Assembly (NCBI GenBank): GCA_902775605.1
Contig: CACYNE010000019.1
Coordinates: 1-46,354, forward strand
Direction of reading: 5' to 3'
DNA from: an uncultured Prevotellaceae bacterium
GTDB lineage: Bacteria > Bacteroidota > Bacteroidia > Bacteroidales > Bacteroidaceae
DNA length: 46,354 nucleotides
Under the pieces are notes generated by a model. That model was not told the DNA's origin, did no database searches, and was given only the letters and a program-made list of their open reading frames with translations. Below are positions 1 through 46,354 of the stretch, piece after piece. Within the stretch, counting starts at the first letter, position 1, and each line of letters opens with the position of its first letter. A program made the translations under genes and the position numbers.

Positions 1-912
1 CATCTTGGCCTTCACCAAGAATTTAACGAACTTCGTAAACTGATACCCTGGCTTACTCCCGAGACGGCTATAGTACCCCAACAATTCGGTTGAGTCATGC
101 CAATTCGGTTTCACCTCTATCATGCAGTAGTTACCTGGAGTTGTACCGTCCTTATCTTGCAAATATTCTGGGCATGACTTGAAAGCAAATTCTCGTACTA
201 TGCGGCTCTTACCTGTACCAGAAATACCTGCAAGCAATAAGAATGGTTTGGACTTGATAGCTGTAACAAATTGTTTGTACAAGGATTGTTGAGGCGAATA
301 TGGGATGTGTGTGTTATCAACTTCCTCATATCGACTTTCTTTTCCATCATCTTTGTATTCAAATGTGTTTGTAACCCACACGTCAAAGATTCCATTATCT
401 GTTTTTTTTATGTGAAGGTCAGAATATCCTCCTGCAAGATAATTACGAATTGTAAACTTTGCATTCGTATGCTCTCCTTTATTGTTTATGTAGGAAACGT
501 CCTCCAGAAGTCCGTTGAAATAGAAACGATTATCTATTTCTCCATTCTTTTTCATTACGTCTTTTCTTGGATTCCAAGTTTGGGTACGAGAATCCACATT
601 TATCCCGTCTATGGTAAAGAATGCATCCAATAAAGCCAATTGGTCGAAAACAAATGTAGAGGAGAACTGTTCTATTCGATGAATGGCAGAATTGTCATAC
701 TTGCGAGGCAGAATAGAGGCTATGAACAAAATGGCCTTTTGAAGGTTTTCTTTGTTGAACCTTACTGTGATTTGTTCTCCTTCATCACGAAATAACTCAT
801 AATGTTCGTTGTCAAGAAATAAATCAGTATTCTTGGCATTACCTGCATTCGGAGTGCGATAGCTCGCATTGGTGTCATTGATATGTTTTACAATTTCTTC
901 CATATTATTCAT
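1..912 (-). CDS. McrB-like AAA ATPase/GTPase subunit of a restriction system (partial, N-terminal 304 residues)
   Basis: The frame runs open off the left edge, so only the N-terminal part is present. About 225 residues without a recognised fold precede a clear Walker A motif, GISGTGKS, at residues 229-236. It is followed by sequence typical of the McrB/dynein-like AAA group (MIEVKPNWHDSTELLGYY). Seen: start codon ATG at 912 overlaps the stop of the upstream methyltransferase by 8 bp, with a second in-frame ATG at 903. Known: in LlaJI and BsuMI systems an McrB-like NTPase is the translocating restriction subunit and works with a separate nuclease subunit. Inferred: the nuclease gene lies beyond base 1. 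The reading frame carries no stop over 304 codons. Confidence 0.85.
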   Translation of the reverse strand, partial: MNNMEEIVKHINDTNASYRTPNAGNAKNTDLFLDNEHYELFRDEGEQITVRFNKENLQKAILFIASILPRKYDNSAIHRIEQFSSTFVFDQLALLDAFFTIDGINVDSRTQTWNPRKDVMKKNGEIDNRFYFNGLLEDVSYINNKGEHTNAKFTIRNYLAGGYSDLHIKKTDNGIFDVWVTNTFEYKDDGKESRYEEVDNTHIPYSPQQSLYKQFVTAIKSKPFLLLAGISGTGKSRIVREFAFKSCPEYLQDKDGTTPGNYCMIEVKPNWHDSTELLGYYSRLGSKPGYQFTKFVKFLVKAKM

Positions 913-1978
913 GTATTATATGGTTTTCGATAAGATAATAGAGGACTGCATATATTGTATTTACACTTACAGCATTTCCCGCTTGTTTATAAAGAGACCC
1001 ATTAGCCACTCCGGCATTTTGGCCATTAGTGGCAAATTCTGGAGGAAAACCTTGAAGCATAAACGCTTCTTGTGGAGTCAATTTCCTAATATCAAGTTGT
1101 GCTAATTGCTCTTTCGTATAGTCTTCCACATGGTTTATTGCTCCATGTGATTCTATAAAGTCTTGGCTATAGTAATTGTCTTGACATGCCCTATGCATTT
1201 TGTGCATAGAAGCAGTAAGTGTCCTTGCTATTAATTGGTTAATGTCAGAACGCGACTTAAAATTAGCTGAACCATCAGCCAAAATCGTTGGCTTTAAGCG
1301 TTCGGACAAGTAATACTTAGCATCTACCTGTTGTTCCAACAAATCTAAGGTAGTATTATATTGTAGCACACTGAGTTGCATATAATGCTCATCAAAAAGA
1401 GCCTTTACATTATCTGGCGTAAATTGTGCTACGAAATCGGCAGGGACATTTTCTGTAGTCGCAAAGATTAGAACTCTGCTTCGTTTTTGAGGAAGATGGA
1501 AATCAACGGTATTGAAAATGTTCGGGAAAACATGATACCCTAAGCCTTCAAGTTCCTGTTGAATGCGAGCATAAGTATTCCCATTATCATGCCTATAAAG
1601 GTTCTTTACATTTTCCAATAGGACATATCGTGGATGTTTGACTTGTAAAATGTCCATTATTCTAAAGAACATTTGTCCACGGTCTTCATTGAACCCAGCT
1701 TGGTCACCCATAACACTAAAAGTCTGGCATGGAAATCCTCCTGTCAACAAATCAAATTCTGGCAGACCTTCTATATTGTTTGGATTGGCGGTAAAAGCAA
1801 CAATATCCCCCATATCAACTTCGCCTTCTATATTGTAGTTTGATTGATATGTAAGTTTTGCTTTTGAGTCTATTTCCGAATATCCGACACACTCAAAAGG
1901 CATTATTCCGTCTTGCGTAAGAAGATCTAATGCACGACGGAATCCACCTATACCAGAGAATAATTCTAAGTGTGTCAT
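905..1978 (-). CDS. C-5 cytosine DNA methyltransferase (first of two)
   Basis: This 357-residue protein shows the conserved order of m5C methyltransferase motifs. Motif I (LELFSGIGGF, residues 4-13) binds S-adenosylmethionine. Motif IV is GGFPCQTFS with catalytic Cys84, motif VI is ENVKN (122-126), motif VIII is QKRSR, and motif X near the C-terminus is GNAVSVNTIYAV. The target-recognition region lies between motifs VIII and IX. It transfers a methyl group to C5 of cytosine in a specific DNA site, protecting host DNA. It starts one base after the stop of the second methyltransferase and overlaps the McrB-like gene. Two methyltransferases are usual when the recognition site is asymmetric and each strand needs its own enzyme, as in LlaJI. 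The recognition site cannot be read from the sequence. Confidence 0.95.
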   Translation of the reverse strand: MTHLELFSGIGGFRRALDLLTQDGIMPFECVGYSEIDSKAKLTYQSNYNIEGEVDMGDIVAFTANPNNIEGLPEFDLLTGGFPCQTFSVMGDQAGFNEDRGQMFFRIMDILQVKHPRYVLLENVKNLYRHDNGNTYARIQQELEGLGYHVFPNIFNTVDFHLPQKRSRVLIFATTENVPADFVAQFTPDNVKALFDEHYMQLSVLQYNTTLDLLEQQVDAKYYLSERLKPTILADGSANFKSRSDINQLIARTLTASMHKMHRACQDNYYSQDFIESHGAINHVEDYTKEQLAQLDIRKLTPQEAFMLQGFPPEFATNGQNAGVANGSLYKQAGNAVSVNTIYAVLYYLIENHIIHE

Positions 1979-1979
1979 A

Positions 1980-3113
1980 TTACTTGATAAATTTCATTAT
2001 ACCATCACCAATGGCTTTAGCTAGTTTTACAGGAACAGCATTGCCAACTTGTGCATACCACATATTTTGAGCACCAGTTATTACATAATCATCAGGAAAT
2101 GTCTGTATTCTGGCCGCTTCACGAGGACTTAAGCCTCTTGATTCCCAAGGATGTATATACATATTACAATCAAACTTCATGTGTGAGGTGATAGTTTTAC
2201 ATATCTGTGTTTCATCCAATTTGAAATATTTGTCCTTGAAAATGTCATTACGACTTTTATAAGGCATAATATCGGCAATAGATGGATGAAGAGAATTTGC
2301 ACCTTGTGGTAATCTTCGATAAATCTCTATATCACGAGGATTATTGTAACGATTCTTATGATTATAAAGTTTTGTTACGTTTTTATCTCCATTTATGAAA
2401 TGATAAAAATCTGTATCTGGATATGTAAAATCACATATAGTAAAGCCCGATTCAGCATTTTCAACATCTTTTGCACCCTTTTCCTTTCTTGCTTCAAGGT
2501 GGGGTAGACCTTCTAATGCATCTCTTAAAACGAAAGGTTCTCTTTTATTCTCAAATATTGCATTGAAAATATCCAACGGTTCAATTCCAAGTCGATTGCC
2601 AATCATAATAAAACGCTCTCTATTCTGAGGTACACCAAAATCTTGGGCACGCAACAGACGATAATCAAACAGATATTCTTCTCCAAGAAAATCCTTGAAG
2701 TTCTGTTTTATCTCATCTATTTTATTTGACATGCCCTTAACATTCTCCATAACAAAGAACTTTGGACGAACTCTGCTTAGGAATGTCAAGTATGCTTTAT
2801 AGAGCTGATTTCTTGGATCGTCAAGAATCCTTTGACGATTTGCCATAGAAAAGCCTTGACATGGAGGTCCACCACAAACCAATGTTATATCTGAGAGATA
2901 CTTTTCGTATTCATCTAAATGTGCATTTAGTTCATTAATGTCACCAACATAATAATGTTCATCGCTAAGTTGATGATTCGCTTTATATGTATTACAAAAT
3001 GTCTCGACTATTTCATTCACAAACCATGACGTAAAACCTGCCTGTTCCATACCTAGACTAAGTCCGCCACAACCTGCAAACAGGTCAACCATTTTGTATT
3101 GCTTCTTCGGCAT
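1980..3113 (-). CDS. C-5 cytosine DNA methyltransferase (second of two)
   Basis: This 377-residue m5C methyltransferase carries motif I (MVDLFAGCGGLSLG, residues 8-21), motif IV with catalytic Cys85 in CGGPPCQGFS, motif VI ENVKGM (123-128), motif VIII QNRERF and motif X QVGNAVPVKLAKAIG. It is clearly a different subfamily from its neighbour, with only family-level similarity, so the pair is not a recent duplication. The given start at 3113 yields MPKKQYKMVDLF. An ATG at 3092 (MVDLFAG) is an alternative and lies inside the end of a small upstream reading frame (3085-3183). The role is host-DNA protection as the partner of the neighbouring methyltransferase. Confidence 0.94.
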   Translation of the reverse strand: MPKKQYKMVDLFAGCGGLSLGMEQAGFTSWFVNEIVETFCNTYKANHQLSDEHYYVGDINELNAHLDEYEKYLSDITLVCGGPPCQGFSMANRQRILDDPRNQLYKAYLTFLSRVRPKFFVMENVKGMSNKIDEIKQNFKDFLGEEYLFDYRLLRAQDFGVPQNRERFIMIGNRLGIEPLDIFNAIFENKREPFVLRDALEGLPHLEARKEKGAKDVENAESGFTICDFTYPDTDFYHFINGDKNVTKLYNHKNRYNNPRDIEIYRRLPQGANSLHPSIADIMPYKSRNDIFKDKYFKLDETQICKTITSHMKFDCNMYIHPWESRGLSPREAARIQTFPDDYVITGAQNMWYAQVGNAVPVKLAKAIGDGIMKFIK

Positions 3114-3183
3114 AGTATATATTATTCTTTATTTGATTCAACTTCATTTTTATTCTCTCAATGTCAAGAATGATGTCTGCCAT
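3085..3183 (-). CDS. possible 32-residue small protein or translational relay ORF
   Basis: The stop codon of the AlbA_2/HATPase gene and an ATG share a base (TAATG at 3185-3181). From this ATG a 32-codon frame reads MADIILDIERIKMKLNQIKNNI and continues to a TGA at 3085-3087, ending inside the 5' end of the methyltransferase gene. The predicted peptide is helical and charged. It may be a real small protein, or it may serve to carry ribosomes from the upstream gene to the methyltransferase start at 3092 or 3113. No homologue is recognised, and a chance frame in this short gap is also possible. Confidence 0.35.
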   Translation of the reverse strand: MADIILDIERIKMKLNQIKNNIYYAEEAIQNG

Positions 3184-4664
3184 TATTGGTTATCAACAAT
3201 CTCCCAATGCCCCGTTTTATTACTGCCCACATACCGAATGAGATTCATGTCACGAAGGACATAGAGGTCTCGTTTGATGGTTATGACACTTGTGTCTAAA
3301 GCTTCAGATAACACTTTGGCATTTATCGTATCATTTATCGTATCATTTATCGTATCATTTATCGTACCATTCTTTATTGTCTCATAGATTCTACGCTGTC
3401 TATCAGATAGTTTCGTGATATTTACTTGATGATTTATCGTATCATCATTCTTGGGCGGTACTTGGGCGGTACTTGAACAGTCAAACTCTTTTTCGGATGT
3501 CCACTCTGCCATCAATGTCGCCTTCAGGATGAATGCATCGACATGGAATGATGGGATAGCGCAACCTTTTGTTTCCAACTCACTGCAGATACGGTCAATA
3601 CCCTCGCCAAACTCCTTGACATACTTGTATGCCTTTAGGTATTGGGCGATCTTGGGATTACGAGAAAAGTGGGTATGACGTATGTTGTCTGGTCTCACTA
3701 GCCCAGGCAAATCTCCTGGAGTCTCAAAGACAAGGCGATCGTCGAACATCTTTATCTGTATCTCGGTGCCTTTGATGTTGTAGGCTCTGTGACAGCAACT
3801 ATTGACAACCATCTCTTGTATGGCGTACTTTGAGTAGTTGCGACGAGTAACGAAAACACCATGCTCTCCGAGGAATGAGTGTTCACTGACTTGCGTTTCC
3901 AAATAGCTGATAGTGCTTCGAACCTGCTGAAGTATCGCACCCTCGAATGTCACATCCTTGATAACATTCATGTCTCTGCCCACTTTCTCCTCTTTTCCTT
4001 CATAACGGATGAAGCGAGTGCGGGCACGAGGGAAGAAACGCTGTGGATTCTTGCCAAAGAGAAGGATGCATGCAGTACTTACTTTCTGCTGCCCATCTGC
4101 CTCTATAACGAAATCATTATTCTCTCGCAGATACTCCATGCCAGACTTCCCATAGCCGATGACACTAATATAATCATTGACAAGAGTCATGTCAATATCA
4201 TCGATGGTAGCACCATAAACATCCTTGTCTTCGTAATATCGTTCGCCCTTATCATAGAGGAGTTGCATGCGTTCGTCAAAGTTGAGTTTCTTGCTCTTGT
4301 CGCCAACACGCATGAAACATTCGTCCGCCTGATTGGTATGAAGTTGTCCGCTTGCAGGAATGTGCATCAGAAGAATGCGATTCTCCTTACCACTATAATC
4401 CGTACAAGGAAAATACTCGCACCTAACTTTTACAGACGGATTGCAGAAATCAAAAGGGACGCGAAGCAACTCATTGAGCCGTTCCTCGTTTCCATTAATC
4501 CCTTCTATTCTGCGAGTCTTGTCAGAAACGCCAATGGCAAGCACACCACCATCGGCATTAGCCATAGCCACAATAGGTATTGCTAATGCCTTGGGGGCAA
4601 TCTGAATGCTCTTACAATCGAATGTCTGGCATTCTTTGCGAGCCTGTATTTCTTCTATTGTCAT
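3183..4664 (-). CDS. AlbA_2 (Schlafen-type) domain / HATPase-like ATP-binding protein with winged-helix C-terminus
   Basis: The 493-residue protein starts with an AlbA_2 (divergent AAA_4/Schlafen) domain: DCKSIQIAPKALAIPIVAMANADGGVLAIGV fits its hallmark of a conserved acidic/lysine strand followed by NADGG. A mid-protein segment (EMVVNSCCHRAY, then DDRLVFETPGDLPG) matches the HATPase_c_4 region of these proteins. The C-terminal ~70 residues form a winged-helix DNA-binding unit preceded by a repeated NDTI linker. Such proteins are usually treated as DNA-binding transcriptional regulators. Nine bases separate it from the XRE gene upstream, and the methyltransferases follow. It may regulate, or be part of, this restriction-modification operon. 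The exact biochemical activity is unknown. Confidence 0.85.
   Translation of the reverse strand: MTIEEIQARKECQTFDCKSIQIAPKALAIPIVAMANADGGVLAIGVSDKTRRIEGINGNEERLNELLRVPFDFCNPSVKVRCEYFPCTDYSGKENRILLMHIPASGQLHTNQADECFMRVGDKSKKLNFDERMQLLYDKGERYYEDKDVYGATIDDIDMTLVNDYISVIGYGKSGMEYLRENNDFVIEADGQQKVSTACILLFGKNPQRFFPRARTRFIRYEGKEEKVGRDMNVIKDVTFEGAILQQVRSTISYLETQVSEHSFLGEHGVFVTRRNYSKYAIQEMVVNSCCHRAYNIKGTEIQIKMFDDRLVFETPGDLPGLVRPDNIRHTHFSRNPKIAQYLKAYKYVKEFGEGIDRICSELETKGCAIPSFHVDAFILKATLMAEWTSEKEFDCSSTAQVPPKNDDTINHQVNITKLSDRQRRIYETIKNGTINDTINDTINDTINAKVLSEALDTSVITIKRDLYVLRDMNLIRYVGSNKTGHWEIVDNQ
3321..3368 (-). repeat. four tandem in-frame 12-bp repeats encoding an NDTI linker
   Basis: Four consecutive copies of a 12-bp unit (plus strand atttatcgtatc, last copy with one change) encode NDTI repeated in the AlbA_2 protein linker. 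A fifth isolated copy lies at 3432-3443. Because the unit is a multiple of three, changes in copy number keep the reading frame and would alter only the spacing between the ATPase part and the winged helix. Confidence 0.9.
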
Positions 4665-4673
4665 CGTTTTGGC

Positions 4674-4889
4674 TTATTTCTCTTGATTGAATTCTTCTTG
4701 TCTCACCAACTCCTGTACAGGCACTTCAAGCGCATTGGCTATTGCAATGAGGGCTTCCAGGCTGGGCTGGGTGGTATTGGTGACCCATTTGGAAATAGTT
4801 GCCTGATCCTTTCCAAGCTTATCCGCCAACCACTTGTTGTTTAGGTCGTGTTCTGCGAGAACAACTCTTATACGATTTAACTTTGCCAT
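4674..4889 (-). CDS. XRE-family helix-turn-helix regulator, probable controller of the R-M operon
   Basis: A 71-residue single-domain lambda-repressor-like protein. The helix-turn-helix is plain: NKWLADKLGKDQATISKWVTN (about residues 18-38), followed by the usual SLEALIAIANALEVPVQEL helices. It is the first gene of the leftward operon, 23 bases downstream of a TAACTTTG box. Small XRE proteins at the head of restriction-modification operons are commonly controller proteins that delay restriction until DNA is methylated. That role here is inferred from position and size. Family-level assignment is secure. Confidence 0.93.
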   Translation of the reverse strand: MAKLNRIRVVLAEHDLNNKWLADKLGKDQATISKWVTNTTQPSLEALIAIANALEVPVQELVRQEEFNQEK

Positions 4890-4912
4890 GATAGATTACT
4901 GTTGTTTGACGG

Positions 4913-4920
4913 CAAAGTTA
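4913..4920 (-). promoter_or_regulatory. -7 box (TAACTTTG) of the XRE/R-M operon
   Basis: On the minus strand TAACTTTG lies 23 bases before the XRE ATG, with a TTTG at the expected upstream distance in the GCATTTGTC segment. It belongs to a block that recurs at 7805-7871 in front of another gene. Confidence 0.7.
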
Positions 4921-5107
4921 CAAAAAATAATCGAGACAAATGCTGATATGCTCAAAAAACTCCATAAACAAGCCAAAATTTGATTAAAAGACCAATCTTT
5001 TGACGGATTAATGACATGATTCATGCGTATAATATGTAATGTGTATCTAAAGTATCAGGTTTGTGATTTTTTCTGTGTTTTCTTTTGGTTGTTTGGGGAG
5101 AAATCTG

Positions 5108-5115
5108 TACCTTTG
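5108..5115 (+). promoter_or_regulatory. -7 box (TACCTTTG) upstream of the phosphatase pseudogene
   Basis: A TTTTGG/TTG -33-like element precedes TACCTTTG at normal spacing, and the ATG follows 67 bases later. The same element appears in copy B at 7993-8000. Confidence 0.7.
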
Positions 5116-5182
5116 TAGTGATTTTGTAACATGTTGATTATCAATGGATATTTCCATTTTTGCAACAAGGTTTTAATCGATA

Positions 5183-5658
5183 ATGGATAACGAAGCAAAA
5201 CATAGAATACTATTCGTCTGTCACGGGAACATCTGCCGGAGTCCGATGGCGGAGTTCGTAATGAAGGACTTGGTGAAAAAAGCCGGGCTGGAGGACAACT
5301 TCATGATTGAATCGGCGGCCACCTCGACAGAGGAGATAGGCAACAGCGTCTATCCCCTGCCCGACGGAAATTGGCAGAACACGGTATCGGCTGTTTAGGC
5401 AAGACGGCACGTCAGATGACTCGCTCAAACTATGACCGCTACGACCTGCTGATAGGCATGGACTCGTGGAACATCCGCAACATGCGAAACATCTGCGGTG
5501 GCGACCCAGAAGGGAAGATCGTGATGCTGATGGACTTCACCAAACGGCCTGGTGACGTGGCCGACCCTTGGTACACGGGCAACTTCGAGGCCACTTGGCG
5601 CGACGTGCTGGAGGGCTGTCAGGCACTGCTGGACAGATTGGCGAAAGGCTGCGATTAA
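5183..5658 (+). pseudogene. low-molecular-weight protein tyrosine phosphatase, frameshifted
   Basis: The first frame (5183-5398) encodes the P-loop CHGNICRSP with the catalytic Cys and Arg, then shifts at the C-run 5354-5357. The second frame (from about 5355 to 5658) supplies the rest, including MTRSNYDRYDLLIGMD and the catalytic aspartate loop VADPWYTG. Adding one C to the CCCC run restores the family sequence around YPPARRKLAEHG, giving a full-length protein of about 158 residues. So either a single-base deletion inactivated the gene, a sequencing error occurred in a homopolymer, or the run is phase-variable. The functional enzyme would remove phosphate from tyrosine. It converges on the CDF gene with 22 bases between. 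Confidence 0.9.
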
Positions 5659-5680
5659 GCGAGAACAGAGCGATACAGGA

Positions 5681-6784
5681 TTATTCTGTATAATTATGGT
5701 CCACGACAACAGCAACCTGCGTGTCAGGCACCAGAGGTTGTATCTCATTGGTAAGTTGGCTGACGAGGGCAGCGTCATCATGAACGGAAATATCAGGTAC
5801 GATATCGATAGAGAGATATTTGTCTTTCTCTGAATAGTAGAAACCATGCACCTGAACAATATCCTTGTGGGCAGCGAGACTCTGCATTACCTTCGACTGC
5901 AACTCAGTACGACGGTTCTCGCCTGTGGCCACAGCATAGATGCCGACAGTAGTGATGATACTGTGCTTCTCAAACAAGTAAGTTGAAATCTTACGCGTTA
6001 GACCATGAATGTCATGAGCCGACATGGTGTCATAAACGTTGATGTGCAGTGAACCGATCTTTACATCAGGGCCGTAGTTATGCAGTATCAAGTCGAACAC
6101 ACCATGAACGCCTTCGAAGTCGGAAACCTCCTTCTGAATCTGTTTGGCATAGTCAGCCGAAATGCTCGTACCCAGCAGCTCGTTGACAGGCGAAGCCAGC
6201 ATCTCGATACCAGCCTTGATGATCACAATGGAAATCAGTGCACCCAAGATGCCATCGAGCGACACGCCCCATAAAAGCATAACACCAGCCGAGACGAGCG
6301 TTGCCAGCGTGATAACCGCATCAAACAGCGCATCCGAGCCGGAAGCTATCAGCGCGTCACTCTTCAGCTGTTCACCCTTGCGCTTGACATACTGGCCAAG
6401 AATGAGCTTTACTACGATGGCCACCACGATAACCACGAGTGTGGTCGTCGTATACGAAGGCTCCGTAGGGTCGAAGATTTTCTTTACCGACTCAATAAGT
6501 GAGGTGATACCTGCCGACAGCACAATGACAGCGATGATGATGGCACTGAAATACTCGATGCGCCCGAAACCGAAAGGATGCTTCCTGTCGGCAGGGCGCT
6601 GTGAGAGTTTCGTACCTACGATGGTGATGACACTCGATAGTGCATCGCTCAGGTTGTTGACAGCATCCATCACGATGGCCACACTGCTGGCCAGAATACC
6701 GACTGCGGCCTTGAAGCCCGCCAACAACACATTAGCTATAATACCAATCCAACTGGTACGGATGATTTCCTGACTTCTGTCCAT
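5681..6784 (-). CDS. cation diffusion facilitator (CDF) family metal exporter
   Basis: This 367-residue membrane protein has the CDF plan: about six hydrophobic segments in the first 200 residues and a soluble C-terminal ferredoxin-like domain. Metal-site residues appear in TM2 (MDAVNNLSDALSS) and TM5 (SGSDALFDAVIT), and the connecting KHPFGFGRIEYF motif is typical of the family. It would exchange Zn2+, Mn2+, Fe2+ or a similar ion for protons across the inner membrane. The TM2 site uses D..N rather than the D/H pair of zinc exporters, so the substrate is uncertain. It follows the MBL-rubredoxin gene by 19 bases on the same strand, so the two are probably cotranscribed. Confidence 0.93.
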   Translation of the reverse strand: MDRSQEIIRTSWIGIIANVLLAGFKAAVGILASSVAIVMDAVNNLSDALSSVITIVGTKLSQRPADRKHPFGFGRIEYFSAIIIAVIVLSAGITSLIESVKKIFDPTEPSYTTTTLVVIVVAIVVKLILGQYVKRKGEQLKSDALIASGSDALFDAVITLATLVSAGVMLLWGVSLDGILGALISIVIIKAGIEMLASPVNELLGTSISADYAKQIQKEVSDFEGVHGVFDLILHNYGPDVKIGSLHINVYDTMSAHDIHGLTRKISTYLFEKHSIITTVGIYAVATGENRRTELQSKVMQSLAAHKDIVQVHGFYYSEKDKYLSIDIVPDISVHDDAALVSQLTNEIQPLVPDTQVAVVVDHNYTE

Positions 6785-6803
6785 AAAAAGTTGTTAATGC
6801 GTT

Positions 6804-7763
6804 TCATGCTTTATTGAACTTCGTCTTCGGCTGTTTGCAGCGTGGGCAGCGCCAGTCATCTGGCAGGTCCTCGAAAGCAACGCCATCGTGTTCGGCTGGA
6901 TCATACAGATAGCCACAGACAGAGCAAATATACTTGCCGGAATCTTCTTTTTGGGAGAAATCTATCTCTGCCAACACCGTCGGTACGGGATTGTCCAGAT
7001 CCATCACACGCTTGGCCTCCAGGTTCTCATAGCCCTGTGGCGTATGGGTGCCGCAATATACGGTAGGTTGGTTGCGAACGAACTCGCGTACTCGGTCCAT
7101 AGTCTCACGAGCTGCTGGCAGATCGTCGAAGACAACAGAGAGCTTGTTTGCATAAAGGGCCTCGTCAACGTAGGTGATGTCTCCCTCGAACATATAGAAC
7201 AATCCCTCGTTCTCTGCGACGATAAGGCTGTTGCCATTCGTATGTCCCTTGGCCTTGACAAAGTAAACGCCATCGGCGATCTTCTGACTCTCAGGGAAAT
7301 TGTAATAAGGTCCGTCAGTGAACTCAACAGGAACTATATTAGGAATGTCCTTGAGTTCGTCTGCTCCAATCTCTTCCGCATTGACATAAATCTTTGCATT
7401 GGGGAAGGAGCGCAGCTCTCCTGAGTGGTCGGCATGCTTGTGGGTCAGCAGTATCTTTGTCACCTGCTCTGGTTTGTATCCCAATGCTGCCAAAGCATCC
7501 ATATAGTCGCAGATGCTCTTACCGATATAGATGGATGCCGTCTCCTCTGGTGCACCATCGGGGAAACCTGCTGGCAGGCCGGTATCCACCAAGATGACTT
7601 CGTTGCCGGTGTCTATCAGATAGTTCTGCAGACTGCCACGATAGCGGATGTTTATGTCAAACTTCTCTTGTCCTTCCTCGCCACCAAATACGAATGGCTG
7701 AGAATAGAATCCGTCTTTGCGGAATTTTACTGCTTTGATGTCCATAGTCTTTTCTTGTGTCAT
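6804..7763 (-). CDS. metallo-beta-lactamase-fold hydrolase fused to a C-terminal rubredoxin domain
   Basis: Residues ~15-265 are a metallo-beta-lactamase fold with the metal-binding motif THKHADH, a later GHTNGN histidine and an FEGDI aspartate. Residues ~273-317 are a rubredoxin: [10 protein letters not shown], then DDWRCPRC, giving the two CxxC pairs that bind one iron. The fusion suggests an electron-transfer or redox-controlled hydrolase, by analogy with flavodiiron and other MBL-rubredoxin proteins. No flavodoxin domain is present. The start at 7763 gives [10 protein letters not shown], and the internal Met at 7745 is an alternative. The promoter lies at 7812-7819. Substrate unknown. Confidence 0.9.
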
Positions 7764-7804
7764 GGTCTGATTTGTTTTATGTGAATACTATTGTTTGATA
7801 GTTC

Positions 7805-8052
7805 TTGACGGCAAAGTTACAAAAATTAATCGAAACAAATGCTGATATGCTCAAAAAACTCAATAAACAAGGCTTATAGCTATATGCCTGTTCTTTCATT
7901 TCTGCATTCTACCCCCAGCCTGAATCAAGAAAATGTGGCAAGTTTGTGATTTTTTCTGTGTTTTCTTTTGGTTGTTTAGGTGAAAATATATATACCTTTG
8001 CAGTTATTTTGTAACATGTTGATTATCAATGGTTATTTCCGTTTTTGCGACA
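7805..8052. repeat. divergent promoter block, copy B
   Basis: This is the second copy of the block described at 4906-5166. Its leftward promoter serves the MBL-rubredoxin/CDF pair. Its rightward promoter drives a short transcript without an evident ORF that would end at the hairpin 8140-8174. The two copies flank 5183-7784 as direct repeats about 2.9 kb apart. Confidence 0.9.
7812..7819 (-). promoter_or_regulatory. -7 box (TAACTTTG) of the MBL-rubredoxin/CDF operon
   Basis: TAACTTTG on the minus strand lies 48 bases before the ATG at 7763. The box and its flanks are nearly identical to those of the XRE operon promoter at 4913-4920. Confidence 0.65.
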
Positions 8053-8174
8053 TATGTGCAACATCCGGTGCTAACGCATTGATAGTCAGTTAAAGTCGTA
8101 TTCGAGGAGGTAAAGTAACACAAACTAACAATAATAATTATCCGCATAATCATGGCGATTATGCGGATTTTTTT
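8007..8174 (+). ncRNA. candidate small RNA ending at an intrinsic terminator
   Basis: A TACCTTTG box at 7993-8000 predicts a start near 8007. The only strong stop signal is a hairpin with 12-bp perfect arms (ATCCGCATAATC at 8140-8151 and GATTATGCGGAT at 8157-8168, 5-nt loop) followed by seven T. No convincing ORF lies between. The transcript would begin with the GTAACATGTTGATTATCAATGG segment shared with copy A. It could also be a remnant leader. Confidence 0.4.
8140..8174 (+). terminator. strong intrinsic terminator
   Basis: Perfect 12-bp stem with a 5-base loop (ATGGC) and a run of seven T. The T-run merges into the promoter of the HU-like gene (TACCTTTG at 8176-8183), so one transcript ends where the next is initiated. 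Confidence 0.8.
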
Positions 8175-8175
8175 G

Positions 8176-8183
8176 TACCTTTG
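8176..8183 (+). promoter_or_regulatory. -7 box (TACCTTTG) of the HU-like gene
   Basis: Lies 22 bases before the ATG at 8206, immediately after the T-run of the preceding terminator. Confidence 0.7.
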
Positions 8184-8205
8184 CGCCAAACGAAAAAAAT
8201 GAAAG

Positions 8206-8865
8206 ATGGCACACAAAATAAAATTCTGCATATTTGCTAATCCACTGCCTGACAGTGAGGGGAATACGACATATCAGGTGAGGCATCAGCCCGACGGGAC
8301 GATGGACACGAAGGCGTTTCTTGACCACGTAAAACTTCACGAATCATTCAACACGACTGCCATGAGTTCCGCACTCAGCATTCTCAAGGATGAGATCATA
8401 GAACAGCTGAAGAACAACAAGCGGTTTCGCATTGATGGCATCGGCACGTTCCAGATGAAGGTGGGACTGAAGAACAGCATTGACGAGGACGGCACGCCCA
8501 CGAAGGCTCACTTCACTGATCCTGAGAAGATTACGGCACGCAACGTTGAGGTGACGGGTGTCTCGTTCACGCCAGACAAGAGTCTCATTAAAATGTTGAA
8601 GAGCAACACCTCTACCATAAACTGCAATGGCCGGGGCATGGTGGGCCGCTCAAAACAGTATGAGCGTCAGGAAGTGGTCAACGCACTCAACGCTTATCTG
8701 GCAGAGCATCACTTCATCACGCGCCGCACCTTCCAGACGCTGCTCCATCTCTCCAGTTATGCAGCACAGAAATGGCTCGACCTGCTCATCAACGAAGAGT
8801 TTCCGAAATATACGGCCCAGAAGGAGGGAAACACCATCATCTATCGTAGATTCGGAAAAGAATAA
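8206..8865 (+). CDS. HU-like DNA-binding protein with an extra C-terminal winged-helix-like region
   Basis: Residues ~1-125 match the Bacteroidota HU-related family (IHF/HU fold): an N-terminal strand with residues such as YQVRHQPDGTMDTKAF, the helix STALSILKDEI-like segment, and the FRIDGIGTFQMKVG turn that corresponds to the HU dimer core. Residues ~145-219 (RQEVVNALNAYLAEHHFITRRTFQTLL) look like a small helix-turn-helix/winged domain not present in plain HU. In Bacteroidota such proteins frequently sit beside VapE-type genes, as here (convergent, 95 bp apart). Likely a nucleoid or element-specific DNA-binding protein. An ATG at 8199 is out of frame, so 8206 is the start. Confidence 0.85.
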   Translation: MAHKIKFCIFANPLPDSEGNTTYQVRHQPDGTMDTKAFLDHVKLHESFNTTAMSSALSILKDEIIEQLKNNKRFRIDGIGTFQMKVGLKNSIDEDGTPTKAHFTDPEKITARNVEVTGVSFTPDKSLIKMLKSNTSTINCNGRGMVGRSKQYERQEVVNALNAYLAEHHFITRRTFQTLLHLSSYAAQKWLDLLINEEFPKYTAQKEGNTIIYRRFGKE

Positions 8866-8895
8866 TGCCCTAAGACAAGGCACCTCTAAAAAACA

Positions 8896-8956
8896 AAAAT
8901 GCTCCGAAGGTTCTCTGAAACACCCTGTATAAGGGCCAAGAACTGCGGAGCATTTT
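8896..8956. terminator. bidirectional hairpin between HU-like and VapE-like genes
   Basis: Arms AAAATGCTCCG (8896-8906) and CGGAGCATTTT (8946-8956) are perfect inverted repeats with a 39-nt spacer that contains its own small stem (CCCT...AGGG). It lies between convergent stop codons and so probably ends both transcripts. Its geometry is copied by the inverted repeat at 10673-10733. Confidence 0.65.
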
Positions 8957-8960
8957 CCTA

Positions 8961-10328
8961 TCACATCCTACCTCTCACCTCTACCAAATACCCGTCCGTA
9001 TCGTGCTTTCTTACCCTCGGCACGTTCAGGCGAGTCATATAGCGCCCAAACTGGTTAAGCGTGACACCCGTCATCGTCTTCCGAGACTGCTTCGTCAACT
9101 CACGAATCAAATCACGCCCTTCCATATACACCGCCTGACTTCTATCTGTTGGCACGGCGTAATAAGTCAGGAACAACTGCTCCACCTCGTTCGTCACATA
9201 GTACTGGCGGTTCACGCGCTCCATCTCAGCCTCATCCTCTTTCGAGAAATAATGTGGCAGATGCTGACGCTCCACCTCGTCTATCAACTGCGCATAGAGT
9301 TGATCGTGATGGATGTCCTCCACAGGGATGATGCCCTCAGGCTCCAGCACCAGAAACCGGCGCGACCCGCTACGGTCGGTCAGCAGATGACGTTCATTAC
9401 TGGTGCCCACAAATGAGGCAATACGAGGCAACTGGTTGAAGTTCTTCTTGTAAGCACCGATGAAACTGGGCTTCAGCGTCTGCATCATCGTCTTCAACTC
9501 AGGCATCTTTCTATATGGAATCTTATCGAACTCATCGATATTCACCAAGCCAAACTCCACCATCTTCCGATAAGCATTGCCCTTTGACGACAGCGAGAAA
9601 TCATCTGTATAGTAGTCCGCGATCTCTGGCGGCATCAATGCACGCAGAAACGTACTCTTGTGTATGCCCTGCCTACTGCTCACCAGCAAGAGCATCACCG
9701 CATTGGCATGATCAGCATCACCACCCAGCCATTGCATCACCACGGCACGAAGCCATTTTCGCACCATCCTGTCACAATAGTCAGAACCGTTGATACGACG
9801 TACCAGATCACCCACATAATCCGTTGTCCCATCCCAATGCCCGCGCACCCCATCCAGATAGGCACGGATAGGATGATAATCCACGGCCAACTGACTCTCT
9901 ACGCGCTGCTTCACAAAGCTCGACAGACAAAATATCTCACCGTCGTCCTGCACCTCACAGTTGATGGAGTTCAGTTGCCTACGGTCCACCATCTGCCAAG
10001 GACCGCTACCGTTTTCACTCTTATGCCGATACTCATAGACATCACGCACCACATTATGGCGAAACTCATAATTCGCCGTCACATATTCCGTCATGTCATG
10101 AATAGGCCTCAGCAACGTCTGCTGCCGTTCCTCATAGCGGTTCTGGGTGGCTGGAGCAGATGCCTGGGACTCCCCGTCAGATTCCTTTCTCACGGTCTCG
10201 ATGGCAGCCAATGCCGTTTCCAACTTACCCAGTCTCTCACTCAGCTGAGCGTTCTCACACTCTGCGTTGACAGCCTTCTTTGAACGCCATCCCATCTTTT
10301 TCAGAAATGCCTTAATCTTTATCATCAT
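8961..10328 (-). CDS. VapE-family P-loop ATPase (virulence-associated E, primase/helicase-like)
   Basis: The VapE core is clear: HPIRAYLDGVRGHWDGTTDYV, a P-loop-type motif SSRQGIHKSTFLRAL, a Walker B NIDEFDKI, and VGTSNERHLLTDRSGSRRFLVLE (sensor and arginine region). Family members are P-loop ATPases carried on phages, plasmids and integrative elements and thought to act in element DNA replication. The N-terminal ~100 residues are low-complexity, with no primase domain. The P-loop reads QGIHKST where GIGKST is usual. The start is placed at 10328 (MMIKIKAF), because the TATCTTTG box at 10347-10354 falls inside the 21-residue extension of the longer frame. It would be 455 residues. Confidence 0.9.
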   Translation of the reverse strand: MMIKIKAFLKKMGWRSKKAVNAECENAQLSERLGKLETALAAIETVRKESDGESQASAPATQNRYEERQQTLLRPIHDMTEYVTANYEFRHNVVRDVYEYRHKSENGSGPWQMVDRRQLNSINCEVQDDGEIFCLSSFVKQRVESQLAVDYHPIRAYLDGVRGHWDGTTDYVGDLVRRINGSDYCDRMVRKWLRAVVMQWLGGDADHANAVMLLLVSSRQGIHKSTFLRALMPPEIADYYTDDFSLSSKGNAYRKMVEFGLVNIDEFDKIPYRKMPELKTMMQTLKPSFIGAYKKNFNQLPRIASFVGTSNERHLLTDRSGSRRFLVLEPEGIIPVEDIHHDQLYAQLIDEVERQHLPHYFSKEDEAEMERVNRQYYVTNEVEQLFLTYYAVPTDRSQAVYMEGRDLIRELTKQSRKTMTGVTLNQFGRYMTRLNVPRVRKHDTDGYLVEVRGRM

Positions 10329-10346
10329 ATCTTTCTGTTTTTGTTG

Positions 10347-10354
10347 CAAAGATA
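10347..10354 (-). promoter_or_regulatory. -7 box (TATCTTTG) of the VapE-like gene; decides the start
   Basis: Minus-strand TATCTTTG, 18 bases before the ATG at 10328. It excludes the longer start at 10391, which would place the promoter inside the coding region. Confidence 0.75.
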
Positions 10355-10485
10355 GTAAATTCCGGTGCTGTTTTCCAAGCCTTTTCACCACAAAACGCCC
10401 CTAAATCTGCCTTGTTTTATAGTGCCAATTTACATCATCCAAACTACCATCTTGTTTATCATAAACAACCTATTTACAATCTTTC

Positions 10486-10573
10486 GACTATAGTCATACG
10501 TTTTTACGACTTTAGACATATAATCTTACGACATAAGTCATACTATCTTTTGTCTATAGTCAGAAAAGAAAAA
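10486..10573. repeat. array of four near-palindromic GACTATAGTC sites with exact 22-bp period
   Basis: Cores begin at 10486, 10508, 10530 and 10552: GACTATAGTC, GACTTTAGAC, GACATAAGTC and GTCTATAGTC. The first is a perfect palindrome and the others differ at one to three positions. Units also share a following ATA and an AATCTTAC-like tail, so they are 22-bp direct repeats of palindromes, two helical turns apart. They sit between the leftward vapE promoter (10347-10354) and a rightward TATCTTTG box (10602-10609). They could be binding sites for a dimeric regulator or replication iterons. Confidence 0.85.
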
Positions 10574-10601
10574 ATATGCTGTTTATCACTACCATCTTCC
10601 C

Positions 10602-10609
10602 TATCTTTG
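10602..10609 (+). promoter_or_regulatory. -7 box (TATCTTTG) downstream of the 22-bp repeat array
   Basis: Forty bases after the last repeat core. No ORF with a start codon follows within a reasonable distance, so its product may be a short RNA ending at the inverted repeat 10673-10733. Confidence 0.5.
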
Positions 10610-10615
10610 CAAACG

Positions 10616-10733
10616 AAGAAGGCATCTTGCCACAAAGAAACGCCCAACTTTCAATCCCCTCTCCCACCCTCCAAAATTCTCCGCACCTATCCCACTGGCT
10701 TCCAACGTCTTACCTCCTTTTTCGGAGAATTTT
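10616..10733 (+). ncRNA. candidate short RNA between the repeat array and a large hairpin
   Basis: From the predicted start after 10609, about 118 nt lead to an 11-bp inverted repeat (AAAATTCTCCG at 10673-10683, CGGAGAATTTT at 10723-10733, 39-nt spacer). The RNA would be C-rich and has no start codon in a useful frame. Weak evidence: the hairpin lacks a long U-run on this strand. Confidence 0.25.
10673..10733. repeat. 11-bp inverted repeat with 39-nt spacer
   Basis: The arms AAAATTCTCCG and CGGAGAATTTT differ from those of the 8896-8956 hairpin at one base (AAAATGCTCCG), with the same arm length and the same 39-nt spacer. The two elements bracket the vapE gene and its repeat array. Confidence 0.75.
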
Positions 10734-10867
10734 GCGGATGAAAGTCCACGATGGCAATAAGAAATATATACGAAGAAATGAGATAAGAATCATGGCTACT
10801 AGTTTTTGATTTATTCTCAAACACATAATAATGTTTATAAAGATTTTGTAGTTTCAATTTTCTTGTG

Positions 10868-10875
10868 TACTTTTG
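10868..10875 (+). promoter_or_regulatory. -7 box (TACTTTTG) upstream of the small secreted-protein remnant
   Basis: TACTTTTG followed 29 bases later by the ATG at 10905. It may now serve the thioesterase gene downstream. The stretch 10734-10867 holds nothing else recognisable and is AT-rich. Confidence 0.55.
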
Positions 10876-10904
10876 CATAGTTTCTAACCAAAAGCATCAA
10901 GATC

Positions 10905-11045
10905 ATGAAGATATCAGCATTGATAATCGCATGTCAATATATATCACCAACCATTTCGTCAACAGACGATGATTATAACCTGCAGGGACTTAAGGTTTCC
11001 TCAAACTATAAAGGTCTTGTCATATCCCACGGAAAAAGATTATAA
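10905..11045 (+). pseudogene. 46-residue remnant: signal-peptide-like start joined to a Bacteroidota C-terminal tail
   Basis: The frame starts with a hydrophobic N-terminus (MKISALIIACQYISP) and ends with YNLQGLKVSSNYKGLVISHGKRL. The tail closely follows the pattern at the ends of the C10 peptidase (FNLNGQRVTQPQKGLFIINGNK) and the double GH43 protein (YDLQGREIETPTKKGIYI). What is seen is thus a secretion start and a C-terminal tail with no middle. The simplest reading is an internal deletion of a large secreted protein gene. A functional micro-protein is possible but less likely. Confidence 0.6.
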
Positions 11046-11060
11046 GATAATAACACAAAA

Positions 11061-11465
11061 ATGAATATATTAGAATTACTGAATCGTACAGATCGTTTTG
11101 CAGCCAACGCAGGCTGCAGGATTACAGAGGTGGACACAGAGCATGCCGTTGCTGAGATGGTGGTGACAAAAGAACATTTGAATGGCGGCAATGTCTGTCA
11201 GGGAGGCGCATTATTCACGTTGGCAGACCTGGCCATAGCCGCTTTGATGAACAGCCAGGGACAACTGACCGTTGGCATCAGCAGCAGCATTATGTTTGTG
11301 TCGAGTGCAAAAGAGGGCGACTTGCTTCGGGCGGAAGCCGTCAGCGTATGCAATCATCACAAGATTCCCTCTGTTGAAGTACGCGTCACCAACCAGGAGG
11401 GTCGCCTCATCTGTCACGTCACAGGCATTGGCTATCGCAAGTCTATCCCCCTCCCCCAGCAATAA
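11061..11465 (+). CDS. PaaI-type hotdog-fold acyl-CoA thioesterase
   Basis: A 134-residue single-domain protein with the PaaI signature: HLNGGNVCQGGALFTLADLAIAALMNS, where the Asn-Gly and Gly-Gly-Ala segment before the central helix forms the CoA site. In the family this position usually reads VHGG, here CQGG. The enzyme would hydrolyse small acyl-CoA thioesters in the cytoplasm. It starts 15 bases after the remnant frame and probably shares its promoter at 10868-10875. No paa catabolic genes are nearby, so the substrate is open. Confidence 0.9.
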   Translation: MNILELLNRTDRFAANAGCRITEVDTEHAVAEMVVTKEHLNGGNVCQGGALFTLADLAIAALMNSQGQLTVGISSSIMFVSSAKEGDLLRAEAVSVCNHHKIPSVEVRVTNQEGRLICHVTGIGYRKSIPLPQQ

Positions 11466-11529
11466 GACACGCAGATGTCACAGGGACTGGTCAATGACAT
11501 CTGAATATGGTGGTTTCAGAAATAAATGC

Positions 11530-11537
11530 TATCTTTG
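11530..11537 (+). promoter_or_regulatory. -7 box (TATCTTTG) of glycerate kinase
   Basis: TATCTTTG 49 bases before the ATG at 11587, in the 121-bp gap after the thioesterase gene. Confidence 0.65.
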
Positions 11538-11586
11538 CATCTATGAATAGACAAGAATTCTGAATCATACGGGTTGTTTTTGCAGC

Positions 11587-12702
11587 ATGAAAGTAATCAT
11601 TGCGATAGATTCATTCAAGGGGTGCCTCACTTCAAAGGAAGCTAACGAGGCAGCGGCAAAGGGAATTAGGATGGCTTATCCTGATGCTGAGATAGTGGAA
11701 GTGGCCGTCAGCGATGGTGGCGAGGGTTATATAGAAGCTTTCCATGCAGCCATTGGAGGTCGACTGGAGGAGATAACTGCGAGAGACCCACTGATGCGCC
11801 CCATTAAAGCCAAATACCTACTTTACAATGATACTGCTGTCATTGAGATAGCTCAGGTCAGTGGGCTGACCTTATTGACGAATGAAGAGCGAAATCCTAT
11901 GGTGGCAACGAGCTATGGCACTGGGCAACTGGTGGCTGATGCTGTACGTAAAGGTGCCAAGCACATCATCGTTGGACTTGGAGGCAGCGCCACAAGTGAT
12001 GCTGGCATAGGTATGCTTAGAGCTCTTATCGACGCTTTTTCAAAGAATAGCACCTGGGATGACATTGATGTCTTTAAGGATGTGACTTTCACCATTGCCA
12101 CAGACGTCAATAACCCACTATATGGTGAGCAGGGGGCAGCCCATGTCTTTGCTCCTCAGAAGTTTGCGAGTGGTCAAAGGGAGGTAAAGGGTGCTACGCC
12201 AGAAAAGATTCATTGTTTAGACGAGCGTGCAAGGAAATTTGCCGAATTATCTGCCAAGCATTTCGGCTACGACCGTTCACAGATGGCAGGCGCTGGTGCT
12301 GCCGGCGGTCTTGGTTATGCCTTCCTGCAATACCTCAATGCGAAAAGCATGTCGGGCATCCTGTTGCTGCTCAATACTATCCGATTCAAGGAAATGGTTA
12401 AAGACGCGGACCTCATTATCACAGGTGAAGGCTCTGCTGACCGGCAAACGCTGATGGGGAAACTCCCGATAGGTATCCTTGAAGAAGCCAAACCTGTTCC
12501 CGTGGTACTGATAGCAGGCAGGATTAGCGATTGCGAAGAGCTCCTAAAAGCAGGTTTTGCCCAAGTAAGATGCATCAATCCGCCAGGAATCCCCCTTGAA
12601 GAAGCTATGCGTAAGGATGTTGCCAAACGAAACATCCAAGCGATGATAGAAAAATCTATTTTGCTGAATCACGGAGACTGTCTTTCAATCACTTCATCTT
12701 GA
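11587..12702 (+). CDS. glycerate 2-kinase (GarK/GlxK type-1 family)
   Basis: At 371 residues this matches the usual ~380 of the family. The N-terminus MKVIIAIDSFKGCLTSKEANEAAAKGI and the VSDGGEGYIEAF motif are diagnostic. The glycine-rich segments IIVGLGGSATSDAGIGML and ADLIITGEGSADRQTLMGK complete the signature. The enzyme phosphorylates D-glycerate with ATP, feeding glyoxylate or serine-derived carbon into glycolysis in the cytosol. Its last 14 bases overlap the 3' end of the convergent SpoIIE-type gene, and no terminator separates them. No other glycerate pathway genes lie alongside. Confidence 0.96.
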   Translation: MKVIIAIDSFKGCLTSKEANEAAAKGIRMAYPDAEIVEVAVSDGGEGYIEAFHAAIGGRLEEITARDPLMRPIKAKYLLYNDTAVIEIAQVSGLTLLTNEERNPMVATSYGTGQLVADAVRKGAKHIIVGLGGSATSDAGIGMLRALIDAFSKNSTWDDIDVFKDVTFTIATDVNNPLYGEQGAAHVFAPQKFASGQREVKGATPEKIHCLDERARKFAELSAKHFGYDRSQMAGAGAAGGLGYAFLQYLNAKSMSGILLLLNTIRFKEMVKDADLIITGEGSADRQTLMGKLPIGILEEAKPVPVVLIAGRISDCEELLKAGFAQVRCINPPGIPLEEAMRKDVAKRNIQAMIEKSILLNHGDCLSITSS

Positions 12703-14533
12703 TACACATCTTGGTGAGGTCGTCGCTGGGTTCGGCTCCGCCTACAAATTCCTCGACGGCCTTGTGGATGGTCTCTGAGGTCTCACGGGCATCGCCTAAG
12801 TCACACTGAAGCAGGGCTTTCAGGCGGTCATCGCCAAACTGCTCCTTGTTGCTGTTCTCGGCCTCATTGATACCGTCGGTATAGATAAACAAGGTCTTTC
12901 CGTGCATATCACCAACCTCTTCACCCTCAAACTTCAGCTCCGGCCATAGTCCGATGGGGGCATTGGCCTCCATCTTCATATATTCTCCGTTGAGAAGGGG
13001 CGGATTATGACCTGCGTTGCAGAACTCCATCCGACCAGTAGTAAGATCGATTAGTCCGATGAACATGGTGACAAACATGCCCTGATCGTTATCCTCTGCC
13101 AAGGCATGGTTCAGGCGGTCGGCAATCGTGTTTGGCAGAAGTTTGCCATCCACCAGCGTGCGGAACATGCGGGTCACCTCAGCCATATAGAGCGCAGCAG
13201 GCACACCCTTGCCACTGACATCGCCCACACAGAAGTACAGCAGGTTGTCAATCAAGGCATAGGCATACAGGTCGCCACCCACCTCCTTGGCAGGGGTCAT
13301 CATGGCATAGAGATCCACATCCTCGCGCCTGGGGAACACATGGGGCAGCATGCGTTTCTGTATCTCACGAGCGATGCGCAACTCACTCTCAATACGCTCC
13401 TTGGCAGCGGTGGTCTCTTCAAGTTTGTCGTAAGCATCCTGCAACTTGCTATGAACAATCTTCAGCTTCTTCATGTGCTTATTGCGACGATAAGCGAAGA
13501 CAGAAAGGAAGCCGATGATGACAAATGCGATGACACCACCCGCTATCATCAGCAGATGTTCCTTGGCCAGTTCCTGCTCCTTAGCCTCGTTCTCGGCATA
13601 GGTGATGGAAAGCTCAGTGTCGAACTCGTTCATCTGAGAGCGAGCCTCTGACGACTGAATGGAGTCGATGACCGCCCGCGTACGCTTCTGCCAATAGAGC
13701 GCCTGACGATAGTCGCCCATGTGCTCATAGATAGAGGCTTTCTGCGCACATTTGTTCTGCATGTGGATCAGTTTCTCGGCACGCTGCAGAGCCAGTTTCC
13801 ACTGCTTGCGGTTCTTGGCCAGATAGACATTGATGAGCTCACCGAAGAGTCCACCCTGTCCACCATGCTCGGCAATCAGTTGTGCACGTTCCTTATAGGC
13901 ATCCTCGAAACCGAGGCTGTCGCCCTGATTATAAAATGCCAAACATTTATACGACCATGCCGTAATCTGGTTCATCGGGATGATGCCCGGCTCCTCAAGA
14001 GCCTTACGGGCATTCTCCCTCACCTCCTCATAGTCTTTTCTGTGGAGTGCCGTCTCACAAAGTCCCAGGTAACAAGGAGCGGCACTCTCCTCCTTCAGGT
14101 ATTTCTCCTTCAGCTTCAACGCCTGAAGGAAACTCTTTTCAGCCAGTCCCATGTTGCCCGACTGCTCGCGGATGGTGCCAAGCGTGAAGGTGGCGAAGTA
14201 CATACCCACGTTGCTGTTGTTCTCCTTGGCATGATGATAAATGGCGTGGGCCATCTCAACACCTTTCGTACGGTTCACGTACTCGAACATATAGATGGCC
14301 TCGTAACTGCATGCCCTATAGTAAGTCTCCTGATAGCTAGAGAACTCCGTGGCATCCTTCACCTTCTTGACGGCATCAAAGTAATTCTCCGTCTCGCGGG
14401 CACTATAGCATCGGTAAGCTTCATCAGCAAGCTTCTGAAGTCTGTCTGGCAATTGCTCTTCAGCCCAGACACGCATGACACCTGCCATCTGCAGCAGAAA
14501 TGTCAGACAAATTAAACATAGCACCTTTCTCAT
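12689..14533 (-). CDS. membrane-bound TPR sensor with SpoIIE/PP2C serine phosphatase domain
   Basis: A signal peptide (MRKVLCLICLTFLLQMAGV) is followed by ~280 residues of helical TPR-like repeats, one membrane segment (LLMIAGGVIAFVIIGFLSVFAY), a coiled coil, and a C-terminal SpoIIE phosphatase. The phosphatase shows the metal-binding EVGGDLYAY, GDVSGKGVPAALYM, NAGHNPPLL and YTDGINEA motifs. It dephosphorylates phosphoserine/threonine partners, often an anti-anti-sigma factor, in response to a periplasmic signal. No STAS or kinase gene lies adjacent. The start is set at 14533: an upstream TTG would lie within the -7 box 14541-14548. It would be 614 residues. Confidence 0.93.
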   Translation of the reverse strand: MRKVLCLICLTFLLQMAGVMRVWAEEQLPDRLQKLADEAYRCYSARETENYFDAVKKVKDATEFSSYQETYYRACSYEAIYMFEYVNRTKGVEMAHAIYHHAKENNSNVGMYFATFTLGTIREQSGNMGLAEKSFLQALKLKEKYLKEESAAPCYLGLCETALHRKDYEEVRENARKALEEPGIIPMNQITAWSYKCLAFYNQGDSLGFEDAYKERAQLIAEHGGQGGLFGELINVYLAKNRKQWKLALQRAEKLIHMQNKCAQKASIYEHMGDYRQALYWQKRTRAVIDSIQSSEARSQMNEFDTELSITYAENEAKEQELAKEHLLMIAGGVIAFVIIGFLSVFAYRRNKHMKKLKIVHSKLQDAYDKLEETTAAKERIESELRIAREIQKRMLPHVFPRREDVDLYAMMTPAKEVGGDLYAYALIDNLLYFCVGDVSGKGVPAALYMAEVTRMFRTLVDGKLLPNTIADRLNHALAEDNDQGMFVTMFIGLIDLTTGRMEFCNAGHNPPLLNGEYMKMEANAPIGLWPELKFEGEEVGDMHGKTLFIYTDGINEAENSNKEQFGDDRLKALLQCDLGDARETSETIHKAVEEFVGGAEPSDDLTKMCIKMK

Positions 14534-14540
14534 ACGACTG

Positions 14541-14548
14541 CAAAGGTA
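14541..14548 (-). promoter_or_regulatory. -7 box (TACCTTTG) of the SpoIIE phosphatase gene; near-leaderless
   Basis: Only 7 bases separate the box from the ATG at 14533, so the mRNA would have almost no leader. Confidence 0.75.
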
Positions 14549-14643
14549 CAAAAAAATTGTACTAATGCAAACTTTTCAAAAAAATAATTGAAAAAGATTT
14601 TGAGTTTTAAGTTTTTTCTTTTCGATAATTGAAAAGAAGTATC

Positions 14644-14651
14644 TACCTTTG
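14644..14651 (+). promoter_or_regulatory. -7 box (TACCTTTG) of the small AlbA_2 gene
   Basis: Lies 23 bases before the GTG start at 14675. An AAGGAAAG purine run 4-11 bases before the GTG may help initiation. Confidence 0.65.
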
Positions 14652-14674
14652 CAAGCAAAAATTAAGGAAAGCGA

Positions 14675-15334
14675 GTGAACGACCTGCAATACATACAGAG
14701 CCTCATCAAAGAGGGAGAGCACCAGCAGCAGGACTTCAAGTATCGGGTGGCCGATGCCAAGAAGTTGGCCAAGTCGGTATCGGCATTTGCCAATACCGAT
14801 GGGGGACGCCTGTTGATTGGGGTGCGTGACGACGGCAACATGTCGGGTGTGCGCGACGAGGAAGAAATCTATATGATGCACCAGGCCGCCTATCGCTACT
14901 GTCGTCCGCAGGCCAGCATCAAGTTCGACACCTATCAGGTGGCACCACATTATGCCAACAACGGAGGGCGGGGACTGCGCACCATCGTCATTGCCACCGT
15001 TCCGCCTTCTGACAAGCGACCCATCCATGCCATCGACGACGAAGGAAACCAGCGTGCCTATATCCGCATTGCCGACGAGAACATCGTGGCATCGCCCGTG
15101 CATCTGGCCATGTGGCGAGAAGCCCAGAACCCACAGGGCACCATGATGACCTATACCGACACCGTGCGCAAGCTCATCGATGCCCTGCAAGGCCAACGGC
15201 TAACACTAAACCAATTGGTGCGCCGTTCTGCCATTCCTCGCCATAAGGTCATCACCCTATTGGCACGCCTCATCCGCTTCCATATTGCCCGATGGGAATA
15301 CGCTGACCAGCAGTTCTGGTTCAGTATTGAATAA
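14675..15334 (+). CDS. AlbA_2 (Schlafen-type) domain protein with a C-terminal helical DNA-binding region
   Basis: The 219-residue protein has an AlbA_2 domain in residues ~10-150: EHQQQDFKYRVADAKKLAKSVSAFANTDGGRLLIGVRDDG and a later strand ending in the RAYIRIADENI segment. The last ~50 residues (LTLNQLVRRSAIPRHKVITLLARLIRF) look like a winged helix. It lacks the HATPase-like part of the larger relative at 3183-4664. A DNA-binding regulatory role is inferred. It starts at GTG, preceded by AAGGAAAG. Its last ~30 bases are repeated at 15665-15696, behind a hydrolase remnant. Confidence 0.87.
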   Translation: MNDLQYIQSLIKEGEHQQQDFKYRVADAKKLAKSVSAFANTDGGRLLIGVRDDGNMSGVRDEEEIYMMHQAAYRYCRPQASIKFDTYQVAPHYANNGGRGLRTIVIATVPPSDKRPIHAIDDEGNQRAYIRIADENIVASPVHLAMWREAQNPQGTMMTYTDTVRKLIDALQGQRLTLNQLVRRSAIPRHKVITLLARLIRFHIARWEYADQQFWFSIE

Positions 15335-15335
15335 A
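15305..15335 (+). repeat. direct repeat, first copy (end of AlbA_2 gene)
   Basis: The segment CAGCAGT...TTCAGTATTGAATAAA at the end of the AlbA_2 gene recurs at 15665-15696 as CAGCAGT...TTCAGTATTGAGTAAA. The two copies bracket the hydrolase remnant. Confidence 0.75.
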
Positions 15336-15339
15336 GATA

Positions 15340-15666
15340 ATGTTGTCTGGCGAAAAATTGCCAAAGTCAATCAAAGAAATCCGTTTCGTAGAGGATTGTG
15401 GTTATACAAGTGCCTGGGACGAGTTTGCAGTACAACTGATGGAGCAATATGGTCTCCCCGAATTTCCACTGATGTACTCCACAAGCCTGCTGTGCAAAAT
15501 ACGGAATGGATGGAGTTTTGGCGAGGCTTCTGCTATCAATCAAATCAGAAAGTGCAAGTACCCGATGCTGTTTATACACGGAGGCAGCGACACATTTGTC
15601 CCTACAGAAATGGTTAACCGTCTGTACGAGGCAAAGCCTGGAAAGAAAGATATGTGGATTGCGTGA
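15340..15666 (+). pseudogene. C-terminal fragment of an alpha/beta hydrolase
   Basis: The 108-residue frame matches the C-terminal half of membrane-associated alpha/beta hydrolases. VEDCGYTSAWDEF follows where the nucleophile strand would end, and CKYPMLFIHGGSDTFVPTEMVNRLYEAKPGKKDMW contains the catalytic aspartate loop. Missing are the N-terminal half with the nucleophile serine and the last segment with the catalytic histidine. It starts six bases after the AlbA_2 stop, with no promoter. Direct repeats on both sides suggest it arrived or was trimmed by a recombination event. It cannot be catalytically active. Confidence 0.8.
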
Positions 15667-15696
15667 ACAGCAGTCTTTTTTTCAGTATTGAGTAAA
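15665..15696 (+). repeat. direct repeat, second copy
   Basis: The second copy of the AlbA_2 gene end. TTCAGTATTGA is identical and the flanks diverge slightly. It encodes the same FSIE-stop ending in one frame. Confidence 0.75.
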
Positions 15697-15768
15697 AAAA
15701 AAATGGGGTTTCCCAGAAATGGGACATAAAATTCCATTTTTGGCACATTTGTTTTACAGAGTTGTCGT

Positions 15769-15776
15769 ATCTTTGC
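15769..15776 (+). promoter_or_regulatory. -7 box (TATCTTTG) of the C10 peptidase gene
   Basis: TATCTTTG with a TTTG 17 bases upstream. The ATG at 15806 follows 29 bases later, and the longer reading frame from 15719 runs through the promoter and is rejected. Confidence 0.75.
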
Positions 15777-15805
15777 AGACGAAATGTCAAAACTCTGTAA
15801 ATAAT

Positions 15806-18652
15806 ATGAAACGAACTATTCTTTTTCTGCTGTCGCTGATGCTGACCATGTTCAGCTGGGCCGGCAACGTAACACCTAAAGACGCATTGCAGCAAGCCAC
15901 AAAATTCATGAAGGAACGAGTTGCGAAAGGCGCAAGGAGAGCGCCAAGCACCGCTTCCAACCCGACGAAGACCATAAATATCAGTGGCCTCTATGCGATA
16001 AATATCGGTAACAACGATGGCTATGTTATCGTGAGCCCAGACGACCGTACAGAACCCATACTTGGCTATGCCGACAGTGGTTCTATTGATCCAGACAACA
16101 TACCAGACAATATGCGATTGTGGCTTCAGGGCTATGCCGACGAGATTGCCAGGCTCGACACCCACGACTATCAGTCCTCGACAACTGCCACATCACGCCG
16201 CACGGCATCTGAAGTAAAATCCCCGGTGGCACCGCTGTTACAGACCGTATGGAGTCAGAGCGAACCATATAGAAACCTGTGTCCAGAATATGAGTCAGGC
16301 AAAAAAGCGGCTACAGGTTGTGTGGCGACAGCTATTGCACAATGTCTGTACGCTACAGAAATGAGAGTCGGCTCTACAACGACGGCTACTACAGACGAGA
16401 TTCCTGGCTATACCACAAGAACAAGAGGCTTTACGATTCCCAGCATTCCCGCAGGGACGGAAATCCACTGGAGCGACATGATTGCCGACTATAGCGGCGA
16501 ATACACATCAGAGCAAGCTGACGCCGTTGCAGAATTAATGTATTTATGTGGTGTGATTATCAAAATGGACTATGCCGAAAATGCCGCTGGAGAGTCTGGA
16601 GCAGACATATACGATGCGCCTAAAATGCTGATCAATTGCTTTGGTTACAACACAACCACCCAAGTAGTCAATCGCAGCAGCTACTCTTATGCTGAATGGA
16701 TAGACATAATGTATCACGAACTGAGAAGTGGCCGTCCCATTGTTTATGGGGGACAGAAGACAGCTGGCGGCGGACACTGTTTCGTATGCGACGGTTATCA
16801 GGGCGAGGACTACTTCCACATCAACTGGGGATGGGGTGGCTTAAACAACGGCCATTTCAAGCTATCCGTGCTTCAAGCCAATTCCGAGGGAATCGGTGGC
16901 AGCAATGCTGCTGGTGGTTACTGCGCCGGACAGATGGCAATGATTGGCATTCAGAAGGCTACCGAATCGGGCACCGTACTGGATGCAAAAACTCATAACT
17001 GTAACCTTGTCTTATTAGAAGCTGAGTATAGTGACAATCCTACTGTGGACAAGGATATCGAATTCACCTTTACCATCGAGAACAATGGCCCTGACGACTA
17101 TGATGGCGATATCGGCATGCGGGTTTATTTCGACGAAAAAGAGGTTGGCGATATAGCTAACATGTTTGATATACCTTCAGGCTCAATAAAAGTTTGCAAA
17201 CTGACCTATACTCCACAAAATGCAGGTGACTATACCATCAAAACATATTTCCATCCAACGCCAGAAAATTATCTTAACTTTACTAATGGACTTCATTTAA
17301 CTGTGGCAACCGGTAGTAACAGTACTACGACTAACAATATCGACCTGACAATAGAAACACTTACAACAGAGAATGCGGAACACATCAAGGACAACAAATA
17401 CGATCTCTATGGCAACAATTTCAAAACCGTTGTCAGAGTGACAAACCCCAGTACAGAGTATGACTATCACGGCATATTCTGTTGGAAACTCGTACCCCAA
17501 TCTTCATTTTCTTATTTTTATTACAACGACATGAATGTTGACATTGCCAAGAATAGCTATATTGACATTCCTCTTGAAGTGAATTTACTTGATTGGAATG
17601 AAGGCATATATGCTCTCGCTCTCAGTTATGAAAAAAATGGTAGCAGGATAGCCCCACAATTCTCACTTTATTTTCTGCAACCCGCCATCACAACCTATGA
17701 TACTAACGGCATCATCTCTGTAACGAGAACCAGCGCCACCAGCTATGTTGCCCCTGACGAAGCCCTCGTCGTTGACCTGACAGGCACCAGCGTAACGACA
17801 GTCTCCGGTGGTGCAGCCAACTGCCTGTTCATCAGCGACCAGGCGCTTACCGGTGTGACAAACATCATCAAGAAGGACGGCAATGACTATACGGCAGAGA
17901 ATATTACGCTGACTGATGGCAACGACTTCTTTACCCTGGTCGACTTTACAGCCAGCAACATCGAGTTTACCTATAACTGCGACCGCTGGGCCGATGGCAC
18001 GAATGGTTGGAACACCATCATGCTGCCCTTCGACGTCACGAGCGTGACAGCAAATGGTACACCTATCGATTGGTTCCGCAGCAACAGCGACACAAACAAG
18101 CAGTTCTGGCTGAAAGAGTTTGTCAGCGACGATACCGACGTTGTCAACTTCGACTATGTCTCTGGCGCTATGAAGGCCAACACGCCCTACCTCATCGCCC
18201 TGCCAGGCAACCACGAGGGCATCGGGAACGACCTGAGTGATAAGACCATCAAGTTTATCGGTAGCGGTGAAATCAAAAAGAGTGCTCCAAGCGCGATAAC
18301 TGCCGGCAACTACCGTTTCGTGGGTGGAACCAAGACCGTCAACACAGAGAATATCTACTGCATCAATGCCGCAGGCAACAGGTTCGAGCTGAAGGCTACC
18401 GGTGGTAGCGCAGCCTTCCGTCCATTCTTCAAGTACGGCATCTTCGACCGAGACATAGAGATGACTGTTCCCAGCATTGAATACCTCGCTATTGGCGATG
18501 CAAACGAAGCGACGGGAATCAGCGACGCTACACATCTGAATAATAAAGAAGGCATAGAGAGTCGAGTGGTGTTCAACCTCAACGGTCAGCGCGTAACGCA
18601 ACCTCAAAAAGGCCTCTTTATCATCAATGGCAATAAAGTCGTGATTAAGTAA
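15806..18652 (+). CDS. secreted C10-family (streptopain-type) cysteine protease with C-terminal tail
   Basis: From MKRTILFLLSLMLTMFSWAG (signal peptide) the 948-residue protein continues with a Spi-type propeptide region and then the C10 catalytic domain. The catalytic Cys lies in KKAATGCVATAIAQCLYA, the catalytic His in GGGHCFVCDGY, and the active-site Asn/Trp in INWGWGG. The ~550 residues after it are beta-rich and not recognised. The last residues (VVFNLNGQRVTQPQKGLFIINGNK) form the tail seen on many exported Bacteroidota proteins. The enzyme would be exported as a zymogen and degrade proteins outside the cell. The C-terminal beta region is much longer than in streptopain and may bind substrate or the cell surface. 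Confidence 0.93.
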   Translation: MKRTILFLLSLMLTMFSWAGNVTPKDALQQATKFMKERVAKGARRAPSTASNPTKTINISGLYAINIGNNDGYVIVSPDDRTEPILGYADSGSIDPDNIPDNMRLWLQGYADEIARLDTHDYQSSTTATSRRTASEVKSPVAPLLQTVWSQSEPYRNLCPEYESGKKAATGCVATAIAQCLYATEMRVGSTTTATTDEIPGYTTRTRGFTIPSIPAGTEIHWSDMIADYSGEYTSEQADAVAELMYLCGVIIKMDYAENAAGESGADIYDAPKMLINCFGYNTTTQVVNRSSYSYAEWIDIMYHELRSGRPIVYGGQKTAGGGHCFVCDGYQGEDYFHINWGWGGLNNGHFKLSVLQANSEGIGGSNAAGGYCAGQMAMIGIQKATESGTVLDAKTHNCNLVLLEAEYSDNPTVDKDIEFTFTIENNGPDDYDGDIGMRVYFDEKEVGDIANMFDIPSGSIKVCKLTYTPQNAGDYTIKTYFHPTPENYLNFTNGLHLTVATGSNSTTTNNIDLTIETLTTENAEHIKDNKYDLYGNNFKTVVRVTNPSTEYDYHGIFCWKLVPQSSFSYFYYNDMNVDIAKNSYIDIPLEVNLLDWNEGIYALALSYEKNGSRIAPQFSLYFLQPAITTYDTNGIISVTRTSATSYVAPDEALVVDLTGTSVTTVSGGAANCLFISDQALTGVTNIIKKDGNDYTAENITLTDGNDFFTLVDFTASNIEFTYNCDRWADGTNGWNTIMLPFDVTSVTANGTPIDWFRSNSDTNKQFWLKEFVSDDTDVVNFDYVSGAMKANTPYLIALPGNHEGIGNDLSDKTIKFIGSGEIKKSAPSAITAGNYRFVGGTKTVNTENIYCINAAGNRFELKATGGSAAFRPFFKYGIFDRDIEMTVPSIEYLAIGDANEATGISDATHLNNKEGIESRVVFNLNGQRVTQPQKGLFIINGNKVVIK

Positions 18653-18669
18653 TATGTATTTTTGACTTC

Positions 18670-19170
18670 TTAGAAGATCACCTCGTCATCGTCCGTCTTG
18701 CTACCGACGACCTCTTCCACCACATCATCAACAGATGGTGAGGCGGGCGATGACGCTTTCTCTTGTTTTGCCTCAGCAGGACTATCGCTGACATCCGTCA
18801 CGCTTTCTTTCTTCTCCTTTCGCGAAGCCTTACCACCCTTTGTCAGGTCGGCACAAAGAGACTGCTTGATATAAACCGTGCGCGAATCGCCTGCGATGCG
18901 CACCTGATACCAGCCCTTTTCCTTAGCAAGGACATCGAGCACCGTGCCACGCTTGACCTGCCATCGTCCACCCGTTCCGTCAGATTCGACAGTGGCATAG
19001 TCATAACTGGTGCCAGGACCTGTACGCAGATTGGCTGTCTGCACAGCCACACGCACTTGTTTCAGCACTTTCTGATCATTATCTTCCTTGCCATGACTGC
19101 AATAAGAGCAATGGTTAAACAGCCAAAGGCCACACACCACGACAATCAATATGGTAATAAACTTCTTCAT
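18670..19170 (-). CDS. secreted or membrane-anchored SH3b-domain protein
   Basis: This 166-residue protein starts with a hydrophobic segment (MKKFITILIVVVCGLWLF), probably a signal or anchor. A bacterial SH3 domain follows with the typical TANLRTGPGTSYDYATV and VKRGTVLDVLAKEKGWYQV motifs (about residues 47-105). The last 60 residues are a charged, Ser/Lys/Asp-rich tail. SH3b domains commonly bind peptidoglycan or peptide chains in the envelope. It follows the large four-module secreted protein by 32 bases on the same strand, so the two are probably cotranscribed. It converges with the C10 peptidase gene. Confidence 0.85.
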   Translation of the reverse strand: MKKFITILIVVVCGLWLFNHCSYCSHGKEDNDQKVLKQVRVAVQTANLRTGPGTSYDYATVESDGTGGRWQVKRGTVLDVLAKEKGWYQVRIAGDSRTVYIKQSLCADLTKGGKASRKEKKESVTDVSDSPAEAKQEKASSPASPSVDDVVEEVVGSKTDDDEVIF

Positions 19171-19202
19171 CGCTATAGAAACTTTCCACTTTTAACTTTC
19201 CA

Positions 19203-21563
19203 CTATTTCTTCTTCCTCACCGTCATATCATAGAGCACATACTGGCCCGAGCGCTCATCGCCACACTCCAACCAGAACATCAGCTGATGGCACTTGTTGA
19301 TGGGCACAGTGACGGTGGTGGGCTTCATCTCGTTATACACCCAGAACTCGCCCACATTCACCTGGTCGGCAAAGACACAGAGTTTCACGGGAGGCGCCTT
19401 GAGCGTCTTGCCCTCTGGGTCGGTGATGAGTTTGATGGGATTAGCAAAACCCTCGAACACCTGACGCATGGGATCGACATAAGGCGACTTACAGGCCACG
19501 GTAAACGTCAGTTCGTCGTACTCGCCATAAGGATTGAAGGCACATGCCGACGACTGGTGACCACCAGCCGAGAAGAGCGAGAAGACGCCAAAGTTCAATC
19601 CGTTCTTCAGCAACTTACTGATGGCATTCTTATCGCCCTTTTCTGCCTCCTGGGCAACACCAATCATACCAGCCACACCTCCGTCGCCTGCTGTCACACC
19701 ATTGCCGGCACCATAGTCGCTACCACCCGACATAGCGCCTCCGGCTCCTGTCAAGAACATGAAGGCGGCTTTTAGCGGCGTGATATTCTCAAGGGCAAAC
19801 GGGATATTCGTCTCTAGCATCACACCTTTATATATCTGCGTGCCGTCTTGCATCCTAAAGAAGCGACGCTTCGACTCGCCATTCTGGAAGCAGTCGTTGA
19901 AATCGAAATTGGTCAGCGTGCTCAGGAAACGCCCCACATAGTGATAGTAAGGCGCTTTGCAGAGGTCAATCAGGTCGATGGAGTCAGGACACTCTGGCTT
20001 GGGGTGGTCGAACAGTTCACGATTGTCCTGCACCTTGCCACGATAGAGCGTCACATCGCCGACACCAAAATAACTATTGTGCTGTTCTGCCGTTCCAGGC
20101 TTGGCAAAGGTTATCGTGCGACATTTGTTTAGCGGGATGACGAAACGCTGATTGGGCCAAGTGACATGGATAATGGTATCCAGCACTTTCTTGTCATCCA
20201 GATAGATGCGGATATTATCGTCCGACTGGGTGCGACGCTTGGTCAATGCACCCACAGTGAACGACATATAGTCGAACTCGCCCGCCACATCAAACTTATA
20301 GAAAGCACTGACGTGATCGTCAAACAGCGTATTGCCGGAGGTCAGGATAAAGCCCTCGTCAAACTGCTCGCCACCCATGGAGAAGGTGTAGTACGCACTC
20401 TCGCCCTTGAAGATACTATTGTTATACGATGCTATTCCCTGAACGCTAAACGGAGGGATATTCGACACCATTTTACACATATCCGGCAACTTGGCCAACC
20501 TACTCTTCGAATTGTTTACAGGTCCTGCCTGCGGCAACATGGCCTGGTCGTAGTTCTTGGGATATACATACATGTTGACCACACCAAAGGTGATGCTACC
20601 CAGGAAGCGGGCATCGGCCAGCACGCTATGGAATGACAGTTGGTTGACACCCGCGACGTCGAGCACCACCATCTCGGCCAAGTCGGTCTGCTTGACCAGT
20701 TTCTCGTAGATAATCTTCTCGTCGGCCTTCACCGTCAGCCATGCCGATGCCGCAGTGGACTGGTTGTCGCGAGGTCCGACGATGAACGACACCTTGTCGT
20801 ACTTCTTCTGCAACCAGAAATAAACCCAGTCGCCCACGTTCTCGCCTGACAGCACGTCGGTGCAGGAACACGAAATGCCAGTCTTATACTTCACGCGATT
20901 GATACTGATGACAGAGTCCGTCGGATTGACGCGGGCAATCTTCTTCTCCTTTTTGGTAATCCAGTTCATTCTTCCCCAATAGGGTTCCAACTGTCCCAGC
21001 AGTTGCACCTTATCGTTAGAATTGATTTTTCGCTGTGGGTCGGCCGATGGCTTAAAGGTCTCGCTGGCTTTCCACAACCTAACGCTGGCAAAGCCCACCT
21101 GCATGACGCCCTTCACCATCTCGAAGCGCAACTGCTTCACGCCCTTGACATTGATGACCTGCTCAGAAGGGGCATCATGGCGCCATACGACCTTGTCGAA
21201 GATGCGTTTGCCGTCGGCTCTGATAGCTATAAGAGCGTTGCCGTCGCCATTGGTAAACCAGTTGACGGGACCTATGACGAAGCTTAGCTGTTCGTAACTA
21301 CCATTCAAATCGAATACGGCGTATGGTGCATCTCCCTGCTCAGTATTTATCAAGCGCCCCAATGTGAATCCACCCTTGTATTTAAATGATGTGGCCATCT
21401 CTATCACTTCGGTTCCCTTGGTGGGATAGGCCTTGTAAGTTTTATGCGCTTCCACAGGCTTGAGCATATCCGTCAGATAGGTCTGCGCCTGCGTGGACAC
21501 ATGATAGAATAATAGCATCAGCAGGATGCCAAACCGTATCATTAGAAAAGAAATCTTCTTCAT
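19203..21563 (-). CDS. large secreted protein with four related NPCBM-like beta modules (unknown function)
   Basis: A signal peptide (MKKISFLMIRFGILLMLLFYHVSTQAQ) leads a 786-residue protein. Four segments share one pattern: a Phe-rich strand (YEQLSFVIGP, YDKVSFIVGP, FDYMSFTVGA, YDELTFTVAC), a strand describing a small molecule-like unit (IRADGKRIFDKVV, VKADEKIIYEKLV, IYLDDKKVLDTII), and a hydrophobic strand with a closing V.L-type ending. They lie at about residues 75-165, 240-340, 395-510 and 670-786. This resembles the galactose-binding-like NPCBM family. Between modules 3 and 4 is a Gly-rich stretch (LTGAGGAMSGGSDYGAG). No catalytic motif was found. It could bind glycans or peptidoglycan outside the cell. 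Confidence 0.8.
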   Translation of the reverse strand: MKKISFLMIRFGILLMLLFYHVSTQAQTYLTDMLKPVEAHKTYKAYPTKGTEVIEMATSFKYKGGFTLGRLINTEQGDAPYAVFDLNGSYEQLSFVIGPVNWFTNGDGNALIAIRADGKRIFDKVVWRHDAPSEQVINVKGVKQLRFEMVKGVMQVGFASVRLWKASETFKPSADPQRKINSNDKVQLLGQLEPYWGRMNWITKKEKKIARVNPTDSVISINRVKYKTGISCSCTDVLSGENVGDWVYFWLQKKYDKVSFIVGPRDNQSTAASAWLTVKADEKIIYEKLVKQTDLAEMVVLDVAGVNQLSFHSVLADARFLGSITFGVVNMYVYPKNYDQAMLPQAGPVNNSKSRLAKLPDMCKMVSNIPPFSVQGIASYNNSIFKGESAYYTFSMGGEQFDEGFILTSGNTLFDDHVSAFYKFDVAGEFDYMSFTVGALTKRRTQSDDNIRIYLDDKKVLDTIIHVTWPNQRFVIPLNKCRTITFAKPGTAEQHNSYFGVGDVTLYRGKVQDNRELFDHPKPECPDSIDLIDLCKAPYYHYVGRFLSTLTNFDFNDCFQNGESKRRFFRMQDGTQIYKGVMLETNIPFALENITPLKAAFMFLTGAGGAMSGGSDYGAGNGVTAGDGGVAGMIGVAQEAEKGDKNAISKLLKNGLNFGVFSLFSAGGHQSSACAFNPYGEYDELTFTVACKSPYVDPMRQVFEGFANPIKLITDPEGKTLKAPPVKLCVFADQVNVGEFWVYNEMKPTTVTVPINKCHQLMFWLECGDERSGQYVLYDMTVRKKK

Positions 21564-21591
21564 GTCGATTGTTTTTAGTTCTGTCTGCTTG

Positions 21592-21599
21592 CAAAATTA
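21592..21599 (-). promoter_or_regulatory. -7 box (TAATTTTG) of the four-module secreted protein
   Basis: Minus-strand TAATTTTG, 28 bases before the ATG at 21563, within the divergent gap to the Sel1 gene. Confidence 0.55.
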
Positions 21600-21643
21600 A
21601 GAAAAAAAGTTGATAAGAGCACACGACTTTAGAAAAAAATGCT

Positions 21644-21651
21644 TATCTTTG
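21644..21651 (+). promoter_or_regulatory. -7 box (TATCTTTG) of the Sel1-MORN-YwqG cluster
   Basis: TATCTTTG 48 bases before the ATG at 21700. No other promoter box is evident within the cluster, which therefore reads as a single transcript, possibly including the GH43 gene. Confidence 0.65.
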
Positions 21652-21699
21652 TAGCAAAATAACGTATTCCTAAAACAATTCAACAAAGACTAAGCGCTT

Positions 21700-23256
21700 A
21701 TGAGTGACAAGAATACTACAGAACAAAAGACATGGAACGTTGCCGTGCTGAACATTGACTGGCAGGCAGACCGGCATCAAGAGTCGCACTGCATTGAGTT
21801 TGAGCGTCCTACAGCAGACAATCCCCGTCCGCTTCACCCCGTTGTGGTAGGCGAAAAGTTGTCGGATAAGCGACTGCCATTGAGCGATTCATGGCGGCAT
21901 CTCTTTGCATCGGTCATTGTAAAAGCCTTCGACGAGTATTCGCTAACTGTGCAATATGGCGTGAACGAATATGTCATCCGTGCTGGTGACCCTTGGAAGA
22001 AACTAGATGAGGGCGGCATGGATTACACTACTTTCTGGCTTTACCTCGGTTTGAAATACGTAGAACCCAAGCCCACCAAACCAACGGCATTGGTCATCAC
22101 CCATGACGAGCAGTTTTTGCGTCGCTTTCGTTTGAAGGAACGCATCATGCAACTTACCGAAGGAGACGTCAGCCTGCTACGAGAAGCAGCTGCCGCGGGC
22201 AACGTCTTTGCACAGTATGGACTGGGGCGCTGGCTCTACTACATGCAGCCTGCCGACGATTCGATGCGTGAAGCCGAAGAGCTCTTTCTTGCCTCCAAGA
22301 ACTATGTTCCTGAGTCACTGGCCGCCTACGCACTGATGTGGCGCTACGGCGAGACCAAGGAGAACGTGATGGATATAGAGAAGAGCAACAAACTGCTCGA
22401 AAAAGCCCTCTATCTGGGCAGTGAGCGAGCTGCACAGCAGATGGCTCGCCTGCGCATCTTCGGATTGTTTTGCGAGGCCGAGCCAGAGGCTGTAGCCAAA
22501 GAGATTGAAAAAAAACTCAGTCAGGACAAAAAATGCGACCCTCACTGGCACACTCTGTTAGCCTATGCCTATGAGGCACTTGACCGCAAGGAAGAGGCTA
22601 CGGAACAGTACGACATTGCCATCTATGAGGGAGATTTGGAAAACTACTCTGATTTGGCTGCCATCTACCAAGGACGTGGCAATATGGCCCTCTATGACAG
22701 TCTGATGGAGGAGGGCATCAGCAGAGGCAGTGCATCCTGCTGCATCCATCGGGCAGACATGATGAACGATGATTTCCTGGAGTTGCCAGCAGATGAGCAA
22801 CAACAGTTGCATGAACGTCTTTCGGCCCAGTTGGAGAAAGGTCTGTCGATGGGTAACGGCCTTTGCGCCTACTACCTCTGGGTGAATTACTATTGCGGCA
22901 GTCTGGGCTTCGAAGAGGACGAGGTGCGGGCAGCAGAATACCTCAAGCGTGGCGCACGTCTGGGGGAGGTCAACTGCATTAAGCGTATCGCACTATTACA
23001 CACAGATGACGAATGGCCTGAGGCGATGAGCCGTACTGAATGCTATGAGCTGTGGTTGAGGGCAGCACGCTATCTGCCTGACGATGAGGAAGCCCTCTAT
23101 CGTCTGAAGCACTGCAATGACGAGGTATTCCTGTTGCGACATAAGGATGAATTGGAGCTATACTGGAAAACACAATGGGAGAAATATGTGACCCGCCAAG
23201 AAGAGGATGAGTCTGATATGGATGAAGATGACGGAAGATATGATGCCTACGTATGA
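21700..23256 (+). CDS. Sel1/TPR-like helical repeat protein
   Basis: This 518-residue protein lacks a signal peptide. Residues 1-150 form an unrecognised N-terminal domain. The rest is helical repeats of Sel1 type: AAAAGNVFAQYGLGRWLYYM, EKALYLGSERAAQQMARLRI, EAEELFLASKNYVPESLAAYALMWRYGETKE and EEDEVRAAEYLKRGARLGEVNCIKRIALL. The C-terminus is very acidic (EEDESDMDEDD). Sel1 proteins act as adaptors in protein complexes. It starts a cluster of four genes that overlap or abut: the ATGA overlap (23253-23256) with the next gene implies translational coupling. The function is unknown. Confidence 0.85.
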   Translation: MSDKNTTEQKTWNVAVLNIDWQADRHQESHCIEFERPTADNPRPLHPVVVGEKLSDKRLPLSDSWRHLFASVIVKAFDEYSLTVQYGVNEYVIRAGDPWKKLDEGGMDYTTFWLYLGLKYVEPKPTKPTALVITHDEQFLRRFRLKERIMQLTEGDVSLLREAAAAGNVFAQYGLGRWLYYMQPADDSMREAEELFLASKNYVPESLAAYALMWRYGETKENVMDIEKSNKLLEKALYLGSERAAQQMARLRIFGLFCEAEPEAVAKEIEKKLSQDKKCDPHWHTLLAYAYEALDRKEEATEQYDIAIYEGDLENYSDLAAIYQGRGNMALYDSLMEEGISRGSASCCIHRADMMNDDFLELPADEQQQLHERLSAQLEKGLSMGNGLCAYYLWVNYYCGSLGFEEDEVRAAEYLKRGARLGEVNCIKRIALLHTDDEWPEAMSRTECYELWLRAARYLPDDEEALYRLKHCNDEVFLLRHKDELELYWKTQWEKYVTRQEEDESDMDEDDGRYDAYV

Positions 23257-23864
23257 TAAAGCTATTTAAGACCGAAAACGAAAAGAGAGCCGAGCGTGTC
23301 GTCAAACGTGTGGATCAGATGCGCAAGAACTCACAGGAGATGCGGATGTGGAAGAACATCCCGCTGGCGAAAGAGTGTGTACAACTGCTCAAAGAACTTG
23401 ACGACCCAGAGGAGACGCCAATGGGTAAGGCATTGGCCTGCGAGGCCATCATCCAGCAGTTGCCAGAATACGATGTGCCGAGACTGGTGCTGGGCATCCT
23501 TCACTACAAACTGCAACTGGTGAAGGAGTCGGACGAGCATGACCCAGAGCGTTATCCCACCGAGGAAGAGATTGCCAACGACATCCGCCGTCTGGAAGAC
23601 TACACCGATATTGAGCATGTCAGCTATAACGAGTTTATGGAGCGGCATCGCCGTCACCTGCATTTCGACCCCGTTGAGCGCACGCCAACATGGGAGGAGA
23701 ACTACTACGAGGTGGAAAAGGAGTGCGACCAACGGTTGGGCGACACGCCTCGCGGCATGGGTTTCTGCTTCGGCTATTGGAGCACACTGCGCCAAGTGTT
23801 AGCAGAACGAGGCATTATGTGGCGCTCGCCCTCAGAACTGAATCCAAAAGTAATGTTTGACTAA
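23253..23864 (+). CDS. conserved-looking helical protein of unknown function in the cluster
   Basis: This is a 203-residue cytoplasmic protein that I do not recognise. It is charged and helical, with Arg/Glu-rich segments at both ends. Features that can be seen are an N-terminal KTENEKRAERVVKRVDQMRK helix and a C-terminal RGMGFCFGYWSTLRQVLAERGIMWRSP stretch. The last part resembles sequence that often closes small immunity-like or SMI1-like proteins, but this is not secure. It overlaps the Sel1 gene by four bases (ATGA) and precedes the MORN gene by 16 bases, so all are expressed together. Confidence 0.75.
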   Translation: MIKLFKTENEKRAERVVKRVDQMRKNSQEMRMWKNIPLAKECVQLLKELDDPEETPMGKALACEAIIQQLPEYDVPRLVLGILHYKLQLVKESDEHDPERYPTEEEIANDIRRLEDYTDIEHVSYNEFMERHRRHLHFDPVERTPTWEENYYEVEKECDQRLGDTPRGMGFCFGYWSTLRQVLAERGIMWRSPSELNPKVMFD

Positions 23865-23880
23865 TCAATGATTGATACTT

Positions 23881-25494
23881 ATGGCAACAGCATGTTACAT
23901 CAATACCTATAACAGCTACATGGATCGTGGTGCTACGGTGAGCAAGACGCCCATCAAGCACATTGAAGTGGATGAAGAAGATATCGTGGTAGGTCAATCC
24001 CTGCCCAAATGGTGGAGCAGTGTAGGAGCCCCCATCGTGACTGCCTACGACGGACAACATCTCGAGTTGGAACTGCGTGGCAAGACCATCAACATCAAGA
24101 TGGGCGAAGAGGTGGAAATAGAATGCACAGAGACCAATGTGGGCTATGGCGTCATCAGCCGTGATGTTTACTACGTGAAACTCATCAGCACCGAGCTCGT
24201 CTATAAAGGCGACTGGCAGCTGGCCGACACCATTCTTGAGAAGTTGGCAGGTCCTATTGGCGACGGCGAGGTGTGGTATCCCAGTGGCGACCACTTCAAA
24301 GGCGCTTTTCACTTGAGTTATGCCAGCATCAACGGACCAGCCTATGCTGCCGACGGACGCTACAAGTTTGCCGACGGCAGCTACATCGAGCGGGCCTGGA
24401 TTCACACGTCGAAGGACAAGAAGCCACAATGGTGGGGACTGCACGGCGTGTTTCGCATTCATCACCCTGAGGGACCAGACTCTATCGCCATGTTCCTGAG
24501 AGGGGGCAAGCGCTACGGCTTCGAGTTGTTCCTTGGCAAAAAGCCTTGGGTGGAGGAGTGGTATGCCGGCGACAGCATCGTGCGCTATTCGGGGCCCGAC
24601 GAGATTTTCCATTATGACGTAGAGGATTTCGAGATTGACGAGACGAGTCAGGAGGACTGCACAACACTCCGACTGACGCTTCGCGACGGCAAGGATGTCT
24701 ATCGCATCGAACAGCGGGGCGGTAGCTACACAGCCAATCAGTATAACAAGCATATCTATGAGCCCTCTACCCACGTCACCACACAGTTACCCAATGGCGA
24801 TATTCTGGAGCACGATGGCGACGATGTGCGCGACTTCAAGCCGTATGATGGCTATGTTGAGGTGTATCGTGCCAAGACAGGCAAGTCTCGCAAAGAACAC
24901 TGGCAGAAAGGCGAACTGACGGATAAGCAAAAATGGCAGCGCGATGGACGTGCAGCGACTAAGGTGACGCTGCCCGACCCTACTGGCGTAGATGATGAAC
25001 TGGAGGCCAACGTATGGAAGGACGGACACATCGAATACAAATATAAGGAGTGGGTCTATGATGGCGAGGTGAAGAACAACCGCCCCGACGGACAGGGAGT
25101 ACTCATAGGAGATCGTCGCCACGGCGAACGCCGCTACGAGGGTCTCTTCGTCGATGGTGTCTATGTCAGCGACGAAGAAAAGTTTGATGGCGAAATTACA
25201 CTGCACGTCAAAAACGGTCATAAGTCATGGACTGTCTATAACGATGGGGAATGGGAATACACTGAGGAATACATCGTGGCCAAACTTGGTCGCCTGAATT
25301 TCGACGGTTTCTGGAGCTACGAGATTACCAGCATCAAGAAGGACTGCATCACCATCGGATACTACAACAAGGAATACGAGCTGCGCCCCGACAAGCCCCT
25401 GCATCTCTCACATGAAATAGAAGGTCGCGAGTACAGCGATGGCTGTGTGTATGATGGCGATGACTATTCACTCGAACTGACATGGAAGGAATAA
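23881..25494 (+). CDS. MORN-repeat-like protein
   Basis: The 537-residue protein starts at ATG 23881 (MATACYINTYNSYMDRG). The TTG nine bases upstream is not needed. Its C-terminal half contains MORN-like repeats: YDGEVKNNRPDGQGVLIGDRRHGERRYEGLFVDGVY, and EWVYDGEVKN. Its earlier part has related GEVWYPSGDHFKGAF and RYKFADGSYIERAW units. MORN repeats bind membranes or mediate protein contacts. No signal peptide is seen. It is embedded in an overlapping cluster between an unknown protein and a YwqG-type protein, suggesting a shared role, perhaps as a cytoplasmic immunity or effector-related set. Confidence 0.85.
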   Translation: MATACYINTYNSYMDRGATVSKTPIKHIEVDEEDIVVGQSLPKWWSSVGAPIVTAYDGQHLELELRGKTINIKMGEEVEIECTETNVGYGVISRDVYYVKLISTELVYKGDWQLADTILEKLAGPIGDGEVWYPSGDHFKGAFHLSYASINGPAYAADGRYKFADGSYIERAWIHTSKDKKPQWWGLHGVFRIHHPEGPDSIAMFLRGGKRYGFELFLGKKPWVEEWYAGDSIVRYSGPDEIFHYDVEDFEIDETSQEDCTTLRLTLRDGKDVYRIEQRGGSYTANQYNKHIYEPSTHVTTQLPNGDILEHDGDDVRDFKPYDGYVEVYRAKTGKSRKEHWQKGELTDKQKWQRDGRAATKVTLPDPTGVDDELEANVWKDGHIEYKYKEWVYDGEVKNNRPDGQGVLIGDRRHGERRYEGLFVDGVYVSDEEKFDGEITLHVKNGHKSWTVYNDGEWEYTEEYIVAKLGRLNFDGFWSYEITSIKKDCITIGYYNKEYELRPDKPLHLSHEIEGREYSDGCVYDGDDYSLELTWKE

Positions 25495-26117
25495 AGATAC
25501 AAACTCACCCTGCAGACGATGCGCTCTATGGCCAGAGCAAATGGTGGGGAGAACCTGATATGCCCGAGGAACTGGACTATCCGGAGGTTACCGTCAGCGA
25601 GGACGGTGACACGTGGGCCGACCCGCTGACCTTCGTCTGTCAGATACGCTGTGAGGACATCGCACCCCTCGACCCAGAGGGACTGTTGCCCCACGAAGGG
25701 ATGCTCTATTTCTTTGCTGCCCTCGACTATTTCCTGGGCGACATCGACGCCCCATCCTACCCTGGCATGGGAGTATGGCAACCTGAGTATTTCAAAGTGC
25801 TCTACGCCCCATCGTGCGATGACCTGCACACCCATCATATTGTCAATGAAGACGGATCGCCTGCCACATTGCCTGCCGAAGCCATCACCTTCTCGGCATG
25901 CGAGGGAAATGACGACAGCACCCGTCTGTTGGGCGTTCCTTATTTCGAAGAGGTACGTGAGGAGATGCCCCACATGCGCTCACTCCTGCAGATTGACGAG
26001 GACGACCGATGGGGCCTCACCTTCCACGACTGCGGCATGCTGCACTTCCTCATCAGTCCTGACGACCTGAAGCATCGCCGATGGGAGAACGTGGCATGTC
26101 ACCTCTATTCATTTTAG
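25482..26117 (+). CDS. YwqG/DUF1963 family protein
   Basis: The 211-residue protein carries the YwqG (DUF1963) signature: QSKWWGEPDMPEEL, then PLTFVCQIRCEDIAP, then GLLPHEGMLYFF, and a C-terminal GLTFHDCGMLHFLISPDDLKHRRW that matches the family's ending. Family members occur as immunity proteins in polymorphic toxin systems and as standalone proteins of unknown biochemical activity. It overlaps the MORN gene by 13 bases, so translation is coupled. Forty-seven bases follow before the GH43 protein starts, with no promoter box in between. Confidence 0.88.
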   Translation: MEGIKIQTHPADDALYGQSKWWGEPDMPEELDYPEVTVSEDGDTWADPLTFVCQIRCEDIAPLDPEGLLPHEGMLYFFAALDYFLGDIDAPSYPGMGVWQPEYFKVLYAPSCDDLHTHHIVNEDGSPATLPAEAITFSACEGNDDSTRLLGVPYFEEVREEMPHMRSLLQIDEDDRWGLTFHDCGMLHFLISPDDLKHRRWENVACHLYSF

Positions 26118-26164
26118 TCCCGATTAGAAAGAAACAAGATACTAACAACAACAAAACGAATCCA

Positions 26165-29100
26165 ATGAAATTAAAGCAGACTTTTACAATGCTGGCCGCA
26201 GCGCTGGCGCTGACCATGAGTATTCCCGCGTTTGCCGATGAGGCAGACAGCGTGAAGGTGATCTTCGACTTCACTTCGCTTACCGATCAGAGCGGACAGT
26301 ATAGCGGTGCACTGAAAGGCAGCGCCGAACTGACGACAGCTGGCGAAGAGCCCGTTCTTTCACTGGGCAGCAAGAGTGGCTATTTCGCCTTCGATGCCGC
26401 GGTGGGCCAGTTGGTGAAGACCTTTAGCGACTATACCATCAGCATCAACGTCTTTGTGCCGCAAAGCACGAATATCGGCACCGACGGCAACTTCGTTTGG
26501 TGTTTCTCTAATTCTTCGTCATCGGGCTACCTGTTCTTCGGAGCCAAGGAGTCGCGTTTCTCGATTACCAAGGGCACCTACAGCGGTGAACAGCGTGTGA
26601 ACCCCGGCAAGGCGCTGACCAAAGGGCGCTGGGTGAACCTGATATACACACAGAAAGGCAACGAGGGACGTGTGCTGATTGACGGCCAGCAGGCTGCCAA
26701 AGGCTCTGTCACGCTGAAGCCCAGCGCACTGAGCGGACAACTGAAGAACTCATATCTGGGGCGCAGCTGCTATAGTGGTGACGCCTATCTGAAGGACGCA
26801 TTGATGCACCATCTCGTGTTGTGCAACTACGCCATCAGCGATGACGAGGTTGCCGAGCTGCAGAGTGGCCTGTCTGTGCTGAACCGTGAGATAGAAGATG
26901 CAGCCATCCGCAGCCTGATTCAGAATTTCACTCTGGGCGACGTGAGTGCCTTGATTCATGACATCACCCTGCCCACCAGCTATGCCGATGTGGTGAAGAT
27001 TGACTGGGAGAGTAGCGACGAGAGTGTCATCACCTCAACGGGACACATTAGCCGTCCCGCCATTGGCAGCCCGATGGCGCACGCCACGCTGACAGCCCAT
27101 TTCAGCACATCGACCGTGAGCGACCAACTCACCTTCGAGGTGGGTGTGCTGCCTTTGTTCTCTGACGACGAGGCACTGGCCTACGAAGCCGAGCACCTGA
27201 CCATTGGTGGCAATACCCACAACCTGTATAACCGTCTGACGCTGCCCACCGTTGCTGCTGAGGGGGATCCCGTATTCTGGGCATCGGGCGACGAGACTTA
27301 TCTGACCAATGAGGGACGCGTAGTCAGATTTGGCGAGGAAGGCAAGAAGCACGTCACGCTGACTGCCACCATCCGCCGAGGCGAGAAGCGCATCACACGC
27401 GACTTCGATGTCGCCATCCACGGCAAAGAGCCCTACACCTCGTATCTCTTCGTCTATTTCCCATCAAACGACAATGAGAACATCTACTATGCTCTCTCAG
27501 GCGACGGCTATACGTATTATCCGCTGAACAAAGACAAGCGCGTGATTGCTGCCGACAGCTGCACCAAGATGGGTGGCCTGCGCGACCCACATATCCTGCG
27601 CGGCGAGGATGGTTGGTTCTATATGGCCGTGACCGACATGAAGTGCTCGCTGGGATGGAACAGTAACCGCGGTGTGGTGCTGATGCGCTCGAAGGATCTG
27701 ATCAACTGGACGCACGCCACCGTCCACTTCCCCACCCGCTATGCTGGCAAGACATGGGCCAAGGTAACACGTGTGTGGGCACCGCAGACCATCTGGGACC
27801 CCAACTACGACAACGGCGATGGCACCCACGGACGCTATATGGTGTACTTCTCGCTGGTGACCAGCGATGGCAGCATCCCCTATGACAAGGTGTACTACTG
27901 CTATGCCAACGACGACTTTACCGACTTCATCGGCGAGCCCCGCTATTTCTACGACCGTGGCTCGGCCACCATCGATATGGACATCGTCTATAACGAGAGC
28001 GACAGCCTCTATCACGCCATCTTCAAGAACGAGGATATAAGCGGCATCGCACAGGTGACTGCCAAACGACTGACCCCCGAGGAGGGACAGCCCGATGGCA
28101 GTCAGTGGAGCGCACCCAGCGCCAACCTTCAGCAGACCTCGGTGGCTGTTGAGGGTGGCGGACTCTTCAAGCTGATTAACCAGGACAAATGGATACTGAT
28201 GTACGACTGCTATACCTCGGGCTACTATCAGTTCTGTTCGAGCACCGACCTTCAGAACTTCACCTTCGTCAAGAACACCACCACCAGCGGTGCCTTCACG
28301 CCTCGCCACGGCACGGTGATTCCCTTGACACACGCCGAGGCAAGCGCCCTGCTCGAGGCCTACCAGCCATCCTCTCTGCCCATCAACAACATTACTGGCG
28401 CTGCACATCCTGCCATCCGTCAGGAGTTGTTTTTCCCTGATAGCTACGAGATAGAAATACCCGTAATGCCTGGCACCGACCTCACGGCTTTCGACCCGAT
28501 GTTCATCACCTCGCCTGGCACCCATGTCACGCCTCAGGGCCCTCAGGATTTCACTCAGGGACCAGTGAGCTATACAGCCTCATCGCCCTATGGTTCGGCG
28601 CCCTATCAGGTGACGGTCTATCCCTGTGCCAACCCCATCATCCCCGATTTCCACGCTGACCCTGAAGTATTGTTCTCAAAGAAGACGGGACGCTTCTACG
28701 TCTATCCCACCTCCGATGGCTACGATAGCTGGGGCGGCTATACCTTCGATGTGTTCTCATCGCCCAATCTCGTGGACTTCCAGAACGAAGGCACCATCCT
28801 CAACCTCGCTGAAGGCGGCGACGCTCCTTGGGCTTCAGGCAATGCCTGGGCGCCATGTATTGAGGAGAAATGGGTGGATGGCCAGTGGAAATACTATTTC
28901 TTCTTCAGCGCCCACAATGCATCGGTGGGTGCGAAGACGCTGAGCGTGGCGGTGGCCGACTCGCCTACAGGTCCCTTCAAGGCTGCAGAGAAGCCACTCT
29001 TCACCACTACCTCTGGAGGTCAGATGATTGACTCTGACGTCTTTACAGACCCCGTAAGCGGACAGACCTATTTATATTATGGCAACGGACGCATGCACTA

Positions 29101-29728
29101 TCGCCTGCTGTCTGACGATATGATGAGCGTTGTGGGACAGGAGTATGACATCACCCCATCGGGTGGTACGCTCAGCACCTATGCTTATCGTGAAGGAACC
29201 TACGTGTTCTATCGCAACGGCATTTACTATTTCCTGTGGAGCGTTGACGATACGGGCGCCCAAAACTACCACGTAGCCTATGGCACCAGCACATCGCCAA
29301 AGGGTCCCATTAAGGTGGCCACCAAGCCCATCGTCATCAAACAAGATGCCAGCAACAGAATCTACGGCACTGGTCACAACTCCGTTTTGAACATTCCTGG
29401 CACCGACGACTGGTATATCGTCTATCATCGCATCAACAAGAATTACCTGAATAATGGCCCTGGCTATCATCGCGAGGTGTGCATCGACAAGCTGACCTTT
29501 GCAGAAGATGGCACCATCAATCAGGTGACACCCACCCACGAAGGTATTGCTCCTGTGGATGTCAGTGCCCTTGTTGAGAACCTGCTGACAGGCATCAAGG
29601 ATGCTCAAACCTCAAACCTCAAGCCTCAAACCTCAAAGTCTTTCTATGACTTGCAGGGACGAGAAATCGAGACGCCCACGAAGAAGGGCATCTATATCAC
29701 AGGCGGAAAGAAAATCGTTGTGAAATAA
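26165..29728 (+). CDS. secreted dual-domain GH43 glycoside hydrolase (LamG + two GH43 catalytic domains)
   Basis: Starting at MKLKQTFTMLAAALALTMSIPAFA (signal peptide) this 1187-residue protein has an N-terminal LamG-like beta-sandwich, an Ig-like linker, then two GH43 five-bladed propeller domains. In domain 1 (about residues 440-770) the catalytic base region is GLRDPHIL, the second acid TIDMDIVY and the general acid VEGGGLFK. In domain 2 (about residues 810-1110) these are FHADPEVL, IDSDVFTD and REGTYVFY. All three carboxylates are present in both, so both could be active. The protein ends with the YDLQGREIE...KGIYITGGKK tail. It would attack arabinose- or xylose-containing glycans outside the cytoplasm. 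Confidence 0.92.
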   Translation: MKLKQTFTMLAAALALTMSIPAFADEADSVKVIFDFTSLTDQSGQYSGALKGSAELTTAGEEPVLSLGSKSGYFAFDAAVGQLVKTFSDYTISINVFVPQSTNIGTDGNFVWCFSNSSSSGYLFFGAKESRFSITKGTYSGEQRVNPGKALTKGRWVNLIYTQKGNEGRVLIDGQQAAKGSVTLKPSALSGQLKNSYLGRSCYSGDAYLKDALMHHLVLCNYAISDDEVAELQSGLSVLNREIEDAAIRSLIQNFTLGDVSALIHDITLPTSYADVVKIDWESSDESVITSTGHISRPAIGSPMAHATLTAHFSTSTVSDQLTFEVGVLPLFSDDEALAYEAEHLTIGGNTHNLYNRLTLPTVAAEGDPVFWASGDETYLTNEGRVVRFGEEGKKHVTLTATIRRGEKRITRDFDVAIHGKEPYTSYLFVYFPSNDNENIYYALSGDGYTYYPLNKDKRVIAADSCTKMGGLRDPHILRGEDGWFYMAVTDMKCSLGWNSNRGVVLMRSKDLINWTHATVHFPTRYAGKTWAKVTRVWAPQTIWDPNYDNGDGTHGRYMVYFSLVTSDGSIPYDKVYYCYANDDFTDFIGEPRYFYDRGSATIDMDIVYNESDSLYHAIFKNEDISGIAQVTAKRLTPEEGQPDGSQWSAPSANLQQTSVAVEGGGLFKLINQDKWILMYDCYTSGYYQFCSSTDLQNFTFVKNTTTSGAFTPRHGTVIPLTHAEASALLEAYQPSSLPINNITGAAHPAIRQELFFPDSYEIEIPVMPGTDLTAFDPMFITSPGTHVTPQGPQDFTQGPVSYTASSPYGSAPYQVTVYPCANPIIPDFHADPEVLFSKKTGRFYVYPTSDGYDSWGGYTFDVFSSPNLVDFQNEGTILNLAEGGDAPWASGNAWAPCIEEKWVDGQWKYYFFFSAHNASVGAKTLSVAVADSPTGPFKAAEKPLFTTTSGGQMIDSDVFTDPVSGQTYLYYGNGRMHYRLLSDDMMSVVGQEYDITPSGGTLSTYAYREGTYVFYRNGIYYFLWSVDDTGAQNYHVAYGTSTSPKGPIKVATKPIVIKQDASNRIYGTGHNSVLNIPGTDDWYIVYHRINKNYLNNGPGYHREVCIDKLTFAEDGTINQVTPTHEGIAPVDVSALVENLLTGIKDAQTSNLKPQTSKSFYDLQGREIETPTKKGIYITGGKKIVVK

Positions 29729-29734
29729 AAAAAG

Positions 29735-29771
29735 AAATGAGATTGTCAAAATCGGCAATCTCATTTTTTTT
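29735..29771. terminator. bidirectional intrinsic terminator between GH43 and DUF4380 genes
   Basis: Arms AAATGAGATTG (29735-29745) and CAATCTCATTT (29756-29766) form a perfect 11-bp stem with a 10-nt loop and an adjacent T-run. It lies between convergent genes and serves both directions. Confidence 0.85.
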
Positions 29772-29777
29772 GTGTCT

Positions 29778-30656
29778 TTATTTGATGAGCTTCTTCACTG
29801 TCTTGACAAGCGAGGCAGAAGGCTGGGTCTCCGTGGTGGGAGTGAGAAACCAGCGAACGGTCCATGTGAGACTCTCGCCAGGCTGAAGGAGCTTGTAGGC
29901 ACCCTGGCTCTCCAGTTCAATGAAACTCTTGCCGCGATTCAGATACACTTGAATCTCAGCCTCGCCAGGAGCAGGCTCGCCAGCCTTCAGGTCCTGGAAC
30001 TGCTTCACCAGCAACAGGCCGTTGGCGCTATAGGCCAGCCAACCCTTGCCGTCGGCATTCACCTTGCGGTTCTGCTGAGCTTCGTCAGTCTTAAACCAGT
30101 AAGCACCATGAGCCTCCTCAAAGTTCATCAGTCCTGCGGGCCAGATGCTGTCCACCACCTCGAAGAAAATCATACCGTCGGCATTGGGCACACGCGTAAT
30201 CTCCCAAGGAGCCACACTGCGGGCCTCGCTACCCTCATTCTTAATAGAATAGGTGGCAACGAACGAGCCATCCTTCTTGTCAACAGAGAAATCCTTACCC
30301 ACACTCATGCCCAGACGCTGCGACGTGTTGCTGGTGATGACCAGACGCTTGTCACTCTGCTCCTGCACCTTGTAGGGCTGTTTGTCAAACTCCTGTACTG
30401 GGGGCCAGTTCCACTCTTTCTGCGGACTCGTCCAAAACGTGCTTCCGAACGACTCGGGGAAGCGTGACTGTGAGATGACCTCCTGGTCGTTATACTTCAA
30501 CGAGAGCACCTTGCCACCCTTGTTGGTGTCAATGGTCATCACGGCATTGCCGCTCTTCAGCGTAAAGACGCCTTCCTCACCCTCGTTGGTATGAGCACCT
30601 GCTGACAGTCCAAAGACCGTCAGCAGGGCTATGATAAAAGATTTCTTCATTGTCAT
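29778..30656 (-). CDS. DUF4380 (aldose-epimerase-like) secreted protein
   Basis: This 292-residue protein has a signal peptide (MKKSFIIALLTVFGLSAGA) and a beta-sandwich reminiscent of galactose mutarotase: an early GNAVMTIDTNKGGKVLSLKYNDQEVI, the FWTSPQKEWNWPP motif characteristic of DUF4380, and the APWEITRVPNADGMIFF stretch. It would bind or process a sugar in the periplasm, which fits its position between two GH43 genes. It lies 25 bases after the GH43-CBM6 gene on the same strand and is probably cotranscribed. No activity has been shown for close relatives as far as I know. The start may be the ATG at 30656 or 30650. Confidence 0.85.
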   Translation of the reverse strand: MTMKKSFIIALLTVFGLSAGAHTNEGEEGVFTLKSGNAVMTIDTNKGGKVLSLKYNDQEVISQSRFPESFGSTFWTSPQKEWNWPPVQEFDKQPYKVQEQSDKRLVITSNTSQRLGMSVGKDFSVDKKDGSFVATYSIKNEGSEARSVAPWEITRVPNADGMIFFEVVDSIWPAGLMNFEEAHGAYWFKTDEAQQNRKVNADGKGWLAYSANGLLLVKQFQDLKAGEPAPGEAEIQVYLNRGKSFIELESQGAYKLLQPGESLTWTVRWFLTPTTETQPSASLVKTVKKLIK

Positions 30657-30681
30657 TCCTTAGTTGATTCGTAAAAACTGA

Positions 30682-32745
30682 TTAGTTAATCAGGAAATAC
30701 TTGCTCACACCGTTGAAGGTGGCCTTTACAGAGGCGCGACCATTGGTCACGGGGCTCACCTCAAACTTCACGGCATTAGGAGCCTTTTCGCAGGTGGCCT
30801 GCACCTTAGAGTTGGCCTTCAGCGGACCATAGAGCTGATAGTGGTTGCACTCGGTATAGCCGTTGGCATTTGTTGACATGATAGGATTAGCGGGGATGTT
30901 CAGTTTCTGACCATCAACGGTGATAGTCACCTCAGGCACCACAGGCACGGGGCAGGAGTCAGACTTAGAGAAGCCGATGCCGTGGAGGTCGAACAAGCCC
31001 TGCGGACGCTGGGGCTGCTGAGGACCGCGGCGGTTGCCACCAAACTGAGGACGACCCTGAGGCTGCTCAGGCTGCTGAATCTCAGGACCATCGGCCACGA
31101 GATAGATGGCGTGCTTGCCAGTCAGACCCTCCACAGCGGGCACCAGAATAGATACCGTTGTAGCCTTGTTGGCAGGAACCTTCTCGTCGATAGCCACAAC
31201 ACCAATCTCCTGACCCTTCCAGGGATCGTCGAGCTTGATGTGAATCTTGAAGGCACCCTTGCCACTATTGGTCAGGTTCAGATAGAGATGGGTGTTGTCG
31301 CCCTTCTTGGTACCCTCAAAGGCCTTACAGCCCTTGGTGTCCTGAGCCAGGCCGCCGAAGCCGAAGTACTTGAAGCCGATGATACCGCCGTTCTGAATGC
31401 CGGCCAGGTCCATAGAGTTGTTCCACATGTCGTGGTTGTCCTGCATATACTGGTTGGCGTTAGGACCATACATGAAGCAGGCGATACCAACGCTGTAGTA
31501 GTTATAGGGAGCCAGACCGAAGATCTGGAAGCCCTCACTGGTCACCTCGGCACCCGTATAGGCATTGCCGTCAGAAGCCTTTGCTGTCCACTCGTTGCCC
31601 TTCACATAGGGGTCATAGCCGGTAATCTTCACCACGCCGCCCTTTGCCACAGGCTTCTTGTCCCACTCAATCTTCACAGGAGCCACCATGGCCTGACGGG
31701 CATTGCCGAAGCCACGGGGAGGACGGTGATAGAACACATACCACTGGCCGTTGATTTCCTGCAGCGAGCCGTGGGTGTTGTGAGCGGCATTGGTGGTGAT
31801 GAGCTTCGAGCCGTCCTCGTTGAGCACCACGCCACGTGAGTCAACCAGCACGCCACCCGAACGCCAGGGACCCAGGGGAGAGTCGCCGAAGGCATAGCGC
31901 AGGGCAGAGTTTGTGTTGCCCAGACCATACTCCTTGCCAGAGTAGCCAGAGAACACCATCACATATTTGTTGCCCACCTGACGGATGGACGAAGCCTCGA
32001 AGAAGTTGAAATCCAGGGGATTCTGACCCTTGTAGAGGGCCTTATACTCGCTGCCGGCCTTGTCGAGCAGACGGCCATCGGCGCTGCTTGCAGGGATGAA
32101 GGGGTCGATAGACTCAGTACCCTCGCGCTTTGAATACATGGTGTTCTGGTCCAACTCAACAGCCGTAGAGTGCTGGAAGCCGTAGAACACGTAAGCGCGA
32201 TAGCCCTTGTCATAGTCCTTGTCCTTCTTGTCGGTGATGGGCTCGATAAACACAGAGGGGTCGAAGTCGATGAGCGAGCCAGGCAGGCACTGAGTACCGT
32301 CGGCAGTCAGGTTCACCGGTGTGAAAGGACCATTGGGGCGGTCACCCTTACACACCATCGGGGTGCGACGCCATCCACGAGAGTGAGGATAGAGCCAGTA
32401 GGTCTTCTTGCCTGTGTTACGATCGGTGGTGCACACCAGGTCGGGAGCATACATCGTGTCCCACTGTCCGCTGACGAACCAAGTGAAGATGGGACCCTCG
32501 TCGCGCCACTGGCTGAGGTCTTCCACAGGAGCTGACCACATGCGGATATCGGGTCCGCAGTAGGCAGAGCCATTGACATCGTGCGAGCCGATGATATAGG
32601 CTCTCAACTTGCCGGGCTGGTCGGGATCTTCAAACACACGGGGCTCGCCGTCAGGCAAGTGCTCCCACAAGGGCAGATACGGATTCTGCGCATTGACCGT
32701 CAGTGTGGCAGCCAATGAGAAAGCTAATAAAAATAATTTCTTCAT
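30682..32745 (-). CDS. secreted GH43 glycoside hydrolase with CBM6-like domain
   Basis: The 687-residue protein has a signal peptide (MKKLFLLAFSLAATLTVNAQ) and an N-terminal GH43 domain. The base region is PRVFEDPDQ, the pKa modulator IDFDPSVFIE and the acid region FNFFEASSIRQVG. A CBM6-like beta-sandwich (NGGIIGFKYFGFGGLAQ ... DDPWKGQEIGVVAID ... GKHAIYLVA) follows at about residues 430-560, interrupted near its end by a Pro/Gln-rich insertion. About 110 residues of an unrecognised domain end the protein. It should remove arabinose or xylose side groups. The promoter lies at 32778-32785, and DUF4380 follows. Confidence 0.92.
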   Translation of the reverse strand: MKKLFLLAFSLAATLTVNAQNPYLPLWEHLPDGEPRVFEDPDQPGKLRAYIIGSHDVNGSAYCGPDIRMWSAPVEDLSQWRDEGPIFTWFVSGQWDTMYAPDLVCTTDRNTGKKTYWLYPHSRGWRRTPMVCKGDRPNGPFTPVNLTADGTQCLPGSLIDFDPSVFIEPITDKKDKDYDKGYRAYVFYGFQHSTAVELDQNTMYSKREGTESIDPFIPASSADGRLLDKAGSEYKALYKGQNPLDFNFFEASSIRQVGNKYVMVFSGYSGKEYGLGNTNSALRYAFGDSPLGPWRSGGVLVDSRGVVLNEDGSKLITTNAAHNTHGSLQEINGQWYVFYHRPPRGFGNARQAMVAPVKIEWDKKPVAKGGVVKITGYDPYVKGNEWTAKASDGNAYTGAEVTSEGFQIFGLAPYNYYSVGIACFMYGPNANQYMQDNHDMWNNSMDLAGIQNGGIIGFKYFGFGGLAQDTKGCKAFEGTKKGDNTHLYLNLTNSGKGAFKIHIKLDDPWKGQEIGVVAIDEKVPANKATTVSILVPAVEGLTGKHAIYLVADGPEIQQPEQPQGRPQFGGNRRGPQQPQRPQGLFDLHGIGFSKSDSCPVPVVPEVTITVDGQKLNIPANPIMSTNANGYTECNHYQLYGPLKANSKVQATCEKAPNAVKFEVSPVTNGRASVKATFNGVSKYFLIN

Positions 32746-32777
32746 ATACGTTTAAAGGTTTTTGTATTTTCAGTGTG

Positions 32778-32785
32778 CAAAGGTA
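32778..32785 (-). promoter_or_regulatory. -7 box (TACCTTTG) of the GH43-CBM6/DUF4380 operon
   Basis: Minus-strand TACCTTTG 32 bases before the ATG at 32745. Confidence 0.65.
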
Positions 32786-32874
32786 GTAAAAAAACACCAA
32801 AAACGATTTGCTGTATGTTTCGTTTCCTTCACGTTATGTTACACCAACCCCCGAAAGCGCCCTATAAATGGCAT

Positions 32875-32908
32875 ATTTTGCAAAATCCTTTGGTCATTTC
32901 GCGAAAAT
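32875..32908. promoter_or_regulatory. two palindromes spaced 21 bp upstream of the MATE promoter
   Basis: ATTTTGCAAAAT (32875-32886, perfect) and a second palindrome TTTCGCGAAA (32897-32906) have centres 21 bp apart. The second lies directly before the -7 box at 32913-32920, where a bound dimer would block RNA polymerase. They are candidate operators. Confidence 0.5.
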
Positions 32909-32912
32909 AGCG

Positions 32913-32920
32913 TACCTTTG
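32913..32920 (+). promoter_or_regulatory. -7 box (TACCTTTG) of the MATE/cyclophilin operon
   Basis: TACCTTTG 41 bases before the ATG at 32962. Confidence 0.7.
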
Positions 32921-32961
32921 CTGAGATTTCACAACCGACAGATCTAACAACACAAAATTGA

Positions 32962-34347
32962 ATGAGTAAAAGCCAGGATTTGCTCTCCTATATCCGCGAA
33001 GGACGCACGATGACACAGCGCGAGAAGTTGCAACTCATCGTGCAACTGTCCATACCCTCAATCCTTGCCCAGATATCGGCCACGGTGATGTTCTTTATCG
33101 ACGCATCAATGGTGGGACACCTGGGTGCCCGTGCCTCAGCGTCCATCGGACTGGTAGAGTCGTCGGGCTGGCTCATGGGTGGTCTGGCAGCAGCGGCCAA
33201 TATGGGATTCTCTGTCCAGGCGGCCCACTTCATTGGTGCCAACGACTTCGAGGCGGCGCGCCGCGTGTTGCGCCAGTCGATGGTGTGCTGTCTCATTTGG
33301 GCGCTGCTGATATCTGTCACTTCGATCATCATTGCGCCGTTCCTCCCCTATTGGCTTGGCGGCAGTGAGGAGATCGCCCACGATGCCTCTGTCTATTTTG
33401 CCATCTTCGGCCTGTGCGGCATCTTCTTCCAGATGGAGGGCTTGGCAGGCTCGATGCTCAAGTGCTCGGGCAACATGAAGGTGCCATCATATCTGAACAT
33501 CGGCATGTGCGTCATGGACGTCTGCTTCAACTACCTCTTTATATATATCATGGACCTGGGAGTGATGGGAGCCGCCATAGGCACTGGCCTGGCAATGCTG
33601 ATCACTGCCCTGTTGATGATGTATTTCCTGTTGGTCAGGTCTGACATGCTGGCACTGAAAGGCCGTCCTGGGTCGTTCAGGCCTAAGCACGACACCGTGC
33701 TCACGGCTTTTAAGATTGGTGCCCCCATGGGACTGCAACATATGCTCATGGGCAGTGCCTATGTGGTGAGCACCCTCATCGTGGCTCCGCTGGGCACCGT
33801 TGCCATTGCGGCCCACTCACTGGCCATCACCGTCGAGAGCCTGTGTTATATGCCTGGCTTCGGCATTGCCGAGGCTGCCACCACCCTGGTGGGACAGGGC
33901 ATCGGTGCCGGTCAGCGCATCCTGACGCGCTCGTTTGCTCGCATGTCGGTGGGTCTGGGCATGGTCGTCATGACCCTCATGGGCATCCTGATGTGGGTTT
34001 TCGCTCCCCAACTGATGGCCATCATGTCGCCCATCCAGGAGGTCATTACCGAGGGCACCCGTGTGTTGCGCATCGAGGCATGGGCCGAACCCCTATTTGC
34101 TGCCGCCATCGTGTGCAACGGCGTCTTTGTGGGTGCCGGCGACACGCTGAAGCCTGCCATCATGAGCCTACTCTCCATGTGGGGCGTGCGCCTCACGCTG
34201 GCGTGGTATCTCTCCAAGGACTACGGTCTCAAGGGCGTATGGATAGCGATGGCCACTGAACTCACCTTCCGCGGCACCATCTTCCTGTGTCGCCTGTTCT
34301 ATGGAAAATGGAATCAAAAACTCATAACAACAACCAAACCGTCATGA
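32962..34347 (+). CDS. MATE-family multidrug/cation efflux transporter
   Basis: The 461-residue membrane protein has the two-fold MATE pattern of 12 hydrophobic segments. Conserved signs include SIPSILAQISATVMFFIDASMVGHLG at the first helix, GLAAAANMGFSVQAAHFIGANDFEAARR and the repeated later GFGIAEAATTLVGQGIGAGQ. It would expel drugs or toxic metabolites by exchanging them with Na+ or H+. The start at 32962 gives a short cytoplasmic N-terminus. Its stop (TGA) overlaps the start of the cyclophilin gene (ATGA, 34344-34347), so both are translated from one message. Confidence 0.94.
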   Translation: MSKSQDLLSYIREGRTMTQREKLQLIVQLSIPSILAQISATVMFFIDASMVGHLGARASASIGLVESSGWLMGGLAAAANMGFSVQAAHFIGANDFEAARRVLRQSMVCCLIWALLISVTSIIIAPFLPYWLGGSEEIAHDASVYFAIFGLCGIFFQMEGLAGSMLKCSGNMKVPSYLNIGMCVMDVCFNYLFIYIMDLGVMGAAIGTGLAMLITALLMMYFLLVRSDMLALKGRPGSFRPKHDTVLTAFKIGAPMGLQHMLMGSAYVVSTLIVAPLGTVAIAAHSLAITVESLCYMPGFGIAEAATTLVGQGIGAGQRILTRSFARMSVGLGMVVMTLMGILMWVFAPQLMAIMSPIQEVITEGTRVLRIEAWAEPLFAAAIVCNGVFVGAGDTLKPAIMSLLSMWGVRLTLAWYLSKDYGLKGVWIAMATELTFRGTIFLCRLFYGKWNQKLITTTKPS

Positions 34348-35015
34348 AGACATTCATTCTTTCTCTCTGTCTGCTGGCCTGCGCCACGCTGACCAAGGCC
34401 CAGAGCCATGAAGTGCTCATCGAGACCACCGAAGGCAACATTCGCGTGATGCTCTACGACGACACACCCATCCATCGCGACAACTTCCTCAAGATGGTCA
34501 ACGAGCAGTTCTACGACTCGCTCCTTTTCCATCGCGTCATCAAGAGTTTTATGATTCAGGCGGGCGACCCTCGCAGCAAACATGCCGAGCCGGGTGCCTT
34601 GCTGGGTCAGGGCGAAGTGGACTATACGTTGGTGCCCGAGTTTCGCACTCCCAAGCACTATCATCGTCGCGGTGCACTGGCAATGGCGCGCGAGGGCGAT
34701 GCCGTGAATCCAGAGCGTCGCTCCAGTGGTTGCCAATTCTATATTGTGTGGGGCAAGACTTACTCCACCCTCGAACTTGAGGCCATCCAAAAGCGCGTAC
34801 GCGAGGCCACCAAGGACCAAGCCGACATTACGCCTGAGATGTTCTGGACTTATCGCAAAGTGGGTGGTTCGCCCCATCTCGATGGACAATATACCGTCTT
34901 TGGCGAGGTCACAGAGGGGCTCGATGTGGTGGAGCGCATCCAGAAGGTATTCACCGACACGTATAACCGTCCCGTTGATGATGTGCGCATTCTGCGTGCA
35001 AAGGTCGTGAAATAA
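34344..35015 (+). CDS. secreted cyclophilin-type peptidyl-prolyl cis-trans isomerase
   Basis: From MKTFILSLCLLACATLTKA (signal peptide), this 223-residue protein continues with the cyclophilin fold: TTEGNIRVMLYDDTPIHRDNFL, FHRVIKSFMIQAGDPRS (active-site Arg and the FMIQ.GD segment), GALAMAR and SSGCQFYIVWG, and a C-terminal GQYTVFGEVTEGLDVV. An extra ~40-residue insertion separates the core strands, as is common in Bacteroidota secreted cyclophilins. It assists folding of exported proteins. It overlaps the MATE gene by four bases. The longer start at 34287 lies within the MATE coding region and is rejected. Confidence 0.94.
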   Translation: MKTFILSLCLLACATLTKAQSHEVLIETTEGNIRVMLYDDTPIHRDNFLKMVNEQFYDSLLFHRVIKSFMIQAGDPRSKHAEPGALLGQGEVDYTLVPEFRTPKHYHRRGALAMAREGDAVNPERRSSGCQFYIVWGKTYSTLELEAIQKRVREATKDQADITPEMFWTYRKVGGSPHLDGQYTVFGEVTEGLDVVERIQKVFTDTYNRPVDDVRILRAKVVK

Positions 35016-35038
35016 AGGCTTTTGGCGAAAATAAACAC

Positions 35039-35312
35039 AAAAAAAATCAGGTCTTGGTTCTCTCACCTCGACCTGAATTTTTACGATATTAATAACTAAA
35101 AACCTTTTCTACTTGTGTTACCCTTTCAACAAATCTTTTGTTTTACCTTACTAATACCTACTGTCCTAAAACAATCTAACCTAAAAAAATACTAACTAAC
35201 CTATTGAACATTTACTAACTCTTTCTTTCTATGCTTTCTCTTTCACCTTTCACAAGGTTCAATCTTTATTACCTTTAAACTAACTCTATTGAAGATCTCT
35301 TGTTTTCTTTTG
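35039..35312 (-). ncRNA. candidate ~270-nt purine-rich non-coding RNA
   Basis: On the minus strand a TAACTTTG box (35319-35326) predicts a start near 35312. A terminator (stem TCAGGTC/GACCTGA at 35047-35076, then T8) ends the transcript near 35039. The sequence between is A/G-rich and C-poor and repeats GTTAGT/GGTTAG elements. It has no credible ORF. A perfect 10-bp inverted repeat (GAAAATCGAT and ATCGATTTTC at 35331-35340 and 35348-35357) lies just upstream of the box, as a regulatory operator would. It does not match a family I can name. Confidence 0.5.
35044..35082. terminator. bidirectional intrinsic terminator (cyclophilin 3' end and candidate ncRNA 3' end)
   Basis: TCAGGTC/GACCTGA stem with a 16-nt loop, T5 on the plus strand and T8 on the minus strand. 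Confidence 0.8.
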
Positions 35313-35318
35313 ACGATG

Positions 35319-35357
35319 CAAAGTTACGACGAAAATCGATAAGTTGTATCGATTTTC
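35319..35357 (-). promoter_or_regulatory. -7 box (TAACTTTG) with a perfect 10-bp inverted repeat immediately upstream
   Basis: The box is at 35319-35326. The inverted repeat 35331-35357 (10-bp arms, 7-nt spacer) covers the spacer and -33 region of the minus-strand promoter, so a bound dimer would control transcription of the candidate RNA. It lies 41 bp past the end of rsmA. Confidence 0.6.
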
Positions 35358-35397
35358 ATCGTGTTTTGACAGAAAAAGGCTCTATTATTGATTAAAA

Positions 35398-36201
35398 TCA
35401 AGCGATTGTGTTCGCACACAACAATTTTTCAACCAAATTAGTCAATTCTACGAACTCTGGAATCGACAACTGCTCTGGTCTCAGTGTGGCAAACTTTGAA
35501 TCAACGATTGATTGCAGGGCATCTGTAGAAATAATTTGACGCAATGACACACGCAGCATCTTTCTGCGCTGGTTGAACGCCGTCTTCACCACGCGCTTAA
35601 ACAGTTCTTCGTCGCATCCCAACTTCTGAACCTTGTTGCGCGTCATGCGTATCACGGCACTCTGCACCTTGGGAGGCGGGTTAAACACGCCCGGCTCCAC
35701 TGTGAAGAGATACTCCACGTCGTACCACGCCTGAATCAGCACCGACAGGATGCCATACTGCTTATTGCCAGGCTGCGAAGCCATACGCACCGCCACCTCG
35801 TGCTGAATCATACCTGTGCAGCAGGGAATCAGGTCGCGGTTGTCCAGCATCTTAAAGAATATCTGCGACGATATGTCGTAGGGGTAGTTGCCCGTCAGCA
35901 CAAACTGCTGTCCGTCAAACACCTTCCTCAGATCCATTCGCAGGAAGTCCTCGCCCAAAATATTCTCGCGCAACTTGGGGAAGTGCTCATTCAGATAAGC
36001 CACACTCTCGCGGTCTATCTCCACCACTTTAAATAAGCGGGGCTTCTCCACCAGATACTGTGTCATCACGCCCATACCCGGTCCCACCTCCAGCACAGGA
36101 ATGTCAGGACAGGCATCCACCGTGTCGGCAATGCGCTTTGCTATTGAGAGGTCGGTCAGAAAGTGCTGACCAAGATTCTTTTTGGGTCTTACTTGCTTCA
36201 T
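35398..36201 (-). CDS. rsmA: 16S rRNA (adenine(1518)-N(6)/adenine(1519)-N(6))-dimethyltransferase
   Basis: The 267-residue protein matches RsmA (KsgA) along its length: KKNLGQHFLTD at the N-terminus, the SAM-binding EVGPGMGVMTQYL, the catalytic NYPYDISSQIFF (motif IV, usually NLPYNIS), and the C-terminal FNQRRKMLR of the helical domain. It dimethylates two adjacent adenines near the 3' end of 16S rRNA late in 30S assembly. It has its own promoter at 36206-36213. The first base of its ATG lies only 4 bases past that box, so its mRNA is probably leaderless. Confidence 0.97.
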   Translation of the reverse strand: MKQVRPKKNLGQHFLTDLSIAKRIADTVDACPDIPVLEVGPGMGVMTQYLVEKPRLFKVVEIDRESVAYLNEHFPKLRENILGEDFLRMDLRKVFDGQQFVLTGNYPYDISSQIFFKMLDNRDLIPCCTGMIQHEVAVRMASQPGNKQYGILSVLIQAWYDVEYLFTVEPGVFNPPPKVQSAVIRMTRNKVQKLGCDEELFKRVVKTAFNQRRKMLRVSLRQIISTDALQSIVDSKFATLRPEQLSIPEFVELTNLVEKLLCANTIA

Positions 36202-36205
36202 GCTG

Positions 36206-36213
36206 CAAAGGTA
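36206..36213 (-). promoter_or_regulatory. -7 box (TACCTTTG) of rsmA, 4 bases from the start codon
   Basis: TACCTTTG on the minus strand is followed by CAGC and then ATG at 36201. A transcript from this box would start at or near the ATG. Confidence 0.75.
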
Positions 36214-36221
36214 TAAACAAA

Positions 36222-36258
36222 AAACTTTCCAACCAAATTTTTAGTCGGAAAGTTTCTT
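36222..36258 (-). terminator. intrinsic terminator after the lipoprotein pair
   Basis: Arms AAACTTTCC (36222-36230) and GGAAAGTTT (36247-36255) with a T-run on the minus strand end the lipoprotein transcript just before the rsmA promoter. Confidence 0.8.
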
Positions 36259-36330
36259 TTTATTCCCTCGTCATCGTCCAGCGTGCGCAGGATGCGGAGA
36301 GTCACTTTGCAGTTTTATCAAAAAAACTAT

Positions 36331-36824
36331 TTAGAGCTTGTAGAAGGGTCCCTCCTCCGACCAGCCCTGACGACCGTCAATCATGTAATAGCGTTTGAGG
36401 AACATGCCTACATTGCCTTCTTTTGGATACATAATCTCGCATTCATCAGGCTGAGGCTGCTCTATGGACTTTTCGAAGGTTTCACCATGCTCTTTATAAA
36501 CCACCTTAGTCCATGTCATCACCAACTTGATGCCATTAATAGTGTAGGTGCCATAGCGGTACTCACCCCACGACTCTTCCTCTTCTTGCTGAACCATGTA
36601 GCCCTCACAGTCGCCATTGGCCTTGAAGATATAGCCCATATATGATGATGGTGCTCTTCGCTCGACATCTCGGGATCGCCCCACTGCCATGTGCCCACTA
36701 TGCGGTTACCCGCATATTTTCCGCTGTCAGAGCTGCTGTCATCATCGTCACCACAAGCCACGAAGGCTGAAGAACACACCAATAAGCCCAGGAAAAGGCT
36801 CATAAAATAAAAAATCTTCTTCAT
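36331..36824 (-). pseudogene. frameshifted lipoprotein, truncated paralogue of the upstream lipoprotein
   Basis: The N-terminal frame (36824 down to about 36650) gives MKKIFYFMSLFLGLLVCSSAFVACGDDDD with the lipobox Cys, then GTWQWGDPEMSSEE. It then breaks near 36640-36655 in the CACCATCATCAT run. The continuation (SSYMGYIFKANGDCEGYM ... to 36331) is in another frame, so one or two bases are missing or extra. Signal peptide and lipobox are nearly identical in DNA to those of the intact gene at 36849-38060 (compare 36742-36824 with 37978-38060), so the pair arose by tandem duplication. A sequencing slip in a short repeat is a possible alternative. Confidence 0.8.
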
Positions 36825-36848
36825 AATTATATTGTTTTAATAATGGAT

Positions 36849-38060
36849 TTATTTCTTAACAAACACTGCGGGGAGACCAACCACATAGCCATAGGCCTCG
36901 TTGGGACCTGCCACAAACAGCATCGTCTCGGGCAGGTGGTCGCCGATGTCATCCTTAGAAACGGGATACCAGTGGTCACACTCCAGTGTGGTGGGGTCAA
37001 TACCTCCTTCGCCCCAGCCTTGACCATCCTCACTGCGTGCTGAATAGAACTCAGTCATGTTGAGATGGAGGATGCCTTCGCTATAGGTGAATGTGCCGAC
37101 ATGACGCTCAGCCCACGGGGTGATAATAATCTCAATTCTATTGCCACTGATCATGACGCCCGCACGGATGTAGTTCTCTTCCTGGCCACCCATATACCAA
37201 TGCCACGTGCCCTGTACGTCGTTGGCCGACATTTCTGGAGCCTGACCGTTCCTGAAGAGGATTACAGGTGCCTCGCCAAGTGAATAATCTTCAGCATTGT
37301 CGGGAATGGTGACGAGCACCAGCACGTTATTGTCATAAAGCAACTGTACTCGGGCCGTGTTGACCACGTCGCCCTCCACATATTTCAACTTACCATTCTC
37401 ATAGATATATTCACCTTTAAAGACCTGTTGTTTTCCTTGCATAATCGTCAAGCCCCTTTCAGTGAAGATGAATGCGGCATCGCCAAACGACCATGTACCT
37501 ACAAGGAGATTGGTAGTAGCAGGCTGAGATTCATTGTTGTCTCCCTGTTTGTTTTTCACCAGCTCATACAGAATAGAATAAGCCTCCTGAGGATTCTGGA
37601 TAGACTTGAGAATGACCTCGTCAGTGCCTTCTTCCAGATAGCGCTTCACCTTCAGCGAGCCATCGGCATTCTTAGCCAAGATGTCACCACGACGGGCCTC
37701 CGTCTTTTCGCCAGCCTGGAAGGTCATCGTGAGTGCACCATCCTTCAGGGTCCAAGTCATATCGACAGACTCTTCTGCCCGTGGTTCCCAGTTGTTCTTA
37801 GCCTTTGCCTTAAACTCTGCATAGTAACCGCGGCCACCTTCGTAGAATGCCATCACAAAGACATTGATCTTGTCGGAACTCTCCTCCACGCCATACCATG
37901 TGCCAAGGATATCTTTTTCTGTTATAGTAGTGGTAGTGCCTCCACCTTGCTGACCACCACCAGCATCCTTTTCATCATCATCGTCACCACAAGCCACGAA
38001 GGCTGAAGAAGAAACCAGTAAGCCTAAAAACAGGCTCATAAAATAAAATAGCTTTTTCAT
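36849..38060 (-). CDS. lipoprotein with three lipocalin-like modules
   Basis: The 403-residue protein has a lipobox (SSAFVACGDDDD, Cys near residue 24), so it is probably lipid-anchored in the outer or inner membrane. Three GTW-starting beta-modules follow: ILGTWYGVEESSD (about residue 52), LVGTWSFGDAAF (about 187) and VQGTWHWYMGGQE (about 280). These resemble lipocalin-like domains found widely in Bacteroidota surface proteins. Ligand unknown. It lies upstream of its frameshifted shorter paralogue and is transcribed from the box at 38114-38121. Confidence 0.82.
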   Translation of the reverse strand: MKKLFYFMSLFLGLLVSSSAFVACGDDDDEKDAGGGQQGGGTTTTITEKDILGTWYGVEESSDKINVFVMAFYEGGRGYYAEFKAKAKNNWEPRAEESVDMTWTLKDGALTMTFQAGEKTEARRGDILAKNADGSLKVKRYLEEGTDEVILKSIQNPQEAYSILYELVKNKQGDNNESQPATTNLLVGTWSFGDAAFIFTERGLTIMQGKQQVFKGEYIYENGKLKYVEGDVVNTARVQLLYDNNVLVLVTIPDNAEDYSLGEAPVILFRNGQAPEMSANDVQGTWHWYMGGQEENYIRAGVMISGNRIEIIITPWAERHVGTFTYSEGILHLNMTEFYSARSEDGQGWGEGGIDPTTLECDHWYPVSKDDIGDHLPETMLFVAGPNEAYGYVVGLPAVFVKK

Positions 38061-38113
38061 AATATAATAATGTGTTTTGAGTTAATAATCGATTTTAGGC
38101 AAATATCTTGCAA

Positions 38114-38121
38114 CAAAGGTA
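38114..38121 (-). promoter_or_regulatory. -7 box (TACCTTTG) of the lipoprotein pair
   Basis: Minus-strand TACCTTTG 53 bases before the ATG at 38060. Confidence 0.65.
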
Positions 38122-38274
38122 AACAATTACTATTATTTCCGTGCTCCGTTTTCACAGAAATAAAATTCAATTTCACAATTTAACATTTCAAAAAAGCAGT
38201 TTTATTTCATAAATGCAATTTTCGGCCAAAACTGGCACTCCCCCCCCAAAAAAACGCAATTACCCAAGGGACGC

Positions 38275-38323
38275 AAAAAAAGAGGGACGGCCCTGATGAG
38301 ATAAAAAAATCAACGGGTCGTCC
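38275..38323 (-). terminator. intrinsic terminator of the candidate RNA
   Basis: Arms 38285-38293 and 38315-38323 pair with one mismatch; a run of seven T on the minus strand follows (38275-38281). Confidence 0.7.
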
Positions 38324-38599
38324 TTTCTGGTAAAAAAAGAATGAATTTATTAAACTAACCACAACGGTTCGTAAAGCCTAAGATGAGGAGGCGAGTCTGG
38401 TGACTCATGATTTTCCAGACCCGCTCTCCGATTTTTAATGCGTAGCTCTGTTCGTTTCCCAACGAGTTGGTAAGAACTTCATTTTCGGTTAGTAGTTTTG
38501 GTAAGATAGACTTTTTCTTAAATTTACTTCTTCACATTTTCTTCTAACATAATAAACAGGAATGTGTTTCTAGATACCATAAATCTTATGATGAAATAA
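38275..38599 (-). ncRNA. candidate ~325-nt structured RNA (possible attenuator-type)
   Basis: A minus-strand TACCTTTG (38606-38613) predicts a start near 38599. A strong 10-bp hairpin (38391-38400 with 38415-38424, one G-U pair) and a small stem (CCAAC/GTTGG, 38459-38470) lie inside. The transcript ends at a terminator (GGACGACCC/GGGCCGTCC-type stem at 38285-38323, T7 after it). Two short frames occur: MKFLPTRWETNRATH at 38482-38435 and MSHQTRLLILGFTNRCG at 38408-38355. The second ATG sits in the hairpin loop. No gene is directly served: the next promoter is at 38114. Confidence 0.45.
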
Positions 38600-38605
38600 C
38601 TGCGA

Positions 38606-38613
38606 CAAAGGTA
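38606..38613 (-). promoter_or_regulatory. -7 box (TACCTTTG) of the candidate structured RNA
   Basis: Minus-strand TACCTTTG with TGTTTTTATCAATTATTG upstream. It points away from the AraC gene. Confidence 0.6.
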
Positions 38614-38751
38614 AGCAATAATTGATAAAAACACATGCCGTTTTCACACAAAAAGATTTCATATTCACATTTTTTCGTTGCAAATATGCCAATTTTGCAT
38701 CAAAAATGCAATTTCCTACAAAAAAAGTATACTTTTCTACCTCAAAAACAC

Positions 38752-38759
38752 TATCTTTG
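38752..38759 (+). promoter_or_regulatory. -7 box (TATCTTTG) of the AraC gene, 2 bases before the first ATG
   Basis: TATCTTTG at 38752-38759 is followed by CA and then ATG at 38762. A second ATG lies at 38765 and another at 38774. The transcript probably starts within this cluster, so a leaderless mRNA is expected. Confidence 0.7.
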
Positions 38760-38761
38760 CA

Positions 38762-39910
38762 ATGATGAAAGAAATGATATTCACAGTGATGCCCATGTTT
38801 GTCAGTTTGTTCTGGACTGCCATGCTGGCATTGGAACTGCACACGAAGGACCAGAAAAAACCGCGTCTGCACCTGCTGGTGTTTATGCTGGCGACAACGG
38901 TGCTGTACTTCGGCCACTGCGTGTTCTTCAACCACAGCACGGACATCCTGCCCCTGACCGACACGCTGTATTGTGCGGCGAATCTGGCTGTCTATCCTCT
39001 CTATTACCTCTATATCTGTTCGATGGCCACACGCAAAGGGCACCGCATGCTGCGCTGGCTGCTGCTGGTTCCCGCCCTGGTGTGCAGCGCCACCGTGGGA
39101 GTGCTCTACCTGATGATGTCGGAAACGGAGACGCAGCTGTTTTTCGACATCTATCTGTATGGCGGAGAGCATGCAGGACTGAAGGGGTTGGCCATCCAAC
39201 AAGCCATGATGCACGACGTATGCAAGGGATTCTTCGGCCTGCTCATCATCCCCATATTCTTCTACGGACAGTTTCACATGAAGCAATATAAGGAACTGGT
39301 GAACAGCAACTATTCTGACGTAGAGGGCAAGACGCTGACCGATGTGCACCTGCTCCTGATGGTGTTTGTAGCCACGGCGGTGATGTCGTTTATCTTCAAC
39401 ATCATCGGTCGCCAGAACCTGCATCATTCAACCTGGCTGCTCATTGTCTCATCGATGATTTTCTCTACGCTGATCTTTGCCATCGGCTATATTGGCTATC
39501 GCCAGAAGTTTAGCATTGAGGACATTGAGCGGGACGAACAGCGCACCGAAGATAATGGCACCGAGCAGACAACCATCACGGAACTGCGTCACCGCATAGA
39601 GCAACTGATGGAGGAGGAACAGCTGTACCTGCAGCCCAACCTGAAGATTATAGACCTGGTGCAGCGACTGGGCACCAACCGCAACTATGTCTATGCAGCC
39701 ATCAACCGCGAAAAGGGGGTGTCGTTCAGCGAATATGTGAATCGCATGCGTGTGAACTATGCCGCACAACTGATCTGTGAGCATCCGGAGAGAGCACTGA
39801 CGGAGATTGGCGAGCAGGCAGGTTTCTCAAGCAGTACGTCTTTTTACAGGAATTTTCGACATTATAAGGGCGTAGGACCTCGAGAGTATCAAAATAAACT
39901 AAATACGTAG
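38762..39910 (+). CDS. membrane-anchored AraC-family transcriptional regulator
   Basis: Residues ~5-245 contain about seven hydrophobic segments (MFVSLFWTAMLALEL, LHLLVFMLATTVLYFG, LLLVPALVCSATVGVLYL, FFGLLIIPIFFYG and others). A cytoplasmic linker and a C-terminal AraC-type double helix-turn-helix follow: LKIIDLVQRLGTNRNYVYAAINREKGVSFSEYVNRMR and LTEIGEQAGFSSSTSFYRNFRHYKGVGPREYQ. In this class a membrane domain senses a signal and the DNA-binding part regulates target genes directly. The target is unknown; the divergent RNA and lipoprotein loci are candidates. Start 38762 gives 382 residues. ATG 38765 or 38774 may be the true start. Confidence 0.92.
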   Translation: MMKEMIFTVMPMFVSLFWTAMLALELHTKDQKKPRLHLLVFMLATTVLYFGHCVFFNHSTDILPLTDTLYCAANLAVYPLYYLYICSMATRKGHRMLRWLLLVPALVCSATVGVLYLMMSETETQLFFDIYLYGGEHAGLKGLAIQQAMMHDVCKGFFGLLIIPIFFYGQFHMKQYKELVNSNYSDVEGKTLTDVHLLLMVFVATAVMSFIFNIIGRQNLHHSTWLLIVSSMIFSTLIFAIGYIGYRQKFSIEDIERDEQRTEDNGTEQTTITELRHRIEQLMEEEQLYLQPNLKIIDLVQRLGTNRNYVYAAINREKGVSFSEYVNRMRVNYAAQLICEHPERALTEIGEQAGFSSSTSFYRNFRHYKGVGPREYQNKLNT

Positions 39911-39941
39911 GCACAAATTTGGTTTTTTACGCACTTATTCG

Positions 39942-39949
39942 TACCTTTG
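39942..39949 (+). promoter_or_regulatory. -7 box (TACCTTTG) of the flippase-like gene; short leader
   Basis: Eight bases separate it from the ATG at 39958. The longer in-frame start at 39919 would lie upstream of the promoter and is rejected. Confidence 0.7.
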
Positions 39950-39957
39950 CCCCTCGA

Positions 39958-40947
39958 ATGAAATACCTGCAGACCATAGCCAAAGTCCTGATGCCGCTCA
40001 TACTGGGCGGTGCCATTCTCTATTGGATGTATCGAGGCGAGGACTGGCAGAGCATCAAGCACGTGATGATTCATGAGATGAACTGGACGTGGATGCTGCT
40101 GTCGTTTCCCTTTGGCATCCTGGCACAGATGTTTCGCGGATGGCGATGGATGCAGACGCTGGAGCCCCTGGGCGAGAAGCCTCGCCAGAAGGTGGCGGTG
40201 AACGCCATTTTCCTGAGCTATGCCGTATCGCTCATCGTGCCCCGCATGGGCGAGTTTACGCGTTGCGGCGTGCTGAAGCGGTGGGAGGGCATCTCGTTCT
40301 CGAAAGCCCTGGGCACCGTGGTCACCGAGCGAGCCGTAGATACGCTGATTGTACTGCTCTATTCGGGCATCATCCTGCTGTTTGGCATGAGCACCTTTGG
40401 CACGTTCTTCAAGAAGACGGGCACCTCCTTCGAACACGTTCTGAGCGGATTCTCACTGACGGGCTGGCTGGTGACGGCCATCTGCGCCGCTGCCGTACTG
40501 CTGTTGCTCCACCTGCTGCTGAAGAATCTCTCTATATATAATAAGGTACGTACGACGCTCCACGGCATCTGGGAGGGCGTGCTGTCGCTCAAGGATGTGA
40601 GAAACCTGCCGCTGTATCTGTTTTTCTCGGTGGGCATCTGGGTGATGTATTTCCTGCATTACTTCCTCACGTTCTTCTGCTTCGACTTCACCACCCATCT
40701 GGGCATCGGCTGTGCGCTGATCTCCTTTGTGGTGGCCAACTTTGCCGTCATCGTGCCCACCCCCAACGGCGCCGGTCCTTGGCACTTCGCCATCAAGACG
40801 ATGCTGATTCTCTATGGCGTGGTGGATCAGCAGGCACTCATCTTCGTGCTCATCGTCCATACGGTGCAGACGATGCTCGTCATCCTGCTGGGCATGTATG
40901 CCTGGGCGCGCCTCTCATTCACGAAATGTATAACCCTAAAGCAATAG
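39958..40947 (+). CDS. flippase-like membrane protein (lysylphosphatidylglycerol synthase TM / UPF0104 family)
   Basis: The 329-residue protein has about eight membrane segments and the family pattern: FRGWRWMQTLEPL near residue 60, SYAVSLIVPRMGEFTRCGVLKRW (the conserved Pro-x-Arg-x-Gly-Glu loop), VVTERAVDTLIV, and the C-terminal PTPNGAGPWHFAIKTML loop. Relatives are MprF N-terminal or AglD-type proteins thought to move lipids or lipid-linked sugars across the inner membrane. Substrate here unknown. It precedes pepD by 7 bases on the same strand and probably shares its transcript. Confidence 0.9.
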   Translation: MKYLQTIAKVLMPLILGGAILYWMYRGEDWQSIKHVMIHEMNWTWMLLSFPFGILAQMFRGWRWMQTLEPLGEKPRQKVAVNAIFLSYAVSLIVPRMGEFTRCGVLKRWEGISFSKALGTVVTERAVDTLIVLLYSGIILLFGMSTFGTFFKKTGTSFEHVLSGFSLTGWLVTAICAAAVLLLLHLLLKNLSIYNKVRTTLHGIWEGVLSLKDVRNLPLYLFFSVGIWVMYFLHYFLTFFCFDFTTHLGIGCALISFVVANFAVIVPTPNGAGPWHFAIKTMLILYGVVDQQALIFVLIVHTVQTMLVILLGMYAWARLSFTKCITLKQ

Positions 40948-40954
40948 AAAAACT

Positions 40955-42415
40955 ATGAGTAAAATTCAGAATCTGAACCCTCAGTGCATCTGGAAGAACT
41001 TCTACGCACTGACACAAGTCCCACGTCCCAGCGGACACCTCGAGAAAATCCAGCAGTTCCTGCTTGACTTCGGTAAGCAGTGCGGCATCTATGCCGTGAA
41101 GGACCCTGCCGGCAACATCCATTTCCGCAAGCCCGCCACACCAGGCATGGAGAACAAGAAAGGCGTGATCCTGCAGGCCCACATGGACATGGTGCCACAG
41201 AAGACGCCCGAGTCAACACATAATTTCGAGACCGACCCCATCCAGCCCTGGATTGACGGCGAATGGGTGAAGGCCAAGGGCACCACACTGGGTGCCGACA
41301 ATGGTCTTGGCGTGGCTGCCATCATGGCCATCATGGAGGACAAGACACTGAAGCACGGTCCCATCGACGCTCTCATCACTGCCGACGAGGAGACGGGTAT
41401 GTATGGTGCCAACGACCTGCCCGAGGGCGAGTTGCAGGGCGACATCCTGATGAACCTCGACTCTGAGCACTGGGGCAAGTTTGTCATCGGCTCGGCTGGT
41501 GGCATCGACGTCACCGCTACTCTCGACTATAAAGAAGCCGACACCGACACCGAGGATGTTGCCGTTCGCCTGACGGTGAAGAACCTACGCGGCGGACACT
41601 CAGGACTGGAGATTCATGAGGGTCGCGGCAATGCCAACAAACTGATGGTGCAGATGGTGCGCGAGGCCATCGAGGAGCTGGACGCCCGTCTGGCGGCCTG
41701 GCACGGAGGCAACATGCGCAACGCCATCCCCTTCAAGGCTGAGACCATCCTCACCCTGCCCAAGGAGAACATCGAGGCCATCAAGGAACTGGCTGAAGAC
41801 TGGAAGGAGACCTTCAACGACGAGTTCAAGCTCATCGAGCCTCAAGGCATCGAGGTCATCGTCGAGGAGGTAGAGACACCCAAAACCGAGATTCCCGTGG
41901 AGATACAGGACAACATCGTCGATGCCATCTATGCTTGTCACGACGGCGTCATCCGCTTCATCCCCGCCTACCCCAACGTGGTGGAGACCTCTTCTAACCT
42001 CGCCATCATCGACATCGAGGGCGGCAAGGCCAGCATCAAGATTCTGGCTCGCTCAAGTCGTGAGGACATGAAGGACTATGTGGTCAACACCCTGGCAAGC
42101 AGCTTCTCAATGGCTGGCATGAAGGTGGAGACGGCAGGCAGCTACGGCGGCTGGGATCCCAACCCCAATTCTGAGATTCTGCACCTGCTGCTCAAGGAAT
42201 ATAAGGAACTCTTCGGCGAGGACGGCATCATCCAGGTGGATCATGCTGGATTGGAGTGCTCTGTCATCCTGGGCAAGTATCCTTGGCTCGACGTCGTCAG
42301 CCTCGGTCCCACCATGAAGTCGCCTCACACCACTACCGAGCGCGCCCTCATTGCCACAGTGGAGCCCTTCTGGACACTGCTGAAGAAGACCCTCGAGGAC
42401 ATTCCTGAGAAGTAA
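40955..42415 (+). CDS. pepD: aminoacyl-histidine dipeptidase (peptidase D, M20 family)
   Basis: The 486-residue protein is full length for PepD. Metal ligands and catalytic residues are visible: LQAHMDMVPQK (His and the catalytic Asp), GTTLGADNGLGVAA (bridging Asp), ADEETGMYGA (catalytic Glu and metal Glu) and NLDSEHWG (Asp ligand). The distal His ligand lies near the C-terminus in GPTMKSPHTTTERA. It cleaves Xaa-His dipeptides such as carnosine and several other dipeptides in the cytoplasm with two zinc ions. The dimerisation domain sits between residues ~200-400. Confidence 0.96.
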   Translation: MSKIQNLNPQCIWKNFYALTQVPRPSGHLEKIQQFLLDFGKQCGIYAVKDPAGNIHFRKPATPGMENKKGVILQAHMDMVPQKTPESTHNFETDPIQPWIDGEWVKAKGTTLGADNGLGVAAIMAIMEDKTLKHGPIDALITADEETGMYGANDLPEGELQGDILMNLDSEHWGKFVIGSAGGIDVTATLDYKEADTDTEDVAVRLTVKNLRGGHSGLEIHEGRGNANKLMVQMVREAIEELDARLAAWHGGNMRNAIPFKAETILTLPKENIEAIKELAEDWKETFNDEFKLIEPQGIEVIVEEVETPKTEIPVEIQDNIVDAIYACHDGVIRFIPAYPNVVETSSNLAIIDIEGGKASIKILARSSREDMKDYVVNTLASSFSMAGMKVETAGSYGGWDPNPNSEILHLLLKEYKELFGEDGIIQVDHAGLECSVILGKYPWLDVVSLGPTMKSPHTTTERALIATVEPFWTLLKKTLEDIPEK

Positions 42416-42426
42416 CAATTGGGGAA

Positions 42427-42490
42427 TTAAGAGTTAAGAATTAAGAAAAAATGTCTTTCGGCGAAAATTTTCTTAACTCTTAACTCTTAA
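42427..42490 (+). terminator. long hairpin terminator after pepD
   Basis: Two 23-bp arms (42427-42449 and 42468-42490) built from repeated TTAAGAG/TTAAGAA units pair with one mismatch around an 18-nt loop. The downstream sequence is T-rich. It isolates pepD from the corA transcript, whose promoter follows directly. Confidence 0.7.
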
Positions 42491-42507
42491 TTCTTAATTA
42501 TTATTCG

Positions 42508-42515
42508 TACTTTTG
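42508..42515 (+). promoter_or_regulatory. -7 box (TACTTTTG) of corA with a ~240-nt leader
   Basis: TACTTTTG predicts a start near 42522. The corA ATG follows only at 42763, far longer than other leaders in this window. The leader holds a short ORF (42544-42579) and several hairpins. Confidence 0.65.
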
Positions 42516-42543
42516 CACCCGAAAACCAAAATATTATTTAATT

Positions 42544-42579
42544 ATGGACGATTACCCGGCGGAAAATAACAAACGTTAG
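42544..42579 (+). CDS. possible 11-codon corA leader peptide (MDDYPAENNKR)
   Basis: ATG-GAC-GAT-TAC-CCG-GCG-GAA-AAT-AAC-AAA-CGT-TAG begins 22 bases after the predicted transcript start. The acidic residues and early proline resemble leaders known to sense Mg2+ through ribosome behaviour, such as MgtL (acidic and proline-rich N-terminus). A hairpin (AGGGGATAGC with GCTAATCCTCT) follows directly. A chance frame is possible; the acidic start, position and downstream magnesium channel make it worth noting. Confidence 0.4.
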   Translation: MDDYPAENNKR

Positions 42580-42656
42580 GCCAGGGGATAGCGAGCAAGG
42601 CTGCTAATCCTCTTGCCGCTAAATTGGTTGTTGGCTGTTGCTGTTTGCTGTTACTC

Positions 42657-42745
42657 TTAGCTGTTAGCAATTAGCTCTTAGCCAGAACCACAAAAAAAGC
42701 CAAAAGCCAAAAGCTAACAGCCAACAGCTAATGGCTAACAGCTAA
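42657..42745 (+). repeat. inverted repeat of AGCTAACAGC-type simple sequence in the corA leader
   Basis: 42657-42681 and 42721-42745 are complementary at 22 of 25 positions. Between them lie repeats of GCCAAAA. The unit GCTAACAGC recurs several times. The structure ends 17 bases before the corA ATG and could mask its start when folded. Confidence 0.7.
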
Positions 42746-42762
42746 AAAAACGGATTAGCACA

Positions 42763-43689
42763 ATGAAGACCTACTGGAACACCCAAGAGGGGCTGAACCA
42801 GCTCACAGAGTGGCAGCCCAATTGCTGGATACAAGTGACGTGTCCAACCGAAGACGACCAGCGCCAGCTGGAAGAGAAGTTCGGCATACCCGATTATTTT
42901 ATCAGCGACATCAGCGATACCGATGAGAGAGCCCGTTATGAATATGACGATGGCTGGATGCTCATCATCCTCCGTATTCCCTACGTCAAAGAGGTTCGCT
43001 CGCGCACACCCTATACCACCGTGCCCTTGGGCATCATCCATAAGCGCGATGTCACCATCACCGTGTGTTATTACGAGACCAACATGATGATCGACTTCGT
43101 GAGCTATCAGCAGAAGCGCGGCGTGGGATTCACAGACCATGTAGATATGATCTTCCGCTTGTTCCTGTCGTCGGCAGTGTGGTACCTGAAACGACTGAAG
43201 CAGATCAACTCGCTCATCGACAAGGCAAAGCGCAACCTGGATCAGGACGTGAACAACGAGAGCCTGATTGGCCTGTCGCGCCTGCAGGACTCGCTGACCT
43301 ACTTCCAGACATCCATCCGTGGCAACGAGACGCTGCTGTCAAAGCTGAAGTTCAAGTTGCAGATTGACGAGTTGGACGCCGACCTTATCGAGGACGTCAA
43401 CATCGAGATGGCGCAGGCACGCGAAACGACCAGCATCTACTCCGACATCCTGGAATCGACGATGGACACCTATAGCAGCATCATCAACAACAACATGAAC
43501 ACGGTGATGCGTACGCTCACATCCGTCACCATCATCATGATGTTCCCCACCCTCATCGCCTCTCTCTTTGGCATGAACCTGGTCAACGGCATGGAGCAAA
43601 ACACCTACGGATTCATCTTTGCCCTCTTCATTTCTATTGGTGTTTCTGGCGCTGCATGGTGGTTCTTCCGCCATAAAAGACTGATTTAA
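42763..43689 (+). CDS. corA: CorA-type magnesium/cobalt channel
   Basis: The 308-residue protein has the CorA layout: an N-terminal alpha/beta domain, a long helix, and two C-terminal membrane segments with the diagnostic FGMNLVNGME pore motif between them (YGMNF in the classic form). TM1 (VTIIMMFPTLIASLFGMNL) and TM2 (YGFIFALFISIGVSGAAWWFF) are clear. CorA forms a pentameric channel that brings Mg2+ across the inner membrane. The upstream 240-nt leader suggests control at the RNA level. It is transcribed alone. Confidence 0.95.
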   Translation: MKTYWNTQEGLNQLTEWQPNCWIQVTCPTEDDQRQLEEKFGIPDYFISDISDTDERARYEYDDGWMLIILRIPYVKEVRSRTPYTTVPLGIIHKRDVTITVCYYETNMMIDFVSYQQKRGVGFTDHVDMIFRLFLSSAVWYLKRLKQINSLIDKAKRNLDQDVNNESLIGLSRLQDSLTYFQTSIRGNETLLSKLKFKLQIDELDADLIEDVNIEMAQARETTSIYSDILESTMDTYSSIINNNMNTVMRTLTSVTIIMMFPTLIASLFGMNLVNGMEQNTYGFIFALFISIGVSGAAWWFFRHKRLI

Positions 43690-43756
43690 GCACCCAAAAC
43701 GAAAAAAAACGTCAAATAATTAGGTCAATTAAATTATTTTAAGTAATTTTGAAGCC

Positions 43757-43764
43757 TAATTTTG
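43757..43764 (+). promoter_or_regulatory. -7 box (TAATTTTG) of the DUF349 gene
   Basis: TAATTTTG at 43757-43764, 36 bases before the ATG at 43800. A second TAATTTTG at 43744-43751 is an alternative. Confidence 0.55.
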
Positions 43765-43799
43765 TACATATCAATCGAATCAGTAACTAAAACAGTTAA

Positions 43800-45614
43800 A
43801 TGATGGACTCTCAAGACAACATCCTCGAACAGGGGAAACAAGAAGAAGTAATCCAGGCAGCTACGACTCCTGAAGTAGAAACCAGCGCAAAAGAAGAAGC
43901 TCCCCGCAAGGTCTATGAAACCAAGAAGGAGGTGCTCGATCGCGTCAAGGAGTTAGCTCATGGCGAGGAGGCACCACAGAAGGACGAAGTGGAATATCTG
44001 AAGACGGCCTTCTATAAATTGCACATTGCCGCACGCGAAGCCCAGCTCAAGGAATATCTGGACGCAGGCGGCGATCCAGAAGCCTATCAGATTACTCCCG
44101 ACCAGGACGAGGAAGTGTTTAAGGCCGAGATGGGCGTCATCAAGGAACGCCGTCAGCAACTGTTCCGCGAACAGGAGGCTGAGAAGGAAGAGAACCTCAA
44201 GAAGAAGCTCAATATCATTGAAAAGATAAAGGCTATGGTCACCTCGCCCGAGGAGGCCAGCAAGACCTATCAGGAGTTCAAGACCCTGCAGCAGGAGTGG
44301 CGCGATATCAAGGCCGTTCCTGCCGAGAAGGCCAACGAGCTGTGGCGCAGCTATCAGCTCTATGTGGAGCAGTTCTACGACCTGCTGAAACTGAACAGCG
44401 AGGCCCGCGAGCTGGACTTCAAGAAGAACCTGGAAGCCAAGACCCATCTGTGCGAGGCTGCCGAGAAGCTGGCCGACGAGGAGGATGTCATCAGCGCCTT
44501 CCACCAGTTGCAGAAGCTGCATCAGGAGTATCGCGAGATTGGTCCCGTGAGCAAGGAACTGCGTGAGGAAATCTGGCAGCGCTTCAAGGCCGCATCTACC
44601 GTCATCAACAAGCGCCACCAGCAGCACTTCGACGACCTCAGGGCTCGCGAGGAGGACAACCTCCAGAAGAAGACCGTGCTCTGCGAGAAGGTCGAGGCCA
44701 TCAACACCGAAGAGAACAAGAACAGTGCCGACTGGGAGCGTCACACCCAGGATATCATCAACATCCAGACGGAGTGGAAGACCATCGGCTTTGCTCCGCA
44801 GAAGATGAACGTGAAGATCTTTGAGCGTTTCCGCGCTGCTTGCGACACCTTCTTTGCACGCAAGGCTGAGTACTTCAAGAACATGAAGGATGCCTACAAG
44901 GAGAACGCCGAGAAGAAGCGCACCCTCATCGAAAAGGCCAAGGCCCTGCAGGACAGCACCGAATGGAAGTCAACCAGCGACAAGCTCATCGCCCTGCAGA
45001 AGGAATGGAAGACCATCGGCATGGTGCCCAAGAAACTGGGCGACCAGCTGTGGGAGGAGTTCCTCGCCGCCTGCAACAAGTTCTTCGAGGCCCGCAACGC
45101 CGCTGGCGCAGGACAGCGCAACGAGGAGCGCGACAACCTGGAGAAGAAGCGCGGCGTCATCGAGCGCCTGAAGGCTGCTGCCGAAGAGGCTGGCGACAAT
45201 CTGCAGGAGAAGGTGCAGAAACTGGTGGAGGAATACAACGCCATAGGTCACGTGCCTTACAAGGAGAAGGACAAGCTCTATCAGGAGTACCACGCCGTGC
45301 TCGACAAGCTCTATAAGGAACTCAACATCAACGTGGCCAAGAAGCGCCTCAACAAGTTCAAGGACAACCTGAAGCAGGTGGCCGAGCGTGGCGAGGATGC
45401 CCTGAGCAACGAGCGCCAGCGTCTGCTCCGTCAGTATGAGAACCTGAAGCAGGAGATTCAGACCTACGAGAACAACCTGGGCTTCCTCACTGCCAGCAGC
45501 AAGAAGGGCAACAGCCTCATCGAGGAGATGAATCGCAAGATCCAGAAACTCAAGGACGACATGCAGTTGGTCAAGGAGAAAATCAAGGCCATCGATGCCG
45601 AGAACAGAGAATAA
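43800..45614 (+). CDS. DUF349 repeat coiled-coil protein
   Basis: The 604-residue protein consists of five to six repeats of the DUF349 unit: EWRDIKAVPAEKANELWRSYQ, EYREIGPVSKELREEIWQRFKAA, EWKTIGFAPQKMNVKIFERFRAAC, EWKTIGMVPKKLGDQLWEEFLAAC and EYNAIGHVPYKEKDKLYQEYH. Each joins a W.x.IG.VP turn to a basic helix. The protein is soluble, acidic at its start and highly helical. Members are conserved in Bacteroidota and other bacteria with no established biochemical role. It has its own promoter and a strong terminator downstream. Confidence 0.93.
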   Translation: MMDSQDNILEQGKQEEVIQAATTPEVETSAKEEAPRKVYETKKEVLDRVKELAHGEEAPQKDEVEYLKTAFYKLHIAAREAQLKEYLDAGGDPEAYQITPDQDEEVFKAEMGVIKERRQQLFREQEAEKEENLKKKLNIIEKIKAMVTSPEEASKTYQEFKTLQQEWRDIKAVPAEKANELWRSYQLYVEQFYDLLKLNSEARELDFKKNLEAKTHLCEAAEKLADEEDVISAFHQLQKLHQEYREIGPVSKELREEIWQRFKAASTVINKRHQQHFDDLRAREEDNLQKKTVLCEKVEAINTEENKNSADWERHTQDIINIQTEWKTIGFAPQKMNVKIFERFRAACDTFFARKAEYFKNMKDAYKENAEKKRTLIEKAKALQDSTEWKSTSDKLIALQKEWKTIGMVPKKLGDQLWEEFLAACNKFFEARNAAGAGQRNEERDNLEKKRGVIERLKAAAEEAGDNLQEKVQKLVEEYNAIGHVPYKEKDKLYQEYHAVLDKLYKELNINVAKKRLNKFKDNLKQVAERGEDALSNERQRLLRQYENLKQEIQTYENNLGFLTASSKKGNSLIEEMNRKIQKLKDDMQLVKEKIKAIDAENRE

Positions 45615-45635
45615 TCCCTAAACTCTATAACATAA

Positions 45636-45666
45636 TAGGCGGTCGCTTTTGCAACCGCCTTTTTTG
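45636..45666 (+). terminator. intrinsic terminator after the DUF349 gene
   Basis: AGGCGGT and ACCGCCT form the stem, followed by T6. The 7-bp GC-rich stem makes it the clearest terminator in this region. Confidence 0.85.
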
Positions 45667-45729
45667 TTGGAAACGTGGTGAAGTGAATATCCCAGATTTA
45701 GCCATACGAAAGTAAAAAACGGAATTATT

Positions 45730-45761
45730 GATACAACGTATCGAAAAAAGTTGTATCTTTG
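45730..45761 (+). promoter_or_regulatory. antitoxin promoter overlapped by a perfect 8-bp inverted repeat
   Basis: GATACAAC (45730-45737) and GTTGTATC (45750-45757) are perfect inverted repeats, 12 bp apart. The second arm overlaps the -7 box TATCTTTG (45754-45761). This is the position of an autoregulatory operator of a toxin-antitoxin operon. Confidence 0.65.
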
Positions 45762-45772
45762 CAGCAAGAATA

Positions 45773-45916
45773 ATGCGCAAGCTCGTTGCCGAGAAGGAGG
45801 ATCCCACCTTGATGACCAAGGAAGAATTCTTCGCAAAGATTGAGCGTGCAGAGAAACAACCAGGCAAGAGTTTCGCAAGTGTTGACGAGCTCGACCAATA
45901 CATACGCAGTTTATGA
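45773..45916 (+). CDS. small antitoxin-like protein of a decayed toxin-antitoxin pair
   Basis: The 47-residue protein starts at ATG 45773, 11 bases after the -7 box. The in-frame start at 45728 lies in the operator and is rejected. MTKEEFFAKIERAEKQPGKSFASVDELDQYIRSL resembles the C-terminal half of small Bacteroidota antitoxins. The N-terminal DNA-binding part is short or missing (MRKLVAEKEDPTL), so it may itself be truncated. Its stop overlaps the next start (ATGA, 45913-45916), as in many RelE/ParE operons. No certain family assignment is possible. Confidence 0.6.
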   Translation: MRKLVAEKEDPTLMTKEEFFAKIERAEKQPGKSFASVDELDQYIRSL

Positions 45917-45960
45917 GCCAATATAAGGTTATCATCAAAGAAGAAGCGCAAGAAGACCGA
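45913..45960 (+). pseudogene. 5' remnant of a RelE/ParE-type toxin gene
   Basis: The start MSQYKVIIKEEAQED fits the opening strand and helix of RelE/ParE toxins. After about 15 codons, family similarity stops and the sequence continues into a perfect terminator hairpin (45954-45984) and pyrimidine-rich DNA. The rest of the toxin is absent, although the frame stays open by chance. The deletion removes the toxic activity and leaves the antitoxin alone. Confidence 0.6.
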
Positions 45961-45988
45961 CACCTCGCAATGAGATGTCGGTCTTTTT
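45954..45988 (+). terminator. intrinsic terminator directly behind the toxin remnant
   Basis: Perfect 9-bp stem (AGACCGACA with TGTCGGTCT, 13-nt loop) followed by T5. It may also serve the gene on the opposite strand. Confidence 0.8.
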
Positions 45989-45989
45989 A

Positions 45990-46060
45990 CATTCCTCCTT
46001 CCACCTTCCTCTTTCCACCCTCCTCTTTCCACCCTCCTCTTTCCTCTCTCCTCTTTTTCA
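45990..46060. repeat. polypyrimidine low-complexity tract (purine-rich on the minus strand)
   Basis: Imperfect repeats of CTCCTCTTTCCACC occupy most of the stretch behind the terminator. I see no gene or regulatory box in it. It lies just past the 3' end of the leftward partial gene. Confidence 0.7.
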
Positions 46061-46093
46061 CACTCCAATGCAACTGGTGGTGCCCAGGTTCAC

Positions 46094-46354
46094 TTAGTTC
46101 TCAGGATCCTCGGTGTCGTTACCTCCTCCGCCTTGGTTACCTCCGCCTTGGTTCTCTCCTCCCTCGGAAGGGCTGGGGGTGGGTCCCTGGTTGCCGCCAG
46201 TGTTCTCCAGCTCGTCCTCCACGCTTCCATCGTCGGCCGAGGTGACGCGCTTGATTTCCTTGCCATCCTTGTCGTAGCAGGTGATCTGGACGGCGGTTTT
46301 CGAGAGCTCCTCCTTCAGTTCGGTGTTGGGCGTGAAGATGATGCGGCGGCTCGA
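46094..46354 (-). CDS. C-terminal end of an unidentified protein with Gly/Asn/Gln-rich tail (partial)
   Basis: An 86-codon frame runs off the right edge and ends at TAA 46094-46096. It reads SRRIIFTPNTELKEELSKTAVQITCYDKDGKEIKR, then a flexible tail of PTPSPSEGG, GGENQGGGNQGGG and NDTEDPEN. The structured part resembles the C-terminal beta domain of Bacteroidota HU-related/DUF4469 proteins, but only a short piece is visible, so the identification is tentative. The tail is low complexity and probably disordered. Confidence 0.65.
   Translation of the reverse strand, partial: SSRRIIFTPNTELKEELSKTAVQITCYDKDGKEIKRVTSADDGSVEDELENTGGNQGPTPSPSEGGENQGGGNQGGGGNDTEDPEN

Follow-up and report, generated by a model that had tools for sequence, protein, structure and literature searches.

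The window analysed here, a 46,354-nucleotide stretch of DNA from an uncultured Prevotellaceae bacterium, carries convergent genes for an HU-HIG protein and a VapE-like helicase, both to the left of an array of four 22-nt units (Table 1). The HU-HIG protein belongs to Pfam PF18291 (59.9 bits, cut-off 26.2); profile comparison matches its HU-like domain, at about residues 34–130, to the HU fold (HU 1b8z) and gives weak winged-helix matches (eS25/Zalpha) for its C-terminal part. The VapE protein belongs to PF05272 (95.1 bits, gathering cut-off 25) and matches by profile the structure 7pds, deposited as 'Similar to D. nodosus vapE' (E = 6e-27), which we take to be a SaPI Rep and which would make the window VapE a homologue of the SaPI-type helicases. 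Its AlphaFold2 model has a mean pLDDT of 89.9 and ends in a helix-helix-hairpin segment (404–451) that could be a winged helix. Neither HU-HIG nor VapE matched the PADLOC anti-phage defence models at E ≤ 0.01.

A repeat search of the window found the four units at spacings of 22, 22 and 22 nt, copies 2–4 sharing 73, 77 and 86% identity with copy 1, and bore out the first-pass annotation in its claim of starts at 10486, 10508, 10530 and 10552 with exact 22-bp spacing and shared flanks. The four palindromes that it listed are present as dyads, but the perfect GACTATAGTC occurs only at 10486; the cores at 10508, 10530 and 10552 are the variants GACTTTAGAC, GACATAAGTC and GTCTATAGTC. All four dyads are otherwise imperfect, with 5–6 of 8 position pairs complementary in each, and the unit is best described as comprising a dyad of 16 bp and a spacer of 6 bp. 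The top lag-22 self-match of the array, 32/44, was equalled in 0 of 5,000 dinucleotide-preserving shuffles of positions 10340–10740, the self-match at any lag from 11 to 40 was equalled in 0 of 1,000 shuffles of the same stretch, and the array is the sole lag-22 array scoring at least 28/44 in the 46-kb window. A dyad search of its own genome (≤3 mismatches) was uninformative, giving 32 matches against 67 for a reversed control, and an Rfam scan of seven sources, with a tRNA as its sole hit, returned no match for the array.

The array adjoins vapE and lies about 1.6 kb from the HU-HIG gene. It had been placed between opposing promoters, and a scan for TAnnTTTG, presumably the Bacteroidetes −7 consensus, agrees, with divergent promoter-like −7 boxes on the minus strand at 10354 and on the plus strand at 10602; the array lies about 120–210 bp upstream of the vapE-side box. 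Two hairpins with similar stems enclose vapE and the array between them, and within the assembly TGCTCCG..CGGAGCAT is found at a single place. Between 10602 and 10734, the box and hairpin facing away from vapE may mark a short RNA outside the array. Elsewhere in the window, two intergenic blocks that look similar by eye (about 4885–5180 and 7805–8060) bracket cation-efflux and metallo-lactamase/rubredoxin genes, as if duplicated around a gene pair, and a gene start at about 5184–5660, presumably that of a low-molecular-weight tyrosine phosphatase by its motif, has no full-length frame and looks interrupted.

Table 1. Features at the array locus, in window coordinates.
Feature	Position	Strand	Basis
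HU-HIG protein gene, 219 aa, proposed array binder	8206..8865	+	PF18291, HU profile match, covariation
Hairpin AAAATGCTCCG-39-CGGAGCATTTT, between the vapE and HU-HIG 3' ends	8896..8956	.	
VapE-like helicase gene, 455 aa, PF05272 and DUF3874, facultative partner	8961..10328	-	Pfam, profile match, AlphaFold2
Promoter-like -7 box TATCTTTG for vapE	10347..10354	-	TAnnTTTG scan
Array, four 22-bp units	10475..10562	.	Repeat spacing and shuffles
Dyad 1, TTCGACTATAGTCATA, core perfect GACTATAGTC	10483..10498	.	
Dyad 2, TACGACTTTAGACATA	10505..10520	.	
Dyad 3, TACGACATAAGTCATA	10527..10542	.	
Dyad 4, TTTGTCTATAGTCAGA	10549..10564	.	
Promoter-like -7 box TATCTTTG, directed away from vapE	10602..10609	+	TAnnTTTG scan
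Hairpin CAAAATTCTCCG-39-CGGAGAATTTTG, outer side of the array	10672..10734	.	

Arrays with a 22-bp period at vapE, HU-HIG and DUF6078 loci

All six vapE relatives found among the named genomes came from Prevotella or Prevotellaceae, and all six (L002–L007) have, by eye, a four-unit 22-bp array upstream of vapE, with near-perfect copies in L003. We assembled a set of 106 vapE loci from the window, five of these six and 100 places in genomes of the window's genus, of which 60 were covered and 41 gave a match. A lag-22 array scoring at least 29/44 lies upstream of vapE in 54 of the 104 loci having enough upstream DNA, compared with 1/96 far upstream, 6/105 downstream, 0/106 coding and 0/104 shuffled controls. 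The array sequences vary from locus to locus, and 37 of 61 extracted arrays exceed 95% of column shuffles in dyad symmetry. Sorted by neighbouring gene (threshold at least 27/44), arrays accompany 12/13 vapE loci with an HU-HIG neighbour, 21/28 with a DUF6078 neighbour, 6/15 with a shorter HU-like gene and 0/6 with a peptidase-like neighbour, the last taken for prophage. They are also kept at 22 of the 44 loci without any recognised neighbour within about 3.5 kb, and some arrays therefore stand without a visible partner.

Two further kinds of sequence were noted upstream of vapE. Four long VapE genes (L138, L139, L140 and L150) have arrays of 11-bp direct repeats (e.g. TATGTAGTTAT) rather than clear 22-bp dyads, and an own-genome vapE paralogue (L015) has upstream of it, from about 3395 to the end, a frame that we take to resemble a Y1/REP-associated transposase.

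The flanks of vapE are themselves unusual. Inverted matches scoring at least 40 join them at 43 of 104 loci, where 1.2 would be expected from cross-locus pairs, whereas direct-orientation matches of that score number 6; hairpin stems of at least 9 bp are matched at 20 of 106 loci (0.05 expected), and flanking inverted repeats occur at 0 of 28 HU-only loci. Because such repeats flank vapE loci and none were found at HU-only loci, vapE in many cases resembles a cassette that has joined array modules, and at some vapE loci the array lies outside the inverted repeats. The window vapE has the hairpin pair only, with no long inverted repeat scoring at least 40. At L076, L132, L135, L125, L067, L068 and others, vapE sits in cassettes of 1.6–3.2 kb bounded by locus-specific inverted repeats of up to 147 bp, with hairpins and 11-bp sub-repeats; no transposase was noticed there, and this is possibly an undescribed mobile cassette.

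Among plasmid-collection records, 49 of 72,556 contain VapE. Seven of ten loci examined there (Bacteroides, Phocaeicola, Prevotella) reach 28/44 at lag 22; at three of them (L164, L168 and L169) a period of 44, 42 or 21 outscores that lag, and several records named plasmids of Bacteroides and Phocaeicola carry chromosomal-type genes. VapE also occurs in 155 of 50,697 'phage' records, the best-covered of which are short and unannotated, and one scan of viral contigs returned no vapE relative.

A further set of loci was chosen by HU-HIG alone, a family with matches in 96 of the 200 genus genomes covered. These loci (40 places, reduced to 38 by dropping one duplicate of L003 and one frameless place) contain 29 period-22 arrays within 450 bp of HU-HIG, a total of 59 kb, against none in the remaining, more distant 234 kb, a comparison that leaves out 600 bp around vapE genes. 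Arrays of period 21 numbered 6 near and 6 far, and those of period 23 numbered 3 near and 0 far. The repeats had been said to belong with the VapE/HU genes, and the near/far counts favour that claim: arrays recur beside related loci and are not common in unrelated intergenic DNA.

In the full set of 55 HU-HIG loci (these 38 and 17 earlier ones, drawn from the matches listed in sampled genomes, with naively called frames), 43 have an array, 30 of them within 450 bp of HU-HIG and 13, including the window, only by the start of a vapE partner; 12 have no array at the threshold used. The pairing of HU-HIG with an array thus recurs in many relatives, with differing sequences, and it does not depend on vapE. 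Of the 29 HU-HIG loci that lack vapE within 4 kb, a few of them possibly more cut short by contig ends, 21 have an array, and the VapE domain is absent from 3 of 22 genomes searched, each of which has an HU-HIG array. G235, a single contig of 99% completeness, is VapE-free, and its array carries GACTTAAGTC. Reading of frame starts recognised no common motor gene at HU-HIG loci, 29 of which lack vapE within 4 kb.

A consensus core GAC-N4-GTC occurs in 20 of the 43 HU-HIG arrays compared with 1 of the 49 arrays from other vapE loci (expectation from shuffles, 0.25), and in 17 of 39 once the four loci at which the array was picked among candidates partly by sequence (L061, L212, L214 and L232) are left out; it is absent from the consensus of 23 of the 43. 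Chains of three or more such cores are present in 21 of the 43 arrays; all 54 of their spacings are 22 bp, in arrays that had been preselected by lag 22, and 21 of 2,000 stretches drawn at random from these loci contain chains too. Complementarity extends into the central N4, pair 3/6 being complementary in 69% of 74 units.

The placement of these arrays bears on whether they are cooperative operators, at which HU-HIG dimers would control, by repression or activation, vapE, their own gene or the divergent plus-strand transcript. Dimeric regulators typically bind dyads two turns apart, the window array sits between divergent −7 boxes, and in three Bacteroides loci (L162, L163 and L165) the array lies between divergent HU and vapE genes; at the window locus the earlier suggestion of a cooperative operator could still hold. 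At HU-HIG loci without vapE, however, arrays lie on either side of the gene, often past the HU-HIG stop codon, and the frame map places four (L205, L208, L214 and L232) between convergent frames, so that a promoter position is not common to all members. In six vapE loci (L122, L128, L133, L136, L143 and L147) the array starts outside the inverted repeat, more than 400 bp ahead of the vapE frame. Arrays located 3' of genes are hard to square with a plain operator, and we consider this explanation doubtful, though it is the best placed of the alternatives.

DUF6078 (PF19555) forms a parallel family. A 22-bp array scoring at least 28/44 lies within 550 bp of the gene at 14 of the 17 DUF6078 loci that have no vapE in the examined stretch and at 8 of 13 with vapE. 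In L242–L271, DUF6078 stands beside 22-bp dyad arrays, mostly directly 3' of its stop codon. Comparison of HU-HIG with DUF6078 gave no significant similarity (hhalign probability 0.6%, over only 26 columns in the C-terminal parts), and a common origin of the two is unsupported. The most surprising outcome is that two such families have one 22-bp geometry, which, if true, would be dictated by a partner common to both, by the wrapping of DNA or by a C-terminal fold that they share.

Covariation of arrays with their neighbouring proteins

We compared array similarity with protein similarity by Mantel tests, which here correct only partly for shared ancestry and in which arrays follow HU-HIG over 43 loci (r = 0.52, p = 0.0005) and DUF6078 over 34 loci (r = 0.46, p = 0.0003). 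Partial tests over 12 loci gave r = 0.74 (p = 0.0002) for array and HU-HIG given VapE, as against r = −0.32 (p = 0.95) for array and VapE given HU-HIG; without L061, where the scan took another repeat, the values were r = 0.70 (p = 0.0004) and r = −0.21 (p = 0.84). For DUF6078, the corresponding tests over 21 loci gave r = 0.41 (p = 0.002) given VapE and r = 0.10 (p = 0.11) for VapE given DUF6078.

Divided by domain, HU-HIG residues 1–100 retain residual covariation with the arrays given residues 101–219 (r = 0.24, p = 0.0005), and residues 101–219 given 1–100 do not (r = 0.01, p = 0.40). Because the N-terminal residues keep the signal and the reverse test fails, the HU-like N-terminal half appears to be the better candidate reader, although single 30-residue windows differ little (r 0.39–0.54). 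The winged-helix-like C-terminal part was also considered as the reader and is unsupported, the domain test pointing to the N-terminal half.

Two loci of one genome (L125 and L135 in G055) have vapE genes 91% identical in DNA and 96% in protein, yet their arrays are unrelated; L062 and L125, with VapE proteins only 30% identical, have array and promoter DNA in common (74% over 267 bp). Of the 141 pairs of loci in which VapE identity is 60% or more, similar arrays are found in 42%. L067 presents a swap, in which VapE is nearest to those of L076 and L068 and DUF6078 is nearest to the class sharing its array. Judged from such sequence comparisons, protein and array probably diverge together, each locus having its private address.

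The first-pass annotation had offered iterons of a replication origin used by the VapE/HU genes, a proposal of which the HU part is strongly supported. As iterons bound directly by VapE, in the manner of SaPI Rep or SCCmec Cch2, the array would suit the match of VapE to 7pds, the possible winged helix at the end of its model and the presence of lag-22 arrays upstream of 54 of 104 vapE genes. Initiators of SaPI and SCCmec do bind iterons adjoining their genes (PMC7581432). Against this, nearly identical VapE proteins have unrelated arrays and distant ones a common array, the correlation of array with VapE is gone once the neighbour is controlled (r = −0.32 and 0.10, so that the repeats lack specificity for the sequence of the initiator), arrays stand at 21 HU-HIG loci with no vapE within 4 kb, and three genomes have arrays with no VapE domain. 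On these results VapE, at first taken for the reader when arrays were seen at vapE loci, was given up in that role, and origin iterons of this kind are unlikely, more so than an operator.

Two other explanations fare far worse. RNA hairpins or terminators in HU-HIG or vapE transcripts are very improbable: every unit is palindromic and could fold, but arrays lie on either side of the gene, complementarity within the central N4 exceeds what a hairpin loop needs, and Rfam gave no match. Neutral tandem duplication or simple repeats, suggested by the near-perfect copies at some loci such as L003, are hardly credible, location and period being too specific and dyad symmetry too frequent.

A predicted HU-HIG site and its relation to known systems

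Our preferred reading, to which we assign a probability of roughly 0.65, makes the four 22-bp-spaced dyads the predicted cognate site for the HU-HIG protein encoded nearby; VapE iterons and a plain promoter operator fit worse. HU-HIG dimers would read dyads of the type YGAC-N4-GTCR, and the two-helical-turn spacing would set all four dimers on one face of the DNA. The HU fold would then bend or wrap the DNA into a compact nucleoprotein hub upstream of vapE, most likely a recognition or anchoring complex (origin- or centromere-like). A SaPI-Rep-like VapE ATPase could share this hub where present, and at loci carrying vapE, VapE may use it.

More tentatively, these loci may represent a class of Bacteroidales locus-addressing modules, as yet undescribed, in which small DNA-binding proteins (HU-HIG or DUF6078) with private 22-bp dyad arrays that vary between loci act as centromere- or origin-like hubs that VapE cassettes with inverted-repeat borders can capture. 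HU-fold proteins are known as general DNA benders; the multi-copy HU branch seen here appears to own private, co-evolving tandem sites. The annotated but unexplained HU-HIG and DUF6078 proteins, together with the orphan vapE genes of Prevotella and Bacteroides, would become a testable system, and natural swaps of protein and array would permit specificity mapping. We found no account of such arrays in literature titles and abstract beginnings, a coverage that excludes most subscription journals and leaves novelty unproven. In the literature searched, again outside most subscription journals, no paper on DUF6078 was found. The same literature contained no paper combining any two of BT4734, VapE, DUF3874, DUF4248 and DUF6078, or any two of CCDC81, Bacteroidetes and HU superfamily.

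Several known systems resemble parts of this arrangement. With the nucleoid proteins HU and IHF, HU-HIG has the HU fold in common, by profile, but it has an extra C-terminal part and is predicted to bind private, sequence-specific tandem sites rather than DNA in general. The cooperative operator arrays of dimeric repressors likewise consist of dyads two turns apart, near promoter-like boxes as in the window, whereas the arrays described here also occur downstream of genes and between convergent frames. The initiator helicases SaPI Rep and SCCmec Cch2 work with iterons (PMC7581432), and in the window a VapE-type helicase likewise adjoins repeats. The difference is that array sequence tracks the neighbour (HU-HIG or DUF6078) rather than the helicase, and that arrays also occur where the helicase is absent.

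Plasmid centromeres of the parC type are phased repeats. ParR binds the parC of its own family and not that of another, so that this DNA-binding protein and its site co-diverge as a pair (PMC9426499). HU-HIG and its array, associated and covarying as they are, resemble such a pair and may be one. Frame reading recognised no ParM-like motor beside HU-HIG, and its HU fold, its 22-bp dyads and its position at many loci among ordinary chromosomal genes set it apart from ParR–parC.
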